Shown here: positions 1 to 64,000 of the stretch, in pieces
How the letters are laid out: every line of letters starts with the position of its first letter
Position numbering within the stretch: position 1 is the stretch's first letter
Assembly: GCF_002723975.1 (NCBI RefSeq)
Contig: NZ_BEWO01000003.1
Span: 62,001 to 126,000 of the forward strand
Length of the DNA: 64,000 nucleotides
Direction of reading: 5' to 3'
Source of the DNA: Gluconobacter japonicus
GTDB taxonomy: Bacteria; Pseudomonadota; Alphaproteobacteria; Acetobacterales; Acetobacteraceae
Notes under the pieces: model-generated
What the model was told of the DNA's origin: nothing
The model's input: the letters and a program-made list of their open reading frames with translations, nothing else
The model's database searches: none
Made by a program: the position numbers and the translations under genes

Positions 1-824
1 AACCTTCCGATATACTGCGGGAAGGAATGGATCTGATCCTTTCCTTCCCCACCCCGCTCCCCGCCCGCCCGATGGCCGAGGATCTGCCGCTCACGATTCT
101 TTATGAAGATCGGGATCTGATCGTTCTGGACAAACAGGCCGGCCTCGTCACGCATCCGGCTCCGGGCAATGAAACCGGTACTCTGGTCAATGCCCTCCTG
201 GGCCATTGCGGCGAAGGTTTCGAAGGCATTGGGGGCGAAAAACGACCGGGAATCGTACATCGTCTGGATAAAGATACGTCTGGACTGATGGTCGTCGCAA
301 AGAACGCCATGGCGCATAATGCTTTGTCTGAAGCCTTCGCAGCCAGAGATATAGACCGCGCCTATATGGCTCTGGCCTGGGGCCTCCTACCCGCGTCTGG
401 CGAGTTCGACGGCGCCATCGGACGAGACAAAAAAGACCGCAAGCGCATGGCTGTCGTACAGTCAGGCGGAAAACCTGCACTGACCCGCTTCAAGCTTCTG
501 GAACCCATTCATACGAGCGTATCGCTCATCGAATGTAAGCTGGCCACGGGACGGACGCACCAGATTCGTGTTCATCTGTCTCAGGCCGGACATCCGCTTC
601 TGGGAGATCCGGTTTATCTACGTCGTATCCCTGCTGCGGCACGCGGGTTGCCACAGGATGCAAAGGATGCTGCTCTGGATTTTCCAAGGCAGGCCCTCCA
701 CGCAGCTCGACTCGGCTTTATCCATCCCCGGACCAAACAGCCCCTTTCTTTCGAAACTGCCCCCCCTCAGGATTTTCAGGACTTGAAAAATCGCCTAACA
801 GGCTCAACCTTTAAAAGTTCTTGA
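1..824 (+). CDS. RluD-family 23S rRNA pseudouridine synthase, 5'-truncated by window edge
   Basis: This enzyme isomerises uridine to pseudouridine in large-subunit rRNA. The catalytic signature HRLDKDTSGL, with the nucleophilic Asp, is at about codons 78-87 counting from the ATG at 27, and RTHQIRVHLS and HPLLGDPVY blocks follow. The reading frame is open back to the window edge from position 3. The residues before the ATG at 27, together with the ARP-x-AEDLP-x-x-ILYED stretch, resemble the end of the S4 domain that precedes the catalytic domain in RluD. The ATG at 27 is therefore probably internal, and the true start lies outside the window. I cannot tell RluC from RluD type firmly. The stop codon overlaps the -35 box of the rpoH promoter. 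Confidence 0.88.
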   Translation, partial: PSDILREGMDLILSFPTPLPARPMAEDLPLTILYEDRDLIVLDKQAGLVTHPAPGNETGTLVNALLGHCGEGFEGIGGEKRPGIVHRLDKDTSGLMVVAKNAMAHNALSEAFAARDIDRAYMALAWGLLPASGEFDGAIGRDKKDRKRMAVVQSGGKPALTRFKLLEPIHTSVSLIECKLATGRTHQIRVHLSQAGHPLLGDPVYLRRIPAAARGLPQDAKDAALDFPRQALHAARLGFIHPRTKQPLSFETAPPQDFQDLKNRLTGSTFKSS

Positions 825-849
825 CCTTTTCGGCTGAACCTGTCATAAA
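821..849 (+). promoter_or_regulatory. putative sigma-70 type promoter of rpoH
   Basis: TTGACC at 821-826 and CATAAA at 844-849 are separated by 17 bases. The -35 box overlaps the stop codon of the upstream pseudouridine synthase gene. Transcription from here would leave a leader of about 190 bases before the rpoH start codon, long enough to hold regulatory RNA structure. I did not identify a defined thermosensor fold. Confidence 0.5.
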
Positions 850-1047
850 CTGAATTATCCGACGAGTTGACGCGCCGCCGGAACGGATCGTACCACCGTA
901 CGTCGCCCAATTCGGGGGCAAACGGCTGGGGACGTGATAGTCCTTCCCAATGCGTCACCTGGGTGTGAGGAACCTTCCTGCCGCCAGTTCGTATGAGTCA
1001 TCACCTCATCGAGCCAGGCACACCCCGGGCGAAAGGAGTCGAAGACC

Positions 1048-1941
1048 ATGGCATCTCCAGCTGTCATTTCTGTAGGTCCTGAAAACAACCTCACCCGGTA
1101 TCTTCAGGAGATTCGCAAATTCCCCCTTCTGACCCCACAGGAAGAGCTTGATCTCTCCCGTGCCTGGCGGAAGAACGAAGACACCAACGCCGCACATCGA
1201 CTGGTCACATCTCACCTGCGCCTCGTTGCCAAGATCGCCATGGGCTATCGCGGCTACGGATTACCGGTGAATGAACTGATCAGCGAAGGCAATATCGGCA
1301 TGATGCAGGCCGTCCGTCGCTTCGATCCAGAGCGCGGCTTCCGCCTCGCAACTTACGCGATGTGGTGGATCCGTGCCGCTATGCAGGAATACATCCTGCA
1401 TAGCTGGTCACTGGTAAAAATGGGTACGACCGCCTCGCAGAAGAAGCTGTTCTTCAATCTGCGTCGCCTGAAGGGGCAGATGCAGGCAATTGACGACGGC
1501 GATCTCAAGCCAGAGCAGGTCAATTCCATCGCAACGACGCTCGGCGTGCCTGAGCAGGATGTTGTGTCCATGAATCAGCGCCTCTCCGCACCGGACCATA
1601 GCCTGAACGCTCCTTTGCGCATTGACGGCGAAGGGGAATGGCAGGACTGGCTGGTAGACGACACGGAAAACCAGGAACAGACTTACGCGGCTTCTGAGGA
1701 ATTCAGTGGGCGGAAGGCTCTTCTGGACCAAGCGATGATGACCCTGAACGAGCGTGAACGTCACATTCTGGCAGAACGTCGTTTGAAGGAAGAGCCATCA
1801 ACGCTCGAAGATCTGTCTCACCATTACAATGTTTCCCGTGAGCGGATCCGGCAGATCGAGGCCCGTGCGATGGAAAAGCTCCAGAAAGCCATGGCTTCCG
1901 AAGTGGAACATCGCCGTCGCGAGAACGGCCTTCAGAACTAA
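1048..1941 (+). CDS. rpoH: RNA polymerase sigma-32 factor (heat shock sigma)
   Basis: This is the heat-shock sigma factor, which directs RNA polymerase to chaperone and protease promoters. At 297 aa it has the usual family length. Region 2 is visible around codons 45-125, with the GNIGMMQAVRRFDPERGFRLATYA and WWIRAAMQEY stretches. The RpoH-specific box QKKLFFNLRRLK lies at about codons 131-142. Region 4 ends in a helix-turn-helix containing NVSRERIRQIEARAMEKL. A ribosome-binding site AAAGGAG precedes the ATG by nine bases. The gene appears monocistronic, with its own promoter at 821-849 and a terminator at 1964-2003. Confidence 0.97.
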   Translation: MASPAVISVGPENNLTRYLQEIRKFPLLTPQEELDLSRAWRKNEDTNAAHRLVTSHLRLVAKIAMGYRGYGLPVNELISEGNIGMMQAVRRFDPERGFRLATYAMWWIRAAMQEYILHSWSLVKMGTTASQKKLFFNLRRLKGQMQAIDDGDLKPEQVNSIATTLGVPEQDVVSMNQRLSAPDHSLNAPLRIDGEGEWQDWLVDDTENQEQTYAASEEFSGRKALLDQAMMTLNERERHILAERRLKEEPSTLEDLSHHYNVSRERIRQIEARAMEKLQKAMASEVEHRRRENGLQN

Positions 1942-1963
1942 CTGACCATTTCCTTTTCTCGGT

Positions 1964-2003
1964 AAAAAAGGCTGCCAGCATTACGCATGGCAGCCTTTTT
2001 TAT
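1964..2003 (+). terminator. intrinsic terminator after rpoH
   Basis: GGCTGCCA at 1970-1977 pairs with TGGCAGCC at 1988-1995 around a ten-base loop. It is preceded by six A and followed by a run of T, so it is a textbook Rho-independent terminator that could also work weakly on the other strand. Confidence 0.9.
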
Positions 2004-2189
2004 AAGCTGTTTGTGCCCTGATGAAAAAAATCCAAACGAACGCTCGTAAGCACAATTTTATAAAATTGTCTTATTGAATTATTTTTTACATTCAAGAAAC
2101 GCGTTTTCCAGATAGTTACAAACAAATATACAAGGAAATGATATCGCTGATAAAATTGTATGCAGACATCATATTGGCCATTTTGATTT

Positions 2190-3626
2190 ATGTTTGAACG
2201 CCACAAGACACTTATACTGAATTTTATTTTGGTCGGGTTTATTTTCGTCAGCAGGCTTCAGACATTCGGCAATCCCCTACTCCATGTTGATGAAGAATTT
2301 TATCTTTTTGGCGGTGGACGCCTCTTACACGGAGATCTGCCCTATCTTCAGGTCTGGGACAGAAAGCCGTTCGGGATCTTCCTGCTTTATGCCGTCTTCC
2401 ACCTTTTCGGATCTTACAGGGTTCTCGCTTATCAGGCAGGCGCTATGGCAGCGGTATGGGGAACCGCATGGCTTCTGTTCCGTATGGGGAAAACTATCGC
2501 TCCTGCGACAGGAGCATTCGTTTCAGCACTTCTGTATGTCGCGCTCCTCAATCTTTCACAGGGCGAAGGCGGTCAGACGCCCGTTTTTTATAACCTTCTT
2601 GTAACTGCAGCAGTCGCGCTCGTTCTGCGTGGTATTACACAGCCAGATAGAAAAAACCCGGACAGACACCCCCTTCTCGGAATGCTTCTGTTCGGCCTCG
2701 CCATGCAGTTGAAATATACTGTGGTCTTTGAAGGTATTTTCGTTGGGCTCTATAGCGTTGTCTGGAGTTGGCTAAAATGCCGATCCTTGTCGAAAACGCT
2801 TCAAAAATCCGTATTATTTGCAGCTGCAGGTCTTCTGCCAACATTTGCTGTCTTCTGTTTCTACGCGGCTATCGGGCATAGTTCCGAATGGGTTTTTGCC
2901 AATCTGGAATCCATCTTCCTACGTGGCCACGGACCCAGTGAAGAAACTTACCATCTGCAGTTACGCATGCTGAGAGCCATTTTGCCTCTCATGATCGGAC
3001 TCATCGCAACAGGCTTCCTTGCATATAAAAAAGCTTCCGATCCTCAATATCTTTACCTCATGCTCTGGGCCTGCGTTGCATGCTTGGGAGTCCTGGTTTT
3101 CGGGGGTTGGTACCCTCATTACGCCCTTCCCCTCTACGCTCCTCTGGCGTTGACCTCCGCTCCTTTATGGCGATGGAAAGAGGGACGAGCATGGGTGGTT
3201 GCCCTCCTCTGCGTTATTTCATTAACAGGGCAGTACAGCCTTCGAAAACATCGCCTTGAGAATGGAAATCGACAGACGTTTCAGGCGATGCTGGGTGTCA
3301 TGAGCCAAAAGCCCGGCTGCGTCTTTGTCTATCAGGGACCGCCCGCACTCTACGACACTCCTTACTGGTGCCCTCTGACAAACCACCCTTTTCCAGGACA
3401 TTTCCACGAAAAAATCGAAGCCCATGCAACAGGCGTAGATGTCATGCAGGAAACCCACAGGGTTCTCGCAGCAAGGCCAGAATATATTGTTACGGAAGAT
3501 CCATTACCACTTCAGGAAAATCTCCTCGTACGAAAAGAAATTTTCCTGGAAATCACTGCAGACTACAAATTAGCTTATAAATTCCAAGGTCTAAATCATT
3601 CGATTTACATTTACCGCCACACCTGA
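2190..3626 (+). CDS. ArnT/PMT-like membrane glycosyltransferase
   Basis: This is a polytopic membrane protein of 478 aa with about ten hydrophobic segments. The first periplasmic loop carries the acidic motif HVDEEFY (about codon 32), then GDLPYLQVWDRKPFG. That is the DE plus KPP/KPF pattern of the GT-C fold PMT_2/ArnT (GT83-like) family, which transfers sugars from polyprenyl-phosphate donors to lipid A, glycans or proteins. The donor and acceptor cannot be told from sequence. The gene and its upstream spacer are more AT-rich than the neighbours, suggesting acquisition. It stands alone and converges with the secreted protein gene at 3639-4094. Confidence 0.75.
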   Translation: MFERHKTLILNFILVGFIFVSRLQTFGNPLLHVDEEFYLFGGGRLLHGDLPYLQVWDRKPFGIFLLYAVFHLFGSYRVLAYQAGAMAAVWGTAWLLFRMGKTIAPATGAFVSALLYVALLNLSQGEGGQTPVFYNLLVTAAVALVLRGITQPDRKNPDRHPLLGMLLFGLAMQLKYTVVFEGIFVGLYSVVWSWLKCRSLSKTLQKSVLFAAAGLLPTFAVFCFYAAIGHSSEWVFANLESIFLRGHGPSEETYHLQLRMLRAILPLMIGLIATGFLAYKKASDPQYLYLMLWACVACLGVLVFGGWYPHYALPLYAPLALTSAPLWRWKEGRAWVVALLCVISLTGQYSLRKHRLENGNRQTFQAMLGVMSQKPGCVFVYQGPPALYDTPYWCPLTNHPFPGHFHEKIEAHATGVDVMQETHRVLAARPEYIVTEDPLPLQENLLVRKEIFLEITADYKLAYKFQGLNHSIYIYRHT

Positions 3627-3638
3627 CCGTAGCCGATC

Positions 3639-4094
3639 TTACTGCGAAAGTGGAACGGCCAGTGCCAGTCCTCCGGCGACTGTGCCTGCGCCTTTTCGAT
3701 GTTGGTCTGCATGATTTTCTGCTGCCGCGTCGTCAACTCGACCGACCTTATCCGAAAAGAAATCAGGTTTGAGATACGCGTCCGACTGAACCGCATCCCG
3801 AGGACCTTCAATATTTTCGTCCGGCAACGGGGCTGCGCCAAAACTTGAAGACATCTGCTCCGCCACCATACTGGCCCGATGCTTCTCCAGACCTCGCATA
3901 AGCGCAGCACCTTGTCTGGGGTCAGCGGAAACCGTCTGAGACAACGAGGCGTCAAAAGGATGCGCAAAAGCTGAAAGCGGCTGTTTCGGCGATACCCCCG
4001 ATGGCACAGAATCTGCTGCCAGCGCGTTGCACGTTCCCGTTGCCATAATCAGCACGGGGAAAGACCTCATCAGGACAGTGAGCAGGCGCATCAA
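3639..4094 (-). CDS. secreted hypothetical protein
   Basis: This 151 aa protein has a clear N-terminal signal peptide: a hydrophobic run around VLIMATGTCNALAA with probable cleavage after Ala-Leu-Ala-Ala. The mature part is low in hydrophobics, rich in Ala, Ser, Asp and Gln, and shows no domain I recognise. It is convergent with the glycosyltransferase gene (12 bases between stop codons), and nothing in the context assigns a role. A competing frame at 3611-3967 is judged a shadow because it lacks a signal peptide and has an atypical composition. Confidence 0.6.
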   Translation of the reverse strand: MMRLLTVLMRSFPVLIMATGTCNALAADSVPSGVSPKQPLSAFAHPFDASLSQTVSADPRQGAALMRGLEKHRASMVAEQMSSSFGAAPLPDENIEGPRDAVQSDAYLKPDFFSDKVGRVDDAAAENHADQHRKGAGTVAGGLALAVPLSQ

Positions 4095-4227
4095 GCGGAT
4101 TCCAGCAAAGCGAAGGGCTGGATATCAGTGTGCGGAGTCAGACACCAAAATTACAATTGAAAAAGTTAGAAAGTTTCATGACGTCACGAAACGTGATCGG
4201 TACACATGGCAAGTTTGGATTCCTTAT

Positions 4228-4274
4228 GTAAAGCCTGCTTGACATTTTCACTCAAAAAGTAAAGCATCCTTTAC
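4228..4274 (+). promoter_or_regulatory. promoter with repeated GTAAAG and GTAAAG-N4-CTTTAC operator
   Basis: The hexamer GTAAAG occurs at 4228-4233 and again at 4259-4264. The second copy forms a perfect inverted repeat with CTTTAC at 4269-4274. A TTGACA box lies between them at 4239-4244, so the palindrome sits where the -10 region should be. This is a natural place for autoregulation by the small XRE regulator encoded downstream. That assignment is inference. Confidence 0.5.
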
Positions 4275-4291
4275 ATTAAAGGGAATGAGAG

Positions 4292-4672
4292 ATGCTCTAC
4301 GGTCGACGATATCTTATTGAACTTGGCAGTGCTGTGACCCTGTATGTGGTGTTGCTGTTTGGAGCCAATTACCTGGAACGCGCACTCCATCCTGCGTTCC
4401 CCGCAAGAATGGTTCTGGCGCTCACACCCATGCTAGGAGCTTTAGCCGCAGCATCCGCCATCATGCGTGCAATCTGGCGAATGGATGAATTGCAACGACG
4501 CATTCAGCTGGATGCGATCGCAATGTCTTTTCTGGGAACTGCCCTGCTAACTTTTGCTTGGGGCTTCGCTGAAAGTGCTGACCTGCCTCATCTCAGAGCT
4601 TTTGCGGTCTGGCCGATTATGTGCGCGTTCTGGGGGATCAGTGGCATTGTCGCTCAAAGGCGTTATCGGTGA
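4292..4672 (+). CDS. small four-helix membrane protein
   Basis: This 126 aa protein has about four predicted transmembrane segments (codons roughly 9-29, 39-60, 76-94 and 101-120), with a basic, charged stretch between helices two and three (RMDELQRRIQLD). The stop codon overlaps the GTG start of the XRE regulator, so the two are translationally coupled. Membrane protein plus small XRE regulator pairs of this layout are common in bacteria. The membrane partner may sense or modulate, but I do not recognise a specific function. Confidence 0.7.
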   Translation: MLYGRRYLIELGSAVTLYVVLLFGANYLERALHPAFPARMVLALTPMLGALAAASAIMRAIWRMDELQRRIQLDAIAMSFLGTALLTFAWGFAESADLPHLRAFAVWPIMCAFWGISGIVAQRRYR

Positions 4673-4857
4673 ACAATTGCCTCAAAGAACTTCGGGCGGA
4701 ACGCAGCTGGAGTCAGGCAGATCTGGCCTCAGCACTGGATGTTTCAAGACAAACGGTCAATGCTATCGAAAAAGGGCGCTATGATCCGAGCCTCCCTTTA
4801 GCTTTTACGATCTCGCAGCTTTTCGAGCGCAGAATTGAGGAAATTTTCTTTCCGTAA
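4669..4857 (+). CDS. small XRE-family transcriptional regulator
   Basis: This is a single helix-turn-helix domain of 62 aa, with LKELRAERSWSQADLASAL followed by the recognition helix VSRQTVNAIEKGRYDPSL. It is close in length and pattern to the YozG-like regulators. The start is taken as GTG at 4669, inside the overlap with the stop of the upstream membrane protein gene. Longer in-frame starts would run into that gene and add a stretch without HTH character. It probably represses the promoter at 4228-4274. Confidence 0.85.
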   Translation: MNNCLKELRAERSWSQADLASALDVSRQTVNAIEKGRYDPSLPLAFTISQLFERRIEEIFFP

Positions 4858-4866
4858 GGCCAAGGC

Positions 4867-4895
4867 AAAAAAAGCGGGGAGGTTACACTCCCCGC
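4867..4895 (-). terminator. intrinsic terminator of the gap-pgk operon
   Basis: On the minus strand an eight-base-pair GC stem (GCGGGGAG paired with CTCCCCGC, 4874-4881 and 4888-4895) is followed by seven T, seen as A at 4867-4873 on the plus strand. It lies just past the pgk stop codon and just past the end of the convergent regulator gene. Confidence 0.9.
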
Positions 4896-4905
4896 CTTCT
4901 GATAA

Positions 4906-6120
4906 TCAGTCCAGACCGAGTTGCTGTCCTGTCGTACGAAGCACTTCGATACCCGGAAGAATTTTGCCTTCCAGCCACTCCAGAAACGCACCGCCAGCCG
5001 TCGAGACATAACTCATCTGGCCAGCCACACCGGCATGACGCAGAGCAGAGACCGTGTCACCACCGCCTGCAACCGTGCGCAGCTTGCCGTCCTGTGTCAG
5101 ACGGGCCGCTTCCTGTGCAACCTCAACAGTTGCGCGATCAAAGGGCTCAATCTCGAACGCCCCCAGAGGACCATTCCAAACCAGCGTCTTCAAAGTCGCC
5201 AGACGTTCGTTGATCAGTTCCACCGTGCGCGGACCGGCGTCGAGAATCATGGCATCGGCCGGAACTTCACCAATCAGGCACACTTCGCTCTCGGCACCAG
5301 CCTTGAACTCACGCGCCACAACGGCATCAACCGGCAGAACGATTTCACAGCCCTTTTCCTGCGCAAGATGCGCAATCTTACGGGCTGTTTCGTGCATGTC
5401 CGCTTCCTGCAGAGACTTGCCCACAGCAATGCCTTCCGCCGCCAGGAACGTGTTGGCCATCGCACCGGTGATGAACAGCGTGTCCACCTTCTCGATGACG
5501 TTGCCAATCAGATCCAGCTTCGTGGAAATCTTGGAGCCACCAATGATGGCACCAACCGGACGTTCCGGGTTTTCCAGCGCGGCCGACAGAGCAGAGAGTT
5601 CGGCCTGCATCAGCCGCCCAGCGAAGGACGGTAGATCATGCGCCACACCTTCTGTGGAGGCGTGGGCGCGATGAGCCGCTGAGAACGCATCATTGACGAA
5701 AATATCGCCATTTTCTGCGAGAGCCTTGGCGAAAGCCGGATCATTGGCTTCCTCACCCGCGTGAAAGCGCGTGTTTTCCAGAACCAGCACATCGCCATCC
5801 TTGAGGGCAGCAACAGCCGCCTCAACGGTTGGACCAACACATTCAGAAACGAAAGCCACTGGCTTGCCCAGCACTTCGCCAAGCTTCTCGGCGATTGGGT
5901 GCAGAGACATACTCGGAACGACCTTGCCCTTCGGGCGGTCGAAATGGCTCAGGACCACAACGCGCGCGCCTTTGCCGGCGAGTTCACTGATGGTCGGGGC
6001 AACGCGCTCGATGCGCGTGGCGTCAGTAATGACGCCGTCATGCATCGGCACGTTCAGATCAGCCCGGACGAGCACGCGCTTACCGCGTGCCTCCAGGTTA
6101 TCGAGCGTGCGGAACACCAT
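4906..6120 (-). CDS. pgk: phosphoglycerate kinase
   Basis: This enzyme converts 1,3-bisphosphoglycerate and ADP to 3-phosphoglycerate and ATP. At 404 aa it has the family length. RADLNVPM near codon 19 and the SHFDRPKGK stretch belong to the N-terminal substrate domain. [12 protein letters not shown] and the C-terminal nucleotide region [16 protein letters not shown] complete the pattern. The ATG follows the gap stop codon by three bases, so the two are co-transcribed. Acetic acid bacteria of the Gluconobacter type lack a complete upper glycolysis, so this step serves triose phosphate arriving from the pentose phosphate and Entner-Doudoroff routes. Confidence 0.97.
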
Positions 6121-6123
6121 GGT

Positions 6124-7143
6124 TCAGAGGCTCCCGAAAGCGGCGGCCGTATCCGCCATACGGTTGGAGAAACCCCACTCATTGTCATACCAGGCGCAGA
6201 TGCGAACAAGCTGGCCACCATCGACCAGAGCCGTCTGCGTGGCGTCGAACGTGGAGGATGCCGGAGAATGGTTGAAGTCCGTGCTCACCAGCGGGTCCGT
6301 GTTGTACTCAAGGATCCCCTTGAGCTTGCCTTCGGACGCAACGCGAATGGCTTCATTCACGGCCTCAGCGGAAGCCGGAACGGTCTTCGGTACGAAGTCG
6401 AGGGAGACGAGAGAGACGTTCGGCGTTGGAACACGAATGGCTGTACCGTCCAGCTTACCCTTCAGGTGCGGCAGAACCAGACCAACAGCCTTGGCAGCGC
6501 CCGTTGACGTCGGGATCATGTTCAGAGCCGCTGCGCGGGCACGACGCGGATCCTTGTGGAGCGTATCCACCGTGCGCTGATCACCTGTGTAGGAATGGAT
6601 CGTGACCATGTAGCCACGCTCGATGCCGAATGCTTCATCCAGAACGGACGCAACAGGTGCAAGGCAGTTCGTGGTGCAGGAGGCGTTGGAAATCACCTTC
6701 ATGTCCGGCGTCAGAACGTCGTTGTTCACACCGAAGACGATGGTCGCGTCCACATCCGTTGCCGGAGCGGAGACGATCACACGCTTTGCGCCAGCTTCGA
6801 GCAGAGCAGCAGCCTTTTCACGCGTCGTGAACAGGCCCGTGCATTCCATGGCAACATCAATGCCTTCGAACGGTACCTTGGAGGGGTCGCGCTCGGCAGA
6901 CACCGTGATCGGACCATAAGTGCGACCATTCGCTTCGATGATGAGCGTATTGCCTTCCGCGCGGACCTTGCCCGGCAGGCGACCATGAACGCTGTCATGA
7001 CCCAGCAGATGAGCGTTTGCTTCTACCGAACCCAGATCGTTGATGGCTACGACTTCAACGTCCGTACGACCACTCTCGATGATGCCGCGCAGAACGAGAC
7101 GTCCGATACGTCCGAAACCGTTGATTGCGATTTTTACCGCCAT
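6124..7143 (-). CDS. gap: type I glyceraldehyde-3-phosphate dehydrogenase
   Basis: This is the NAD-dependent oxidative phosphorylation step of lower glycolysis. The 339 aa protein starts with the Rossmann motif INGFGRIGRLVLRG. It has the catalytic cysteine in SNASCTTNCLAPV and the C-terminal WYDNEWGFSNRM block. It is the first gene of the gap-pgk operon, and no other gene intervenes upstream before the divergent lipoprotein gene. Acidic Asp in VVAINDLG after the second strand suits NAD rather than NADP. Confidence 0.97.
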   Translation of the reverse strand: MAVKIAINGFGRIGRLVLRGIIESGRTDVEVVAINDLGSVEANAHLLGHDSVHGRLPGKVRAEGNTLIIEANGRTYGPITVSAERDPSKVPFEGIDVAMECTGLFTTREKAAALLEAGAKRVIVSAPATDVDATIVFGVNNDVLTPDMKVISNASCTTNCLAPVASVLDEAFGIERGYMVTIHSYTGDQRTVDTLHKDPRRARAAALNMIPTSTGAAKAVGLVLPHLKGKLDGTAIRVPTPNVSLVSLDFVPKTVPASAEAVNEAIRVASEGKLKGILEYNTDPLVSTDFNHSPASSTFDATQTALVDGGQLVRICAWYDNEWGFSNRMADTAAAFGSL

Positions 7144-7329
7144 GCCTGCCTACTCCGCTATTCTGACGAAAGGGCATCATCCATAGCATCGCTACAAAGA
7201 AGCAACAGGGGGTTGGCACAGTTTTTCATGAACTTGATGCGCTTAATCTTGCCCAAACCGTCCGTTCCTGCGACGGTCCCGCACAATATGGCTGCAATTC
7301 TCCGCAATTTTCGTTCCTTTCGAGGCATC

Positions 7330-7785
7330 ATGGCTCCACGTGCCCTTCTTCTGGCGGGAAGCATCCTGCTGGTGACTCCCCTGCTGGCTGGCTGCAAGCT
7401 GATCGATCAGCGCACGTTCAACCCGCAAGCCAGCAGACCACCCAAGCCGTATGTTCCACCAGCGCCCCCTGCACCGAAGCCCAAATCTCCCTTCCTGCAG
7501 ATTGAGGGCGGGACACCCGAAGCCGAATATGGGCCTACCGTGGACAAGGCCGTGAAGGCGGCACTCGCCCGCAAGGAGAATGTTCTGTTCATTGTGCAGC
7601 TTCTGGTTCCGCTACAGAGCGATCCCGCAGCGCAGGCCAAGGCCATGACAGAAGCAACTCAGGCAGATCTGGAACCCGTCGCCCATCGGATCAACACGGC
7701 AGGGGCACAACCAATCCAGATCGAAATGCACGCTGTGGCAGACGGCTCAGTCACGCACCCTGTGGTGCGCGTCGACGTTCGCTAA
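7330..7785 (+). CDS. putative lipoprotein
   Basis: This 151 aa protein has a signal peptide ending in the lipobox LLAGC (Cys at about codon 20), followed by a Pro-rich linker (PPKPYVPPAPPAPKPKSPF). The C-terminal globular part of about 90 aa is predicted mixed alpha/beta. The start chosen is the ATG at 7330, preceded by GAGG at 7322-7325. An in-frame ATG at 7288 would push the signal peptide inward and has no good ribosome-binding site. No domain is recognised. It probably sits in the outer or inner membrane, facing the periplasm. Confidence 0.7.
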   Translation: MAPRALLLAGSILLVTPLLAGCKLIDQRTFNPQASRPPKPYVPPAPPAPKPKSPFLQIEGGTPEAEYGPTVDKAVKAALARKENVLFIVQLLVPLQSDPAAQAKAMTEATQADLEPVAHRINTAGAQPIQIEMHAVADGSVTHPVVRVDVR

Positions 7786-7835
7786 CACGCCAGCGCAAGA
7801 GTTTTCCGGCCTGATACTCCACACAGCCTGATACA

Positions 7836-7859
7836 CCTGCCTCGGCCTTTCGAGGCAGG
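7836..7859. terminator. hairpin between convergent genes, possible terminator
   Basis: CCTGCCTCG at 7836-7844 pairs perfectly with CGAGGCAGG at 7851-7859 around six bases. It lies between the lipoprotein gene and the convergent XseA-like gene. Neither side has a run of T, so it may stop polymerase weakly or protect 3' ends. Confidence 0.4.
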
Positions 7860-7892
7860 CGTTATCCAAAGACAGATGGGGCTTTCCAGAAA

Positions 7893-8930
7893 TCAGAAAA
7901 ACCTTGGGAGCAGCCATCCCAGTAGCAACCCTAATCCCAGCAAGATCAGAGCATTTCTGAGCCTTGTTCCCAGAGCCGGACCAGGGGGCGCCACCGCCAT
8001 GGATGCAGCGCTTTCCCGCAGGGCGACAATTTCTTCCTGCTGAGCGCGTGCTTCTTCCTGCTGTTGCCAGAGGCGACCGCTCATCCTGCGAATATAATGC
8101 CCCGCATCAGCCGGCGTCGTGGCAGCATGGTCGACGAGACGCTCGGCCAGCGTCCGGTTGGCGGTGTGTCCCACACCCAGAACCCGGTGCGCCTGACAGG
8201 TGGCCAGTGCTTCCAGAACGAGTGGATGCTCAAACACCGCAAATTCTGACATATCTCCGCCACCACGGATCAGAACAATAATGTCTTCCCGACACGTCCC
8301 AACGGCATCAGCAATCCGATGCGGGTCCGTCATGGCTACCGGCAAAGACCGAATACGTTCTGATCGCCAGCCGCCTCCGAGCCCCTGAAGAAAGTCTTCC
8401 GCCACAAGAGCATTGGATGAGGCAGAGTGAATGAGCAGAAGTCTTGCCTCCCGCCGCTCAGGATACGGATGGAACTCCCAGCTCAATCCCCGAAGAACAT
8501 CCAGAAGGGACTTTTCAGCGCGATCAACCTTCTGTCGTCCGGGATCGTAAGGGTCAACCGCCAGCGCTTCAAACCGAAGAGCCACCTGCCCCCTGAGATG
8601 TCGCGCCCTCAAAAAGCCCGTCACCCGTACATAGTCGCCTGCGCGAACATCTGCCGCAGCCAGAATGGATTTGGTCGCCTCAAGCGCAATAGAGGTTCCA
8701 AGTTGCGGGTCGATTAAGGGAAGCTGATAGTATTTCCGGTAAGCATTCGGCGCCACATCACCCAGTTGCCCGGCAACAACAAGCGGAAAGCCCCACTCTT
8801 CAAACTGGCCACAAATCTCGTCCAGACGGGCTGTGAACAGATCCTGAACCTGAAGAGGGGACAGGACCGGCAGGCTGGCCATATCGCCAGATGCAGAATC
8901 AGTTCGGGTGCGTCTCGGAAAAGCGTCCAT
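7893..8930 (-). CDS. XseA-like (exonuclease VII large subunit) protein with C-terminal membrane anchor
   Basis: The 345 aa protein resembles the large subunit of exonuclease VII, a single-strand DNA exonuclease. An N-terminal OB-like part (about 45-125) leads into a central catalytic-like domain with IIVLIRGGGD at 217-226 and GVGH at 252-255. The conserved His of the GHETD motif is kept, but the Asp three residues on is Asn (GHTANRT). The long coiled coil of XseA is shortened to a Gln/Glu-rich helix (283-310). A hydrophobic segment at 327-343, ending in PRFF, looks like a tail anchor. At 345 aa it is well below the roughly 450 aa of XseA, and no xseB lies nearby. Nuclease activity is uncertain. 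Confidence 0.65.
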   Translation of the reverse strand: MDAFPRRTRTDSASGDMASLPVLSPLQVQDLFTARLDEICGQFEEWGFPLVVAGQLGDVAPNAYRKYYQLPLIDPQLGTSIALEATKSILAAADVRAGDYVRVTGFLRARHLRGQVALRFEALAVDPYDPGRQKVDRAEKSLLDVLRGLSWEFHPYPERREARLLLIHSASSNALVAEDFLQGLGGGWRSERIRSLPVAMTDPHRIADAVGTCREDIIVLIRGGGDMSEFAVFEHPLVLEALATCQAHRVLGVGHTANRTLAERLVDHAATTPADAGHYIRRMSGRLWQQQEEARAQQEEIVALRESAASMAVAPPGPALGTRLRNALILLGLGLLLGWLLPRFF

Positions 8931-9024
8931 CCGGCACCATATGGAGTAAGAACAGATGTTCTCACAGAGGGTGAAAGCGCCCTCACAACATTTTTTTTGC
9001 GTATTTTCAGAAGGTTGATCCGTC

Positions 9025-9423
9025 TTGAGCGTTTCTTCTCCCGAAGAGCTTCTCCTGAGACTTCAGAAATCCCGGTTCCGTGCCCGGTTCCACCTCGATG
9101 AACAGGCGCAGCAATATCTGGAAAGCCGTGGGCTTGATGCCGTCATGGAGCATGGCGCGACATTCATCCGCGATCGTCTCGCTCCGGCTTATCCTGCGCA
9201 GGATGGGAAACAAACGCCCATGCGTGGCCACCCCATTTTCATTGCCCAGCACGCCACCGGGTCATGCTGCCGTGGCTGCCTTTCAAAATGGCACGGCATC
9301 CGCTCCGGCAAGTCTCTGACCGAAGACGAACAGCAGGCTATTCTGGCCGTTCTTCGCGCCTGGATTTTGAAGGATACAGGCGCGGACGTTCCATTGTCGC
9401 CAGCTCAGGGGGCGTTATTCTGA
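9025..9423 (+). CDS. DUF4186 family protein
   Basis: This 132 aa protein matches the DUF4186 pattern: FRARFHLDEQAQQYLESRGL, HGATFIRDRLAPA, DGKQTPMRGHPIFIAQHATGSCCRGCLSKWHGI. The invariant CCRGC cluster with flanking His suggests a metal site, but the family's role is not established to my knowledge. The start is TTG, with AGAAGG nine bases upstream, and there is no better in-frame ATG. The 3' end overlaps that of the convergent permease gene by 19 bases. Confidence 0.82.
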   Translation: MSVSSPEELLLRLQKSRFRARFHLDEQAQQYLESRGLDAVMEHGATFIRDRLAPAYPAQDGKQTPMRGHPIFIAQHATGSCCRGCLSKWHGIRSGKSLTEDEQQAILAVLRAWILKDTGADVPLSPAQGALF

Positions 9424-10718
9424 AGGCTTTTAGCCCGGGGCAGAAAGCGCTCTGCCAGAAGAATTACTATAATCGCAAAGGCACCCATCTCAATCTGTGA
9501 GCGCGTCTCGGGCTGAATCATCATGGCGATAATCGCCATGGCAATCAGGGCCAAGGCAACATAAGCACCAACAGGCTTCCGGGGCATGATCTTCAAGCGC
9601 CCCAACACAAGAAGCGCGTTATTGAACAGCATGAAACCGCCCGTCAGGCTGACAAGAACAGCAAAGATCAGACCCGGCGACAGAACAGCCGTTGCTGCAA
9701 CAAAAATGGATGACCCTACACTCGCCAGAAGGGCACGACGGGGAAGCTGCGTTTTAGGTTCGACGACCAGAAAAGTGGATGGTGCATCGCCTGTCTCTGC
9801 AAGCTCATACAGAATACGGGACGTCACATAGATGCCGGAGTTCAGGCTGGATAGCGCAGCAACAAGAATGACGACCCCCATAGCTAGCCCGGCAAAGGGA
9901 ACATGAAACCGGTTCAGCACCAGCAGAAACGGGGACTGTCCCGGCACAATATCTGTCCATGGGACGAGGCACAGGATGAGCGAAATGGTAACGAGATAGA
10001 AAACACCGATCCGCAAGGGAATGGTGCGGGTCGCGCGCGCGATATTCCGCTCCGTATTGTCGGATTCAACCGCAGCCACCGTCGCAATTTCGCTTCCGCC
10101 CATGGAGAACAATACGGTTGGAATAACCGCCAGAAGAGCAAGAAGGCCGTGCGGCAGAACACCGCCATGACTGAACAAATTCTCCTTCACGGGAATGGAA
10201 TGAACTCCAAGCGCCCAAAAACCGATCCCGCTGAATACGATGATGGCCAGAACCTTGATGGCTGAAAACCAGTACTCGAATTCGCCATACCCTTTGACGG
10301 ACAGAAGATTGACAGCCGTCATGGCACCAAGAACCAGAAGTTCCAGAACGGCATAGGGAACGGGAATATAGGGTGTGAGCATAGACGTGACAGCAATCGC
10401 TTCCACACCAATGACCGTCACCCACGTCAGCCAGTATGTCCAACCCGCCACGAAACCAAAACGATCTCCAAGAGCGTGACGGATCTGCCCGAGAAACGAC
10501 GCACGCCCTGGCGTAACAGACGCCAGATCCCGCATCATGCTGTTGACCAGCCAGACCAGAAGTCCCGCCAGAACATATGACACGATAACCGCCGGGCCAC
10601 CCATTGAGAGAGCGGCTGATGAGCCGATGAAGAAACCCGCACCGATCACACCACCCAGAGCAATCATGACAATATGCCGTGTTCTCAGGCTTTGGGCGAG
10701 CTGGTCCGGTTCAGTCAT
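9405..10718 (-). CDS. amino acid permease (APC superfamily, AAT type)
   Basis: This inner-membrane amino acid/proton symporter has 437 aa and twelve predicted transmembrane segments. The N-terminal motif HIVMIALGGVIGAGFFIGSSAAL is typical of the AroP/LysP/GabP group, and the FSMGGSEIATVAAVES stretch in TM6 is also characteristic. It follows the Lrp-type regulator gene by 23 bases on the same strand, so the regulator and the permease probably form one transcript. The substrate is not readable from sequence, but the adjoining PLP and cyclodeaminase-family genes suggest a catabolised amino acid. Confidence 0.88.
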   Translation of the reverse strand: MTEPDQLAQSLRTRHIVMIALGGVIGAGFFIGSSAALSMGGPAVIVSYVLAGLLVWLVNSMMRDLASVTPGRASFLGQIRHALGDRFGFVAGWTYWLTWVTVIGVEAIAVTSMLTPYIPVPYAVLELLVLGAMTAVNLLSVKGYGEFEYWFSAIKVLAIIVFSGIGFWALGVHSIPVKENLFSHGGVLPHGLLALLAVIPTVLFSMGGSEIATVAAVESDNTERNIARATRTIPLRIGVFYLVTISLILCLVPWTDIVPGQSPFLLVLNRFHVPFAGLAMGVVILVAALSSLNSGIYVTSRILYELAETGDAPSTFLVVEPKTQLPRRALLASVGSSIFVAATAVLSPGLIFAVLVSLTGGFMLFNNALLVLGRLKIMPRKPVGAYVALALIAMAIIAMMIQPETRSQIEMGAFAIIVILLAERFLPRAKSLQNNAP

Positions 10719-10741
10719 GAAAGATCCCTGTCAGTAATGTA

Positions 10742-11203
10742 TCAGACCGGAAGATCCCTGTTATCCGCCAGGGTTTCCATGGTCATGTATGAGGTAATGG
10801 CATCCAGCTCGACCTTGCTGATGATCTGCTGATAGACACGATCAAAATCGTTCATGTCACAGGCCACAACCTTGAGAAGGTAATCATACTCACCGGCAAT
10901 CCGGTAAAAATCAACGATGTTTGGGATCGAAACAACCACTTTGCGGAACGTTTCGAACCATTCGCGTGAATGGTGGCGCGTTCGCATCAGAACAAAGACC
11001 GTCAATGTCAGCCCCAGCGCCTGCGCATTGAGGCGCACGGTGTCGTGGCTGATAATTCCGCTCTCCCGCAAGGCGTTCAGGCGACGCCAGCAGGCATTCT
11101 GGGACAGGCCGACCTGTTCAGCCAGTTCACGCTGGGAGGGCGTTCCCTGCTTCTGGAGGATACGGAGGATGGCACGGTCCGTTTGATCGATGATTCTGCT
11201 CAT
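10742..11203 (-). CDS. Lrp/AsnC family transcriptional regulator
   Basis: At 153 aa it has an N-terminal winged HTH (DRAILRILQKQGTPSQRELAEQVGLSQNACWRRLNALRESGII) and a C-terminal RAM/AsnC ligand-binding domain containing FYRIAGEYDYLLKVVACDMNDFDRVY. Members bind amino acids and act on neighbouring transport or catabolic genes. It is divergent from the class V PLP enzyme and upstream of the permease, so the 110-base intergenic region 11204-11313 is the expected operator site. I could not define a symmetric box there with confidence. Confidence 0.92.
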   Translation of the reverse strand: MSRIIDQTDRAILRILQKQGTPSQRELAEQVGLSQNACWRRLNALRESGIISHDTVRLNAQALGLTLTVFVLMRTRHHSREWFETFRKVVVSIPNIVDFYRIAGEYDYLLKVVACDMNDFDRVYQQIISKVELDAITSYMTMETLADNRDLPV

Positions 11204-11313
11204 ATCGATGTAAATGACAACAAAAAACCCATTCTCGTCTACAATAAAGGTGCGGTTTTCCCCATTCCGGTGAGGTATTTTCCTTTTATCGGCTCAGGGA
11301 AGGATCAGGGACC

Positions 11314-12789
11314 ATGGAAACGATCGGCAGTCTTGAAAACAGCGCAACAGCATTGGCGCAGTTCGAGCAAACCCTACGCGCAACAGGACGGGATGCCCTG
11401 CGCAAGGGCGTGCTTGGAGATGGCACGAAGTTCATGAGCCCCTTTGGCGTGCAGTCCATGCTATATGCAGACTATGTGGCATCGGGCCGCGCACTGGTTC
11501 AGGTCGAAACCTTCGTGATGAACGAAGTCCTCCCTTACTATGCCAACAGCCACACTGAAGCTTCACTATGTGGCGCATACATGACCCGGATGCGCAATTC
11601 AGCCCGCGCCATGATCGCCCGTCTATGCCATGCGCCGGAAGATCGGTTCACGACCATCTTTATGGGGAACGGCGCCACCGCCGGTCTGAACCGTCTTGTG
11701 CATCTTCTGGAAATTCCCGCCCGCTGTGCGGCTGGCAATCGTCCGGTCATTTTCATCGGCCCCTACGAGCACCATTCCAACATTCTACCCTGGCGGGAAA
11801 GCGGTGCCGAAATCATCGAGATCCCGGAAGCCGCAGAAGGTGGCCCGGATCTGGCCATTCTTGAAAAAGCCCTGACCTCCTGCGGCGAAGAACGTCTGAA
11901 AGTCGGTTCGTTCTCGGCTGCATCCAACGTCACCGGCATCATGACGGACGTGGACGCCGTCACGGCCCTCCTGAAGACACACGGCGCGCTTTCGATCTGG
12001 GATTATGCCGGTGCCGCCCCCTATCTGCCCATCGACATGAAACCCGGAACAACCGTGGAGAAGGATGCCGTTGTTGTCTCCTGCCACAAATTCATTGGTG
12101 GACCTGCAGCCTCTGGTATTCTGATCGTTCGCAATGACGCCGTTACGCGATGTGGTCCTGTCCTCCCGGGTGGGGGGACGGTCAAATTCGTTTCTCCCTG
12201 GAACCATGATTACTCAAACAGTCTGGCCACTCTTGAAGAAAGCGGAACACCTGACGTCATTGGCGATATCCGCGCAGCACTGGCATTCATCGTCAAGGAT
12301 GTGATTGGTCAGAACTTCATGGATGAACGCAATGCCGAACTGCGGGCACGGGCTATCGCGCGCTGGAGTAAAAATCCAAATATCAGGATTCTCGGTCACG
12401 CTACGGCAAAAGCCCTGCCGATTTTCTCATTCCAGATCCGCGACACCGTAACCGGCGGCCTCATCCACCAGCAGCTTTTCACGCGCATGCTGTCCGACCG
12501 TTATGGCATTCAGGTCCGCGGCGGCTGCGCCTGTGCCGGCCCCTACGCCCATCGTTTGCTGGGTATTGACGAAGCTGCGTCAGATGCGATCCGTCAGGCC
12601 ATTCTTTCCGGGCAGGAAATCGAAAAACCAGGCTGGACGCGCCTGAACTTCAGCGTGCTGATGGATGACGCCAAGGTAGAGCGTATCCTGGATGCGGTGG
12701 ACGAACTGGCGCTTGATCCCCATTCCGTTGCCGCAGCCTATGAATGCGATGTCTCGACAGCTCGCTTCCGGCCCAAAATCGCCGCCTGA
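11314..12789 (+). CDS. class V aminotransferase-fold PLP enzyme (cysteine desulfurase-like)
   Basis: This 491 aa fold-type I PLP enzyme has the Schiff-base lysine in VVVSCHKFIGGPAASG and the cofactor-binding Asp in LSIWDYAGAAPYLP. The C-terminal part has RGGCACAGPYAHRLLG, with a cysteine placed as in cysteine desulfurases or selenocysteine lyases. It is longer than IscS/SufS, with extra N- and C-terminal segments. It is probably a desulfurase, lyase or transaminase acting on an amino acid imported by the adjacent permease, but the substrate is unknown. The ATG follows AGGG and belongs to a transcript divergent from the Lrp gene. Confidence 0.78.
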   Translation: METIGSLENSATALAQFEQTLRATGRDALRKGVLGDGTKFMSPFGVQSMLYADYVASGRALVQVETFVMNEVLPYYANSHTEASLCGAYMTRMRNSARAMIARLCHAPEDRFTTIFMGNGATAGLNRLVHLLEIPARCAAGNRPVIFIGPYEHHSNILPWRESGAEIIEIPEAAEGGPDLAILEKALTSCGEERLKVGSFSAASNVTGIMTDVDAVTALLKTHGALSIWDYAGAAPYLPIDMKPGTTVEKDAVVVSCHKFIGGPAASGILIVRNDAVTRCGPVLPGGGTVKFVSPWNHDYSNSLATLEESGTPDVIGDIRAALAFIVKDVIGQNFMDERNAELRARAIARWSKNPNIRILGHATAKALPIFSFQIRDTVTGGLIHQQLFTRMLSDRYGIQVRGGCACAGPYAHRLLGIDEAASDAIRQAILSGQEIEKPGWTRLNFSVLMDDAKVERILDAVDELALDPHSVAAAYECDVSTARFRPKIAA

Positions 12790-12832
12790 TCCAAACCGAC
12801 TTCCCCACCCTCTTCATTTTTAACTCCGAACA

Positions 12833-12866
12833 GGGCACCTTCCCAAGCAAGAACAGGAAGGTGCCC
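12833..12866 (+). promoter_or_regulatory. hairpin sequestering the ribosome-binding site of the next gene
   Basis: GGGCACCTTCC at 12833-12843 is a perfect 11-base inverted repeat of GGAAGGTGCCC at 12856-12866, with a 12-base loop. The right arm contains the Shine-Dalgarno sequence AGGAAGG of the GTG-initiated gene at 12868. No T run follows, so translational control is more likely than termination. Confidence 0.65.
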
Positions 12867-12867
12867 C

Positions 12868-13770
12868 GTGAAGACTTTGACCGCCGCTGAAACACGTAAG
12901 CTGCTTCCATTTTCTCATCTCGTGGAAGTGCTTCGCCAAGCAGTCGTGGATTATCATAACGATCAGATATCCTGCCCTGAACGTATGGTTGTCCGAACGC
13001 TTGATCGCACCGGCGCTGTCATGTCCATGGTCGCCTGCGCACCAGACATTGTCGCAACGAAATTGCTGACGCTCTATAAGGACAATGCAGCGAGGAACCT
13101 TCCGGCCATTCAGGGTCAGGTCACGTGCATGGATGCCATTAACGGGCGTTTTCTTTTCTCACTTGATGGCGTTACCACAACAGAACGTCGCACCGCTGCG
13201 ATGTCTATGCTTGGGCTGGAGTGCTTCCGCCCCCCAGTGCTGGAAACAGTTCTTCTCATTGGCACCGGCGTACAGGCCAAAGCCCATCTTGAAGCTCTGA
13301 ATACGCTTTATCCGGGTCTCATCGTTTATATTCAGGGCCGATCCCCTGAGCGCGTCAGCACCCTCACAAAAAGCAACGCATACCCAGCGCTACAACTTCG
13401 CATTGCCCCTCTGGAGCACTTTGCGCCGGATGTCGTGATAACCGTCACCAGCAGTCAGACCGTTCTCTATGATGAGCCTCCAGTTTCTACCCGACTGGTG
13501 ATTGGCGTTGGTGCTTATCGGCCTGAGATGATTGAAATCGGCCCGACCATCGTTAACGGAAGCACCTGTATTGTGGATGACCCTATTGGAGCCCCCTCTG
13601 AAGCTGGTGATATCCTTCAGGCAGCCAAAGACTGGAAACAGGTCAAGTCTCTGGCGGCGTATCTAACAGGAGAGAAGAAACCGGAAGAACCAGTATTTTT
13701 CAAAAGTGTCGGCTGTGCCGCATGGGATCTGGCCGCTTGTCGCTTGGCCCTGAAAACATTCGGAATGTAG
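12868..13770 (+). CDS. ornithine cyclodeaminase / mu-crystallin family protein
   Basis: This 300 aa NAD(P)-binding protein has the family features PAIQGQVTCMDAINGRFLFSLDG, the TTERRTAAMSMLG block and the dinucleotide motif LLIGTGVQAKAHLEAL. The family includes ornithine cyclodeaminase, alanine dehydrogenase and the pyrroline/piperideine-2-carboxylate reductases. This one could be either a cyclodeaminase or a cyclic imino acid reductase. The start is GTG at 12868, six bases after AGGAAGG, and that site is buried in a hairpin. It is 78 bases downstream of the PLP enzyme gene and probably in the same operon. Confidence 0.85.
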   Translation: MKTLTAAETRKLLPFSHLVEVLRQAVVDYHNDQISCPERMVVRTLDRTGAVMSMVACAPDIVATKLLTLYKDNAARNLPAIQGQVTCMDAINGRFLFSLDGVTTTERRTAAMSMLGLECFRPPVLETVLLIGTGVQAKAHLEALNTLYPGLIVYIQGRSPERVSTLTKSNAYPALQLRIAPLEHFAPDVVITVTSSQTVLYDEPPVSTRLVIGVGAYRPEMIEIGPTIVNGSTCIVDDPIGAPSEAGDILQAAKDWKQVKSLAAYLTGEKKPEEPVFFKSVGCAAWDLAACRLALKTFGM

Positions 13771-13794
13771 AAAGCTTCAAATTGGAACCGAATC

Positions 13795-14898
13795 CTATAG
13801 AGAACTTAACGTAACCATCAATCTGCAAAGATGCTCATTTGTCCAAGCCGCAAAAGCTTCCAAAGGAAACTCGCAAACGCCGAGAGAGGTATTAATTTTT
13901 TGAGTATAATTATTTAACTCATTACCATGACATGTAAATATCTTTTCTTCTACTATGTTTAATTTTTCCCAATTTTTAGCCCATTTGGCCGTCGATATAC
14001 CGCCATTCGGATGAAAGCTACGTAAAGACGTATTGTCTGCTGAAAGTAATATTATTGAATTCCGCCCTAGCCGTACGGCAACGCAAATATCTTTAGATGG
14101 TTTTTCATGAATTACAAAACCGTTTTTATCAAGGGTATTATGCAAAAACCCTCTCTGCCCTTTTACTGCCAGAAGGTCGATCCCTTCAGGATATATTCTT
14201 TGAATAGAATTAATAATTGAAAGTATACCAATAGAGCTCTTATCTCCATTAGCATGAATTACTGAAGGCCAGCTTCCGGTTTGGCTATTACGTACTGAAC
14301 CACCAGAATAATGATAAAAATTCAGCGACCCTCCGAGCGTACCAAATATCTTACACTCCACATCGACAGAAATCTTCAAATTATGACGTTCAGCAGCATT
14401 AATCATAAATCGGCATGCAAGGCGCTGGTCATCATGATCCCCGTCTTCCTGGGACCAAGCCAAACATTCAGACAGCATTTTTTTGATTGCGCCAGCATAG
14501 CCAATATAGCAGCCACTATTTAGATAACGGCATAACTTATCACTATAATTATCAAAATATGCTTGCAGTGGATCATCGGGCGAAGTAGCAGGTGGCCAGA
14601 AGGTAGTCTCACCATTAAAAATAATATCGTCTCCGCTTGTTAGAAAAGCACGACCGATCTCATTCGCTCCACCAATTACCAACGTATCGTAAGCATCTGT
14701 GAACAGTATGATATCATGTGACCGAATAGATGGCTCATTCAAAATTTGAGCAAACGTGACGTATTTATCAATGAAAATAATACGCTCCCGCTCACCAGCA
14801 GGGCGAAGCGCACGAAAACGCAATCCTGCACGCTCTGCACTCTCTTGAAGATCAAGCATGGCACGCGTGCGCGGATGACCAACAGTGACATGAAGCAT
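13795..14898 (-). CDS. PLOD-like glycosyltransferase
   Basis: This 367 aa cytoplasmic protein has no signal peptide. Its central region HDIILFTDAYDTLVIGG contains the acidic DAYD metal-binding motif. GDDIIFNGETTFWPP, then RYLNSGCYIGYAGAIKKML, DDQRLACRFM and a later IHANGD follow. This order is that of the glycosyltransferase domain of procollagen lysyl hydroxylases (PLOD/LH3 type), which occurs in some bacteria. About 130 C-terminal residues are unassigned. The gene is distinctly AT-rich compared with its neighbours, pointing to horizontal acquisition. The acceptor may be a surface glycan or a protein. Confidence 0.7.
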   Translation of the reverse strand: MLHVTVGHPRTRAMLDLQESAERAGLRFRALRPAGERERIIFIDKYVTFAQILNEPSIRSHDIILFTDAYDTLVIGGANEIGRAFLTSGDDIIFNGETTFWPPATSPDDPLQAYFDNYSDKLCRYLNSGCYIGYAGAIKKMLSECLAWSQEDGDHDDQRLACRFMINAAERHNLKISVDVECKIFGTLGGSLNFYHYSGGSVRNSQTGSWPSVIHANGDKSSIGILSIINSIQRIYPEGIDLLAVKGQRGFLHNTLDKNGFVIHEKPSKDICVAVRLGRNSIILLSADNTSLRSFHPNGGISTAKWAKNWEKLNIVEEKIFTCHGNELNNYTQKINTSLGVCEFPLEAFAAWTNEHLCRLMVTLSSL

Positions 14899-15131
14899 AT
14901 TTAATCAATCCAATTCTTATCAAAAGAATGATTGGCAAAAATACAAGAGAAACTCAACCCAATATCTATTCGATTTTCTCTATCCCTTACCGACGATCCG
15001 TATAACACAGCTATACATTGTAAGACGTTTGACCCTGCATGCCCAATAATCAGCAACCAAAGAAAAATATTTTTATAGAGTAGAAATTCTCACTCGATGC
15101 GCAAAAATCCGCGACTCAATGAGGATTGATC

Positions 15132-16022
15132 TCACCAAAGATAAACAAGCTTCATGTAATAAGCATTCGTCTCAGGCACATTTCGACCGTCAACGGAGTG
15201 TGAATATCGCCCGGTCAGGGAGACGCGCTTGGAAATGTTGACCATAGCACCCACGCCAAGCGCCACTTCACGACCACTGGATTCACTTACCCAGCTATTT
15301 GCCGTATTATCACGCATTCCGGCAGTATTCTGCCAGTCAAACGCGAAGAATGGTTCAACAATCTTGCTCGCTTTCCAGCTAAAGCGCAGGTTGGAATGGA
15401 AAACCGTTCCTGGCGAGAAGCTGTGTTCGCCCGTCTTATGCTTGGTAGAAGCTACGATTGCACCTAGATCGCCATCAAAGCTGAAATGCTTCCATTCATA
15501 ATCGAACATAAAACTGGACAGGTTTGACCAGTAGTTCGGAGACAGCGCATCTCGGGTGCCGACCGGCGTTTGCATGAAAGTCTGGATACCAAAGGTGCTG
15601 TGCGCATTCGGCTTGAACCAGACCGCAGGCCCCACGATGGTTGGACCCAGACCTCCATAATTTGTGCCCTGCGCCAGCACAAAACTTTCCGACTGAATGA
15701 CTTCAAACGCAAATCCGACATGCGGGATCGCATCAAAGCTTCGGAAATGCACATATTTGGTCATGCCTGCCCAAGTATGACTTCCACCAGTTGGCTGGCG
15801 CCGACCGCCGCTGTCATAGGTATTACCCGCAGCATTCCCGTCACCATACTGCACCAGGACGTTGAACGGCTTGAAATCGACTGGCAGATCGTATTCGTGA
15901 GGCCCAATGATGGCCAGCGGGATGTCGGCTGCATGGGCCGCAACGGCTGGCAGAAGGGATGACGCGGGCAATAGGATACTCAGGGCCCGGAGACACCCTC
16001 CGGACCAGATCGTGCGAACCAT
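15132..16022 (-). CDS. outer-membrane transporter, phenol-degradation MetA-pathway-like family
   Basis: This 296 aa protein has a signal peptide (SILLPASSLLPAVAAHAA) and a mature part of alternating hydrophobic/polar strands ending in Leu-Trp, the pattern of an outer-membrane beta barrel. Motifs such as NYGGLGPTIVGPAVWFKPN and LGVGAMVNISKRVSLTGRYSHSVDG fit the family named for the MetA pathway of phenol degradation. It follows the PQQ dehydrogenase gene on the same strand by 78 bases, so it probably brings that enzyme's substrate into the periplasm or releases the product. The family assignment is moderately sure. Confidence 0.7.
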   Translation of the reverse strand: MVRTIWSGGCLRALSILLPASSLLPAVAAHAADIPLAIIGPHEYDLPVDFKPFNVLVQYGDGNAAGNTYDSGGRRQPTGGSHTWAGMTKYVHFRSFDAIPHVGFAFEVIQSESFVLAQGTNYGGLGPTIVGPAVWFKPNAHSTFGIQTFMQTPVGTRDALSPNYWSNLSSFMFDYEWKHFSFDGDLGAIVASTKHKTGEHSFSPGTVFHSNLRFSWKASKIVEPFFAFDWQNTAGMRDNTANSWVSESSGREVALGVGAMVNISKRVSLTGRYSHSVDGRNVPETNAYYMKLVYLW

Positions 16023-16100
16023 GACATTTATTTCCGCTGGAGAAGTACTGAGTGTGGAGCGCCTCTCCTAAGAGACGCGCTCCACGGTAACGCGGTCAGA

Positions 16101-18572
16101 TCAGTTCGCGGCTGCGCCCTGCTGTCCGTCAATCGTGTAGGCGATGATATAGTCACCGCTGCGGGTGCCAAGCCCCCCATGACCACCAGCGGCGATCACA
16201 ACATATTGCTTCCCGCCCATTTGATAGGACATCGGGGTTGCCTGTCCACCAGCCGGCAGACGGTCACGCCAGATCACCTTACCGGTCGAGACATCGAAGG
16301 CACGCAGGTAATCATCAGCCGTCGCACCCATGAAGGATACGCCACCCTTTGTGATCACACTGCCGCCGATGTTGTACATGCCGGTCGGGAGCGGAAGGTT
16401 GTTATGCGTCCGGAAAGGACCCGTGTCGCGCGTTGTGCCGACAGGATGCTGCCAGACGATCTTCTTCGTCACCAGATCAATCGCCGTCACCGTACCCCAG
16501 ACCGGGCCCTTGCAGGGGATCTGAAGCGGGTTCAGCCATGGGCTGGTGTAAGCAATGTAAGGTGTACCGTAGTCAGGAGAGACACTCAGAGCATCGCCCT
16601 TGGCTTCCGGCTTGTCACCCTTGCCGTCCCACTTCGGTAGAATACCGGAAGCTTCAGCATGGTTACGCTTTTCCAGACGGATCCGGAACGGCAGGTAGCT
16701 GGCGTTGGCGATCAGCAGCTTGCGCTGCGGGTCGATGGATGCACCCTGCCAGTCAACCACACCATAGAATGCCGGATAGACGATCGTCGTCTTGCCAACA
16801 TGCGGCGGCGTGAACTGACCTTCGTAAGCGGACTGACGGAACTGGATGCGGCAGATCATCTGATCCAGCAGCGTCGCGCCCCACATGTCGCTTTCCTTCA
16901 GGTCAGGCGGCGTCAGGGACGGCAGACCAACAGCGAAAGGCTGCGTCGGCGTCACATGGTCGTCCGGTGCAACACCAGCGGTCGGAACAGGACGTTCCTC
17001 AACCGGGTAACCCGGAACCGGCTTGCCGGTACGACGATCCAGAACAAAGAACTCACCACGCTTCGTGCTCTGGACGAGAGCCGGAATGGATTCACCGTTC
17101 TGGCCAGGCAGGTCAACCATGGACGGACCGATCGGAAGATCCATGTCCCACAAGTCATGATGAACAGTCTGGAAGGTCCAGCGTCGCTCACCCGTCTCAA
17201 TGTCGAGAGCAATGGTTGCGCTGGAGGTTGCATCGTCGAACGGACGACGTGTGCCACCCCAGTTATCCGGCGGAGAGTTACCCGTCGGGATATACAGCAG
17301 GCCGAGGTCCGGATCTGCCGTGTAAACGCCCCAGGCATTTGGGGTGTCACGCGTCAGTTCGTCGTTCGGGCCGGGCTTCCAGTTTTCCGGGTTGTGTCCA
17401 GCGTCCCAGGCCCACTCGATTTCACCGGAAATCGGGTTGAACGCACGGATCGCACCGGACGGTTCGAAGTTCGCTTGGTTATCGAAGATCCAGCCACCGA
17501 GAACCACACGATCCTTCACCACCAGCGGCGGAGACGTCACGAAGTGAAAGCCATGCGGCACATGACCGAGATACTGGCGCAGGGAGATGAAACCATGCTC
17601 GCCGAAGTCTTCACAGGGCTTGCCCGTTTCCGCATCGACAGCAAGGAGACGAACGTCACCAACCGGGGAGAAAATACGCTTCTGGCAGGCTTTGGAGCCA
17701 TCAGGAGCCGTATAGTCGTCCGGAGCCTTGTAGTAGGAAACACCACGGCAAGCGAGATAGACGTTGGCCGCCAGATCTTCAGCCGCAGGCTTCGGATCGA
17801 ACTTCCACTTCACCTTGCCGGTTGCAGCATCAAGGGCCATGACCCAGTTATGCGGCGTGCAGAGATACAGGGTGTCATCGACCTTGATCGGCGTGACTTC
17901 GAGGTTGAACTCATGTCCCTGATCTGGACCAGCGACAGTGCCTTCGTCAGCCTTCTGGACATCACCTGTACGGGTCACCCAGGCACGCTTCAGATTGCTG
18001 ATATTGGCCGGTGTGATCTGACCCAGCGGGCTATAGCGATCACCGCCAACCGTACGACCATAGGCCGGCCAGTCGGACGCAGGCGTTCCCTTGCTCGTCT
18101 CATCGACCTGATTGGCAGCCGCCATACGGTCAGCCGGAAGAGTGCCGTCAATGGAATAGGACGTGAAGCAGCTTGCAACCAGAGCCACAACGGCAATAGC
18201 AGCAGAACCAACGAGTTCACGCTTGTCAGACATCCAGGATGCGCCCGAACGCCAGACCCACGGCAGCATCATCCAGCAGGCAATGCCGATCAGCGTGAAC
18301 AGACGGACTTCAAGGCCCCAGATGTTGAAACCGACTTCAATGACGGACCAGATCGTCGCAACCAGCAGCAGGCCTGCGAAAATGCGTCCTGCCTGAGCCG
18401 GGTTCTTCAGGCCAACGACCGCTGCCACAAGCATGACAACGCCCATCAGCGCGTAGAACCAGGACCCACCAAGTACGAGCAGGTAACCGCCCCCACCCAG
18501 CAGGAAAAGCCCGACAAGTGCGAGCAGAATAGAGGTTACTGGCGAGAGCACCCTCTGGAGAGAAGAAGACAT
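16101..18572 (-). CDS. membrane-bound PQQ-dependent dehydrogenase (glucose/quinate/shikimate family)
   Basis: This quinoprotein oxidises a sugar, polyol or cyclic alcohol in the periplasm and passes electrons to ubiquinone. Five transmembrane helices lie in the first 140 residues. An eight-bladed propeller follows, with WPAYGRTVGGDRYSPL, CRGVSYY, NWGGTRRP, the catalytic-region motif TVHHDLWDMDLP, and the final LPAGGQATPMSY. The start is set at the ATG at 18572 (823 aa), which follows AGAGG; a GTG at 18605 is a worse choice. It differs from the classical glucose dehydrogenase pattern at many conserved positions, so I do not call it gcd. The substrate is unknown. Confidence 0.88.
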   Translation of the reverse strand: MSSSLQRVLSPVTSILLALVGLFLLGGGGYLLVLGGSWFYALMGVVMLVAAVVGLKNPAQAGRIFAGLLLVATIWSVIEVGFNIWGLEVRLFTLIGIACWMMLPWVWRSGASWMSDKRELVGSAAIAVVALVASCFTSYSIDGTLPADRMAAANQVDETSKGTPASDWPAYGRTVGGDRYSPLGQITPANISNLKRAWVTRTGDVQKADEGTVAGPDQGHEFNLEVTPIKVDDTLYLCTPHNWVMALDAATGKVKWKFDPKPAAEDLAANVYLACRGVSYYKAPDDYTAPDGSKACQKRIFSPVGDVRLLAVDAETGKPCEDFGEHGFISLRQYLGHVPHGFHFVTSPPLVVKDRVVLGGWIFDNQANFEPSGAIRAFNPISGEIEWAWDAGHNPENWKPGPNDELTRDTPNAWGVYTADPDLGLLYIPTGNSPPDNWGGTRRPFDDATSSATIALDIETGERRWTFQTVHHDLWDMDLPIGPSMVDLPGQNGESIPALVQSTKRGEFFVLDRRTGKPVPGYPVEERPVPTAGVAPDDHVTPTQPFAVGLPSLTPPDLKESDMWGATLLDQMICRIQFRQSAYEGQFTPPHVGKTTIVYPAFYGVVDWQGASIDPQRKLLIANASYLPFRIRLEKRNHAEASGILPKWDGKGDKPEAKGDALSVSPDYGTPYIAYTSPWLNPLQIPCKGPVWGTVTAIDLVTKKIVWQHPVGTTRDTGPFRTHNNLPLPTGMYNIGGSVITKGGVSFMGATADDYLRAFDVSTGKVIWRDRLPAGGQATPMSYQMGGKQYVVIAAGGHGGLGTRSGDYIIAYTIDGQQGAAAN

Positions 18573-18979
18573 GACACCTCTGTTCTTCTGAAAATGGAAA
18601 ACCACTTCTTCTGAAATAGTTTGTCTCTCTTAATTGTTCTGGAGGCAGGATATGGTCCGTGCCCCAAATAGCTTTGCGAGCGAGGAAAACTGGCTCGCAG
18701 GCTTGCGCCTGCTGACCGGATGATTGCCGTGAAAAGCTTTTTTCTCATCCATGAACCCATCCCCCTGCTCAAAGCGTTTCGTAAGAAAAGTGAGAGCCTT
18801 CACAGATTTGGAACCTCCTGGGGAAGCAACAGCATCTGGTCCGGCTTACGCTCTCGTTGCCTTGTTCCCGCTGGGACAGTCCGGGGGCTATCCTCAATCA
18901 CGCAACTTTCACCCGAATGTGACTGCATCCCTCGCACCTGTCGCAGTTTTGGGACAGTTGGGCACGTTGGAGGCTCATC
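18573..18979. promoter_or_regulatory. 407-base divergent control region
   Basis: This gap separates the PQQ dehydrogenase gene from the divergent GAF/Fis regulator gene. It holds a perfect seven-base inverted repeat TGCGAGC/GCTCGCA (18675-18681 and 18693-18699) and an overlapping hairpin GCAGGC-TTGC-GCCTGC (18697-18712). Closer to the regulator are two TGT-N-ACA elements, listed separately. No convincing small ORF was seen. Confidence 0.5.
18863..18956 (+). promoter_or_regulatory. two TGT-N10/12-ACA elements, possible AcoR-type binding sites
   Basis: TGT at 18863-18865 is followed by ten bases and ACA at 18876-18878. TGT at 18939-18941 is followed by twelve bases and ACA at 18954-18956. A TGT-(N10-12)-ACA arrangement is the recognition pattern described for AcoR-type activators, and the adjacent gene encodes a protein of that kind. 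Such short elements also occur by chance, so the link is tentative. Confidence 0.4.
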
Positions 18980-19885
18980 ATGAACAGAATGACTCCACAG
19001 CCCGGCCTTTCCGACTCATGGGATCGTTGTTCGACCAATTATAACCTCGACCCTGCAGAACGTTGGGAAACACGCCTTCTCAGCGCGCCTGAACTCCGCT
19101 TCATCAGCAATCGAACCCGCCTGCTGATCCAGCACGCCCTGCCGGAAATGGAGCGCCTGCACTCGCTGGTCATGGCGCTCGGTTTCACCGTCATGCTGGC
19201 GGATGCCAATGGTGTCGTGCTGTCCCGGCAGACAAGTCGGGATGATCTGACGGGCTGCCGTCGCTGGGGCTTTCAGGCCGGAGCTCTGTGGGACGAGGAA
19301 AATGCCGGGACAAACAGCATCGGCACCTGCCTGCAGGAGAAAAGGCCGGTCATGGTGTTACAAAGCCAGCACTGGCGTCTGTGCTTCCGCAATCTGACTG
19401 GAATTGCCTCTCCGCTCTACAATGCCAATGGCAAGCTGGCTGGTGTCCTGAATATCTGCTCGTTTGCAGGTAATGACATCATGCCATTCTCAGGCCTTCT
19501 GATGGAAACCATGATCACCACGGCTCGTCAGATCGAAGAGAAACTCTTCCGGGAGTTTTTCCCGAACGACACCATCATTACGCTCGGCCTTGCCACAGAA
19601 AGCTCCACGCCCCTTGTGGCCCTGGACCGGGACGGACATGTTCGGGGTGCCACACATTCCAGTCGTGTGCGAATGCATTGGCCAGAAGGGGAACTGGAAC
19701 ATCTGCCCGCTCTTATGAGCTTCCTGGACTCAGAAGATGAACTCAGCTTCCGTAAAGCAGAGGTCCACGTCATCCGTTCCGCGTTAGCAACCACACAAGG
19801 CAATATCAGTGCTGCCGCACGCACACTGGGGATCAGCCGCTCAACCCTTCACCGCAAGATCAGAGCTCTCAACCTGATGCTCTGA
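18980..19885 (+). CDS. GAF domain / Fis-type HTH regulator lacking an AAA+ domain
   Basis: This 301 aa protein has a helical N-terminus, a GAF-like sensor domain (about 55-190, with the ENAGTNSIGTCLQEKRPVMV stretch seen in AcoR and DhaR activators), a linker, and a C-terminal Fis-type HTH (GNISAAARTLGISRSTLHRKIRAL). The sigma-54-contacting ATPase domain is absent, including the GAFTGA and Walker motifs. It therefore cannot work as a normal sigma-54 enhancer-binding protein and is more likely a simple DNA-binding regulator. The ATG follows GGAGG by seven bases. Divergence from the PQQ dehydrogenase gene suggests that gene as its target. Confidence 0.85.
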   Translation: MNRMTPQPGLSDSWDRCSTNYNLDPAERWETRLLSAPELRFISNRTRLLIQHALPEMERLHSLVMALGFTVMLADANGVVLSRQTSRDDLTGCRRWGFQAGALWDEENAGTNSIGTCLQEKRPVMVLQSQHWRLCFRNLTGIASPLYNANGKLAGVLNICSFAGNDIMPFSGLLMETMITTARQIEEKLFREFFPNDTIITLGLATESSTPLVALDRDGHVRGATHSSRVRMHWPEGELEHLPALMSFLDSEDELSFRKAEVHVIRSALATTQGNISAAARTLGISRSTLHRKIRALNLML

Positions 19886-19896
19886 TCTTTCCGGCT

Positions 19897-20256
19897 TCAG
19901 GCCGCAAACGTCTCTTCATAATCTGCGGGGCGGAACCCGATACGCAGAACCGTTCCGTCGCGTGTCAGAACTGGACGCTTGATCATGGAAGGTTGTGCCA
20001 GCATCAGGGCAACAGCGCGTTCTTCCGTCAGATCGTCCTTTTGTTCAGGAGACAGTTTACGGAACGTCGTGCCAGCCTTGTTGAGCAGACTGGTCCAGCC
20101 AACCTGAGAGATCCAGGCGTTCAGGATGTCTTCCGAAATCCCTTCCTTTTTATAGTCATTGAAAGTGTACGGAATAGCCCGCTCTTCCAACCATGCGCGC
20201 GCCTTCTTCATGGTATCGCAGGCCTTGATGCCATATAGCACGACGGATGAGGTCAT
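19897..20256 (-). CDS. ArsC/Spx-superfamily protein, YffB type
   Basis: This 119 aa thioredoxin-fold protein has VVLYGIKACDTMKKARAWLEE at its N-terminus. It has a single cysteine with Asp-Thr following, as in YffB, rather than a CxxC pair. The C-terminal half has PSMIKRPVL, the cis-Pro/Arg block of the ArsC family. Its function is not established; YffB may be a glutathione-dependent thiol reductase. The start is placed at the ATG at 20256, preceded by GGAAAG. The longer frame upstream adds a polar tail with no domain character. Confidence 0.85.
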   Translation of the reverse strand: MTSSVVLYGIKACDTMKKARAWLEERAIPYTFNDYKKEGISEDILNAWISQVGWTSLLNKAGTTFRKLSPEQKDDLTEERAVALMLAQPSMIKRPVLTRDGTVLRIGFRPADYEETFAA

Positions 20257-20381
20257 TCCGGATCTTTCCCTAAGACTATTCAACTCACATTCTAGTGGCT
20301 CCGACTGACCCTGACCAGAACGGGCGTTCAGGGGAACCATGACTTCTCTTTCCGGCACGTCTTTTTACCAAGGTTTCCGTC

Positions 20382-21224
20382 ATGAAGCGCCGAAATGTCA
20401 TCTTCAACGGAGTTGTGGCGATAACAGCCCTGTCGGTCGTGCCCACTGCCATGGCTCAGTCCTTGCAAGCTGTTCTGACAACGCCACCTCCCCTGATCTG
20501 TGCCCATCGAGGCTGGACTGATCCATCGGAAACCGAAAATAGCCTGAGCCAGATGCGCCGCACACGTCAGGTCGGCCCGTTCATGATGGAAATTGATCTG
20601 GCGAAGGATGCCAGTGGCCGAATTGTCCTGCTACACGACCAGAACGTGGATCGCACCACAACGGGACATGGTCCTCTTGCGGCACTCAACCCGGCAGATG
20701 TTCACAAACTGCTCCTGAAAAACGCCTCTGGTCCAACACAGGAGCAAATTCCAGCCTATGATGCTGTGCTTGACTGGGCCGGCAGAACGCCAGACGTCCT
20801 TCTGATGTTGGATATCAAAGATGTTCCTCCTGCTGATGCTCTGAAACCTGTCCGGCGCCAGCACCTTTCAGACCGGGTGGTCGTTCTCACATTTCAGGAG
20901 AAGCAGGCCCGCGAGGCCTTCAAAGCTGATCCGGATGCCTTGATCTCCGTGCTGGTCACAACACCAGATGACCTCGCAACTTACCGCCAAATTGCAGGAC
21001 ACCGCCGGTTCGCAGCTTATATTCCAAAGACCTCAAAACCGTCTTTATTCAGAATAGCGCATCAGGCCGGAGCCATCATCATAACGGATCTTCTGGGACC
21101 AACTGCCGTGACAGACATCATGTCCCCAGAAGAGGGCGCACAGCATGCACGGTCCCTGCCCATTGATATTCTGGTGACCAACACTCCGCTCCAGCTTCAG
21201 GCAGCCCTTAGAAAACATCCCTGA
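20382..21224 (+). CDS. secreted glycerophosphodiester phosphodiesterase
   Basis: This 280 aa protein has a signal peptide (NVIFNGVVAITALSVVPTAMAQ). The GDPD catalytic pattern follows: ICAHRGW with the first catalytic His, ETENS, MMEIDLAKD with metal-binding Glu-Asp, and LLHDQNVDRTTTG with the second catalytic His. It should hydrolyse deacylated phospholipid headgroups in the periplasm to glycerol-3-phosphate. It stands alone, divergent from the YffB-like gene and convergent with cutC. Confidence 0.88.
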   Translation: MKRRNVIFNGVVAITALSVVPTAMAQSLQAVLTTPPPLICAHRGWTDPSETENSLSQMRRTRQVGPFMMEIDLAKDASGRIVLLHDQNVDRTTTGHGPLAALNPADVHKLLLKNASGPTQEQIPAYDAVLDWAGRTPDVLLMLDIKDVPPADALKPVRRQHLSDRVVVLTFQEKQAREAFKADPDALISVLVTTPDDLATYRQIAGHRRFAAYIPKTSKPSLFRIAHQAGAIIITDLLGPTAVTDIMSPEEGAQHARSLPIDILVTNTPLQLQAALRKHP

Positions 21225-21229
21225 GCGCA

Positions 21230-21964
21230 TTATGCCACAGGAAGCTCTGCATCCTCCGCCAGAATAGCCAGCATTTGGTCAATGATCTTACCGCTGGTTC
21301 TTGACGCAAGACGCCCGAACCCCAGTTCCCAGACGCGGCAGGCCTGACCCACCGATGGCCCCCGGCACGATGCATGGATGGCCGTGACGCCCGTTTCCTG
21401 AACCAGCTCCCGGACATTCCCGACACGCACACCGCTGCCCGCCATAATCTCAATACGGCCAGCCGAATGATTCACAATGTTCTTCAGAACAGACTGCCCC
21501 TTGGGCGCAATCACCGCCTGACCAGACGTCAGAATACGCTCGAACCCCAGATCGACTGCCTGATCAACTGCCGTCAGTGGATTGGGTGTAAGATCGAAAA
21601 CGCGATGAAGTGTTCGTCCCATGCCGCCACATGCATCAGACAGCAGCTTCAACGTCTGCACATCAAGGATACGATCGCTCGTACATGCACCGAGAACGAC
21701 CCCTGCCAGACCTGCAGCACGAGCCGCATCAATATCCGCCAGCATCTGATCGATTTCTTCAGCGGTAAACACGAAGCCGCCCTCTCTCGGACGGATCATG
21801 GCATAGACCGGCACTGTGGACTGGCCTGCCAGACGCATCAGTCCCGCAGAAGGGGTCAGGCCACCGAGTGCCAGAGCAGAACAAAGTTCAATGCGCGTCA
21901 CTCCGGGACGCTGTGCCGTCCGCAGGCCGACGGCATCTTCAACACAGATTTCAAGCGTCGGCAT
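21230..21964 (-). CDS. cutC: CutC family protein
   Basis: This 244 aa TIM-barrel protein begins with LEICVEDAVGLRTAQRPGVTRIELCSALALGGLTPS, the characteristic CutC N-terminus, followed by VYAMIRPREGGFVFT and GVVLGACTSD. CutC was linked to copper homeostasis in E. coli, though a direct role in copper handling is disputed. It lies 47 bases after the stop of the lipase-like gene on the same strand and may be the last gene of a ggt-lipase-cutC transcript. Confidence 0.9.
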   Translation of the reverse strand: MPTLEICVEDAVGLRTAQRPGVTRIELCSALALGGLTPSAGLMRLAGQSTVPVYAMIRPREGGFVFTAEEIDQMLADIDAARAAGLAGVVLGACTSDRILDVQTLKLLSDACGGMGRTLHRVFDLTPNPLTAVDQAVDLGFERILTSGQAVIAPKGQSVLKNIVNHSAGRIEIMAGSGVRVGNVRELVQETGVTAIHASCRGPSVGQACRVWELGFGRLASRTSGKIIDQMLAILAEDAELPVA

Positions 21965-22011
21965 ACCCGTCTCCCTCCTCTGCGGCGAAAACGTTTATGC
22001 CGACAGAGTTC

Positions 22012-23319
22012 TCAGTTGTTCCAGCGAATTCCCGGCAGCGCCTTCTCCACTGTGGAAACGGGTTTGATCGTCCCGCAGTTTCCTTTCGGATGATGTCCTT
22101 TCAGAAGCGCCAATGCAAACGGAACGGAATCTTCAGCAGAACCGTTGACGGCACCGTTATGGGTCAACCCCGAATAGGTCTTCCACGTCACGTTCGTCCC
22201 GGCATCACACATGGCAGCAACGGCATTATACTGCTGGGCCACACCGGCTTCGTTGTCCGCAAGTCCCGTGCCAACAAACACCGGCATGGTCATGTGAGCA
22301 TCAGGGATCGTGAAGGCATCCTGAAAATCTGCCTCAAGCCGGGATGTATCCCCCGCATAGGCATTGTCTTCCGTAATATCGTGCGCTTCCGTATAGCGAA
22401 ACAGATCGCCAAGACAGGACTGACGGGCCTGATGCGACAGGTCCTTGCCCTTCTCCGTCATGTTCGCACGAACATCGACTTCCGGATGCAGGCTCTTGCG
22501 CGACCCTTCGACCGTGAGGATCCCGAACGCCGCAGCCATGTGAGGCGGCTCCACGTTCAGGCGCGGCAGAGGCGTGTGCTTCGGATGCTCAGGCAGCTTG
22601 AACTGCGTCACGACGCCGGTTGCCACAGTCCCAACCACATGCAGATCCGGCGCATATTGGGGAGCCAGCCAGGCCGTTCCGAGTGCTGCACCACCACCCT
22701 GTGACTGCCCCACCAGAATAATGCGGTTCTGAAGCGTCCCCTTGTACTGCGCCAGCGCAGCCCGCAGGCCATTCAGAACACTGTAGCCTTCCGGACGATA
22801 CATCAGATACGGATGCGGGCCCGGCGTTCCCAAACCCTGATAATCACTAGCGACGACCGCGAAACCAGCCTTCAGCCAGTGATCCAGATAGGCGCGGTCA
22901 CGCGACAGATAGCCTCTCCAGGAGGGCGCGCAGATATCCGCAATACCAGTTGTGCCGTGTTCCCATGCCACAACCGGCCATCCACCCTTCGACGGTGTTC
23001 CTTTTGGGAAAATGATCTGCCCGGAGACCGTCACTGAATCGGGCGCATTCACGCCACTGATGGACGTGTAGAGTGTCCGCACAGCCTTGGCGGCGTTTTC
23101 CGGCAACGGACGGTCTGTGATGTCCTGCGTGCGGATCATCTGACCAACCGTTGCAGGCATCTGCGCGGGAGGTGTGTAGAAATCACTAACCCCACCATCC
23201 CCAAGATCCCGGTCAACCTCGACAGCCACCTGCGGCTTTTCCGGCTGGGACGGTGTCGCACAGGCCGAGAGGGATAGAAGGGTTGCAGCGCAAAGCGCCG
23301 AACGGAGTGAAAGCTTCAT
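22012..23319 (-). CDS. lipoprotein alpha/beta hydrolase, secretory lipase-like
   Basis: This 435 aa protein has a lipoprotein signal ending LLSLSAC, so it should be membrane-attached and face outward. The hydrolase region has VAWEHGTTGIADICAPS, VVASDYQGLG and the nucleophile elbow VGQSQGGGAALG. MPVFVGTGLADNEAGV marks the Asp turn, and a late His occurs in SGLTHNGAV. This suits the LIP family of secreted triacylglycerol lipases and esterases. The start at the ATG at 23319 follows GGAGA. It begins 28 bases after the ggt stop, so they are co-transcribed. Confidence 0.78.
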   Translation of the reverse strand: MKLSLRSALCAATLLSLSACATPSQPEKPQVAVEVDRDLGDGGVSDFYTPPAQMPATVGQMIRTQDITDRPLPENAAKAVRTLYTSISGVNAPDSVTVSGQIIFPKGTPSKGGWPVVAWEHGTTGIADICAPSWRGYLSRDRAYLDHWLKAGFAVVASDYQGLGTPGPHPYLMYRPEGYSVLNGLRAALAQYKGTLQNRIILVGQSQGGGAALGTAWLAPQYAPDLHVVGTVATGVVTQFKLPEHPKHTPLPRLNVEPPHMAAAFGILTVEGSRKSLHPEVDVRANMTEKGKDLSHQARQSCLGDLFRYTEAHDITEDNAYAGDTSRLEADFQDAFTIPDAHMTMPVFVGTGLADNEAGVAQQYNAVAAMCDAGTNVTWKTYSGLTHNGAVNGSAEDSVPFALALLKGHHPKGNCGTIKPVSTVEKALPGIRWNN

Positions 23320-23347
23320 GAGTGTCTCCAGCAGATCGAGGCAGATA

Positions 23348-25105
23348 TTACTGACCGACGGCAACGCCGTCACGGTGCGGGTCGCCCCAGCCCTTGAGGC
23401 CCTCGGGGCTGATGGTAATGCCCTGAACGGCTGCGTTCATGACGTCGATTTTGGGGTGATGTCCCATGGCACTCAGCGCCGAGGCCAGCCCGGCAGCAGA
23501 CGTCCCCTGTTCAAGTTCCTCGGCATGGTTCTGGGCACCGATACGGGGCTGCTCGATCGCGGTACGGATATTCTGCCCCCAGGCGAGATACCCCACCAGC
23601 GTCTGCACAACGGAATCAATGATCCGCGCACCGCCCCCTGCCCCGACAATCACTTCAGGCTGACCGTTTTGTCCGAAGACGATCGTCGGCGACATCGTGG
23701 TGATGGGGCGCTTTCCCGGTGCTGCAATATTCGCGGCAGGATAGCCGTTCACAAAAGGATGGCTGGCAAAATTCGTAATGGCATTGTTCAGCACCACGCC
23801 ATCCACAACAATATCCGAACCGAAATTGAGGTTGATCGTCGTCGTGAAAGAGAGCGCATTGCCAGACGCATCACGGATGGAAAGATGCGTCGTGGCTGGT
23901 ACGGTCATCGGGTCGGAGGATGGCAGAAGCGCCAGCGTTCCCTTGAGCGTCCCTGCCGTCACACGATCCGCAGCCTGTCCCTTCGCGACCAGCGCTGCGC
24001 GGCCATCCAGATAAGACGGATCAAGAAGCGCAGCCGTATCGACACGAGTATAGTCCGGATCAGCGGCATATTTGCGCCGGTCAGCTTCAGCCAGACGGGA
24101 GGCTTCCAGAAGCAGATGCGCAGCTTCAACGCTGCCCGGCGCATACTGGCCAATCTTCAACCGATCCAGAATGGCCAGTTGCTGCAATACGGACAATCCA
24201 CCAGCAACTGGCAAAGCGGAAGAACAGATCCGACGATTGAACGCCGTCACGCACAACGGCGTGCGTTCATGAACCTTGTAAGCCTTCAGGTCTGCCGGGG
24301 TCAGTGTGCCGGGGTATGGGCCACTGGCCACCGCTGCTGACAGCTTTTTCGCAAAATCACCCGTGTAGAAATACTCGGCTCCCTGCCTGGCCACCTGCTC
24401 CAATGTTCCTGCCAGAGCTGCATTATGCAGAAGCGTCCCTTTCGGGAGAGGCTGCCCCTCTGCATCGAAATAGGCTGCAAACTGCGGTTCATGGGCCAGT
24501 TCAGGGCGCTCGGTCAGAACGAGATGGAGATAGCCTGCCAGCGGAAAACCATCACGAGCCGCAGCAATCGCAGGCTGGAACAGATCCGCCCATGGAAGCT
24601 TGCCGTAACGGTCATGCAGCAGGGCTAATGTCCGCAGTGTGCCAGGAACGCCAACGACACGCCCGCTCCGCTGAAGCTTGGCTTCCGGAATACGAACGCC
24701 ATTCTGGTCATGCATGAAATCACGCGGCATCCGCATCGGTGCGCTGGCCAGGCCATCAAAAAAACTCAGGCTCCCTGCACCCCGATCCCAATACAGGATG
24801 GTCGACCCTCCACCAAGGCCAGATGCCTGCGGTTCCACCACAGCCAGAACCATCTGTGCCGCAATGGCGGCATCCACAGCACTCCCCCCTTTCGCCAATA
24901 CATCCGAAGCCGCTCTGGACGCCATGGGATTGGCTGTCGCAGCCATGAATGTGCTGGCGACGGATGGCTGCGCGACAGAAGACACAGGCGGCAGATGATG
25001 CGCGCATGCACTCAGGCCCAGCGCGGTTGCTCCCAGCAGTCCCACAAGACCAGAGGTCCGGGCATAAACCTTTCTTTGGGAGAGAGCCGCACTTCTGATA
25101 CGCAT
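23348..25105 (-). CDS. ggt: gamma-glutamyltransferase (lipoprotein form)
   Basis: This autoprocessing N-terminal-nucleophile hydrolase cleaves or transfers the gamma-glutamyl group of glutathione in the periplasm. Near the N-terminus a lipobox-like LGLSAC precedes the mature protein. Family blocks include MASRAASDVLAKGGSAVDAAIA, VEPQASGLGGG, the processing site and catalytic Thr in PATTHLSIRD, and SPTIVF later on. The length is 585 aa from the ATG at 25105. A TTG at 25117 is also possible but leaves no room for a ribosome-binding site. Confidence 0.92.
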   Translation of the reverse strand: MRIRSAALSQRKVYARTSGLVGLLGATALGLSACAHHLPPVSSVAQPSVASTFMAATANPMASRAASDVLAKGGSAVDAAIAAQMVLAVVEPQASGLGGGSTILYWDRGAGSLSFFDGLASAPMRMPRDFMHDQNGVRIPEAKLQRSGRVVGVPGTLRTLALLHDRYGKLPWADLFQPAIAAARDGFPLAGYLHLVLTERPELAHEPQFAAYFDAEGQPLPKGTLLHNAALAGTLEQVARQGAEYFYTGDFAKKLSAAVASGPYPGTLTPADLKAYKVHERTPLCVTAFNRRICSSALPVAGGLSVLQQLAILDRLKIGQYAPGSVEAAHLLLEASRLAEADRRKYAADPDYTRVDTAALLDPSYLDGRAALVAKGQAADRVTAGTLKGTLALLPSSDPMTVPATTHLSIRDASGNALSFTTTINLNFGSDIVVDGVVLNNAITNFASHPFVNGYPAANIAAPGKRPITTMSPTIVFGQNGQPEVIVGAGGGARIIDSVVQTLVGYLAWGQNIRTAIEQPRIGAQNHAEELEQGTSAAGLASALSAMGHHPKIDVMNAAVQGITISPEGLKGWGDPHRDGVAVGQ

Positions 25106-25111
25106 GGACAC

Positions 25112-25215
25112 TATCAACCTTCAGTTTCTGGGAGGGGAATCTCTATCAAACCGTTACGGTCTTAGATCTTCCCGATAAATGCTGTTATAGTGCGATAATT
25201 ATCAACCTTCGGTTT
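25112..25215. repeat. three related boxes in the ggt/LysR divergent region
   Basis: TATCAACCTTCAGTTT (25112-25127) and TATCAACCTTCGGTTT (25200-25215) are a near-identical direct repeat 88 bases apart. A third relative, TATCAAACCGTTACGGT (25144-25160), lies between and is itself symmetric (ACCG-TTA-CGGT). Each shows AACC/GGTT-type dyad character expected of LysR-regulator boxes. They flank both divergent starts and probably bind the LysR protein encoded at 25219. Confidence 0.55.
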
Positions 25216-25218
25216 GCA

Positions 25219-26133
25219 ATGAACGTTTTCCAGGCCATGACGACCTTTATTGCCGTCGTCGAAACAGGAAGCATGACCGCCGCCGCAGAGCGTTGCGGCA
25301 TCTCCCCCACAATGGTGGGAAACTATGTGCGCCTTCTTGAAGAGCGGCTTGGCACCAGCCTGTTGCGCCGCACAACCAGACGCCAGAGCCTGACGGCCTT
25401 TGGGTCAGTCTATTTCGCCAAATGCCAGAAAATTCTCAGCATGCTCGACGAAACCGAGCGTATGGCCGAAGCTGCCCAGAGCCTTCCCGCAGGGACGCTC
25501 CGCATCACCGCACCCGTCACTTACGGCACGCAAAGCATTACGCCCTGCATTGCAGCCTATCTGAACGAACATCCCGCGGTTGACGTAGACCTTGTCCTGA
25601 CAGAGCGCAGCGTCGATCTGACCCATGAGAAGTTTGACATTGCCATCCGTCTGGGAGTGCCGGAACCCTCTTCCCTGATCTGCCGTCGACTGGCCGATTA
25701 CACGATGACGCTCTGTGCCTCGCCTGCCTATCTCGCCCGACGCGAAGAGCTTCTGTCCCCACACCAGCTTGCCGCACACGATGCTCTTGCCTTCTCGTAC
25801 ACGCCCACTTCCCCCTGGCACTGGGCACGGCGTGAGTGGCATTTTGAAGGTCCGCAGGGGCATGTCGCTGTCGAGATGCAGCGCAAAGGGCTGTTCAACA
25901 ACACACAAGCCATGCGACGGGCAGCCCTGTCAGGCATGGGCATTGCCATGTTACCGTCCGATCTGGTCCGGGAAGACATCCGGGAAGGCAAACTCACAGC
26001 TCTGCTCCCGGATTATACACTCCCTTCCCGCCCGATTTATCTGCTGTATCACAAGGAGCGCTACAGTGCCCCGACGCTGCGGTCGTTCATCCAGTTCCTG
26101 ATCCAGTCTCTCAATAGTCCGCACGCCGGATGA
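25219..26133 (+). CDS. LysR-family transcriptional regulator
   Basis: This 304 aa protein has an N-terminal winged HTH (FIAVVETGSMTAAAERCGISPTMVGNYVRLLEERLGTSLLRRTTRR) and a C-terminal periplasmic-binding-like effector domain of the CrgA/DhcR subgroup type, with the TLRITAPVTYGTQSITPCI stretch. It is divergent from ggt and its stop codon overlaps the start of the transporter gene (ATGA). Regulator and transporter are therefore translationally coupled, and the regulator is likely to control both directions through the boxes at 25112-25215. Confidence 0.92.
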   Translation: MNVFQAMTTFIAVVETGSMTAAAERCGISPTMVGNYVRLLEERLGTSLLRRTTRRQSLTAFGSVYFAKCQKILSMLDETERMAEAAQSLPAGTLRITAPVTYGTQSITPCIAAYLNEHPAVDVDLVLTERSVDLTHEKFDIAIRLGVPEPSSLICRRLADYTMTLCASPAYLARREELLSPHQLAAHDALAFSYTPTSPWHWARREWHFEGPQGHVAVEMQRKGLFNNTQAMRRAALSGMGIAMLPSDLVREDIREGKLTALLPDYTLPSRPIYLLYHKERYSAPTLRSFIQFLIQSLNSPHAG

Positions 26134-27398
26134 AAGGCGCATGGCCATCACGCAAACCCAATCAGGCGGTGATTGCCTCCATTATCGGCAATATCATCGA
26201 GTATTATGACTTCGTCATTTATGCGTATTTTTCAGCGTCGATAGGCCGTACATTTTTCCCAGACAACTGGCCGCTATCCCAGATTGGGCTGTCCCTCGCT
26301 ACGTTTGGCCTAACTCTTCTGGCGAGGCCGCTCGGCGCCATTATTCTTGGAAATTACGCAGACAGACGCGGCCGCGTCTCCACAATGATGGTCTGCATTC
26401 TCCTGATGGCTATAGGCAGTCTGCTCATCACCCTGACGCCATCCTATCAGGACATCGGTATCGCCGCTCCCGCCCTGATCATCCTGGCCAGACTGCTTCA
26501 TGGCTTTTCGCTGGGCGGCGAATTCGGAAGCGCTACATCCTATCTGATCGAACACGCGCCCAGACATGAAGCCCGGGCCGCAAGCTGGCAGGCTATAGGG
26601 CAGATCACGGCTTCACTCTGCGCCGCAATCGTCGTTTTAGCCCTCCAACTGACGCTCTCCCCTGCGATATTCGATATGTTTGGCTTCAGGATCGCAACGG
26701 GTCTGGGTGCTATGGCAGGAATAAGCGGCCTGATCCTGCGCATGATGCTGAAGCCGGAAAACTCCGAAATACCAGCCCGCCCCTACTCTGCACCGACACC
26801 ATTCCTGCAACCCGATACACTTCTCCGGACAGCCCTCATCATGGGCTCTGTCGCGCTTGGTAGCGGCATTACGTATCTGGGGCTTTACATGCCTCATTAT
26901 GCCCGCAGTCAGTACAGCCTATCCGGTCTCAGCACATCGTTGGCCCCTTTACTCACATATGGTGGTCAACTTCTCTTCACCCCGCTGAGATGGAAGCTGG
27001 CAGACCGTTTTGACAGAACACACAGTGTCAGACCAATGCTCTGGTCCTGCGCCTTACTGACACTTCTGCCGATTCCTGCCTTCCAGTTAATCAAAACCGT
27101 TCCTGCAACAGTTCTGCTCATGCCCCTTCTGTTCAACCTGAGCGGACTGTTCTATTTCGCTGCTCTAGACGGCTTCATCGGCCAGCTCTTCCCAAGTGAG
27201 CGCAGAGGGCGCGGCCTGACGATGGGATATTCTTTCGGCGTTGTGCTGTTCGGCGGTCTAGCCCCCCTCACAAACGCGGCGCTTCTGTCCTGGACCGGAC
27301 TCTCTCATGTCCCGGCTCTCTATATGATCCTGACAGCGATCATCTCGTTCATCAGCGTCCTCTCGGCACGGTCGTTGCTGGACCGCCGCACGCCCTGA
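26130..27398 (+). CDS. MHS-type MFS transporter (metabolite:H+ symporter)
   Basis: This 422 aa polytopic membrane protein has about twelve helices. The N-terminus has IGNIIEYYDFVIYAYFSASIG, the metabolite:H+ symporter family signature (as in KgtP, ProP and ShiA). The loop GNYADRRGRVSTMM and LHGFSLGGEFGSATSYLIEHAP follow. Substrates in this family are organic acids, betaines or shikimate-like compounds; none can be assigned here. It overlaps the LysR gene by four bases. Confidence 0.87.
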   Translation: MKGAWPSRKPNQAVIASIIGNIIEYYDFVIYAYFSASIGRTFFPDNWPLSQIGLSLATFGLTLLARPLGAIILGNYADRRGRVSTMMVCILLMAIGSLLITLTPSYQDIGIAAPALIILARLLHGFSLGGEFGSATSYLIEHAPRHEARAASWQAIGQITASLCAAIVVLALQLTLSPAIFDMFGFRIATGLGAMAGISGLILRMMLKPENSEIPARPYSAPTPFLQPDTLLRTALIMGSVALGSGITYLGLYMPHYARSQYSLSGLSTSLAPLLTYGGQLLFTPLRWKLADRFDRTHSVRPMLWSCALLTLLPIPAFQLIKTVPATVLLMPLLFNLSGLFYFAALDGFIGQLFPSERRGRGLTMGYSFGVVLFGGLAPLTNAALLSWTGLSHVPALYMILTAIISFISVLSARSLLDRRTP

Positions 27399-27535
27399 AC
27401 ATCAGAATTTCCCTGACAAAAATTGAAACTATCAATTTTTTCTTTGGAATGTTCTTATAATTATCTCCTTTATCTTAGTTTACCCAATTCATAACGCTAT
27501 CGAAGCGTTGTTATCCTGCAAAACGAGTCCTCACC

Positions 27536-30007
27536 ATGCCTTCCTGTGCTTCCTTTTCCCTGCGTTCCCGTCGTTCCGGAACATCCGTTCCGCTTAACGC
27601 TCTTTTCGGGCAGGGAAAGAAAGCTCTGGCAGCCGCAACATTCCTGAGTGGCCTGTCTGTTCTGATACCAGCCGCCCATGCAGCCACCGCTCCCACGACA
27701 GAACCCACCAGACACAAGCCTCACAACACTAGGACTGTTGAAGCCGGAAAGGAATCCATCAGCGTCACAGGCACGCGCCACCAGCCTGGCGGGGGCATGA
27801 TGCGCGCTGAAACAGCCGCGCGTTCCATACAGACCGTGACGCAGAATTACATTGAGATGCAGAGCCCGACGAGCAGCCCTCTGGATCTGATCTCCAACCT
27901 GCCAAGCGTCAACATTACCACCCCTGATCCCAGCGGAAACGAGGGCGGGTCGATGCAGAGCCGCGGCCTCTATGACAACGATATCGGTATCCTGCTGAAT
28001 GGCATGCCTATCGCAAATGGTGGCACATCCTCCGCGTCGAACTTCATCCAGAATTACATCGACAGCAACAACATCTCTTCGGAAAGCATGAGCCCGGGCT
28101 CCATCTCTGTAGAAGATCCTCTCACCTCTGCTGGTGCCGGCGCCCTGAGCATTACGACGCGCGCTCCTTCCAAAAAATTTGGTGGTCTGATCTCCGGCAG
28201 CTACGGCTCCTTTAACCGGACGCGCGGCTTCCTCCGCATTGATAGCGGCGAGATCGGCCACACGGGTATCACCAGTTACGCTTCCTTCTCCAACACACAT
28301 TCTGACGCATGGCGTGGTTCGGGCGACAGTGACCGCAAGCACATGGATTTCCGTGCCCAGAAGCTGATCGGCAACCGCAGTTCCATTGACCTTTTTGCAG
28401 GCTACAATCACTCTGAATACTATCTGAACCGCTACCCGACGCTCGCCAACTTCCAGAATGACAAGCATGGTCGGCCCGTCTCGACCCCACTGAACTATAC
28501 GGCTCAGTTCAACGCGGCTTCTCCGGGCAATTATTATGGCGTCCGCGGGACAGATAAAGACCAGTTCTATATCTCCGCTCCCATGAAATTCGCGTTGAAC
28601 AACACCTTCACGCTGAATATCTCGCCTTACTACGAACGCTCGGACATCACGCTGAACAGTGCATCCCGCATGCAGGAAGGGCGCACTTACGCAGGAACGG
28701 CCCTTCAGCGGGTTGACCTGAACGGAGATGGCAAGATCAGCACATCAACGCGTGCAGCGGTATCCACAAACTCCATGTCTGTCACCCAGCAGGGAGGCAT
28801 CGTGGCCGCACTGGGGTGGCACTCCGAAAACAACGATGGACAGATTGGCTACTGGCATGAGGAATATCGCTATTCCCTGCGCACCCCCCTCTCCAAGATG
28901 AACCAGACAACCGGTGCGCAGCCATCCGATACAGACAAGTCCGCCTACTACCGCACGACTAGCGGGAGTATCTACTACTCCGTGGATTATCTTGGCTCCT
29001 ACAGCCTGAACTCCGGCTTTCTGGAAGACACGGTCCATCTGCTGAACCACAAGATGTCGGTCACTGGCGGTATCAAGGTTACGTCCATGACACTGGAATC
29101 GCAGGATTATCTGCCAAGCACAGCAAGCCACAGCAACCACACTTATGTCTCTCCAACACCGCGCTTTTCATGGTCGTACAATTTTGCGCCCCATCATCAG
29201 TTTTACATCAATGCTGAAGGGGACTTCCGCGCTCCGTCCCCCATCAACCTGATTTCCCGCTACAGCACGAGCAGCGGCGTGATGACGACGTCCGGCGCGA
29301 ATGTGAAACCTCAGTATTCCATCAAGGAAGAACTGGGCTACCGCTACAACGACGATCTGTTTCTGGCGGATATCAGTTTCTTCAACATGAACGTCTCCAA
29401 CCGTCTGCTTTCCACGACCGTCTTCAGCAATGACGTGCAGGTCAGCCAGACAATGAATGCCGGCGGAGAGACCATTCGCGGTGTAGACGTCATGCTCTCC
29501 ACCCGTCCGCTATTCCATCGTTTCCGCCCGTACTTCGCATTCGAGTATCTGCACACGACGATGGACAACAACCTTCAGACAACGGCTGATGACGGATCTG
29601 TTGATTATCTGCGCACCAAAGGCAAGACAGCCGTCATGTCGCCGAAGTTCTCAGGTAGCGTGGGCCTGACCTACAACGAAGGCCCGTTCTTCCTGAATGC
29701 GAGCGTACACTATACGTCCAAGCAGGCCTCATCCTTCATGAACGATCAGTATATGCCGTCCTACTTCTCGGACTCCCTGACGCTGGGCTACCATCTGCCG
29801 AAGTTCTTCATCGCCCAGTCCCCGACGTTCAAGCTGAACTTCTCGAACCTGACGGGCCAGTACAAGCTGGGCGGCGTCTATTACTTCGCAAACAATGCCC
29901 GCGCCACCACTGGCGTTTACGGCCACAAGATCAGCGCAGACGCGAACCCAACGTATTACATCATGCCGCCCTTCGCTATGATCGGCACATTGTCTACGGC
30001 ATTCTGA
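27536..30007 (+). CDS. TonB-dependent outer-membrane receptor
   Basis: This 823 aa protein has a long N-terminus ending in a signal peptide (ALAAATFLSGLSVLIPAAHA). The plug domain is visible around ETAARSIQTVTQNYIEMQSPTSSPLDLISNLPSVNI and the LNGMPIANGG loop. A 22-strand barrel with many aromatic-ending strands follows, ending in Ala-Phe. It imports an unknown ligand, which could be an iron chelate, another metal or a carbohydrate. No partner transporter or TonB/ExbBD genes are beside it, and nothing links it to the MFS genes on either side. Confidence 0.88.
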   Translation: MPSCASFSLRSRRSGTSVPLNALFGQGKKALAAATFLSGLSVLIPAAHAATAPTTEPTRHKPHNTRTVEAGKESISVTGTRHQPGGGMMRAETAARSIQTVTQNYIEMQSPTSSPLDLISNLPSVNITTPDPSGNEGGSMQSRGLYDNDIGILLNGMPIANGGTSSASNFIQNYIDSNNISSESMSPGSISVEDPLTSAGAGALSITTRAPSKKFGGLISGSYGSFNRTRGFLRIDSGEIGHTGITSYASFSNTHSDAWRGSGDSDRKHMDFRAQKLIGNRSSIDLFAGYNHSEYYLNRYPTLANFQNDKHGRPVSTPLNYTAQFNAASPGNYYGVRGTDKDQFYISAPMKFALNNTFTLNISPYYERSDITLNSASRMQEGRTYAGTALQRVDLNGDGKISTSTRAAVSTNSMSVTQQGGIVAALGWHSENNDGQIGYWHEEYRYSLRTPLSKMNQTTGAQPSDTDKSAYYRTTSGSIYYSVDYLGSYSLNSGFLEDTVHLLNHKMSVTGGIKVTSMTLESQDYLPSTASHSNHTYVSPTPRFSWSYNFAPHHQFYINAEGDFRAPSPINLISRYSTSSGVMTTSGANVKPQYSIKEELGYRYNDDLFLADISFFNMNVSNRLLSTTVFSNDVQVSQTMNAGGETIRGVDVMLSTRPLFHRFRPYFAFEYLHTTMDNNLQTTADDGSVDYLRTKGKTAVMSPKFSGSVGLTYNEGPFFLNASVHYTSKQASSFMNDQYMPSYFSDSLTLGYHLPKFFIAQSPTFKLNFSNLTGQYKLGGVYYFANNARATTGVYGHKISADANPTYYIMPPFAMIGTLSTAF

Positions 30008-30018
30008 TAGTGGAAGAA

Positions 30019-30081
30019 CCAGTCTTCTCAGACTGGACCACCTAAAAAATGGGAGTTGGACCACATGTCCAGCCCCCATTT
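30019..30081. terminator. tandem hairpins between TonB receptor and MFS genes, bidirectional terminator
   Basis: CCAGTC/GACTGG form a hairpin at 30019-30036. AAATGGG at 30047-30053 pairs with CCCATTT at 30075-30081, with inner GGAC/GTCC pairing. Read on the minus strand, the larger stem runs into TTTTTT and is a good terminator for the MFS gene. On the plus strand it follows the receptor gene, with a weaker T-rich tail. Confidence 0.6.
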
Positions 30082-30086
30082 CTGTT

Positions 30087-31289
30087 TCAGGATGATGCGT
30101 CATCTTCGTGCGGATGCAGAATACGGGGAAAAGCATCCGGGCTGAACACAGCCAACAGGATTGCCGCCAACGCCACGCCTACAGCGAGAGGCGTCAGGAT
30201 ATTAAAGCCACTCCATGTCAGGATCTGTCCTCCCAGAGCAGACCCCAGAAGAATACCAAGATTACTGGCTCCATTGATGGCGGCACCAGCAACATCGGGG
30301 CGCGTCGCCCGGGCGCGGATCGCTCCGGACATAACAAAAGGAATGATGGCCGAATATCCCGTACACCACAGACCAACGGAAGCAACAGCCACCCACCCAG
30401 TCACAATATGCCCGGACATCAGCCCCATGCCCACCAGCATGGCAAGGCCCCCCCCGAGAAGCCCGGCTGCTGGCCAACGATCCACGACCTGTCCAGCTGC
30501 CCACAATCCGGAAATGCTCACAACTCCTGTCAGAAGAAGTGCCACACTGAGAGCCGCTTTTGGTAAACCATGCAGAAGAAGAAGGGGGGTCACGTAAGTA
30601 TAGAGAAGGTTGTGAGCCACAAAGAACAACGCATCAATTGCGACGACGACCAGAAAGACGCGCATTGCCTTGCGAGACCCAATGGACGGAAGTTGTGCGC
30701 TGCCTGTTCCTGTAGGCGCGACAGGGGGAAGAAAAAACGCGATACAAATCGCCAGCAGTACGGCAAGCCCCGTCATGACGAACATCGCAATTCGCCAGCT
30801 AGCAAAATGCCCGATGGCCGCAGCCCCGGGCACACCAAGAATAGCGCCCAGAGACGTTCCGCCATACACGAAAGAAATCGCCCGACCGGTCATATTCGCA
30901 GGCACAAGCCGCGCAGCGTAAGCTGAAACGATCGACATCAACAGGGCATGGGCAACGCCCCCAACCGCTCTTCCAGCACACAAAATCAGAAATGTTGGTG
31001 CGAGAGCGACAATCAGATTGGATAGAATATACCCACCCAATGACAGAAGCATCAGCTTCTTGCGATCCACCGCAACCGTCAGAATTGTCAGAGGCACAGC
31101 CCCGAGTGCCACCATCAGGGCAAAGGCACTGACAGCCAACCCTGCCTGACCTTCAGCGATATGAAAAGCCTGCGCCATGTCGATCAGCAGGCCCACAGGC
31201 GCAACTTCACTGGTCAGGGCTGTAAACGTGCAAGCAAAGAGTGCGCACAAACCAATAATGGTCTGCGTGGGAAGGGTTTTGAAAAGCAT
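30087..31289 (-). CDS. MFS efflux transporter (DHA1 family)
   Basis: This 400 aa protein has twelve predicted helices. The N-terminal half contains SEVAPVGLLIDMAQAFHIAEGQAGLAVSAFALMVALGAVP and the loop VDRKKLMLLS, as in drug- or sugar-efflux proteins of the SotB/AraJ type. The start is set at the ATG at 31289, which follows CAGGG at six bases. Two upstream in-frame starts lack ribosome-binding sites. The exported compound is unknown. A symmetric GTGAT-N6-ATCAC site lies just upstream. Confidence 0.85.
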   Translation of the reverse strand: MLFKTLPTQTIIGLCALFACTFTALTSEVAPVGLLIDMAQAFHIAEGQAGLAVSAFALMVALGAVPLTILTVAVDRKKLMLLSLGGYILSNLIVALAPTFLILCAGRAVGGVAHALLMSIVSAYAARLVPANMTGRAISFVYGGTSLGAILGVPGAAAIGHFASWRIAMFVMTGLAVLLAICIAFFLPPVAPTGTGSAQLPSIGSRKAMRVFLVVVAIDALFFVAHNLLYTYVTPLLLLHGLPKAALSVALLLTGVVSISGLWAAGQVVDRWPAAGLLGGGLAMLVGMGLMSGHIVTGWVAVASVGLWCTGYSAIIPFVMSGAIRARATRPDVAGAAINGASNLGILLGSALGGQILTWSGFNILTPLAVGVALAAILLAVFSPDAFPRILHPHEDDASS

Positions 31290-31620
31290 AATTTCCCTGA
31301 CCATTGTGATAACGCGATCACGTGGGATGAAATCGCCTTCTGCCATGCTTCCGGCAGGAAGAAAACGAAAGAAACAGGCCCGTAACCCGTTTTCGTTTTG
31401 TCATATTCGCATCTTTAAAAGCCTGCCCTCTCACCGGGCAACCCGCGCTTGAAAAGCTATGCGCCCCACCTCGATGAAAAGAACCAAGCCCGTCTCTTGG
31501 AATGCTCGCGAAGAAGAGAAGACTGTCCGTGCAAAGGTTGTTGATATTCATTCTGGTTTGCGACACCCTCAAGGGTAAGACAGAAACCCCTTTTGCCTGT
31601 CATCAGGAAAGAATTTTTCA
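31290..31620. promoter_or_regulatory. 331-base divergent gap between MFS and sodC
   Basis: The only clear structure is the inverted repeat GTGAT-AACGCG-ATCAC at 31306-31321, 17 bases upstream of the MFS start and well placed for a repressor. The rest shows no convincing ORF, and I found no strong promoter hexamers for sodC. Confidence 0.4.
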
Positions 31621-32148
31621 ATGATCACACTGAAATCAACACTTCTGGCAGCCAGCCTGATCGCAGCCCCGTCCATGGCATTCGCTGCCGAAACAGCAAC
31701 CGCAAACCTCATTGATGCCAGCGGCAAGCCAGCAGGCACGGTTCAGGTCACCGAAGCGCCCAAAGGAGTTCTGCTTCACATCGAGGCCAAAGGCCTCACT
31801 CCTGGCTGGCACGGTATTCATTTCCACGAAAAGGGCGATTGCGGTATTCCCAAGTTCACCAGCGCAGGCGCTCATGTTCATACGGAAAAATCCGTCGTTC
31901 ACGGTATTCTCAATGCCGATGCCAACGATTCTGGTGATCTGACAAATATTCACGCAGCAGCAGACGGCACTGCTTCAGCAGAGATCTATTCGACTTTTGT
32001 GTCTCTCAAAGGCGCTTCTGGTCGTCCAACCCTTCTGGATGCTGACGGAAGCTCCGTTGTTATTCACGCACAAGCCGATGATTATAAAAGCCAGCCGATC
32101 GGGGGTTCTGGTGCGCGCGCGCTCTGCGGCGTCCTGAAACAGGACTGA
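31621..32148 (+). CDS. sodC: Cu-Zn superoxide dismutase family protein (SodC-like)
   Basis: This periplasmic protein of 175 aa has a signal peptide (STLLAASLIAAPSMAFAA). The copper ligands are present: His67 and His69 in HGIHFHEKGDC, His85 in SAGAH and His149 in VVIHAQADDY. The disulfide pair Cys74/Cys169 is also present (CGVL near the end). Of the zinc ligands, His85, His94 and Asp106 are kept. The position of the third histidine (HVGD motif) is Asp103 in NDSGD. It should dismutate superoxide, with a possibly altered zinc site. The protein is otherwise of normal length. Confidence 0.85.
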   Translation: MITLKSTLLAASLIAAPSMAFAAETATANLIDASGKPAGTVQVTEAPKGVLLHIEAKGLTPGWHGIHFHEKGDCGIPKFTSAGAHVHTEKSVVHGILNADANDSGDLTNIHAAADGTASAEIYSTFVSLKGASGRPTLLDADGSSVVIHAQADDYKSQPIGGSGARALCGVLKQD

Positions 32149-32191
32149 TTCCTCAAAGGAATGTTCCTACAAACTTCTGCATCATAAGCTC

Positions 32192-32215
32192 TGGCCCCGC
32201 TGAACGGCGGGGCCA
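32192..32215. terminator. GC-rich hairpin after sodC
   Basis: TGGCCCCGC at 32192-32200 pairs perfectly with GCGGGGCCA at 32207-32215 around six bases. It lies 44 bases past the sodC stop and lacks a run of T, so termination is probable but not certain. Confidence 0.5.
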
Positions 32216-32357
32216 CCTAAATAGATCGCTTCCCGATCCAGTTTTTTGACGATGTGCCTTAAACCCCGGTCACATATCCGACATTCCGAAGCCTTGTACC
32301 TTGCATAAGCTGCCAAAATTCCGATGACAGTCTTTTTGCTTTTCGGAAGCCTGAAGT

Positions 32358-33440
32358 TTGTCATTTTTTCCTGGATTTGCATCCCTCTTCCTTGCCTCGG
32401 TCCTTGGGGTCTCTGCTCAGGCCGCCTTCGCGACACCTCTTCCACCGCCAAAGGACCAACCTTCCCCGGACAGCCCGGCCTACATCGCAGAAGATCCTCA
32501 CCTCTCATCCTTGATCGGCAAACCTGCTCCTGCACTTCTTCTTAAAACCCTTGATAGACAAGACATCGACCTCTCCCGCTTTTACGGACGTCAGCCTGTT
32601 TATTTGAAACTCTGGGCCACCTACTGCATTCCCTGCCGCGCTCAGATGCCGGGATTTGAAAAACTCTACGGCACTTACAAAGATCGCATCCATATTATCG
32701 CCGTGGATGTCGGGTTCGGAGAAAACCGCAACAAAGTCGCGACTTTTGCCGAACATGCCGGCCTGACAATGCCTGTAGTCATGGATGATGGAAGCCTCAG
32801 CAACTGGCTGCACATCAAAGCGACCCCTTTGCATGTGCTGATTGATCGCAACGGCCGTATTGCCTATGTCGACCATCAGGATGGCGCTGCCCTTGAGACC
32901 GCTCTGGAAAAGGTTGTGAACACTCCACGCAGCACGGATAAAATCCAGCTTTCCACGACGCAACACCGCACGTCTTTACAGATTGGCCAGAAAGTACCTC
33001 ACATCGACCTGCCAGATGCTACAGGTCATGCAACAAACCTCGTATCCAACAATTCGCGTGTTCCACAGGCGATATTCTTTGGTGCAACTTGGTGTGAAAG
33101 CTATCTGAACACTGTCGAGCCCGAAACTGCCCAAGCCTGCAAACGCGCCCGCATCACCCTTCAGACACTGGCGCAGGATCATCACCTGAAATGGACTGCA
33201 GTTGCTGCCCATCTCTGGACGGAACTCTCAGATTTACCCGCTTATCAGACCCTCCTCGGCCCGGAACTCCCTGTAGTTCTCGACACAGATGGACTGGCGT
33301 TTGACACATTTGGAGTCACTCAGATCCCCGCGGTTGCCCTTATAGACAGTACAGGTCATCTGAAGCGCCTTCTTGATGCCAGACAAAGAGATATTGCGTC
33401 CCAAATTCAGTCCTTCATTCGCTCCTCTGCCAAACATTAA
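32358..33440 (+). CDS. secreted protein with two tandem thioredoxin-fold domains (TlpA-like)
   Basis: This 360 aa protein has a signal peptide (SLFLASVLGVSAQAAFA). The first thioredoxin-like domain (about 50-190) has the TlpA-type LWATYCIPCRAQMPGFEKLY with Cys90-x-x-Cys93. The second (about 208-355) has the same layout, but its motif reads ATWCESYL, so only one cysteine (Cys246) remains. Its cis-Pro loop QIPAVALID is present. It is likely a periplasmic thiol reductase with a redox-dead or single-cysteine second domain. The start is TTG at 32358, preceded by GGAAG; a stop codon just upstream excludes longer forms. Confidence 0.8.
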   Translation: MSFFPGFASLFLASVLGVSAQAAFATPLPPPKDQPSPDSPAYIAEDPHLSSLIGKPAPALLLKTLDRQDIDLSRFYGRQPVYLKLWATYCIPCRAQMPGFEKLYGTYKDRIHIIAVDVGFGENRNKVATFAEHAGLTMPVVMDDGSLSNWLHIKATPLHVLIDRNGRIAYVDHQDGAALETALEKVVNTPRSTDKIQLSTTQHRTSLQIGQKVPHIDLPDATGHATNLVSNNSRVPQAIFFGATWCESYLNTVEPETAQACKRARITLQTLAQDHHLKWTAVAAHLWTELSDLPAYQTLLGPELPVVLDTDGLAFDTFGVTQIPAVALIDSTGHLKRLLDARQRDIASQIQSFIRSSAKH

Positions 33441-33602
33441 AAACAGGCTGTTCTGCTGGGCAGTATAATTCGGGACGTGGTCACCATGAGAGTGCACGAC
33501 CACGTTCCGGGAACTTGAAGAATATTTTTTGATAGATCTTGCTTTTGCCCTGCATCGCCCTTCTACTATGTTACAGACAATGACAATGGGTAGCAGTAAA
33601 CG

Positions 33603-33926
33603 ATGAAAAAAGGCGTAATCCTCACAGTATTGGGTACAGTCTTTTTACTTTCCTTTGCTCTACTCAACGCCATCATGTCACCGCATCATAGAGCGATGCC
33701 TACTTCGGCCGCCCGGCCTGATCCCTGCCAGTCCCCCGATCCAGAGAAACGCCCGGATGATTGCCGTAACCACGGGAGTTCCAGCGGCCACGGTTTTTAC
33801 TACCGTCGTTCACCAAATGACAGGAATGGCCCCTCTTCGGGTCATGGAGAAGCTGAAGCAGAGTCTGCCGGCCATGCAGGTTTTGGGGAAAGCGCCGGAG
33901 GCCACTCGGGCGGCGGTGGCGAGTAG
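33603..33926 (+). CDS. small membrane-anchored Gly/Ser/His-rich protein
   Basis: This 107 aa protein has one N-terminal hydrophobic segment (VILTVLGTVFLLSFALLNAIM). A short region with two cysteines (DPCQSPDPEKRPDDCRNHG) follows, then a low-complexity Gly-, Ser- and His-rich tail ending GGHSGGGGE. It starts ten bases before the glutathionylspermidine-synthase-like gene. The pairing of a small Cys- and Gly-rich exported protein with an ATP-grasp enzyme recalls E. coli ygiB-ygiC, so the tail could be the enzyme's substrate. Direct homology to YgiB is not certain. Confidence 0.6.
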   Translation: MKKGVILTVLGTVFLLSFALLNAIMSPHHRAMPTSAARPDPCQSPDPEKRPDDCRNHGSSSGHGFYYRRSPNDRNGPSSGHGEAEAESAGHAGFGESAGGHSGGGGE

Positions 33927-33935
33927 TCTTCTCTG

Positions 33936-35123
33936 ATGCCTCGCATCCACCGTCGCTTTTCTGAAGCCCGCCCAGACTGGATGTCACAGGCGGATCGTCT
34001 CGGATATCACTACTATAAAAATGCCGATGGCAGCTTCGCCTGGCGGGAAGACGTTCGGTACGAGTTTGATCGGTCATCTCTGACACTTATAAGATCCGTT
34101 ACCGAAACGCTTCATCAGTTGTGCCTTGATATCGTGGCAGAAGCCATCCATCGCCCCGAAGGACTGAACGAATTTCATATTCCAGCCCACGTGCAGGATG
34201 TGATCAGAGCCTCCTGGAGGCGCCAGGATCCATTTCTGATCGGACGATTTGACCTGGCCTGGTGCAAAGGTCAGCTTAAACTCATCGAATACAATGCTGA
34301 TACGCCTGCCACCCTGCCCGAAAGCACACGGATGCAAACCATGTGGCATCAGCAGAAAGGGCACCCCCATGACCATGCCCCACTGGAGGCCCATACACTC
34401 ATCCAGCATTTGCGGGAATTACGCCGAACAGGACGTATCGATCCGATCGTTCATATCGTCCCGTATCCTGACAATATCGAGGATACAACACACGCCGTCT
34501 ATTATGGAGAATGGGTCCAGCAGGCGGGCATGAAAGCCGTTCATTGCGAGTTGAAAGATCTGGACATCACCCATCAGGGGCAGCTTTTGCACCAGGGTCG
34601 GATCGTCCGAAGCATGATCCGCATGTATCCTTGGGAGCTGATGTTTCGCGATCCCGGAGCACACCATCTTCAGAACTGTGGCTGCACGTTTCTCAATCCG
34701 CCATGGACGGCCCTGCTATCCAACAAGGCCCTCCTTCCCGCACTCTGGAAACGCTTTCCGGGACATCCGAACCTGCTGGCTGCCGGATATTCTCCGCAGG
34801 ATGTCACCGCTCTGCGTCCCGGACCTTATGTTGAAAAGCCCCTACACGCCCGAGGCGGCGAAAATGTTCGTGTCATGATCGGAGAAAAAGTTATTTGCGC
34901 ACAGGATGGTACTTATGGTGCCTATCCTCGCATTTATCAGGAATTCGCAGATCACCGTATTGACGGAGTGACGGCGTCCATCGGGGCATGGACGATCGGG
35001 GATCGGTTTGCAGGCCTGACCATGCGGGAAAGTCCTGATCCAATCGTTCGACATACGTCACCGATCGTGCCGCATATTGTTCGGAAAGACAGTTTTCTTT
35101 CCCGCATACTGAAGTGGCGCTGA
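33936..35123 (+). CDS. glutathionylspermidine synthase-like ATP-grasp ligase (YgiC type)
   Basis: This 395 aa protein belongs to the glutathionylspermidine synthetase C-terminal fold, which joins a carboxyl group to an amine using ATP. It has GRFDLAWCKGQLKLIEYNADTPATLPES, VEKPLHARGGENVRV with the ATP-grasp Lys and Gly-rich loop, and ASIGAWTIGDRFAGLTMRES near the end. The amidase half of the E. coli GspSA enzyme is missing, as in YgiC and YjfC. The real substrate of such stand-alone proteins is unknown. It is convergent with the alpha-E gene, 34 bases apart. Confidence 0.88.
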   Translation: MPRIHRRFSEARPDWMSQADRLGYHYYKNADGSFAWREDVRYEFDRSSLTLIRSVTETLHQLCLDIVAEAIHRPEGLNEFHIPAHVQDVIRASWRRQDPFLIGRFDLAWCKGQLKLIEYNADTPATLPESTRMQTMWHQQKGHPHDHAPLEAHTLIQHLRELRRTGRIDPIVHIVPYPDNIEDTTHAVYYGEWVQQAGMKAVHCELKDLDITHQGQLLHQGRIVRSMIRMYPWELMFRDPGAHHLQNCGCTFLNPPWTALLSNKALLPALWKRFPGHPNLLAAGYSPQDVTALRPGPYVEKPLHARGGENVRVMIGEKVICAQDGTYGAYPRIYQEFADHRIDGVTASIGAWTIGDRFAGLTMRESPDPIVRHTSPIVPHIVRKDSFLSRILKWR

Positions 35124-35157
35124 CAGATTTTAATCTTCTACCCCTGCGCTGACACCA

Positions 35158-36189
35158 TCATTGCTCCATATAACATTCCGGAACATGGAGTTTTTCAATC
35201 GGAGGCCAATAGGCAGCGGCAGCTTCATTCTGAATGGCTTCGATCTGCTCCTGAATCCAGTACATGTATTCATGCAAACCACGAATAATGATATCTTCCG
35301 CTGTTTGGTCTTCCAGCGTAGCGCGGAGTTCGGACAATCGCTCCTGAATGGCGTAATTTTGCCGTCGCAGATTATAATGTGCGGACAAGGCTGCCAGAAC
35401 CGCATCCGTCTGCCGCAGATTCAGGGCCAGAGATCTGGGGAAACCTTCATTCTTCAATAGAAAGCCGACAACATTCGCCGGCGTTGTCGTTACCGGCTGC
35501 AAGCGACGAAACGCATGGTAAGCTGCCGCAGAGCGCAGAACAGAGGCCCACTGCGTCGTATCAATTTCCGACCCGACTTCTTCCTCACACGGAAGAAGCG
35601 TGTGATACCGCGTATCAATAAGGCGGGTAATCTGATCGCTGCGTTCCAGATGACGGTCGAGAAGATAAAAGAGCCACGCCTGATCGCGGTACAACGTCCC
35701 TTCCGTCACGCCCGTATGAGTCTGACAATCCTGCTTGATCCTGTTGCACAGCGCAGAAAGACCGGTTCGACGAATGTCTGACGGATCAAGATCCAGAACC
35801 CATCGTGTGAAGACGTTCAGATGCATCCACATTTCCGTGGAAATCAGCGGTCGCGCAGAGCGGGCATTCTCACGCACGGCATTCGCCATCCCTTTGATGG
35901 AGCTGGGATTGGCCAGATCGGTGATATAGAACTGGATATAATCCTGCTCCGTTGCCGCAGGATGCAGTGCCTGAAAACGCCCCTCATCGGAGTTGATCTG
36001 AACGATCGTCTCCCAAACGGTCCGGCCATCCGGTCCTCGGACGAACGCTTCCGTAACTTCAATCAGACGGGCCAGATTCTCGATACGCTCCATGTAACGC
36101 GCCAGCCACATCATGCTCTCGGCATAACGGGACAACAGCGTGTTGAGGTTGGAAAGCATCCCGGTCGAGGTTGGAGAAAGCTGTGTCAT
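35158..36189 (-). CDS. alpha-E domain protein (DUF403)
   Basis: This 343 aa all-helical protein of the alpha-E family has the family N-terminus LLSRYAESMMWLARYMERIENLARLIEVTEAF and repeated Asp/Arg/Glu-rich helices. The family is found almost only next to circularly permuted ATP-grasp and transglutaminase-like genes, and its biochemical role is not known. The start is the ATG at 36189, which overlaps the upstream stop codon as ATGA, so it is translationally coupled to the ATP-grasp gene. A longer start at 36204 is possible but less typical. Confidence 0.9.
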   Translation of the reverse strand: MTQLSPTSTGMLSNLNTLLSRYAESMMWLARYMERIENLARLIEVTEAFVRGPDGRTVWETIVQINSDEGRFQALHPAATEQDYIQFYITDLANPSSIKGMANAVRENARSARPLISTEMWMHLNVFTRWVLDLDPSDIRRTGLSALCNRIKQDCQTHTGVTEGTLYRDQAWLFYLLDRHLERSDQITRLIDTRYHTLLPCEEEVGSEIDTTQWASVLRSAAAYHAFRRLQPVTTTPANVVGFLLKNEGFPRSLALNLRQTDAVLAALSAHYNLRRQNYAIQERLSELRATLEDQTAEDIIIRGLHEYMYWIQEQIEAIQNEAAAAYWPPIEKLHVPECYMEQ

Positions 36190-37658
36190 ACGGACATCAC
36201 CCATGTATCCTTGGACCCACCGCCCTGAGAAGAATTCACGACCAGAGACCCCTTGCGGAGAGCCACACGGGACAAGCCGCCCGGAAGAACCCAGGTCGAT
36301 TTTCCAGTCAATGCAAAGGGACGCAGATCAACATGCCGCGCCTCCACACCCGCATCACACAAAGTAGGGGCTACAGACAGGTCAATGACAGGCTGGCTGA
36401 TGTAATTTGACGGGTTATCAAGCAGACGCTGCCGGAAATCCTCCAGTTCGCTTTCGGTGGCGTGCGGCCCGATCAGCAGACCATATCCCCCGGATTCTCC
36501 AACAGGCTTCACGACCAGTTTTTCAAGATTGGCCAATGTAAAAGCCAACCCTTCTGGTTCGGCGCAGATATGCGTCTCTACACTTCCCAGAATAGGCTCT
36601 TCATCAAGGTAATATCGGATGATCCGGGGCATATACGCATAGACTGCCTTGTCGTCCGCAACACCTGTCCCCAACGCATTGGCAATCGTTACGTTACCGC
36701 GTCGATATGCTTCGACCAGCCCTGGTACGCCAAGAAGACTTTCCGGATTGAATGCCAACGGGTCCAGAAAAGCGTCGTCGATGCGACGATAGATGGAATG
36801 GACCGGCCTCAGGCCTGCGACGGTCCGCATGTAAACATGGTGGTTTTCGACCAGAAGATCGCGCCCCTCCACGAGAGGAACACCCATTTCCCGCGCCAGA
36901 AACACATGCTCAAAATAAGCAGAGTTATAGATCCCCGGAGACAGCAGAACGACCTGTGGGTTTTCGACTCCTTTGGGTGCCACGTCACACAAAGCCCGGT
37001 GCAATCGGAGACCATAGTCCTCAACGGAGCGCAGCGGCATACCGGATGCCAGATCCGGCATCAGCCGCAGCATCATATGACGGTTCTCGATCACATATGA
37101 CACACCCGACGGGGTTCTCGCATTGTCCTCCAGAACCAGAAAACGCCCGCTCCGATCCCGGATCAGATCCGTCCCGTTGATATGAACATAAACACCTCCC
37201 GGAACATCGACGCCGACCATGGCCTGACAATAATTGGCATTTTTCAACACCAGATCAGCGGGAATCAGGCCATCCTGAAGGATCTTCCGGTCATGGTAGA
37301 TGTCCCACAGAAACATGTTGATCGCTTTGACGCGCTGTTGCACGCCGCGCTCGATAAAGGCCCATTCCTCGGCTGTCAGGACACGGGGAATGACATCGAA
37401 CGGCAAAACGCGGTCAATGGCTTCCCGGTCCGAATAGACGGTGAACGTAATGCCCAGACGATAGAGCTGGGTTTCAGCATTCGCGGTGCGGTGCCGCAAT
37501 TCCTTGATGTCAAAATGGGCCAGACGTTCCTGAACCTGCCGGAGAGCTTCTGGAAGGTCTTCTCCACGGTTCATCAGTTCGCAAAAGAATTCAGGCCTGT
37601 GATAGGCAGAAAAAATACCGGCTTCCTGGGCCTGGGAGTGCAAGACGTTGGACTTCAT
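36186..37658 (-). CDS. circularly permuted ATP-grasp protein (DUF404/DUF407)
   Basis: This 490 aa protein is of the circularly permuted ATP-grasp type, predicted to form peptide or amide bonds. Key parts are RVKAINMFLWDIYHDRKIL, GTDLIRDRSGRFLVLEDNARTPSGVSYVIENR, the DLLVENHHVYMRTVAGLRPVHSIYRRIDDAFLDPL stretch, and the late nucleotide-binding loop VVKPVGESGGYG. The final part resembles the active-site tail (RPFALTGKSTWVLPGGLSRVA). It is the first gene of the alpha-E transcript and divergent from the transglutaminase-like gene, separated by 258 bases. Confidence 0.92.
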   Translation of the reverse strand: MKSNVLHSQAQEAGIFSAYHRPEFFCELMNRGEDLPEALRQVQERLAHFDIKELRHRTANAETQLYRLGITFTVYSDREAIDRVLPFDVIPRVLTAEEWAFIERGVQQRVKAINMFLWDIYHDRKILQDGLIPADLVLKNANYCQAMVGVDVPGGVYVHINGTDLIRDRSGRFLVLEDNARTPSGVSYVIENRHMMLRLMPDLASGMPLRSVEDYGLRLHRALCDVAPKGVENPQVVLLSPGIYNSAYFEHVFLAREMGVPLVEGRDLLVENHHVYMRTVAGLRPVHSIYRRIDDAFLDPLAFNPESLLGVPGLVEAYRRGNVTIANALGTGVADDKAVYAYMPRIIRYYLDEEPILGSVETHICAEPEGLAFTLANLEKLVVKPVGESGGYGLLIGPHATESELEDFRQRLLDNPSNYISQPVIDLSVAPTLCDAGVEARHVDLRPFALTGKSTWVLPGGLSRVALRKGSLVVNSSQGGGSKDTWVMSV

Positions 37659-37916
37659 CTGTGTGCCCCGCTTCCTTACCCGACGATTGTATGAAGCATA
37701 CCCGGCCGGATCATTACGATTATTTATTAACCTATCAATTCCGCCCTGTTTGCCAAGCAGGAAAACACGAAGCCGTTCCGTTTTTTCCAGATCATATCAG
37801 GAGAGTTGCCGTTCCTGTTCTTCCTGTTACGATAGGAGAAGGATCAGGAACCACGCCCGCATCTTTCCAAGGCAAGAAACAGACACTCATGCGCGGCTTT
37901 CAGGAAACATGAGAGA

Positions 37917-38759
37917 ATGAACACGCCCGTGATGATCCGTCATCACACTTCTTACCGCTATGATCGTCCCGTGTTTCTGGGTCCTCAGACGATCCGCCTG
38001 CGCCCCCCGGCCAGAGCGTCCAATACGGTTCTGGCTTACGCCCTGAGCGTCGGCCCGGGCGAGAGTCATCTTGTCTGGCAGCAGGATCAGCACGCCAACA
38101 CCGTTGCCGAAGCCGTTTTCCGGGACAGGATGTCGCATTTCGATATTGAAGTCCGCATGACGGTGGACCTGACCCCTTATGATCCTCTTGCTGCTCTTTC
38201 TTCCTCTTTCGAAGAGACGCAACCGTCTTACAGACAGCCTATCGCTGACACGTCCGTTCTCGAAACCTTTCTGGCTGGATCGTTTTCCACATCCGGAGAC
38301 ACGGATCTCGATCGACTGATCTGGCTTAATCGTCGGATTGCAGCGACTCTTCGTTATCAACCCCGCATGGAGCCGGGGATCTGGGCACCCGTAGAAACCC
38401 TTTCCCGCCAAACAGGCTCCTGCCGGGACAGCGCCTGGCTTCTCGTCGCCCTTGCACGTCATCTTGGTTTCGCAGCACGCTTCGTCTCTGGATATCTCAT
38501 CCAGCCTGCCGCGCAGGACAACAACCAAAACGCCCTGACCTGTGACCTGCACGCCTGGGCAGAAATCCTGCTCCCCCACAACGGCTGGCTCGGCTTCGAT
38601 ACGACATCCGGTCTGATTACGGCGCAGAACCATATTCCCCTCGCTGTTTCCGCAACGCCGGAAGACGCTGCGCCAGTTTCGGGGTTGCTGGATCACTGTC
38701 AGGCCCGTTTTGACGTTCTGATGGAAGCCGAGCATTTGCATGAAGTGGCAAAGACCTGA
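37917..38759 (+). CDS. transglutaminase-like cysteine protease family protein
   Basis: This 280 aa protein has the bacterial transglutaminase-like N-terminal domain (MIRHHTSYRYDRPVFLGPQTIRLRPPARA). Its catalytic domain carries the triad: Cys in TGSCRDSAWLLVALARHLGF, His in HAWAEILLPHNGWLGFD, and the following Asp in that same block. There is no signal peptide, so it is cytoplasmic. Members of this family cleave or form isopeptide-like bonds and regularly occur with the alpha-E and ATP-grasp pair, to which it is divergent here. It is followed 38 bases later by the metallopeptidase. Confidence 0.9.
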   Translation: MNTPVMIRHHTSYRYDRPVFLGPQTIRLRPPARASNTVLAYALSVGPGESHLVWQQDQHANTVAEAVFRDRMSHFDIEVRMTVDLTPYDPLAALSSSFEETQPSYRQPIADTSVLETFLAGSFSTSGDTDLDRLIWLNRRIAATLRYQPRMEPGIWAPVETLSRQTGSCRDSAWLLVALARHLGFAARFVSGYLIQPAAQDNNQNALTCDLHAWAEILLPHNGWLGFDTTSGLITAQNHIPLAVSATPEDAAPVSGLLDHCQARFDVLMEAEHLHEVAKT

Positions 38760-38797
38760 CATCATGCTTCGGCAAGAGCCGCAAAGGTGCCGAAGCT

Positions 38798-39880
38798 GTG
38801 AAACTTTTCTCGTGTCAGTGTTGTCAGCAGGCTCTGTACTTCGAAAATACGACCTGTGAATCCTGCCATCATCCGGTAGGCTACCTTCCAGGCCTGTCCG
38901 TCCTGACGGCTCTTGAACCTATGGGGCACGGTCGATGGCACCCGATGGAGCCACAGGTACGAAACGCAGAACTGGTTTACTGCTCCAACCATGAGCATGA
39001 CGCCTGCAACTGGCTCACGACCCCGAGCCAGACAGGCCAGCCGCCCATCTGTTTTGCCTGTAGGTTCAATCGGACCATTCCCAATCTGAAAGATCCGAAA
39101 AACCTTGAGCGGTGGCGGAAAATCGAAGTCGCCAAGCACCGTCTGTTTTACACGTTGATACGCCTGAAACTTCCGATCCGGAGTTGGCGGGAAGATCCGG
39201 ATAACGGGCTTGCCTTCGATTTTCTCGACGATGCCCCGGACGGCTCAGCCCCCGTCATGACAGGCCATAATAACGGCCTCATCACCCTCGCCATCCGGGA
39301 AGCCGACGATGCAGAGCGCGAGCGCATGCGCGTTGAGATGGGGGAATATTACCGCACCCTTCTCGGGCATTTCCGCCACGAGATCGGCCATTATTACTGG
39401 AACGTTCTGGTGCGTGATGCCGGACGCCTGGAAAGCTGCCGCGCCATCTTCGGAGATGACAGTCAGGACTATCAGGAAGCCCTGCAACGCCATTATAACA
39501 ATCCTCCTCCGGAAGACTGGCGCGAACGCCACGTCAGCAGCTATGCGACATCTCACCCATGGGAAGACTTTGCCGAAACATGGGCCCACTACCTGCACAT
39601 CGTCTCCACACTGGAAACGGCCTGGGCTTACGGCGTCACGATCCATCCGGGCATCCCAGACCCATCCACCCTGTCGACGGATGGCCCGATGAATGACCCT
39701 TATCTGACCGCCACTTTTGACGAGATCATGGATGCGTGGGTTCCGCTGACCTCTGCCGTCAACAGCCTCAACCGATCCATGGGGCTGGCTGATTTTTACC
39801 CCTTTGTCCTGACGGTCGGCGTGCGCGAGAAGCTGGCATTCATCCACGCCCTGATCCGGGAAACACAGGCTCTTCGTTAG
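38798..39880 (+). CDS. putative zinc metallopeptidase with N-terminal zinc ribbon
   Basis: This 360 aa protein starts with a CxxC-x(n)-CxxC zinc ribbon (FSCQCCQQALYFENTTCESCHHPVG), which a second Cys-rich segment follows. The peptidase motif is FRHEIGHYYW, with His-Glu-x-x-His, and the conserved block HPWEDFAETWAHYLHI supplies the third-ligand region. This is the pattern of the Peptidase_Mx-type family, which usually accompanies the transglutaminase and circularly permuted ATP-grasp genes. The start is GTG, with AGG ten bases upstream. Its 3' end overlaps the LysR gene by four bases. Confidence 0.88.
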   Translation: MKLFSCQCCQQALYFENTTCESCHHPVGYLPGLSVLTALEPMGHGRWHPMEPQVRNAELVYCSNHEHDACNWLTTPSQTGQPPICFACRFNRTIPNLKDPKNLERWRKIEVAKHRLFYTLIRLKLPIRSWREDPDNGLAFDFLDDAPDGSAPVMTGHNNGLITLAIREADDAERERMRVEMGEYYRTLLGHFRHEIGHYYWNVLVRDAGRLESCRAIFGDDSQDYQEALQRHYNNPPPEDWRERHVSSYATSHPWEDFAETWAHYLHIVSTLETAWAYGVTIHPGIPDPSTLSTDGPMNDPYLTATFDEIMDAWVPLTSAVNSLNRSMGLADFYPFVLTVGVREKLAFIHALIRETQALR

Positions 39881-40809
39881 GACGGAATTTTAGGTGTCCC
39901 GAACTGGCGCGTCCGCATCTGGCGCGCCTGATGAATGAAGTACAGCTTGGCACCCGTCATCCTCACGGACCGATAGACAAGATAGACGGGTGCCGTCAGA
40001 GCCGTCCGGGATGAAAGGGGAATATAAGCAATCTGCCCCGCGTGATGCTGTTGCATTGAATGGGGCACGACAGAAATACCCAGTCCTCCGGCTACAAGAC
40101 TGAGCGCCGCCATAAGCTGAGGTCCTTTCTGTCGGATGTTGGGCATGAAACCAGCACCCAGACAGGCATCCACAATCGTCTTGTAGAGGCCGTTGTTATA
40201 CTGGCTCTGATAGAGAATGAAGTCTTCGTTTTCGAGATCCGCCAGCCTGAGGCCTTCTGCTGGTGGGTTGAGAGCCAGTGGATGCGCCCTGGGAACCGCT
40301 ACCACCATCGGCTCTTCCAGAATCAGTTCCACCATCACATCCGATACATCCGGGATGGAAGCACGCACAAAGGCCACATCCACAAGATCATCCCTTAACG
40401 CGCCGAGAAGCTGGCTGGAATTACCTTCCGTCAGGGTCAGCGTCACATCCGGCCAACTCTCCCTGAAGTGCCCCAATACGGCCGGGAGACTAGGATGACA
40501 CATGGCCGAATTGGTAAAACCAACAGACAGCTCACCACTTTCGCCACGCACGACCCGACGAACATCCTCAACTGTTTCATCAACCCGGTCGAGAATGTCA
40601 TACGCTCCCTTGAGCATACTCCGCCCGGCAGCCGTCAGACGCATGCCTTTGGCATGACGCTCAAAAAGTTGAACACCCATCGCTTCTTCACAGGACCGTA
40701 ACATCCGTGTCAGGGGAGGCTGCTGAATCCCGAGCCGTTCTGCCGCCCGTGTGAGATTCCCTTCCTCGGCGATGGCCACGACGGCGCGGAAATGACGTAA
40801 CTCAACCAT
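39877..40809 (-). CDS. LysR-family regulator divergent from isocitrate dehydrogenase
   Basis: This 310 aa protein has the LysR HTH (FRAVVAIAEEGNLTRAAERLGIQQPPLTRMLRSCEEAMGVQLFERHAKGMRL) and a substrate-binding-like effector domain. Its sequence is of the BenM/CatM-like subgroup, with the LSVGFTNSAMCHPSLPAVL stretch. It lies head to head with the icd gene. A perfectly symmetric T-N11-A box at 40813-40827, four bases before its own start codon, suggests autoregulation and control of icd-acn. Confidence 0.92.
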   Translation of the reverse strand: MVELRHFRAVVAIAEEGNLTRAAERLGIQQPPLTRMLRSCEEAMGVQLFERHAKGMRLTAAGRSMLKGAYDILDRVDETVEDVRRVVRGESGELSVGFTNSAMCHPSLPAVLGHFRESWPDVTLTLTEGNSSQLLGALRDDLVDVAFVRASIPDVSDVMVELILEEPMVVAVPRAHPLALNPPAEGLRLADLENEDFILYQSQYNNGLYKTIVDACLGAGFMPNIRQKGPQLMAALSLVAGGLGISVVPHSMQQHHAGQIAYIPLSSRTALTAPVYLVYRSVRMTGAKLYFIHQARQMRTRQFGTPKIPS

Positions 40810-40812
40810 GCG

Positions 40813-40827
40813 ATACCTTTAAGGTAT
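40813..40827. promoter_or_regulatory. symmetric LysR-type box
   Basis: ATACCTT-T-AAGGTAT is a perfect seven-base dyad with one central base. It contains the T-N11-A core of LysR-regulator sites (T at 40814, A at 40826). It sits four bases before the LysR start codon (40809, minus strand) and about 90 bases before the icd start (40915). Confidence 0.75.
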
Positions 40828-40914
40828 GATGAAACCTGCAACGAAATATTGGACCTAGCAGTTTTCGTCTCTAAAGTCCGCACGCCTTCTAAGCATGGAC
40901 AGACAGGATACGCC

Positions 40915-41937
40915 ATGACCAACAAGATTCCCGCCACGCTCATCGCCGGTGACGGTATCGGACCTGAGATCATGGCCTCCGTCACGACTGTTCTGGATGC
41001 ACTCGGCGCGCCCTTCGTCTGGGATCATCAGAATGCAGGAATGGGCGCTCTGGAAAATCAGGGCAGCGCTCTTCCGGATGCGACGCTCGACAGTATTGCC
41101 CGCACGGGACTGGTCCTGAAAGGCCCGCTGACAACGCCGGTCGGCAAGGGCTTCCGGTCCATCAATGTGACGCTGCGCCAGCAGTTCGATCTGTACGCCA
41201 ATGTCCGCCCAACACAGACGATCGTTCCAGGTGGCCGTTACAGCAATGTCGATCTGGTCGTGATCCGCGAGAACGTCGAGGGTCTCTATGCCGCCATGGA
41301 ACACTACATGCGCGTTGGCGACGATCCGGAAGCCGTGGCCTATGGCGCAGGCTTCAACACACGTGCGGAATGTAATCGTATCGTCAGGTTCGCGTTCGAA
41401 TACGCTGTGAAGAACGGTCGCAAGAAGGTCACGCTGGTTCACAAGGCCAATATTCTCAAGATCCTCAGCGGTATCTTCCTGCATGAAGGCCGCCGCGTGG
41501 CTGCCGAATATGAAGGCCGCATCGAACTTGAAGAACGCATTGTCGATGCCTGCGCGATGGAACTCGTCATCAAGCCGGAAAACTACGATGTTATCGTCAC
41601 GACCAACCTCTTTGGTGATATCCTCTCCGATCTGACAGCCGGCCTCGTGGGCGGTCTGGGCATGGCTCCGGGAGCCAATATCGGAGAGAAGATGGCGGTG
41701 TTCGAAGCCGTCCACGGGTCAGCTCCGGATATTGCTGGCAAAGGCGTTGCCAACCCGCTGGCCCTCATGATGGCTGCCAGCATGATGCTGGCCCATGTGG
41801 GACGTCAGGACCTGTCCGCCCGTCTTGATGGCGGCATGAAGCAGATCCTGACGACAGATGGTATCCGCACCCGCGACCTAGGCGGCACCGCGACAACAGA
41901 AGATGTTACGCAGGCTCTCCTGCGCGCCATTCACTGA
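40915..41937 (+). CDS. icd: NAD-dependent isocitrate dehydrogenase
   Basis: This decarboxylating dehydrogenase makes 2-oxoglutarate, mainly for glutamate synthesis. The 340 aa protein has [11 protein letters not shown] at the N-terminus, [32 protein letters not shown] for substrate binding, [27 protein letters not shown], and [18 protein letters not shown]. Asp in the last motif favours NAD over NADP. It resembles the mitochondrial/NAD-type IDH and isopropylmalate dehydrogenase group more than E. coli Icd. The start is the ATG at 40915, after AGGA. Aconitase follows, 34 bases after its stop. Confidence 0.9.
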
Positions 41938-41971
41938 ACAGACGACACGACCAGCAGGGAACACAGACATC

Positions 41972-44662
41972 ATGAAACAGGTTGGACGCGATCTTCTGGG
42001 CAGCCAGCGCGACCTGTCCGTTAACGGACAGACCTATCGCTATTTCTCCCTTCCCGTGGCTGCGGAGAAGATCGGGGATATTTCCCGCCTTCCCGTCAGC
42101 CTCAAGGTTCTGCTTGAAAACGTCCTGCGCTTTACGGACGGCACGAGCTACAAGGTAGAAGACGCACAGGCCATCGCAGACTGGCTGCGCTCTGCCGGCT
42201 CGACGCAGGAAGTGCCGTTCAAGCCGTCCCGCATCCTGATGCAGGATTTCACGGGTGTTCCAGCTGTTGTCGATCTGGCCGCCATGCGCGACGGTATCCT
42301 GTCCCTCAACGGAGACCCGCGGAAGGTCAATCCGCTCGTTCCCGTGGATCTCGTGATCGACCATTCCGTCATGGTCGATGTCGCAGGCCGTGCGGATGCG
42401 CTTCAGCAGAACGTCTCTCTGGAATTCGAGCGAAATGGCGAGCGTTATGCGTTTCTGCGCTGGGGCCAGCAGGCGTTTGACCAGTTCCGCGTCGTGCCGC
42501 CGGGTGCGGGCATCTGCCATCAGGTCAATCTGGAATACCTGTCCCAGGTTGTCTGGACCAGCACAATCGACGGCGTCACCTACGCCTATCCGGACACGCT
42601 GTATGGCACGGATTCCCACACAACCATGGTCAATGGACTGGGCGTTCTGGGCTGGGGCGTCGGCGGTATTGAAGCTGAAGCCGCAATGCTCGGCCAGCCG
42701 ATTTCCATGCTCATTCCGGACGTTGTCGGTTTCCGCTTGGACGGCAAACTTCCAGAAGGCACAACGGCCACAGACCTTGTCCTGACCATCACGCAAATGC
42801 TCCGCGCCAAGGGCGTTGTTGGGAAATTTGTCGAGTTCTATGGTCCTGCGCTCGACCACCTGCCCGTTGCAGACCGCGCAACCATCGCCAATATGGCCCC
42901 GGAATATGGCGCAACCTGCGGCTTCTTCCCTGTCGATGCGCTGGCACTGGATTACCTGCGTCAGACTGGCCGGGATGAACACCGCATTACCCTTGTCGAA
43001 GCCTATCTGCGGGCTCAGGGCATGTTCCGCGACATATCCACGCCAGAACCGGTCTTCTCTTCCACGCTGTCGCTGGATCTCAGCATCGTCACGCCCTCTC
43101 TTGCTGGCCCGAAGCGTCCACAGGACCGCGTAGAACTGCGCTCTGCCTCCGAGGCTTTTGAGAAGGCTCTGACAGAGACGCTCGGCGTCAAACCGGAAAA
43201 CACCATCGTCACCGCTCCGGTCGCGGGAACGGATTACGCGCTGGAACATGGCTCGGTCGTCATTGCGGCCATCACGTCCTGCACCAACACGTCCAATCCC
43301 GCTGTTCTCGTGGCCGCTGGTCTGGTCGCCCGGAAAGCGCGTGCACTTGGCCTCAAGCCCAAACCCTGGGTCAAAACCTCCCTCGCTCCCGGCTCTCAGG
43401 TCGTGACGGATTATCTGGATCGCGCGGGTCTGTCCGCTGACCTTGATGCACTCGGTTTCGAGACCGTAGGCTATGGCTGCACGACCTGCATCGGCAATTC
43501 CGGCCCGCTGGACCAGCCGCTGGTTGATGCGATTGAAGGCCACAATCTGGTTGCAACGTCCGTTCTCTCGGGCAATCGCAACTTTGAAGGCCGCATTTCA
43601 CCGAACGTCCGCGCAAATTACCTCGCCAGCCCTCCGCTTGTGGTGGCTTATGCCCTGCTGGGCACCATGCGTCAGGACATTACGACCGCCGTTCTGGGAC
43701 ATGCACCGGACGGAACACCCGTACATCTGAAGGACATCTGGCCGTCCAATCATGAAGTCGCGGAACTGGTCGGAACGGCCGTCACGCGCGAAGCCTTTGT
43801 GGATCGCTACAGCCGCATCACCGAGGGCACGCCGGAATGGCAGGCGCTCGGATCAGCCAGCGAGTCCGCAACCTTCAAATGGCAGCCCGGTTCGACTTAT
43901 GTGCAGGACCCACCTTACTTCACGGACCTGAAGGCCGATCCCCAGAACCCGACGGATATTTCCGGTGCCCGCGTTCTGGCTCTGCTCGGTGACAACATCA
44001 CCACGGACCATATCTCCCCGGCTGGCTCCATCGCCGCGTCTTCCCCAGCTGGTGAGTACCTTCAGGAGCATCAGGTTTTGGTCAGGGATTTCAACTCCTA
44101 TGGCTCCCGCCGAGGCAATGATCGCGTGATGGTGCGAGGCACATTCGCCAACATCCGTATCCGCAACGAGATGGCCCCCGGGACCGAGGGCGGCATGACA
44201 CGCCATCAGCCCGATGGCACCCTGATGTCCATCTACGATGCCGCGACCCGTTATGCTGAAGAAGGCACACCACTCGTCGTCTTTGGTGGCAAAGAATACG
44301 GCATGGGCTCTTCCCGTGACTGGGCCGCCAAGGGCACACGCCTGCTCGGCGTTAAAGCCGTGATTGCAGAAAGTTTTGAGCGTATCCACCGCTCAAACCT
44401 CGTCGGCATGGGCGTTCTACCACTGACGTTCGAAGACGGCACAACCCGCAAAACCCTCGGGCTGGATGGTACAGAAACAATCAGCATTTCCGGTATTAGT
44501 GACCTGACGCCCCATAAGACGCTGATCATGACCATTACCCGTCAGGATGGCAGCCAGCAGCAGGTTCCCCTGCTCTGCCGTGTCGATACCGTGGACGAGG
44601 CGGATTACTACCGCCACGGTGGTATCCTGCCTTATGTTCTGCGCGGCATGGCAGCAGCCTGA
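41972..44662 (+). CDS. acnA: aconitate hydratase A
   Basis: This [4Fe-4S] enzyme interconverts citrate and isocitrate. The 896 aa protein has the four-domain AcnA layout: cluster ligands in AITSCTNTSNP and GYGCTTCIGNSGP, the DSHTTMVNGLGVLGWGVGGIEAEAAMLGQP block, and the swivel domain with LLGDNITTDHISPAGSI and KEYGMGSSRDWAAKG. The start is the ATG at 41972, with CAGGGA upstream; a longer frame from 41903 reads back over the icd 3' end. It is co-transcribed with icd and closed by the strong hairpin at 44668-44704. Confidence 0.96.
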   Translation: MKQVGRDLLGSQRDLSVNGQTYRYFSLPVAAEKIGDISRLPVSLKVLLENVLRFTDGTSYKVEDAQAIADWLRSAGSTQEVPFKPSRILMQDFTGVPAVVDLAAMRDGILSLNGDPRKVNPLVPVDLVIDHSVMVDVAGRADALQQNVSLEFERNGERYAFLRWGQQAFDQFRVVPPGAGICHQVNLEYLSQVVWTSTIDGVTYAYPDTLYGTDSHTTMVNGLGVLGWGVGGIEAEAAMLGQPISMLIPDVVGFRLDGKLPEGTTATDLVLTITQMLRAKGVVGKFVEFYGPALDHLPVADRATIANMAPEYGATCGFFPVDALALDYLRQTGRDEHRITLVEAYLRAQGMFRDISTPEPVFSSTLSLDLSIVTPSLAGPKRPQDRVELRSASEAFEKALTETLGVKPENTIVTAPVAGTDYALEHGSVVIAAITSCTNTSNPAVLVAAGLVARKARALGLKPKPWVKTSLAPGSQVVTDYLDRAGLSADLDALGFETVGYGCTTCIGNSGPLDQPLVDAIEGHNLVATSVLSGNRNFEGRISPNVRANYLASPPLVVAYALLGTMRQDITTAVLGHAPDGTPVHLKDIWPSNHEVAELVGTAVTREAFVDRYSRITEGTPEWQALGSASESATFKWQPGSTYVQDPPYFTDLKADPQNPTDISGARVLALLGDNITTDHISPAGSIAASSPAGEYLQEHQVLVRDFNSYGSRRGNDRVMVRGTFANIRIRNEMAPGTEGGMTRHQPDGTLMSIYDAATRYAEEGTPLVVFGGKEYGMGSSRDWAAKGTRLLGVKAVIAESFERIHRSNLVGMGVLPLTFEDGTTRKTLGLDGTETISISGISDLTPHKTLIMTITRQDGSQQQVPLLCRVDTVDEADYYRHGGILPYVLRGMAAA

Positions 44663-44667
44663 GCTTC

Positions 44668-44704
44668 ACCCCTGACGATCTGCTTCGTCCAGATCGTCAG
44701 GGGT
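44668..44704 (+). terminator. long perfect hairpin after acnA
   Basis: A 15-base-pair perfect stem (44668-44682 with 44690-44704, core CCTGACGATCTG) closes a seven-base loop directly after the acnA stop codon. A pyrimidine-rich but T-poor tail (TCTCTCTCG) follows. It should terminate or stabilise the icd-acnA transcript. Confidence 0.75.
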
Positions 44705-44731
44705 CTCTCTCGACCAGCAAGATCTTCTCCC

Positions 44732-45139
44732 ATGACCATTCTTTATAATCGAGCCATACCATCTGCCGAAGAATTCGCTCATCTATTGCGAAGGTCAGGT
44801 CTAGGGGTGCGTCGACCCGTCGATGACCTCGGGCGCCTGCAGCGTATGCTTGATGGTGCAAACCTAACGATTACTGCACGGGATAGTCAGAGCGGAGAAC
44901 TCGTTGGAATAGCACGCTCCATTACGGACGGCGCCTATGCCTGCTATCTGTCAGATCTTGCTGTGCATGAAGATTACAAGGGTCATGGCATTGGCAAGAA
45001 ACTGATCGCGACAACACAGCATCATGCAGGCCCGGAATGTGCCTGCATCCTGATTGCAGCCCCGGGCGCTGTGTCCTTTTATCAGCATATCGGGATGCCT
45101 CAGACAGATCGGGCTTTTGTTCTTCCCAGAACAGCCTGA
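44732..45139 (+). CDS. GNAT family N-acetyltransferase
   Basis: This 135 aa protein has the GNAT core LSDLAVHEDYKGHGIGKKLIATTQHHAG, where K-G-H-G-I-G forms the acetyl-CoA pyrophosphate-binding turn, and a C-terminal beta-bulge region ILIAAPGAVSFYQHIGM. The acceptor substrate is unknown. It is a lone gene between the aconitase terminator and the convergent LysE-type gene, four bases apart. Confidence 0.88.
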   Translation: MTILYNRAIPSAEEFAHLLRRSGLGVRRPVDDLGRLQRMLDGANLTITARDSQSGELVGIARSITDGAYACYLSDLAVHEDYKGHGIGKKLIATTQHHAGPECACILIAAPGAVSFYQHIGMPQTDRAFVLPRTA

Positions 45140-45143
45140 CAAC

Positions 45144-45809
45144 TCAGACCCGGCGTGCCAAAGCGAGTTTCAGGCTGAACAGCAGGAAAACACCACCGGT
45201 CAGACGGTCCATACGGCGCACTACAACGGGGCTAGATAAAAACCGCCCCAACGGGATGGTCAGCGCGACCAGCAGCCCAAGCCATGCGAAGGAAAGCACC
45301 GCCTGAATGGCCGTGAGGAGCAAAGAAAACTCCTGAACATTGACATGTGGCGGAATGAACTGCGGCATGAACGTCATGTAAAACACGCCAACCTTCGGGT
45401 TGAGCAAATTGCTCAGAAGCCCCCGACGGAACGCAACCCCGGCTTCAGGACGGTTTGTGGGCTGTTCGGCCGCCGCTTCTTCCTGTTCATGGGCAAGGGA
45501 AGAACGAGGATGGAGCAACAGCTTGACGCCCATCCATCCCAGATACAGCGCACCCGCCCATTTGACCGCCGTGAACGCTGTTTCGGAGGCTGCGAGTAAT
45601 GCAGTCAACCCAAACGCCGCGCCCAAACCCCAGACGGCAAGCCCAAGACAAATTCCCAGAACGGCCGCCAACCCGGCTTTCCAGCCTGCTGTTGTGGCAG
45701 TTCGCAGCGTCATGGCCGTGTCGAGACCCGGCGTAATTGTGAAGATTGCTGCGGTGGCAGCGAACGCAAGAAGGGGAAGCAGATAGGGATGCATGGCCAG
45801 ACCATACAC
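45144..45809 (-). CDS. LysE/RhtB family amino acid exporter
   Basis: This 221 aa protein has six predicted helices and the family start LLAFAATAAIFTITPGLDTAMTLRTATTAGWKAGLAAVLGICLG. The middle block GALYLGWMGVKLLL and RRGLLSNLLNPKVGVFYMTFMPQFI are also typical. It exports amino acids or derivatives. The GTG at 45809 has GGAAG six bases upstream and was kept. An ATG at 45794 would remove five residues and is the main alternative. Confidence 0.9.
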   Translation of the reverse strand: MYGLAMHPYLLPLLAFAATAAIFTITPGLDTAMTLRTATTAGWKAGLAAVLGICLGLAVWGLGAAFGLTALLAASETAFTAVKWAGALYLGWMGVKLLLHPRSSLAHEQEEAAAEQPTNRPEAGVAFRRGLLSNLLNPKVGVFYMTFMPQFIPPHVNVQEFSLLLTAIQAVLSFAWLGLLVALTIPLGRFLSSPVVVRRMDRLTGGVFLLFSLKLALARRV

Positions 45810-45836
45810 CGGCTTCTTCCGCCCCCCAATCCCCGA

Positions 45837-47417
45837 TCAGGCCAGTTCAACTTCCTTTTCAATAGCCGGCATGCGGATCAGGTAATCAAAGGCCGAAAGA
45901 GATGCCTTTGCCCCCTCGCCCATCGCAATCACGATCTGCTTGTAGGGCACTGTCGTCGCATCACCGGCCGCGAAAATACCCGGTACAGATGTCGCACAAT
46001 GATCGTTGATGACGATTTCGCCATAAGGGCTGAGGTCCAGAGAACCTTTCAGCCAATCTGTGTTGGGTAGCAGTCCGATCTGTACGAACACACCATCCAT
46101 CTTGATATGATGCAGCCCACCATCCGCATCGCTGTAAGTCAGACCAGTGACTTCCTTGCCATTGCCTTCGATCTTCGTGGTGAGCGCACTCATCAGAACG
46201 GTGACGTTCGGCAAGCTCAGCAGCTTATCCTGCAAAACCTTGTCTGCCTTCAGATGCGCCCCACGCTGGAGAAGCGTAACGTGAGATACGATGTTGGCCA
46301 GATCAATCGCAGCTTCCACACCGCTATTACCGCCTCCAGTCACGACAACCGGGCGCCCCTTGTAGAACGGACCATCGCAATGCGGGCAATAGGCCACGCC
46401 CTTCGTGCGATATTCTTCCTCCCCAGGGACGCCAAGCTGACGCCAGCGCGCGCCTGTCGCCAGAATAATCGTCTTGGACCGCAGGGTCGCTCCGCTTTCC
46501 AGAACAATCTCGTGCAATCCACCCGGCTGCTTTGTCGGAACCAGCTTTGCAGCCTTCTGGGACGCAATGATCTGTACATCATACTGGCGCACATGGGCTT
46601 CCAGCGCCCCGGCCAACTGCGGACCTTCCGTTTCCTTCACAGAAATGAAGTTCTCGATGCCAGCCGTATCCATGACCTGCCCACCAAAGCGGTCAGCAAC
46701 CAGCCCTGTCCGCAGGCCTTTACGCGCGGCGTAGATGGCGGCCGACGCACCAGCAGGGCCAGCACCCAGCACGAGCACATCAAATGGTGCCACATCCTTC
46801 AGCTTCGCAGCAGCGCGCTCAACGGAAGAGGCATCCAGTTTGGCGAGAATATCCGCGACCTCCATACGGCCAGACGCAAACGGCTCCCCGTTCAGGTACA
46901 CCTGTGGCACGGAACGAATACCCAGACGCTCAACTTCTTCTGGGAAGTCCGCGCCATCAATCGCCGTGTGATGGATCTTCGGGTTCAGAACGCTCATGGC
47001 GTTCAGAGCCTGCACAACATCCGGGCAGTTCTGGCAGGACTGGGAGAAATACGTCTCGAAATGGAAGTCCCCATCCAGCGCCTTGATCTGTTCAACAAGA
47101 TCGGCCTCGATCTTGGGCGGATGGCCGCTGACCTGAAGCAGGCCCAGAACCAGAGATGTAAACTCATGCCCCATGGGCAGGCCGGCAAACGTCACCTCCT
47201 CCACGGAACCGGCACGACGGATCACAAAGGAGGGGCGGCGCGATGCCGTTCCCGCATCGGAAAACGTCACCTTGTCTGACAGGCTGGCAATATCTTCCAG
47301 CAATCCGCGCACTTCAGCAGAGCGGTCGTCAGAGCCAAGCGTGGCTTCGAGCAGGACGTCGCTCCGCAGGTACTCCATATAGGCGCGCATCTGGGTTTTC
47401 AGGTCGTCCTGAAGCAT
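45837..47417 (-). CDS. ahpF: alkyl hydroperoxide reductase subunit F
   Basis: This flavoprotein reduces AhpC with NADH. The 526 aa protein has an N-terminal double thioredoxin-like region with the active pair in SCQNCPDVV. It is followed by a thioredoxin-reductase-like part with [19 protein letters not shown] (FAD), [14 protein letters not shown], the redox pair in AYCPHCDGP and [17 protein letters not shown] (NADH), then [26 protein letters not shown]. It lies 100 bases downstream of ahpC, and that spacer holds two hairpins. Confidence 0.97.
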
Positions 47418-47459
47418 CGTTTTCTCCAGCGGTTTTGTAAGAAAAAATTCTTGTTAAAT

Positions 47460-47509
47460 CCTGCCTCCCAAAGAGAGGCAGGAGGATGGTGAGGCTGTCA
47501 TGCCTCACC
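47460..47509 (-). promoter_or_regulatory. two tandem hairpins between ahpC and ahpF
   Basis: GGTGAGGC/GCCTCACC (47488-47495, 47502-47509) and CCTGCCTC/GAGGCAGG (47460-47467, 47475-47482) form two perfect eight-base-pair stems. On the transcribed strand the second is followed only by a weak A/T tail. They could act as a partial terminator or a processing/stability element giving more ahpC than ahpF mRNA. Confidence 0.55.
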
Positions 47510-47517
47510 GGGCACGA

Positions 47518-48081
47518 TCAGATCTTGCCGACGAGGTCGAGGGACGGCTTCAGCGTTGCGCTGCCTTCCTTCCACTTGGCCGGGCAAACTTCACCCGGGT
47601 GGCTTGCGACGTACTGCGCAGCCTCGATCTTGGCGAGCAGTTCTGTCGCGGAGCGGCCAACGCCACCAGCCGTGATCTCGATGTACTGAACCTTGCCTTC
47701 CGGATCGAGCAGGAACGTACCGCGGTCAGCCAGACCAGCTTCTTCGATCAGAACACCGAAGCTGCGGGAGATCGTGCCTGTCGGGTCGCCGAGCATCGTG
47801 TACTTGATCTTGCCGATTGCCGGGGACGTGTCGTGCCAGGCCTTGTGCGTGAAGTGCTTGTCCGTGGAGACAGCGTAGAGTTCAACGCCCAGCTTGTCGA
47901 AAGCAGCCTGGTTGTCAGCGAGGTCTTCCAGTTCCGTCGGGCAGACAAACGTGAAGTCGGCCGGATAGAAGAAGAAAACGGACCACTTGCCGCGGACGTC
48001 TGCGTCCGTGACGGTCAGGAACTTGCCGTCGCGGAATGCGTCGGTCGAAAACGGTGCCAGCGGCGAATTGATGCGAACCAT
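47518..48081 (-). CDS. ahpC: alkyl hydroperoxide reductase subunit C (peroxiredoxin)
   Basis: This typical two-Cys peroxiredoxin of 187 aa reduces hydrogen peroxide and organic peroxides. The peroxidatic cysteine is in [12 protein letters not shown] and the resolving cysteine in [11 protein letters not shown] near the C-terminus. It is the first gene of ahpCF. OxyR is encoded about 2.3 kb away and would be the expected regulator, but no OxyR consensus was found by eye upstream. Confidence 0.97.
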
Positions 48082-48145
48082 CAGAAGGTCTCCTGCTTTG
48101 TCGCTCGTGTTGTGTTGCGGAACCTATGTCCCACAGAATGAGAGG

Positions 48146-48184
48146 GACAGGAAACAGTTCCTGTCAATATGATTGATCGGTCAA
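48146..48184. promoter_or_regulatory. inverted repeats upstream of ahpC
   Basis: GACAGGAA-ACAG-TTCCTGTC is a perfect eight-base dyad at 48146-48165, about 65 bases before the ahpC start. TTGA-TCGG-TCAA follows at 48173-48184. The first could be a leader hairpin or an operator. Neither matches the OxyR ATAG-N7-CTAT pattern. Confidence 0.4.
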
Positions 48185-48248
48185 ACCGAATACAGATCAA
48201 ACCCTCATCACAATTGCCTATCTCATATCAGAGCCGCTGGCCAGACCT

Positions 48249-49367
48249 TCAAGCCCATTGCCGCTGGAAAACCTCAAGCTTTGCAAGGTAGGTTTTCCGT
48301 TGAGCCGAACTGATCCAGGACGCTTCAAAACTGTTGCGCGCCAACGTCAACAAATCCTGCTTGCTAAGGTTTGCATCCCCCTGCGCCACCACAAGGCTTT
48401 CTGCGACGTAGTTACCCTTCATGTAAGCCGGATCATCGGACGCTACCGTTACCTTCAGACCACGATCCAGCATCCCGCGGATGATATTGATATTCTCGCC
48501 ATTTTCCCGCAGCCACCCACAGGCAACAGGGCAGACCGTGAAAGCCGTTCCCCGGCGTTTGGCAATGGCGACAAGATCGGGGCGTTCCAGAATATTGCCG
48601 CCGTGATCGATCCGGTCTGCCTGAATGTCTTCCAGAACCTGGCGGATGTGCTCATGCGTATCGAGCTGATTCAGATCGCAGTGCATCGTCAGGTGGAAGC
48701 CTTCCTTCCTCGCCCGGGCAAAGACCTCCCGGAACTTGTCCGGCGGATTGTTCTTCTCATCTGAATCCAGCCCAATCCCCACAATATGCTGACGGTACGG
48801 AAGCGCACTCTCCAGCGTCTTCATGGCGGATTCAGCACTCAGTTCACGCTCGAAGCAGAGCACAAGCTGAGAGTCGATTTTCAGGTTCTTCCGGGCATCT
48901 GTCTGCGCGCGGGTCAGGCCAGCCATGACCGTCGAAAAGGAAATACCACGATCCGTATGCATCTGCGGATCAAAGAACATCTCCGTGTACAGAACATTCT
49001 GGGATGCAGCCTTCGTCAGATAGGCATAGGTCAGCTCATAGAAATCCTGCTCCTTGAGCAGAACACTTTTGCCTTCATAGAAAATTTTCAGAAAGCTCTG
49101 AAGATCGTGGAAGTTGTAGCTGTCCCTCATTTCTTCCACGGTCTTGTAAGGGAGCGTCACCCCGTTCCGGCGGGCGAACCGGAATTTCATTTCCGGTTCC
49201 AGCGTCCCTTCAAGATGCACATGCATTTCGGCTTTCGGCATGGCGTAAATGAACGCCGTCAGATCGTCAGTGCCGGAAGACGGCACTCCCGCTGCTCGGG
49301 CGCCAAGTGCGAAAGTCCCCGCAAAAAGCGTTGTATTTGCCAGAAAGGCCCTGCGCCCGAACGTCAT
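48249..49367 (-). CDS. exported adenosine/adenine deaminase-like amidohydrolase
   Basis: This 372 aa protein starts with a probable twin-arginine signal (FGRRAFLANTTLFAGTFALGARAAG). The deaminase domain has the metal motif MHVHLEGTLEP, LTMHCDLNQLDTHEHIRQ, RIDHGGNIL, FTVCPVACGW and VASDDPAYM. Where classical adenosine deaminases have HAGE, this one has HCDL, as in a separate purine-deaminase-like subgroup, so the substrate is uncertain. Periplasmic location is unusual for this activity. The start at the ATG at 49367 follows AAGGA. Confidence 0.82.
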   Translation of the reverse strand: MTFGRRAFLANTTLFAGTFALGARAAGVPSSGTDDLTAFIYAMPKAEMHVHLEGTLEPEMKFRFARRNGVTLPYKTVEEMRDSYNFHDLQSFLKIFYEGKSVLLKEQDFYELTYAYLTKAASQNVLYTEMFFDPQMHTDRGISFSTVMAGLTRAQTDARKNLKIDSQLVLCFERELSAESAMKTLESALPYRQHIVGIGLDSDEKNNPPDKFREVFARARKEGFHLTMHCDLNQLDTHEHIRQVLEDIQADRIDHGGNILERPDLVAIAKRRGTAFTVCPVACGWLRENGENINIIRGMLDRGLKVTVASDDPAYMKGNYVAESLVVAQGDANLSKQDLLTLARNSFEASWISSAQRKTYLAKLEVFQRQWA

Positions 49368-49480
49368 CCTGTTTTCCTTCTCATCCTGCCAGCACATTCA
49401 GCCTGACTACCTGACAGGATGTTGCGAAGGCGATCTGATAACAAGCCGAGAAAACAGGATGACCCGAATGGATTTTGCGA

Positions 49481-50212
49481 TCAGGCGGTCAGGCCACCAT
49501 CGACCGGCAGAGACGCGCCGGTGATGTAGGACGCAGCCGGGCTGGCGAGAAGCCCAACAAAATCAGCAATGTCAGCCACCTTCCCGTAAGAGTTCGTGGC
49601 TGTAAAGCTCTGGATTAGTGCGGCACCTTCGCCATCGGCCGGATTAAGATCCGTATCGATCGGGCCGGGTTCTACGACATTGCAAGTGATACCCTTTGGT
49701 CCCACATCACGCGCAACGCCCTTTGCAAAACCTTCCAGAGCAGCCTTCGTTGCTGCGTACAGGGAAATTCCCGGGAAAGGCGCACGAGCACCGAACGCAG
49801 AGCCGATATAAATCAGGCGGCCACCCTGCCCCATGTGCTTCACGGCTTCCATGGTCTCAACCATAACGGCGCGCACATTGAGGTTCAGAACCTTGTCGAT
49901 CTGCTCAACGCTCATCTGATCAATCGGGCCATACGGATAAATACCGGCATTACAAACCAGAGCATCCAGACGACCAAACGTCTCAACAGCCTTGGCCACA
50001 ACGGCAATATTCCCTTCAGCCGTTCCACCATGAGCCTTGATGGCCACGGCCTTACGGCCCTTGGCCTCGATCTGGCTGACAACAGCAGCGGCAGCCGCTT
50101 CGTTGCTGGCATAGGAAATGGCAACATCATAGCCGTCTGCGGCAAGACGAAGTGCGATTGCGGCACCGATACCACGGGAACCACCGGTCACAAGAGCTGC
50201 GCGCTGGGACAT
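49481..50212 (-). CDS. short-chain dehydrogenase/reductase
   Basis: This 243 aa classical SDR has the cofactor motif VTGGSRGIGAAIALRLA, CNAGIY after strand four, the catalytic Ser in IYIGSAFGARAP and Tyr-x-x-x-Lys in SLYAATKAALEGFAKG. PSNVVEPGP-type residues appear as CNVVEPGPIDTDL. Ser and Asn residues near the end of strand two leave NAD or NADP open. The substrate is unknown; a ketoreductase role is typical. It is divergent from oxyR and may be under its control. Confidence 0.9.
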   Translation of the reverse strand: MSQRAALVTGGSRGIGAAIALRLAADGYDVAISYASNEAAAAAVVSQIEAKGRKAVAIKAHGGTAEGNIAVVAKAVETFGRLDALVCNAGIYPYGPIDQMSVEQIDKVLNLNVRAVMVETMEAVKHMGQGGRLIYIGSAFGARAPFPGISLYAATKAALEGFAKGVARDVGPKGITCNVVEPGPIDTDLNPADGEGAALIQSFTATNSYGKVADIADFVGLLASPAASYITGASLPVDGGLTA

Positions 50213-50358
50213 GGTTCTTGATCCTTCCTCTGGAAAATGTGTCGAACCTTATACGCCTCGTACTTCGGTGTGTCTTCCACGCACAGATGAACCTTTGAAT
50301 TTTTTAACAGGTAAAACCGCACTTCCATATTTTTAAGTTCGATCCTATCTATCATTCC

Positions 50359-51291
50359 ATGAGCTATGTTCCCCTTTCCGGCCTGTCCCTGCGAGACATC
50401 GAATATGTCGTGGCGGTGGACGACCTCCGCAATTTTTCCCGCGCTGCCGAACGCTGCGGCGTGAGTCAGGCGGGGCTGTCCGAACAGGTCCGGAAGCTCG
50501 AGCAGCTTCTTGACGTCACATTGTTCGAACGGTCGCGCCGTCACGTCGCGCCAACCCCCGACGGGGAACGACTCATTGCACTCGGCCGCGACGTTCTGGC
50601 AGCCGCACGCAATCTGCTGGAAGCCGCAAGAGCACATACCAGCCCGCTGGATGGTATTTTGCGGCTTGGTGTCATCCCGACGCTCGGGCCGTATTACATT
50701 CCGGGCATCCTCCCCCATTTGCGGAACGACTATCCCAACCTGCATCTTCGCCTCACGGAAGGCATGACTGACACGCTTGTTCATGCTCTGCGAAATAACG
50801 AACTGGATCTGGCCCTGATGGCGCTCCCTGCCCCTTCGGAAGCACTGGAAACCATTCCACTCTTCGAAGAGGCATTTCTGGGTGTCTTCCCTGCGACCCA
50901 TGAACTTGCTGGCAAAAACAAAATCTCTCTGAAACAGCTTGGTCGCCCTGACCTTCTGCTCTTGGAGGACGGACACTGCCTGCGCGATCAGGCGCTCTCC
51001 ATCTGCCCGACCGTTCCCCGTCAACGTGAGCCTCGACTGGCCACCAGCCTCGAAATGCTCTGGCACATGATCGGCGCGGGTGAAGGCTTCTCTCTGATCC
51101 CCAGACTGGCGCTCCGAAACAGAATGGATTTCGAGAGCCTCATCACCGTCCGTCCCCTCTCCGAACCCGAGGCCTGCCGGACGATCGGTCTTGTCTGGCG
51201 TGCCTCAGACCCACGCGCCTCGACATTCAGGGAACTTGGTAAATTTCTGCGTCAAAATGCGCCGGAAGGGTGCAAAATGTATCCAACTTGA
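50359..51291 (+). CDS. oxyR: hydrogen-peroxide-sensing regulator OxyR
   Basis: This 310 aa LysR-family regulator has the HTH DLRNFSRAAERCGVSQAGLSEQVRKLEQLL. The redox region LLLLEDGHCLRDQALSIC has two cysteines (207 and 216) spaced nine residues apart, as in E. coli Cys199 and Cys208, within the GHCLRDQ signature. It should activate ahpCF and related defence genes when oxidised. It is divergent from the SDR gene with 146 bases between start codons. Confidence 0.93.
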   Translation: MSYVPLSGLSLRDIEYVVAVDDLRNFSRAAERCGVSQAGLSEQVRKLEQLLDVTLFERSRRHVAPTPDGERLIALGRDVLAAARNLLEAARAHTSPLDGILRLGVIPTLGPYYIPGILPHLRNDYPNLHLRLTEGMTDTLVHALRNNELDLALMALPAPSEALETIPLFEEAFLGVFPATHELAGKNKISLKQLGRPDLLLLEDGHCLRDQALSICPTVPRQREPRLATSLEMLWHMIGAGEGFSLIPRLALRNRMDFESLITVRPLSEPEACRTIGLVWRASDPRASTFRELGKFLRQNAPEGCKMYPT

Positions 51292-51421
51292 ACCACCAGC
51301 CCTCCATGACGTTCACACTCCGCACAACAGAACACACTCAGGCCCTTAACTACGATCTCAGGAGACAGGCCGGAGACTCTGTGTCTCATCCCGGGTCGAG
51401 TGCAAAGGAAAGAGGCTACCT

Positions 51422-52366
51422 GTGAAGAATGTGCTTATCGGTACATTCCTGCGGCGCGCTGGAGCACCAAGAATTCTGGGTATCATGCCCGGCCTGAGGA
51501 TCAATGATCCCCTTCTGGCAGCCGTACTGGATTTCGATACGCCGCTTCTTCTGTTGCATGAAGGAACGACACATGGTGAAGGCCCTGTCTGGGATGCCGA
51601 AGGAAACCGGTTGATCTGGTCAGATGTCATTTCCCGTCGATTGATGGCATGGCATCCGGACGGTCATGTCCACACGGTTCTTGATCCGACATGGTTCATC
51701 AATGGCAATGCCCTGCTCTCTGATGGGACAATGGCTCATTGTGAGCATGGCCGCCGGTGCATCAGTGTTTCCCACCCCGGAAAAGAGGCCCTGCCTCTCA
51801 TCACGCATTATCAGGGTGGAAGGCTGAATGCGCCCAATGACATCGTTGCAGGACCGCACGATACACTCTGGTTTACAGACCCCGTTTTCGGCATCACGTC
51901 CCCCCGCGAAGGGTACATCGCAGACCCCGAACTGCCTCATCGGAGCGTGTACCGATACCATCGGCCGAGTGCCACGCTGACCCGCATGGCGGATCTGGAT
52001 CAGCCAAATGGTCTGGCTTTTTCACCCGACGGCCATACACTGTATGTTTCGGATACGTCGCGGGCGATTGGCGGAGCCACGCACGCCATTCAGGCTTTTA
52101 CCGTTGCGGAAAACGGTACTCTTTCCGAAGAGCACCCTTTTTACAGCGTTGAACACGGTATTCCCGATGGATTGGCCGTGGATCAACGTGGCTGGATCTG
52201 GACGACGTCAGAGACCGGAATTCACATCCTGGACAGTTCAGGATGCCCTCTCGGCTTCATCCGACTCCCCTATACCCCGACCAACTGCACATTCGGCGGC
52301 TCTGACAACCGCCGCCTGTTCATCACCTGCAACCAGCACCTTCTGGCGCTGGATCTCAGGGATTAA
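51422..52366 (+). CDS. SMP-30/gluconolactonase family protein
   Basis: This 314 aa six-bladed propeller has the metal-binding Glu in HGEGPVWDAEGNRLIWSD, Asn-Asp pairs in GRLNAPNDIVAGPHDTLWFTDPVFG and FSPDGHTLYVSD, and GIPDGLAVDQRGWIWTTSETGI. It hydrolyses sugar lactones or related esters. It has no signal peptide, so it acts in the cytoplasm. The GTG start follows AGGAAAGAGG by seven bases. An internal ATG at 51485 is an alternative that removes 21 residues. Confidence 0.88.
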   Translation: MKNVLIGTFLRRAGAPRILGIMPGLRINDPLLAAVLDFDTPLLLLHEGTTHGEGPVWDAEGNRLIWSDVISRRLMAWHPDGHVHTVLDPTWFINGNALLSDGTMAHCEHGRRCISVSHPGKEALPLITHYQGGRLNAPNDIVAGPHDTLWFTDPVFGITSPREGYIADPELPHRSVYRYHRPSATLTRMADLDQPNGLAFSPDGHTLYVSDTSRAIGGATHAIQAFTVAENGTLSEEHPFYSVEHGIPDGLAVDQRGWIWTTSETGIHILDSSGCPLGFIRLPYTPTNCTFGGSDNRRLFITCNQHLLALDLRD

Positions 52367-52375
52367 ACCAGAAGA

Positions 52376-52837
52376 TTACTGAGACGTATCACAGGCCTTT
52401 TTTGACCCCGGAAAATCTGAACACCCAGCTTTTCCAACGCCCCACTGATAGTCCTTTTCGTCGCTCGCCATTCCGTTGGGCGTCACCTGCGTCATGACGG
52501 CGGACAGATCGGAGACACGCCCCGCCGTATATTTCAGTTCGATATATCCGTTGTAGGCACCCGGGTTTTTATTGGCGCTCTGGAAGTAGCGGGCCTTATG
52601 GTCCTTTCCGGGCACACCAAGGATCTGCGTCACCTGCGCGGGGGTTGCGTTCTGAAGGCTCCGAAGCAAGTCTTCCGTAAAGCTGCGACACGTCACATCC
52701 GGGCGCTCGTCTTCACCGGGAAGCGCTGTCCAGCATCCTTTCTGTCCAGGGAAACCAGATGCGGCGGAAGCGCTTTCCGCTGCGCAAAACAGGCTTCCTG
52801 CCACCAGCATGAAGCCCATTGCATGTTTTACTGTCAT
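52376..52837 (-). CDS. secreted hypothetical protein with four cysteines
   Basis: This protein of about 153 aa has a signal peptide (HAMGFMLVAGSLFCAAESASAA) and a mature part with four cysteines (GCWTALPG, VTCRSF, AGCSDF, KACDTS), which probably form two disulfides in the periplasm. The middle (SLQNATPAQVTQILGVPGKD and IELKYTAGRVSDL) resembles SmpA/BamE-like or DUF-type small folds, but I cannot assign a family. Two adjacent ATGs (52840, 52837) compete. The second has AGGA at the better distance of seven bases. Confidence 0.65.
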   Translation of the reverse strand: MTVKHAMGFMLVAGSLFCAAESASAASGFPGQKGCWTALPGEDERPDVTCRSFTEDLLRSLQNATPAQVTQILGVPGKDHKARYFQSANKNPGAYNGYIELKYTAGRVSDLSAVMTQVTPNGMASDEKDYQWGVGKAGCSDFPGSKKACDTSQ

Positions 52838-52898
52838 CATTCTGTCCTGCTCCCGCCAGTCCATTCATCCTCTGCCAGATCGGACCGGCAGGCCATTA

Positions 52899-54152
52899 TC
52901 AACTGGTACTCTTCGGATAAAGCCGATTGACCACCTTCTCCATCGTCAGCCCCTGCACAATGATTGTAAAGACCACCACGCCATAACACACCGGCAGGAG
53001 TGTCTCGCGAAGGCCCCCGGGAGGCAGCCCCAGAGCCAATGCCACGGAAATTCCCCCTCTCAGTCCGCCCCAGGTCAAAACACCGAGAGCTTTCCCACGC
53101 TCCCCCTTCCGCAAATGGACAGGCATGGTGGACAGAAAAACGCTCAGCCCCCTCACCACGACCGAAAGAGGAATGATGAGAAGGGTGGCCACCAGCGTCG
53201 GAAGATGTGGTGTGATTTCAAGAAGTTCGAACCCGATCAACAGAAACAGAAGCGCGTTCAGAATTTCATCAATCAGTCCCCAGAACGTCACCAGTTCCTG
53301 ACGGGAATGTTCAGGAATGGCACGCTTTCCGGCATCCGTCGCCAGCCACATCCCTGCCACCACGACGGCAATCGGCCCTGACATGTGCAAGGCACTGGCA
53401 AGGCTGTATGTCCCCGTCGCAAGCGCAAGCGAGGCCAAAAGATCAATCTGCATATCCTTGACGCCACGGATGATCTTCAGCGCAACCCAGCCAGACACAC
53501 CACCCAGCAGCCCACCTCCAACGGCTTCGATCAGAAACCGAACAACGAAATCGGTCATGGCGACACTCTGGGCCTCTCCCGTCGCGACACCGATCACCGT
53601 ACCAAAAATGACAACCCCCACACCGTCATTGAACAGGCTTTCACCCGCGAAAACGGCCTGTAATGAGTCCGGCAAACCCAGCCGGCGCAGCATCCCAACA
53701 ACGGAAACCGGGTCCGTGGGAGCGAGAATTGCTCCCAGTACAACACACCAACTGAATGGCACCTGCATGCCCAGCAGGGGAAAAACAAACCACGCTGCCA
53801 CGGCAAGAAGGGCGACAGCCAGAACCGTTCCAAAAATCGCAAGCGCTGCCACGGCTTTTCCGCGGGCGAGCAGAAGTCCCAGATTAACCTGCATGGCACC
53901 TGCAAACAGCAGGAAGGACAATGCCCCTTCAAGAAAAGTCTCGGGCAGATTGACCTGCCCGAGCAGCGAACGGGGAATATGCTGAAGGTCATAGCCGGGA
54001 ATCAGCGGGTTGATCAGCATGACCATCATCGAGATGACCATGGAAATCAGCAGGATACCAATTGTCATAGGCAGTTTGAGCAGGCGCTCGTTCAGCACAC
54101 CGAAACACGTCGCGCCCACCATCAGTAATGCAAAAAGCCCGAGTGAATTCAT
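52899..54152 (-). CDS. CPA1-family Na+/H+ antiporter (NhaP-like)
   Basis: This 417 aa polytopic membrane protein has about twelve helices. The antiporter core is VLGAILAPTDPVSVVGMLRRLGLPD and GESLFNDGVGVVIFGTVIGVA, with the conserved acidic residues of the ND/PTDP motifs, and LTWGGLRGGISVALALGLP. It exchanges sodium or potassium for protons. The start is the ATG at 54152, which has GGAG upstream. A longer frame from 54227 adds a charged, non-membrane extension. Confidence 0.9.
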   Translation of the reverse strand: MNSLGLFALLMVGATCFGVLNERLLKLPMTIGILLISMVISMMVMLINPLIPGYDLQHIPRSLLGQVNLPETFLEGALSFLLFAGAMQVNLGLLLARGKAVAALAIFGTVLAVALLAVAAWFVFPLLGMQVPFSWCVVLGAILAPTDPVSVVGMLRRLGLPDSLQAVFAGESLFNDGVGVVIFGTVIGVATGEAQSVAMTDFVVRFLIEAVGGGLLGGVSGWVALKIIRGVKDMQIDLLASLALATGTYSLASALHMSGPIAVVVAGMWLATDAGKRAIPEHSRQELVTFWGLIDEILNALLFLLIGFELLEITPHLPTLVATLLIIPLSVVVRGLSVFLSTMPVHLRKGERGKALGVLTWGGLRGGISVALALGLPPGGLRETLLPVCYGVVVFTIIVQGLTMEKVVNRLYPKSTS

Positions 54153-54295
54153 ATGCCCTGCTCCATCCTGCCCTGACTTTCCGCCGTCTGCCTGACCATC
54201 CATCCCGATCCGATCCGCATTTACCACTCACTGTCAGACACAGAAGCTTCTGTAACAAGCAGAGTTTCAATCGACAGATTTCAACATATCGCTGT

Positions 54296-55381
54296 TCAGG
54301 GTTTTACAGCGCCATTATTGTGAAGATACGGCAGTCGGTTCGCCAGAAAGCCGGTCACCGCCGCTTCCTCGGCAGATAACCCATGCTCTGGCGTTTCCAG
54401 AACATCCTGCGCCCGCTTCTGGAACGCCGCCCGCAGAGTTCCATCCAGATGGCCATCCACCACACAGGGGTTGATATAGCTTTTCCGACAGACGGCAGGC
54501 GTATTCCCTAACCGGGCAGCTACGGATTTCACAGCCTCGACAACCTGTTTCTTGGCTTTTGCCTTCGTATCGTAATCGCTGAACGCACAGAGTGTAACGG
54601 CCGCAAGCTGCGTGGCAGCCCAGGTCCGAAAATCCTTGGCCGTAATCTCTTCGCCTGTAATCGTCTGAAGATAAGCGTTCACGTCCTGCGAATGAACTTC
54701 ATGGCGCGCGCCATCTTCGTCCAGATACTGAAACAGACGTTGCCCCGGCAGATCTTCCAGTCGGGAGACAAGTCGCGCCAGACGCGTATCAGACAGATCT
54801 AGATGCTGCTCGATGCCGTGCTTGGCGCGGAAGTCAAACGTGACGTGCTTTCCACTCACATCCACATGCCGATGGCGAAGGGTTGTAAGACCATAGCTTT
54901 TATTCTCACGCGCATAGCGGTCATTGCCAATCCGCGCCATCGTCCGTTCCATGATGAAGACAATTGCAGCCAGAACACGGTCCCGATCCAGCTTCTTGCG
55001 CGCCAGATCCTTGGCAACCTGCGCTCGTACCGCAGGAAGTTTCTCGCTGAACACGAGCATCCGATCAAACTTCGCAAGATCCCGCGTTTCGCGCCATTTG
55101 GGATGATAGCGATACTGCAACCGTCCGCGCGCATCCGTGCCCACGGCCTGCAGATGCCCCTCAGGGTCCGTACAGATCCACACATCCTGATAGGCCGGCG
55201 GAATACCAAGGCGTTTCAAACGATTAATGACGTCCTGATCGGCAATACGCGCCCCAGCAGGATCGTAATAAGCAAATCCTTTGCCAGCACGCTTGCGCGT
55301 AATCCCCGGCTCCGTCCGGTCAACATAGTGAAGCCCTGCGCGTCTGGCCTGTTTCTGCTCTGGTGAAAGTCGTGCCGTCAC
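54296..55381 (-). CDS. type IB DNA topoisomerase
   Basis: This 361 aa poxvirus-type topoisomerase IB relaxes supercoils by a 3'-phosphotyrosine intermediate. Visible elements are RLGIPPAYQDVWICTDPEGHLQAVGTDARGRLQYRYHP in the N-terminal clamp, RVLAAIVFIMERTMARIGNDRYARENKSYGLTTLRHRHV, KHVTFDFRAKHG, FRTWAATQLAAV and the active-site tyrosine in PAVCRKSYINP. These enzymes are common in alphaproteobacteria in addition to TopA and gyrase. It appears monocistronic. Confidence 0.93.
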   Translation of the reverse strand: MTARLSPEQKQARRAGLHYVDRTEPGITRKRAGKGFAYYDPAGARIADQDVINRLKRLGIPPAYQDVWICTDPEGHLQAVGTDARGRLQYRYHPKWRETRDLAKFDRMLVFSEKLPAVRAQVAKDLARKKLDRDRVLAAIVFIMERTMARIGNDRYARENKSYGLTTLRHRHVDVSGKHVTFDFRAKHGIEQHLDLSDTRLARLVSRLEDLPGQRLFQYLDEDGARHEVHSQDVNAYLQTITGEEITAKDFRTWAATQLAAVTLCAFSDYDTKAKAKKQVVEAVKSVAARLGNTPAVCRKSYINPCVVDGHLDGTLRAAFQKRAQDVLETPEHGLSAEEAAVTGFLANRLPYLHNNGAVKP

Positions 55382-55537
55382 AAATCTGCGCCCCTGTCCG
55401 TCCGCCTGTAACAGCGTGCTTCAGCAACGGGAGTTTCGTCAGATCCGCTTACGGTTCCTTATACTTCCTGACATGACACTCACCCTTTCAAAGGCGACGT
55501 AGAAAGGAACGATTTTCAGAGCAGGGAAAGCATTGTC

Positions 55538-55753
55538 ATGAAGCGACTATTGTGGGGATGCAGCCTACTCCTGCTCGCAGGCTGCGCCTCTCATCCACCG
55601 TCTGACATGTCAGAGACTGCCGATGGCGGGGATGGTGCGTCCTATACTCAAACGGCTGGCGGCCCAGGGGGAGGACATGGCGGCGGCAATAACATCTGGT
55701 CAGACGTCTTCCGCACCGCGCTGCAAACCGGAATGGGCTTCGTCCATCACTAA
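55538..55753 (+). CDS. small lipoprotein
   Basis: This 71 aa protein has a lipoprotein signal (RLLWGCSLLLLAGCAS) with the lipobox Leu-Ala-Gly-Cys. The short mature part has a GGPGGGHGGGNN low-complexity stretch and an amphipathic end (WSDVFRTALQTGMGFVHH). It is an orphan gene, convergent with the GST gene. Short Gly-His-rich lipoproteins of this kind are widespread without assigned roles. Confidence 0.65.
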   Translation: MKRLLWGCSLLLLAGCASHPPSDMSETADGGDGASYTQTAGGPGGGHGGGNNIWSDVFRTALQTGMGFVHH

Positions 55754-55768
55754 ACGAAGCCAAAAGCC

Positions 55769-56425
55769 TTACTTGTCTTCGTAAGACAGTCGCCACTCAA
55801 CGGGTTCGACATTTGCCAAAGCGTACCATTCCTGCATGAGGGGATGAGCCAACAACGTGTGCACCCATGTCTTTACGACCGGATCGACATCCAGCTGATA
55901 GGTATGAATGCGGATTGCGACAGGCGCATACATGCAGTCCGCAACCGTCAGGCTGCCACCGAACAGGTAAGGCGTGGCCGTACCAGACCGCAGAAGCGCG
56001 CCCTTCAGCGTCTCGCTCAGCAGAACAATATCCTTAGCAAGATCTTCGCTGATCTCTGCGAGAGGTGCAGGAACGCGCTCCACATCCATCGGACAATTCT
56101 GACGGATCGGGCGGAAACCGGCATGCATCTGCGCGCTGATGCTCCGGGCATGGGCCCGCACCACACGGTCCTGCGGCCAAAGAGTGGGCTCATACTCAGC
56201 GCAGTATTCGCAGATGGCCAGACTTTCCCAGACATTAGCGCCGTCATGCTGAAGATACGGCACCAGTTTGTTGGGAGACAGCGCGTGAATTTCCGTGGTC
56301 TTGCCACCGCCCTTGAGAGCAATGACCTTTTCTTCCACGTCCAGCTTCGCCAGTTTAACGGCCAGCCAGCCTCGCAGGGACCAAGACGAATAACGCCGCG
56401 ATCCGATCAGAAGTGTCCCCGCCAT
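55769..56425 (-). CDS. glutathione S-transferase family protein
   Basis: This 218 aa protein has an N-terminal thioredoxin-like domain (LLIGSRRYSSWSLRGWLAVKLAKLDVEEK), with Ser-Ser-Trp-Ser as the probable glutathione-contacting motif, and SPNKLVPYLQHDGANVWESLAICEY for the cis-Pro and Glu-Ser gamma-glutamate contacts. The C-terminal helical domain follows. The substrate is unknown. It ends the minus-strand run that includes mnmA, two bases after the mnmA stop, so it may be read through from that operon. Confidence 0.88.
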   Translation of the reverse strand: MAGTLLIGSRRYSSWSLRGWLAVKLAKLDVEEKVIALKGGGKTTEIHALSPNKLVPYLQHDGANVWESLAICEYCAEYEPTLWPQDRVVRAHARSISAQMHAGFRPIRQNCPMDVERVPAPLAEISEDLAKDIVLLSETLKGALLRSGTATPYLFGGSLTVADCMYAPVAIRIHTYQLDVDPVVKTWVHTLLAHPLMQEWYALANVEPVEWRLSYEDK

Positions 56426-56427
56426 AT

Positions 56428-57510
56428 TTACGCTCCCGCCAGAATAAACCCGCCGCCCAAAACACGGCTTCCATCATACAGAACGCACGCCTGACCCGGC
56501 GCTGGCATGGCGGGTTCCGTCAATTCAACAAGCGCCTCACCATTAGCCAATGGCTTCACAACCGCCTCCCGGAGCTTCTCACGGGCGCGGATCTGGACGC
56601 CGCAGGAAACACCTTCAGGCGGCGCATCCATCAGCCAGTTCATATCCCGCAGACGGATTGTCTTGCGCGTCTCGACTTCAGTCGCCTGAACGCGCGGTCC
56701 AACGACAATCCGGCGCTTGGGTACATCAATCCGCGTCACCATCTGGCGCTCGCCAACGGCCGTATGGATGTCTCCCAGCCGCTTGCTCTGGCCGACCGTA
56801 TAGCGCGCAACACCCTCATGATGCCCAAGGACATTGCCCTGTTCATCCACGATTTCGCCCTCACCCCGAATTTCGGGACGAAGCTTTTCTACGATATCGA
56901 CGTAAGACCCGCTTGGGACGAAACAGATGTCCTGACTGTCCGGCTTGGCCGCGATTTCGAGCCCAAGCTCCTGCGCCAGTTCACGCACATGCGCCTTGTC
57001 CGGCATCTCGCCCAGCGGGAAGCGCAGATAATCGAGCTGATCTTTTGTCGTCGCAAACAGGAACCAGGTCTGGTCCCGTTCCGCATCAACCGGCCGGTGC
57101 ATTTCCGCACCATCCGGGCCTTCCACGCGCCGGACATAATGCCCGGTCGCCATGGCTTCACAGCCCAGATCACGAGCCATACCCAGAAGATCCGTAAACT
57201 TCACGCCCTGATTGCAGGCCACGCACGGCACGGGCGTTTCCCCGCGCGCATAGGCGTCCGCGAAGTTCTCGATCACGCTGTCCCGAAAGCGGCTTTCCGC
57301 ATCAATGACGTAATGCGGAAAATCCAGCTTATCCGCCACGGCGCGGGCATCCATGATGTCGCGCCCGGCACAGCACGCACCCGGCTTCGACGCCTGACCG
57401 TGATCGTAAAGCTGGAGTGTCGCGCCAATCACCTCGTGGCCCTGCCGTTTCAAAAGCGCGGCCACTACGGAGCTGTCCACGCCTCCCGACATGGCAACGA
57501 GGATACGCAT
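56428..57510 (-). CDS. mnmA: tRNA-specific 2-thiouridylase
   Basis: This enzyme adds sulfur to the wobble uridine of tRNA for Lys, Glu and Gln. The 360 aa protein has the PP-loop MSGGVDSSVVAALL for ATP. PCVACNQGVKF and DSQDICFVPSGSY hold the two catalytic cysteines. The C-terminal barrel has RVQATEVETRKTIRLRDMNWL. The sulfur donor chain begins at a cysteine desulfurase, and two such genes lie immediately upstream in the same operon. It follows the ferredoxin gene by five bases. Confidence 0.96.
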   Translation of the reverse strand: MRILVAMSGGVDSSVVAALLKRQGHEVIGATLQLYDHGQASKPGACCAGRDIMDARAVADKLDFPHYVIDAESRFRDSVIENFADAYARGETPVPCVACNQGVKFTDLLGMARDLGCEAMATGHYVRRVEGPDGAEMHRPVDAERDQTWFLFATTKDQLDYLRFPLGEMPDKAHVRELAQELGLEIAAKPDSQDICFVPSGSYVDIVEKLRPEIRGEGEIVDEQGNVLGHHEGVARYTVGQSKRLGDIHTAVGERQMVTRIDVPKRRIVVGPRVQATEVETRKTIRLRDMNWLMDAPPEGVSCGVQIRAREKLREAVVKPLANGEALVELTEPAMPAPGQACVLYDGSRVLGGGFILAGA

Positions 57511-57515
57511 GGTCT

Positions 57516-57830
57516 TCAGCCCGCCTTCGGAAGCTGAACAGTCAGGCCATTCAGGTCTTCGGTCATGACAATCTGGCAGCCCAGACGCGACGTCTGCTCC
57601 AGGCCGAACGCCAGATCGAGCATGTCTTCTTCATCGTCGGTCGGCTCGGACAGCTTGCCAGCCCATTCCGGGTCCACGATCACATGACAGGTGGCGCAGG
57701 CCAGCGAACCCTCACAGGCACCTTCAAGGTCAATGTCGTGCTTGTGGGCGATTTCCAGCACCGACAGGCCGACAGGGGCGTCAACTTCACGGCGGGAACC
57801 GTCACGTTCGATAAAGGTCATCTTGGGCAT
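57516..57830 (-). CDS. [2Fe-2S] ferredoxin
   Basis: This adrenodoxin-like ferredoxin of 104 aa has the cluster motif C-x5-C-x2-C in [10 protein letters not shown], with the fourth cysteine in [28 protein letters not shown] is the usual acidic partner-binding region. It belongs to the type that supplies electrons for Fe-S cluster assembly, as its place between cysteine desulfurase and mnmA suggests. Sixteen bases separate it from the desulfurase stop. Confidence 0.93.
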
Positions 57831-57846
57831 GGGCTGTCCGTCTTTT

Positions 57847-58995
57847 TCAGTCTCTTGAAGGTTGGCAGGTACGGACAGCTTCGATCAAAAGAGCCGCCGC
57901 ACGGTCAATACCGGGCTTGGAGGTAGAGCGTCCGACCGACAGGCGCAAGCACCGCGATGCTTTCTCTGCAGAAAGTCCCATCGCCGTCAGCACATAGGAC
58001 GGGGTAATTTCCGCGGCCGAGCAGGCCGATCCTGTAGACATAGCAACGTCCGGAACGTGTTCAAGGATGTCCGTCGCCCGAACGCCATCCGGCAGACAGA
58101 TATTCAGTGCGCCGGGTAAACGTGTGATCTCGCCACCATTCAGTTCGCAGTCCGGGAGCGCCGTTTTAATCTGGCACCAGAGATCATTGCGAAGAGCAGA
58201 AATCTGCTGAATATCAGCCTCAAGCCTCTGTGCGGCCAGCTCCGCTGCTTTCCCGAAACCGACAATCAGAGGCGTGGGCAGTGTCCCCGAACGAAACGCG
58301 CGTTCTTGTCCCCCACCAGAAAAAAGTGGCTGCAATCGCACGCGAGGCCGACGCCGCACATACAACGCACCAATCCCTTTTGGACCATACATTTTGTGCG
58401 CGGAAAAAGAGGCAAGATCGACGTCCGTCAGTGAGACAGGAAGCTTCCCGGCCATCTGCGCCATATCGGTGTGAAACAGGGCACCTGCCCCCCGTACGAT
58501 TCGTGACAGAGCCGGAATATCCTGCAACACGCCTGTCTCGTTATTGGCTGCCATGATGCTTACGAGCAGGGTTGGCACCGCCAGAGCATTCTGAAGCTCA
58601 GCAGGATCAACCCGCCCTTGGGAATCTACCCCCAGAATGACAGGCTCGACCCCTTCCGCTTCCAGATCCCGGACGGACTCCAGAACGCATTTATGCTCCG
58701 TGGCGACCGTAATAACCCGGCGGCGCTCATCACCCATCCGCCTGAAATGTCGAACCGCGCCTTTGATGGCGAGGTTATTGGCTTCGGTCGCGCCAGACGT
58801 GAACACCAGTTCGCGCGCTTCCACCCCCAACAGGTCAGCCACACTCTGCCGCGCCCGCTCAACAGCCTGAGCCGCCTTCTGCCCCGGACCATGCACACTG
58901 TGCGGATTGCCATAATCCTCGGCAAACCACGGCAACATTGCGTCAACGACAGCCGGATCACAGGGCGTGGTTGAAAAGTAATCCAGATAGATCAT
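57847..58995 (-). CDS. cysteine desulfurase (second of a tandem pair)
   Basis: This PLP enzyme of 382 aa removes sulfur from cysteine as a protein-bound persulfide. [44 protein letters not shown], the Schiff-base Lys in [17 protein letters not shown] and the mobile catalytic-cysteine loop [22 protein letters not shown] identify the IscS/NifS (group I) type. The ATG lies within the stop of the upstream desulfurase gene (ATGA), so the two are coupled. Sulfur from it probably feeds MnmA and the cluster machinery. Confidence 0.93.
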
Positions 58996-60089
58996 GACTC
59001 AACCTTCCGCAGACGCGCCGCCATGCGCTCGTAGGCAAGACAGAACGCCACAACCTGCTCTTCCCGAACATTCCAGGGCAACGACACACGGATGGCCTGA
59101 CTGGCGCCAGTCGTTTCTCCCATGGCGGTCAGAACATGCGATGCCGAGACTTTTCCGGAGGAACAGGCCGACCCGGCAGAGACGCAGAACCCCTCCAGAT
59201 CCAGCGTCATAAGCTGCACCTGAGCCGCAACACCATCCAGAATGAGGCAGCTCGTATTCGGCAACCGCGGAGCCCCACGACCGGCAACACGCGCCCCAGC
59301 CTCCATAGCCGTCTGCTCGACACGTTCCCGCAGACGATCAACAGCGCTCCAATCCTGCTTCTGCGCCTCTTCGAATGCTGTCGCCATCCCAAGAATTGCA
59401 GGGATCGCCTGTGTCCCTCCACGGCGCCCACGTTCCTGACCTCCACCAATCATCAGCGCATCAATCGGCTCATCCTGCGGCAGAAGCAGTGCCCCCGCTC
59501 CCTTTGGGCCTCCCATCTTGTGACCGGACAGGGCGACACTGCACTCCGTCAAGTCAAACGGAACACGCCCGGCGCTCTGAACAGCATCAACATGCAGATG
59601 CGCACCCGAGTCGCGGCAGAGTGTTGCCACATCGCGCAACGGTGACAGGACACCGGTTTCGTTGTTGGCGGACATCACGCACACCAATGTCGGCACACCA
59701 TCGGACAGTTTTTTCCGCAGGTATTCGAGGTCCAGAACACCCTCTTTGCTTACGGGAATGATGTCCGCCTCAGGAGCGGCCTTGCGCACCGCGTCATGTT
59801 CCGTTGCACCGATCAGAATACGCCGCCCACGACCGAATGCATGAATGGCCATCGCATCAGCCTCGGTGCCCCCGGACGTAAACACGCAAGTCCCGGAAAT
59901 CCGCCCGAAACCGGCACTGATCCGGCTTCGGGCATTTTCCAGAAACCGCCTGGCCTCACGCCCCTCCGCATGGACGGAAGACGGATTGCCAGACAGCATC
60001 AATCCTTCCAGCACAGTCTCCCTCGCCGCGGGGCGCAAAGGCTCGGTTGCATTGGCATCAAGATAGGTCGGAGCGGATGCGTTCGTCAT
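58992..60089 (-). CDS. cysteine desulfurase-like protein (first of a tandem pair)
   Basis: This 365 aa enzyme is of the same NifS/IscS type, with YLDANATEPLRPAARETVLEG, VLFGAT-like EHDAV, the PLP Lys in VALSGHKMGGPKGAGALLL and the active cysteine in VSAGSACSSGKVSASHVL. It is distinct from the downstream desulfurase at many positions, so it is not a recent duplicate. The start is the ATG at 60089, after AGGG. A longer frame to 60296 lacks conserved sequence. Division of labour between the pair is unknown. Confidence 0.88.
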   Translation of the reverse strand: MTNASAPTYLDANATEPLRPAARETVLEGLMLSGNPSSVHAEGREARRFLENARSRISAGFGRISGTCVFTSGGTEADAMAIHAFGRGRRILIGATEHDAVRKAAPEADIIPVSKEGVLDLEYLRKKLSDGVPTLVCVMSANNETGVLSPLRDVATLCRDSGAHLHVDAVQSAGRVPFDLTECSVALSGHKMGGPKGAGALLLPQDEPIDALMIGGGQERGRRGGTQAIPAILGMATAFEEAQKQDWSAVDRLRERVEQTAMEAGARVAGRGAPRLPNTSCLILDGVAAQVQLMTLDLEGFCVSAGSACSSGKVSASHVLTAMGETTGASQAIRVSLPWNVREEQVVAFCLAYERMAARLRKVES

Positions 60090-60226
60090 GTTCCCTAGAT
60101 CGTGCAGAGTTGCAGGAATCGCAATCCCGAGTCGATTTTGGTGGAAATTCGGGCTTTCAACTCGATATACAGACGCCCACCGGAAGGCAGGGCCGTAATC
60201 CTGCCGGACATAGAGCGAGAGTATAC

Positions 60227-60892
60227 ATGCCTGAAGTGATGTTCGCCGGCCCAGATGGCCGGCTTGAGGGTCGTTACCACCATTCCAGCGAACCAAACGC
60301 TCCCCTCGCCCTGGTGCTGCATCCCCATCCGCTCCACGGCGGCACCATGAATAACCGCATTACCTACACGATGTATCGCAGCTTCGAGAAGATGGGCTTC
60401 TCGGTCATGCGCTACAATTCGCGCGGCGTTGGCCGTTCGCAGGGCCGCTACGACGGTGGCATCGGTGAGATCTCCGATGCAGCTGCTGCCCTTGACTGGA
60501 TGCAGATGGTCAACCCGAACTCCAGCGAACTGTGGATCGCCGGATATTCGTTCGGTGCGTTCGTCGGCATGCAGCTTTTGATGCGTCGTCCGGAAATCAG
60601 CGGCTGGATCAGCGTTGCTCCTCCGGCCAATGACTATGACTTCGGCTTCCTCGCGCCCTGCCCCTGCGGTGGCCTGATGATTGCCGGCGGCAAGGACGAA
60701 ATGGCGCCAGAGCCGGGTATCCGCAAGCTGGTGGACAAGCTGAACACGCAGAAGAACGTGACGGTCGATTATCGTATCTTCGACGATGCCGACCATATCT
60801 TCGCCAAACAGGCTGACCGCGTTGGTGAAGCACTGGAAGATCATGTCATGACCATGCGCGGCCGCAAGGCTCTCGCACTGGCTGCTGACTGA
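60227..60892 (+). CDS. alpha/beta hydrolase
   Basis: This 221 aa hydrolase has LVLHPHPLHGGTMNNRITYTMYRSFEKMGFSVMRYNSRGVGRSQG, the nucleophile elbow GYSFGAFVG, an Asp turn in AGGKDEM and a His in DDADHIFAK. This is the compact type often annotated dienelactone-hydrolase-like or DUF-type. The start is the ATG at 60227; in-frame sequence to 60047 is shared with the divergent desulfurase gene and is not conserved in character. It is closed by the terminator at 60917-60955. Its substrate is unknown. Confidence 0.88.
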   Translation: MPEVMFAGPDGRLEGRYHHSSEPNAPLALVLHPHPLHGGTMNNRITYTMYRSFEKMGFSVMRYNSRGVGRSQGRYDGGIGEISDAAAALDWMQMVNPNSSELWIAGYSFGAFVGMQLLMRRPEISGWISVAPPANDYDFGFLAPCPCGGLMIAGGKDEMAPEPGIRKLVDKLNTQKNVTVDYRIFDDADHIFAKQADRVGEALEDHVMTMRGRKALALAAD

Positions 60893-60916
60893 ACACATCT
60901 GACAGTCTCATGAAGA

Positions 60917-60955
60917 AAAAGGCCTGCGCCCTCCGGGACGCGGGCCTTTTCTTTT
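60917..60955 (+). terminator. intrinsic terminator after the alpha/beta hydrolase gene
   Basis: AAAAGGCCTGCG pairs with CGCGGGCCTTTT (60917-60928 with 60939-60950, one G-T pair). CTTTT follows, giving a strong T-rich end. Confidence 0.9.
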
Positions 60956-60993
60956 AAGACTCTTGATAAGACTGTTGCCGGTTCATACACATT

Positions 60994-61011
60994 ATGTAAC
61001 GACTGTTACAT
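60994..61011 (+). promoter_or_regulatory. palindrome over the ABC transporter start codon
   Basis: ATGTAAC-GACT-GTTACAT is a perfect seven-base dyad whose right end contains the ATG at 61010. There is no ribosome-binding site before that ATG. A -10-like TTATGT at 60992-60997 would place transcription start close to the start codon, so the transcript may be leaderless and the site an operator. Dyads of TGTAAC/GTTACA kind suit GntR- or TetR-type repressors, but no such gene is beside it. Confidence 0.55.
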
Positions 61012-61873
61012 GACTAACCCGCAAGACGTCCTCCCCGTCCGCGTGACGGACCTCACCAAGTGTTTCGGTAACTTTACGGCTCTGGAGGGTGTTTCATTCA
61101 CCGTACATCCGGGTGAGACCGTTGCCCTGCTGGGAAGGAATGGCGCGGGAAAGTCCACTCTCATCGGGTGCCTGATGGGCTTCCTTGTACCGGACAAGGG
61201 TTCGGTGGACCTGTTCGGTCAGAATGTTCTGAACCTTCCAAGGGAATTGCGCGCCAGAACCGGCTTTGTTCCGCAGACCATGACGGGGTTCGGAGCGTTT
61301 ACCGTTGGCAAGCTGATTGATTATATCGGCGCCTTTTATGGGTCACTTCCGCCGGTCGATTCCACCCTTCTCCGCTGGGCTGATCTGGACCCTAAAAAGT
61401 TAGTCAAAAGTCTCTCGGGCGGTCAGCGCCAGCGCCTCGCAATCCTGCTGGCCATGCGTCATGCGCCGGACTTTCTGGTGCTGGATGAACCTGTTGCCAG
61501 TCTCGACCCTCACGCCCGACGGGATTTCATGAATCTGCTCGGAGACTATGCACGCCGCACCGGTGCCAGCGTTCTGATTTCCTCGCACATTCTTTCTGAT
61601 CTGGAGCGCCTGTGCTCCCGCCTGCTGTTCCTCCGGCAAGGTCAGGTTGTGCTGGATGTTCCAACCACGGTGTTCCGCGCCACAACGCGCTGGCTGGATC
61701 ACGCGACACCACATATCCTCAATGATCTTCCCCTCCAGATCATTGGGCAGCGCGAGACGGGGCTTCTCGTACATGGATGGTCGGAAGACGTCATGCTGCC
61801 TGAAGGCACAACGGTTTCCGTGCCCGATTTTGAGGATGCTTTCCTGGAAATCACTGCGACACAGGCTTCCTGA
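61010..61873 (+). CDS. ABC transporter ATP-binding protein
   Basis: This 287 aa nucleotide-binding protein has Walker A LLGRNGAGKSTLIG, the Q-loop region VPQTM, the signature LSGGQRQRLAI, Walker B LVLDEPVASLDP and a switch His in LISSHIL. The C-terminal extension (about 220-287) resembles exporter subunits paired with one large permease. It is probably a drug, lipid or metabolite exporter. The permease start lies four bases after its stop. Confidence 0.92.
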   Translation: MTNPQDVLPVRVTDLTKCFGNFTALEGVSFTVHPGETVALLGRNGAGKSTLIGCLMGFLVPDKGSVDLFGQNVLNLPRELRARTGFVPQTMTGFGAFTVGKLIDYIGAFYGSLPPVDSTLLRWADLDPKKLVKSLSGGQRQRLAILLAMRHAPDFLVLDEPVASLDPHARRDFMNLLGDYARRTGASVLISSHILSDLERLCSRLLFLRQGQVVLDVPTTVFRATTRWLDHATPHILNDLPLQIIGQRETGLLVHGWSEDVMLPEGTTVSVPDFEDAFLEITATQAS

Positions 61874-61877
61874 GCCC

Positions 61878-63284
61878 ATGGCAGGATTTCGTCTTTCCCC
61901 GCTGGAATGGTCCGACCTGCGCAGAGCGCTTGGCCTTTACTTCTCAGCAACATTCCTGCGCAGCAACTACATGGCGCTAATGCTCGTGGGCTGGCTGATT
62001 GCCGCTCTTTGCGCGCTCTGGAACCTGCATGGTCTGCTCAAACACGAAACACTGGCACAGGCTCTTTCGCATACCAGCATCTTCTACGTCATTCTTATCG
62101 TCATATTTGTTCAGAGCGTACTCCAGCTTCATACGAACAATCAGATCGGCGGCTCACAGGCGCCTTCCATTCCCGGACTGGCCATTGCCGAAGCCCGTGC
62201 CGCCAGTATCGTCGCGAGCATAATCATTCTGGGCTTTGCCGGTCTGATGAGACTGCTGCCCATTCCTTTTCATGACGCCCTGTTTTTTATCCTGTTCAAC
62301 GCCATTCCCTCAGCCGTGCAGTGGTATGCGCCGCCCCATGAGCAATCCGGGAAAAGGCGGCTTGCCATTGTTCTGTTCGGCGTCGCTCTCATGCTCGCCC
62401 AGTTTGCACTGGTGCTCGTTTCGGACGCCACCTTCTGGATGCTGACGCGCCCTGCGGCTCTTACCGTTCCCGCGAGCATCGTTTTATTCATCGGACTGAT
62501 CGGCAGTATCCTGTCTCTGCCGAACCGGCTTCATGGCAGCACGCCTCTTACACCAGCCGCACATGAGCATCCCCTCCCGTCAGCAAGTACAGGTTCGAGC
62601 GTCGCGCGTTCCGCAAACAAAGCGCTGACACCCTATCAACTCCGTCAGATGCTCCTTGCTCCCATAACCCCCGTTACGCTCAGAACCGACATTCTGATCA
62701 GCCTGTTCGTCATTCCCGTGACGCTCTCCGTCTTTGCAACGATAGAGATGTTTCTCAGCCACCGCAGTTTCAGCGCGGCATGGCTTAAATCCGTTGGCAC
62801 CGGTTGCATCATGCTGGTGATTGGAGACAAATGGCTTCTGGATCGACAGCACTGGCCGCTCCTGCTGGTCACCGGGCGGTTTGGAAGCAGACTGAAATTC
62901 GTGCAGGCTGTTTTCAAAGCCAAACTGTCCCGAATGCTGATCGTCACACCGATCCGTGTCCTCAGCCTTGTTGTGCCTTATGCTCTCCTGAAACCGCTTC
63001 TTCCTACCACTGCTTTTTATGACGCGCTGGACCTGATCGTCCTGGCCGTTGGCATGACCCTCTGCTCTGCCTTGCCATTCCTGTTGTTACGCTCCCCGGC
63101 AAAATCGATTGTTTTCGCCTTTAACCTCGCCCCGGTCCTCCTGATCCAGCTTTGCTCGCCCTTCCTGCTAGGCCTTAAATATGCTGGATACCTGGCCCTG
63201 GCCGCTCTTACCTTAGGCGCCTTCAGCTATCTCGTTGCGCCATATCGGATCAGCCGTTCAGACTGGCCTTACGAAAACGAATGA
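61878..63284 (+). CDS. ABC transporter membrane subunit
   Basis: This 468 aa protein has about ten hydrophobic segments, starting with LRSNYMALMLVGWLIAALCALW, and a polar central loop of about 60 residues (around 210-270) between membrane halves. No family signature is plain from sequence, but its position directly after the ATP-binding gene and its length suit an ABC-2 type permease. The start is the ATG at 61878; the frame to 61647 reads back over the partner gene. Confidence 0.8.
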   Translation: MAGFRLSPLEWSDLRRALGLYFSATFLRSNYMALMLVGWLIAALCALWNLHGLLKHETLAQALSHTSIFYVILIVIFVQSVLQLHTNNQIGGSQAPSIPGLAIAEARAASIVASIIILGFAGLMRLLPIPFHDALFFILFNAIPSAVQWYAPPHEQSGKRRLAIVLFGVALMLAQFALVLVSDATFWMLTRPAALTVPASIVLFIGLIGSILSLPNRLHGSTPLTPAAHEHPLPSASTGSSVARSANKALTPYQLRQMLLAPITPVTLRTDILISLFVIPVTLSVFATIEMFLSHRSFSAAWLKSVGTGCIMLVIGDKWLLDRQHWPLLLVTGRFGSRLKFVQAVFKAKLSRMLIVTPIRVLSLVVPYALLKPLLPTTAFYDALDLIVLAVGMTLCSALPFLLLRSPAKSIVFAFNLAPVLLIQLCSPFLLGLKYAGYLALAALTLGAFSYLVAPYRISRSDWPYENE

Positions 63285-63593
63285 TGGATCGCTTAACTGG
63301 ATACACAGAAACAAAATCATCCGTGGTGACCAGCAATTGGGATACCACACAGAACCGTGATAAATATTGATACTGATTATTTTCAAAAATATCTCTCCGC
63401 GCAGAACCGCGAAAAAATAACAACGGATTTATTTCTTAATATTTCCAAATCTCGTTATCTGGATGCCTGTCAAAAACCTCTCAATTTTGTCATTCAACAG
63501 TCATTTTTTATCATGAAATATGTCCCTCCTGGGAAGTGGACTTGACCATTTACCCAAACAGACAATGGGGCACGGTTCACAACCGTTAAAACT
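63285..63593. other. 309-base AT-rich gap with a symmetric site before oprB
   Basis: The first 250 bases are AT-rich and include a 62-codon open frame (63357-63545) of atypical composition that I do not call a gene. Nearest the porin is ACGGTT-CAC-AACCGT (63572-63586), a perfect six-base dyad seven bases before the ATG at 63594, which may control the porin. TTGACC at 63542-63547 is a possible -35. Confidence 0.4.
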
Positions 63594-64000
63594 ATGCAGG
63601 CGTTTGCGAGACAATGGGTGACGTCTCTGGGGCTGGTTTGTGCCATGACCTCTGGGAGCACACTGATATCCGGTGAGGCACATGCCCAGTCCTCATCAAC
63701 CGGTGCAATCGAAGGCCAGACAGACTCGTCGGGGCAAAAGCCGTTTCAGTCGAAAAGCAATGCCAAAAGCCGCGTCCGAACCATTCGGCCCGGACCTAAA
63801 CCTGTAACCCCCACACCTGCGGGACCAGGAACAAATGACCTGTCACAATCTTCGACGACCGACGAAGGCTTTCTGCCAGCCAGTCTGCATGACTGGATGA
63901 AACAGAGCACCATGACGGGCAACTGGGGAGGCTGGCGGCCATGGCTGACGGACAAAGGCGTCAACATCACAGGCCATTACTTTCAGGATTCAGCCGGCAA
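63594..64000 (+). CDS. OprB-type carbohydrate porin, 3'-truncated by window edge
   Basis: The frame is open from the ATG at 63594 to the last base (about 135 codons). A signal peptide (SLGLVCAMTSGSTLISGEAHAQ) is followed by a Pro/Ser-rich linker (PKPVTPTPAGPG). The porin motif TGNWGGWRPWLTDKGVNITGHYFQD follows, which corresponds to the GDWGG-R-x-L-x-x-KG start of carbohydrate-selective OprB porins. It would pass sugars across the outer membrane, in line with an organism that oxidises sugars in the periplasm. The remainder lies outside the window. Confidence 0.85.
   Translation, partial: MQAFARQWVTSLGLVCAMTSGSTLISGEAHAQSSSTGAIEGQTDSSGQKPFQSKSNAKSRVRTIRPGPKPVTPTPAGPGTNDLSQSSTTDEGFLPASLHDWMKQSTMTGNWGGWRPWLTDKGVNITGHYFQDSAG

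Follow-up and report, generated by a model that had tools for sequence, protein, structure and literature searches.

Two adjacent gene sets of known amide-bond-making kinds in Gluconobacter japonicus, one with a candidate substrate tail

Six genes at 33603–39880 of a 64,000-nt stretch of Gluconobacter japonicus DNA (the window) probably represent two separate systems that lie side by side by accident of gene order (probability about 0.62). The pair at 33603–35123 would be a shortened YgiB/YgiC-type module, and the four genes at 35158–39880 a variant of the Anbu association. Both gene sets belong to known kinds of amide-bond-making system. The six open frames sit where the original prediction placed them, and the gene identities that it proposed are borne out by Pfam matches, with the Gly-rich protein matching no family model:

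33603..33926, + strand: Gly-rich small protein, 107 aa (open reading frame)
33936..35123, + strand: YgiC/YjfC-like ATP-grasp ligase, 395 aa (PF03738, GSP_synth, 347.8 bits against a cut-off of 29.3)
35158..36204, − strand: alpha-E protein, 348 aa (PF04168, Alpha-E, 253.1 bits; ER motif by eye)
36186..37658, − strand: circularly permuted ATP-grasp ligase, 490 aa (PF14403, CP_ATPgrasp_2, 530.1 bits)
37917..38759, + strand: transglutaminase-like protein, 280 aa (PF08379, Bact_transglu_N, 75.7 bits; PF01841, Transglut_core, 65.6 bits; Cys-His-Asp by eye)
38798..39880, + strand: zinc-ribbon and metallopeptidase (Mx) protein, 360 aa (PF10005, Zn_ribbon_DZR_6, 84.7 bits; PF15887, Peptidase_Mx, 366.1 bits; HEIGH site)

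Two genes run rightward, two leftward and two rightward again, and because of these orientations the six cannot be one operon. The YgiC-like ligase and alpha-E genes are convergent, with 34 bp between their frames. Promoter-like and terminator-like sites are about as frequent as chance predicts (5 against 4.8 expected, and 9 against 7.9, respectively), so transcription units were assigned from strand alone. The window contains no tRNA genes.

The larger set resembles a published association. The Anbu operon comprises permuted ATP-grasp, alpha-E, transglutaminase and Anbu genes (Iyer 2009, as cited in passages of PMC6376114 and PMC5666114), and the first three stand side by side there as they do in the window. 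The same three gene families make up an NtrC/sigma-54-dependent DUF403/DUF404-407/transglutaminase cluster in Burkholderia cenocepacia, according to a passage of PMC5491218. A known co-occurrence of all four genes had been claimed; it holds for these three, and the passages found on the association do not mention the metallopeptidase as a fourth member. We read the set as a variant of this association with a zinc peptidase alongside and without Anbu. Its permuted ATP-grasp matches a solved relative (3n6x) at E=4.7e-168. Metallopeptidase residues H194, E195 and H198 are invariant in 16 aligned members, and no solved relative of this protein was found at E up to 0.01. The transglutaminase-like gene changes faster (dN/dS 0.12–0.13) than four neighbours (0.01–0.04). 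In such a set, the ligase would make an amide that the two hydrolase-like enzymes may trim, transfer or remove.

At somewhat less than even odds, the set could be an Anbu-type system in which the peptidase has been swapped for Mx. Three of the four Anbu-operon components are present, Mx lies beside the ATP-grasp and alpha-E genes in 20 of 21 Gluconobacter genomes, and transglutaminase and Mx together flank them in 19. Nor was Anbu found in the genus: the genome's only PF00227 match adjoins an HslU-like gene and was assigned as HslV, and a search seeded with an Anbu-like protein of locus L024, run without a positive control, was empty in 26 of 26 Gluconobacter genomes. Absence by PF00227 is, however, uncertain, as Anbu scores only about 20–32 bits with this profile. 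Only 12 of 48 Mx matches in the family lie within 10 kb of an alpha-E gene among the matches listed (48 of 52 were used; partial matches in G021, G022 and G067 were left out), and the genomes of loci L023, L028, L029 and L031 have a window-like ATP-grasp (66–69% identity) with no Mx match and no PF00227 match beside alpha-E. Unlike the Anbu operon, the window's set has a zinc-ribbon metallopeptidase gene and is arranged as two divergent pairs, not as a conserved single operon.

In the smaller set, the ligase is by sequence closest to E. coli YgiC/YjfC, and it matches the YgiC structure 7uk8 at E=2e-61 and 7uk6 at 3.8e-58. It is also homologous to the synthetase domain of E. coli Gsp (glutathionylspermidine synthetase/amidase). 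In a structure-free alignment of 60 sequences (17 from the acetic-acid clade and 43 others), ligase residues R104, D106, E118, N120, K264, K301 and R364 are at least 97% conserved and align with Gsp R316, D318, E330, N332, K498, K533 and R598, which we take to be catalytic or metal-binding residues of the synthetase. Whereas Gsp has 619 aa and an amidase domain, the window's ligase has no amidase domain in its 395 aa, in which only the synthetase profile scores above cut-off. Acetic-acid clade ligases deviate from YgiC/YjfC and the other sequences at 20 otherwise conserved columns, and where Gsp has E488 and D600 the window's ligase has Asn254 and Ser366. The clade's changes at otherwise conserved acidic positions hint at another amine; the spermidine synthase family PF01564 is present in 26 of 26 Gluconobacter genomes, including that of the window. 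The ligase gene has a dN/dS of 0.10–0.12, with saturated dS. Relatives of the ligase occur on 153 plasmid records, all at <60% identity.

The block had been proposed as undescribed, which does not apply to this kind of ligase: the title of Pederick 2023 and RefSeq product names present E. coli YgiC and YjfC as peptide-spermidine ligases. Many bacteria have YgiC-type ligases, E. coli among them, and the literature passages found on them state no natural substrate.

The Gly-rich gene lies directly upstream of the ligase gene, with 9 bp from its stop codon to the next start and similar spacing in relatives. Its 107-aa product has an N-terminal hydrophobic stretch (a membrane anchor by eye), a Cys pair, a Gly/Ser/His-rich body and the C-terminal tail AGFGESAGGHSGGGGE, in which AGFG begins 16 residues before the C-terminus. 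No Pfam or NCBIfam model matches it at E up to 0.01. In acetic acid bacteria, relatives with the same tail precede ligase genes; in the window's clade, 18 of 18 distinct tails end Gly-Gly-Glu, and others end in Gly, Ser or Thr. The E. coli pairs YgiB-YgiC and YjfM-YjfC, each combining a DUF1190 protein with a peptide-spermidine ligase, have the same gene order, with a GGFG or GGYG tail on the upstream partner. YgiB and YjfM end Gly-Gly, whereas the window's protein ends Gly-Glu, and the window's pair lacks the PspA, DUF2491 and DUF350 genes of the E. coli yjf operon as neighbours. Assigning the Gly-rich protein to DUF1190 (PF06693) is not supported: no DUF1190 match was found at E up to 1, and comparison of window-type with YgiB-type profiles (probability 1.9%, E=0.026) aligned only the tail and did not establish homology.

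The pairing of tail and ligase extends well beyond the window. The tail scan covered 26 acetic-acid loci (8 identical tails were dropped and 18 kept, among them that of L110, where the ligase is broken), together with 13 of the 21 ligase loci in the family and 30 in the class. A tail ORF stands upstream in 28 of 30 class-wide ligase loci (the best 30 of the matches in 41 genomes), and in 24 of these 28 the GFG motif lies 14–17 residues from the end. Tail-type ORFs make up 28 of 840 in the class ligase loci, all of them ligase partners, compared with 4 of 2021 in the controls (three sets with 0 of 658, 3 of 755 and 1 of 608), the control loci being from the family and the test loci from the class. 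Of the other two class loci, L216 carries a longer ORF whose motif is 27 residues from the C-terminus, and no tail ORF was seen at L200. In the family, the tail ORF lies about 290–300 bp upstream of the ligase at L041 and L042 and downstream at L043; none was found at L045 and L047 to L052, which were scanned after the first 13 and make up the rest of the family set apart from L046. No tail partner was seen around the tandem ligases of loci G107:C85 and G104:C12 or around the broken ligase of G048. Tentatively, and at clearly less than even odds, the GFG tail (about 15 residues before a small or Glu terminus) could be the signal by which most YgiC-type ligases recognise their substrate, common to otherwise dissimilar partners. 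Acetic acid bacteria would then have a variant in which a Gly-Gly-Glu tail receives some amine that is not spermidine, in line with the lost acidic ligase positions. A short tail that tracks a ligase gene across a class provides a concrete, cheap test of the enzyme's target.

The Gly-rich protein is, from these sequence patterns, a candidate substrate of the ligase encoded by the adjacent gene, which most likely joins an amine to its partner's tail. The membrane-anchored protein would present its tail, with GFG some 15 residues from the C-terminus; the ligase would activate the C-terminal carboxylate with ATP and couple it to an amine, which is probably a polyamine or similar compound. Counting against this reading, the anchor would place the tail outside the cytoplasm, although the ligase depends on ATP; any ligation would then have to occur before export. 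The substrate role assigned to this protein in the original prediction is strengthened, short of proof, by the conserved tail that accompanies the ligase family across the class. A role other than substrate is unlikely, whether one in which the tail serves to dock, localise or regulate the ligase or one in which the protein binds metal. A docking motif would yield the same tail conservation and the tail may sit outside the cytoplasm, but the extreme terminus is also constrained, to Gly, Ser or Thr and in the acetic-acid clade to Glu, and its spacing from the motif is nearly fixed. Both features suit a substrate that reacts at its C-terminal carboxylate, the group on which the related Gsp acts in glutathione. 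Metal binding would be in keeping with the His-rich body and Cys pair of the window's protein and with a passage of PMC11237479 that calls DUF1190 proteins metal-chelating lipoproteins.

Occurrence of the ligase pair is independent of that of the alpha-E set, and the six genes are not one system. Among 120 family genomes, the ligase family occurs in 17 and alpha-E in 98. Alpha-E accompanies the ligase in most genomes that carry the latter (15 of 17 in the family sample and 9 of 9 in the genus), and presence of the two is unassociated in the family (Fisher p=0.74). Among the matches listed, only the window's ligase lies within 10 kb of alpha-E (20 ligase matches in 17 family genomes); the other family genomes with a ligase have the two as neighbours in 0 of 16, either within about 1.5 kb or within 10 kb of the alpha-E matches listed. 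The 10-kb comparison used 20 of 22 ligase matches, counting G048 and G117 without their second fragments, and at least 150 alpha-E matches, with secondary copies missing for some genomes (among those with the ligase, G028, G036, G115, G117 and G119). Flanks of about 1.5 kb around 51 family and class ligase loci contain no alpha-E, permuted ATP-grasp, transglutaminase or Mx gene. E. coli K-12 has ygiBC and yjfMC, and E. coli, as a control in the alpha-E search, gave no match.

Within the genus, 21 of 26 genomes have alpha-E and 9 have the ligase (one broken). The two are adjacent in only 2 of the 26, both among the 21 with alpha-E, and one of these has the broken ligase copy. No intact ligase of the YgiC-like family occurs in 13 of the 21, and 7 of the 8 Gluconobacter genomes bearing an intact ligase have it on another contig or about 71–78 kb away. 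Genome G140 has the same flanks as the window without the ligase pair, and no ligase elsewhere. The proposed link between the two ligases does not survive this comparison across Acetobacteraceae, in which the ligase pair drifts independently of the other four genes. That all six genes form one amide-bond system, with two ligases building and two peptidases trimming a peptide or tag that originates in the Gly-rich protein, is highly improbable and is rejected because neighbour conservation fails, with the convergent gene orientation also against it, despite the physical adjacency and the presence of alpha-E in all 9 ligase-bearing Gluconobacter genomes. Two touching peptide-ligase systems that come and go separately are a warning against reading adjacency as function, and the better new lead is that the ligase of the smaller set adjoins a small membrane protein with a conserved substrate-like tail. 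The adjacency of pair and set, which would favour a single system, is older than one strain and not one strain's accident because it is present both in the window and in G. frateurii, where a decayed ligase pair stands at the same place beside the alpha-E set.

All six genes of the original prediction were found as open reading frames where it had placed them, and Pfam profiles bore out the assigned families.

33603-33926, rightward (+), Gly-rich small protein
33936-35123, rightward (+), YgiC-like ATP-grasp ligase (PF03738/GSP_synth)
35158-39880, alpha-E protein and circularly permuted ATP-grasp protein (both leftward), transglutaminase-like protein (37917-38759, rightward) and zinc metallopeptidase Mx (rightward)

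The alpha-E and ATP-grasp genes stand tail to tail with the ligase gene, and the transglutaminase and metallopeptidase genes diverge from the ATP-grasp gene; with three strand groups, the six genes therefore do not form a single operon. Just upstream of the Gly-rich gene is a thioredoxin-like (AhpC-TSA/Redoxin) gene (32358-33440). It has no counterpart at the matching place in Gluconobacter genome G140; the upstream 9.7 kb of the G. frateurii locus also lack one, and the other loci compared gave no match.

The observation was right and its joint interpretation was wrong: the ligase and its small partner (the pair) and the other four genes (the alpha-E set), taken to be one system, do not stay together. 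Among 120 Acetobacteraceae genomes, sampled evenly and including that of the window, alpha-E occurs in 98, the ligase family in 17 and the Mx peptidase family in 50; alpha-E is present in 15 of the 17 ligase genomes, which is not above expectation (Fisher p=0.74). Among 20 ligase rows compared, the window's alone has a listed alpha-E less than 10 kb away, a count that could miss secondary alpha-E copies. A tblastn search with the four proteins of the window's alpha-E set, covering the immediate vicinity of 51 ligase genes (21 in the family and 30 in the class Alphaproteobacteria, ~1.5 kb per side, less at contig ends), gave zero matches; a comparable search of 30 alpha-E loci detected both alpha-E (27-52% identity) and ATP-grasp (50-69%). 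The ligase is present and alpha-E absent in two family genomes (G038 and G047). E. coli K-12 carries both ygiC and yjfC, with no alpha-E match in a control search of E. coli. Since ligases occur without a nearby alpha-E, alpha-E without a ligase and ligases without any alpha-E, either set can exist apart from the other.

Despite this separability, alpha-E is present in every ligase-bearing Gluconobacter genome: it occurs in 21 of 26 genomes and the ligase in nine, all among those 21. Among the 20 other Gluconobacter alpha-E neighbourhoods, a ligase is adjacent only in G. frateurii (G125, locus L110), where the ligase gene is fragmented with internal stops and identity to the window's proteins is 97-99% for alpha-E, ATP-grasp and Mx. 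The decayed pair occupies the same place there (L110 9734-9988 and 10001-11018), and its small ORF keeps the conserved tail end. G140 shares the upstream flank (TonB receptor, MFS, Cu/Zn superoxide dismutase), which there directly abuts alpha-E; the pair is absent, and no ligase was found anywhere in that genome. The remaining seven Gluconobacter ligase genes are on separate contigs or ~71 kb (G129) and ~78 kb (G130) from alpha-E.

Nor was the description of the system as undescribed upheld, because the ligase pair and the alpha-E set are both of known kinds. In PMC6376114 and PMC5666114, an Anbu operon, in which genes for ATP-grasp, alpha-E and transglutaminase proteins accompany that for proteasome-like Anbu, is credited to Iyer et al. 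2009 and is proposed to act in tagging or peptide synthesis, with no physiological substrate known; the Yersinia ATP-grasp protein is reported to release phosphate from ATP (PMC6376114). A Burkholderia cenocepacia cluster of the same three families as the window's alpha-E, ATP-grasp and transglutaminase is reported to be NtrC- and sigma-54-dependent (PMC5491218). The Gluconobacter alpha-E set differs from the Anbu operon in that Anbu was not found in the genus, either with the PF00227 profile or with an Anbu-like protein query; weak PF00227 matches adjoin alpha-E in six other genomes of the family. In 19 of 21 Gluconobacter genomes, the ATP-grasp/alpha-E pair is flanked by transglutaminase and Mx genes. 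Of loci L137 (G128) and L136 (G143), one has ATP-grasp, alpha-E and Mx without a transglutaminase match, and the other ATP-grasp and alpha-E only. Mx may have taken the place of Anbu locally, not as a rule, since only 12 of 48 family Mx rows have a listed alpha-E at a distance of 10 kb or less. PF00227 matches occur in 8/26 Gluconobacter versus 107/120 family genomes, a rarity that suggests loss of hslV in much of Gluconobacter. With a dN/dS of 0.12-0.13, the transglutaminase gene is evolving more quickly than the four genes around it (0.01-0.04). Its protein is 77-81% identical to those of two close relatives (L110 13870-14721; L138 11499-12338), in which the adjacent alpha-E, ATP-grasp, Mx and LysR proteins are 95-99% identical.

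The closest solved structure to the window ligase is E. coli YgiC (7uk8, E=2e-61), and YjfC (7uk6) matches at 3.8e-58; both rank above trypanothione synthetase and Gsp. Positions aligned to the catalytic and metal-binding residues R316, D318, E330, N332, K498, K533 and R598 of Gsp are conserved. Against two relatives, ligase dN/dS is 0.12 and 0.10, with dS saturated. E. coli ygiC and yjfC carry the RefSeq product name peptide--spermidine ligase. In the literature, YgiC/YjfC enzymes are termed peptidylpolyamine synthetases (PMC12568646), YgiC is said to lack Gsp activity (PMC12506659), and operons are described that pair a related ATP-grasp peptide ligase with DUF350 and DUF1190, the last called a metal-chelating lipoprotein (PMC11237479). 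From these names and operons, both the kind of ligase and its DUF1190 neighbour are already known.

The small proteins encoded upstream of ligase genes are widely divergent and alike at the C-terminus. An upstream ORF with a near-terminal [GSA]G[FY]G motif occurs in 28 of the 30 best-scoring class loci; by eye RGGFG is the most frequent form. For 24 of the 28 partners (144 to 358 aa, measured from the first possible start), the first motif residue is 14-17 positions from the C-terminus. Among ORFs of 45-420 aa in class ligase loci, 28 of 840 carry the motif at a distance of 11-23 residues from the end, and every one of these is a partner; in control loci, drawn from family genomes, the counts are 0/658 (alpha-E), 3/755 (Mx) and 1/608 (PF00227). 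The class exceptions are L216, with a longer ORF and the motif 27 residues before the end, and L200, where no motif ORF was found. Within the family, a tail ORF is upstream of the ligase in 12 of 13 loci scanned (two ~290-300 bp away) and downstream in the thirteenth, L043; no such ORF was found near the broken G048 ligase, one short fragment locus or the tandem ligases of G107:C85 and G104:C12. These tandem GSP_synth genes (L045 and L049; L048 and L052) are divergent, at 25-28% identity to the window ligase.

The E. coli YgiB tail has RGGFG and that of YjfM RGGYG. DUF1190 matched all three class partners tested (97.7, 112.3 and 126.8 bits) and, barely, the short Acetobacteraceae partner L033 (25.1 bits, cut-off 22), with no match for partners L038, L040, L098 and L105 or the window's Gly-rich protein. 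When window-type and YgiB-type alignments were compared as profiles, the aligned part was exactly the tail (probability 1.9%). At that low probability, descent of the window-type partners from YgiB is no more than plausible. Among the matches listed, titles and abstract openings on YgiB, YjfM, YgiC, YjfC or DUF1190 held no mention of the tail, subscription literature being mostly outside this scope. The part worth keeping is this tail, which is short, open to experiment and a candidate for what YgiC-type ligases naturally act on; acetic acid bacteria have a distinct form of it.

In the ligase clade to which the window belongs, each of the 18 distinct partners scanned has a Gly-Gly-Glu terminus and carries AGFG or AGYG 15-16 residues before its C-terminus. 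The window partner has the same end and motif placement; the other partners (28 class and 11 family) end in Gly, Ser or Thr. In the ligase alignment, 20 otherwise conserved columns differ between 17 clade ligases and 43 others; among them, Asn254 replaces Glu (43/43 others; Gsp E488), Ser366 replaces Asp (41/43; Gsp D600), Gly307 replaces Glu (39/43; Cys in Gsp) and Pro376 replaces Arg (40/43; Gsp D610). That an enzyme of a polyamine-using kind has lost acidic residues suggests that the clade ligase could use a different amine or seat the tail differently. Spermidine itself could still be its amine, as a spermidine synthase family gene occurs in 26/26 Gluconobacter genomes.
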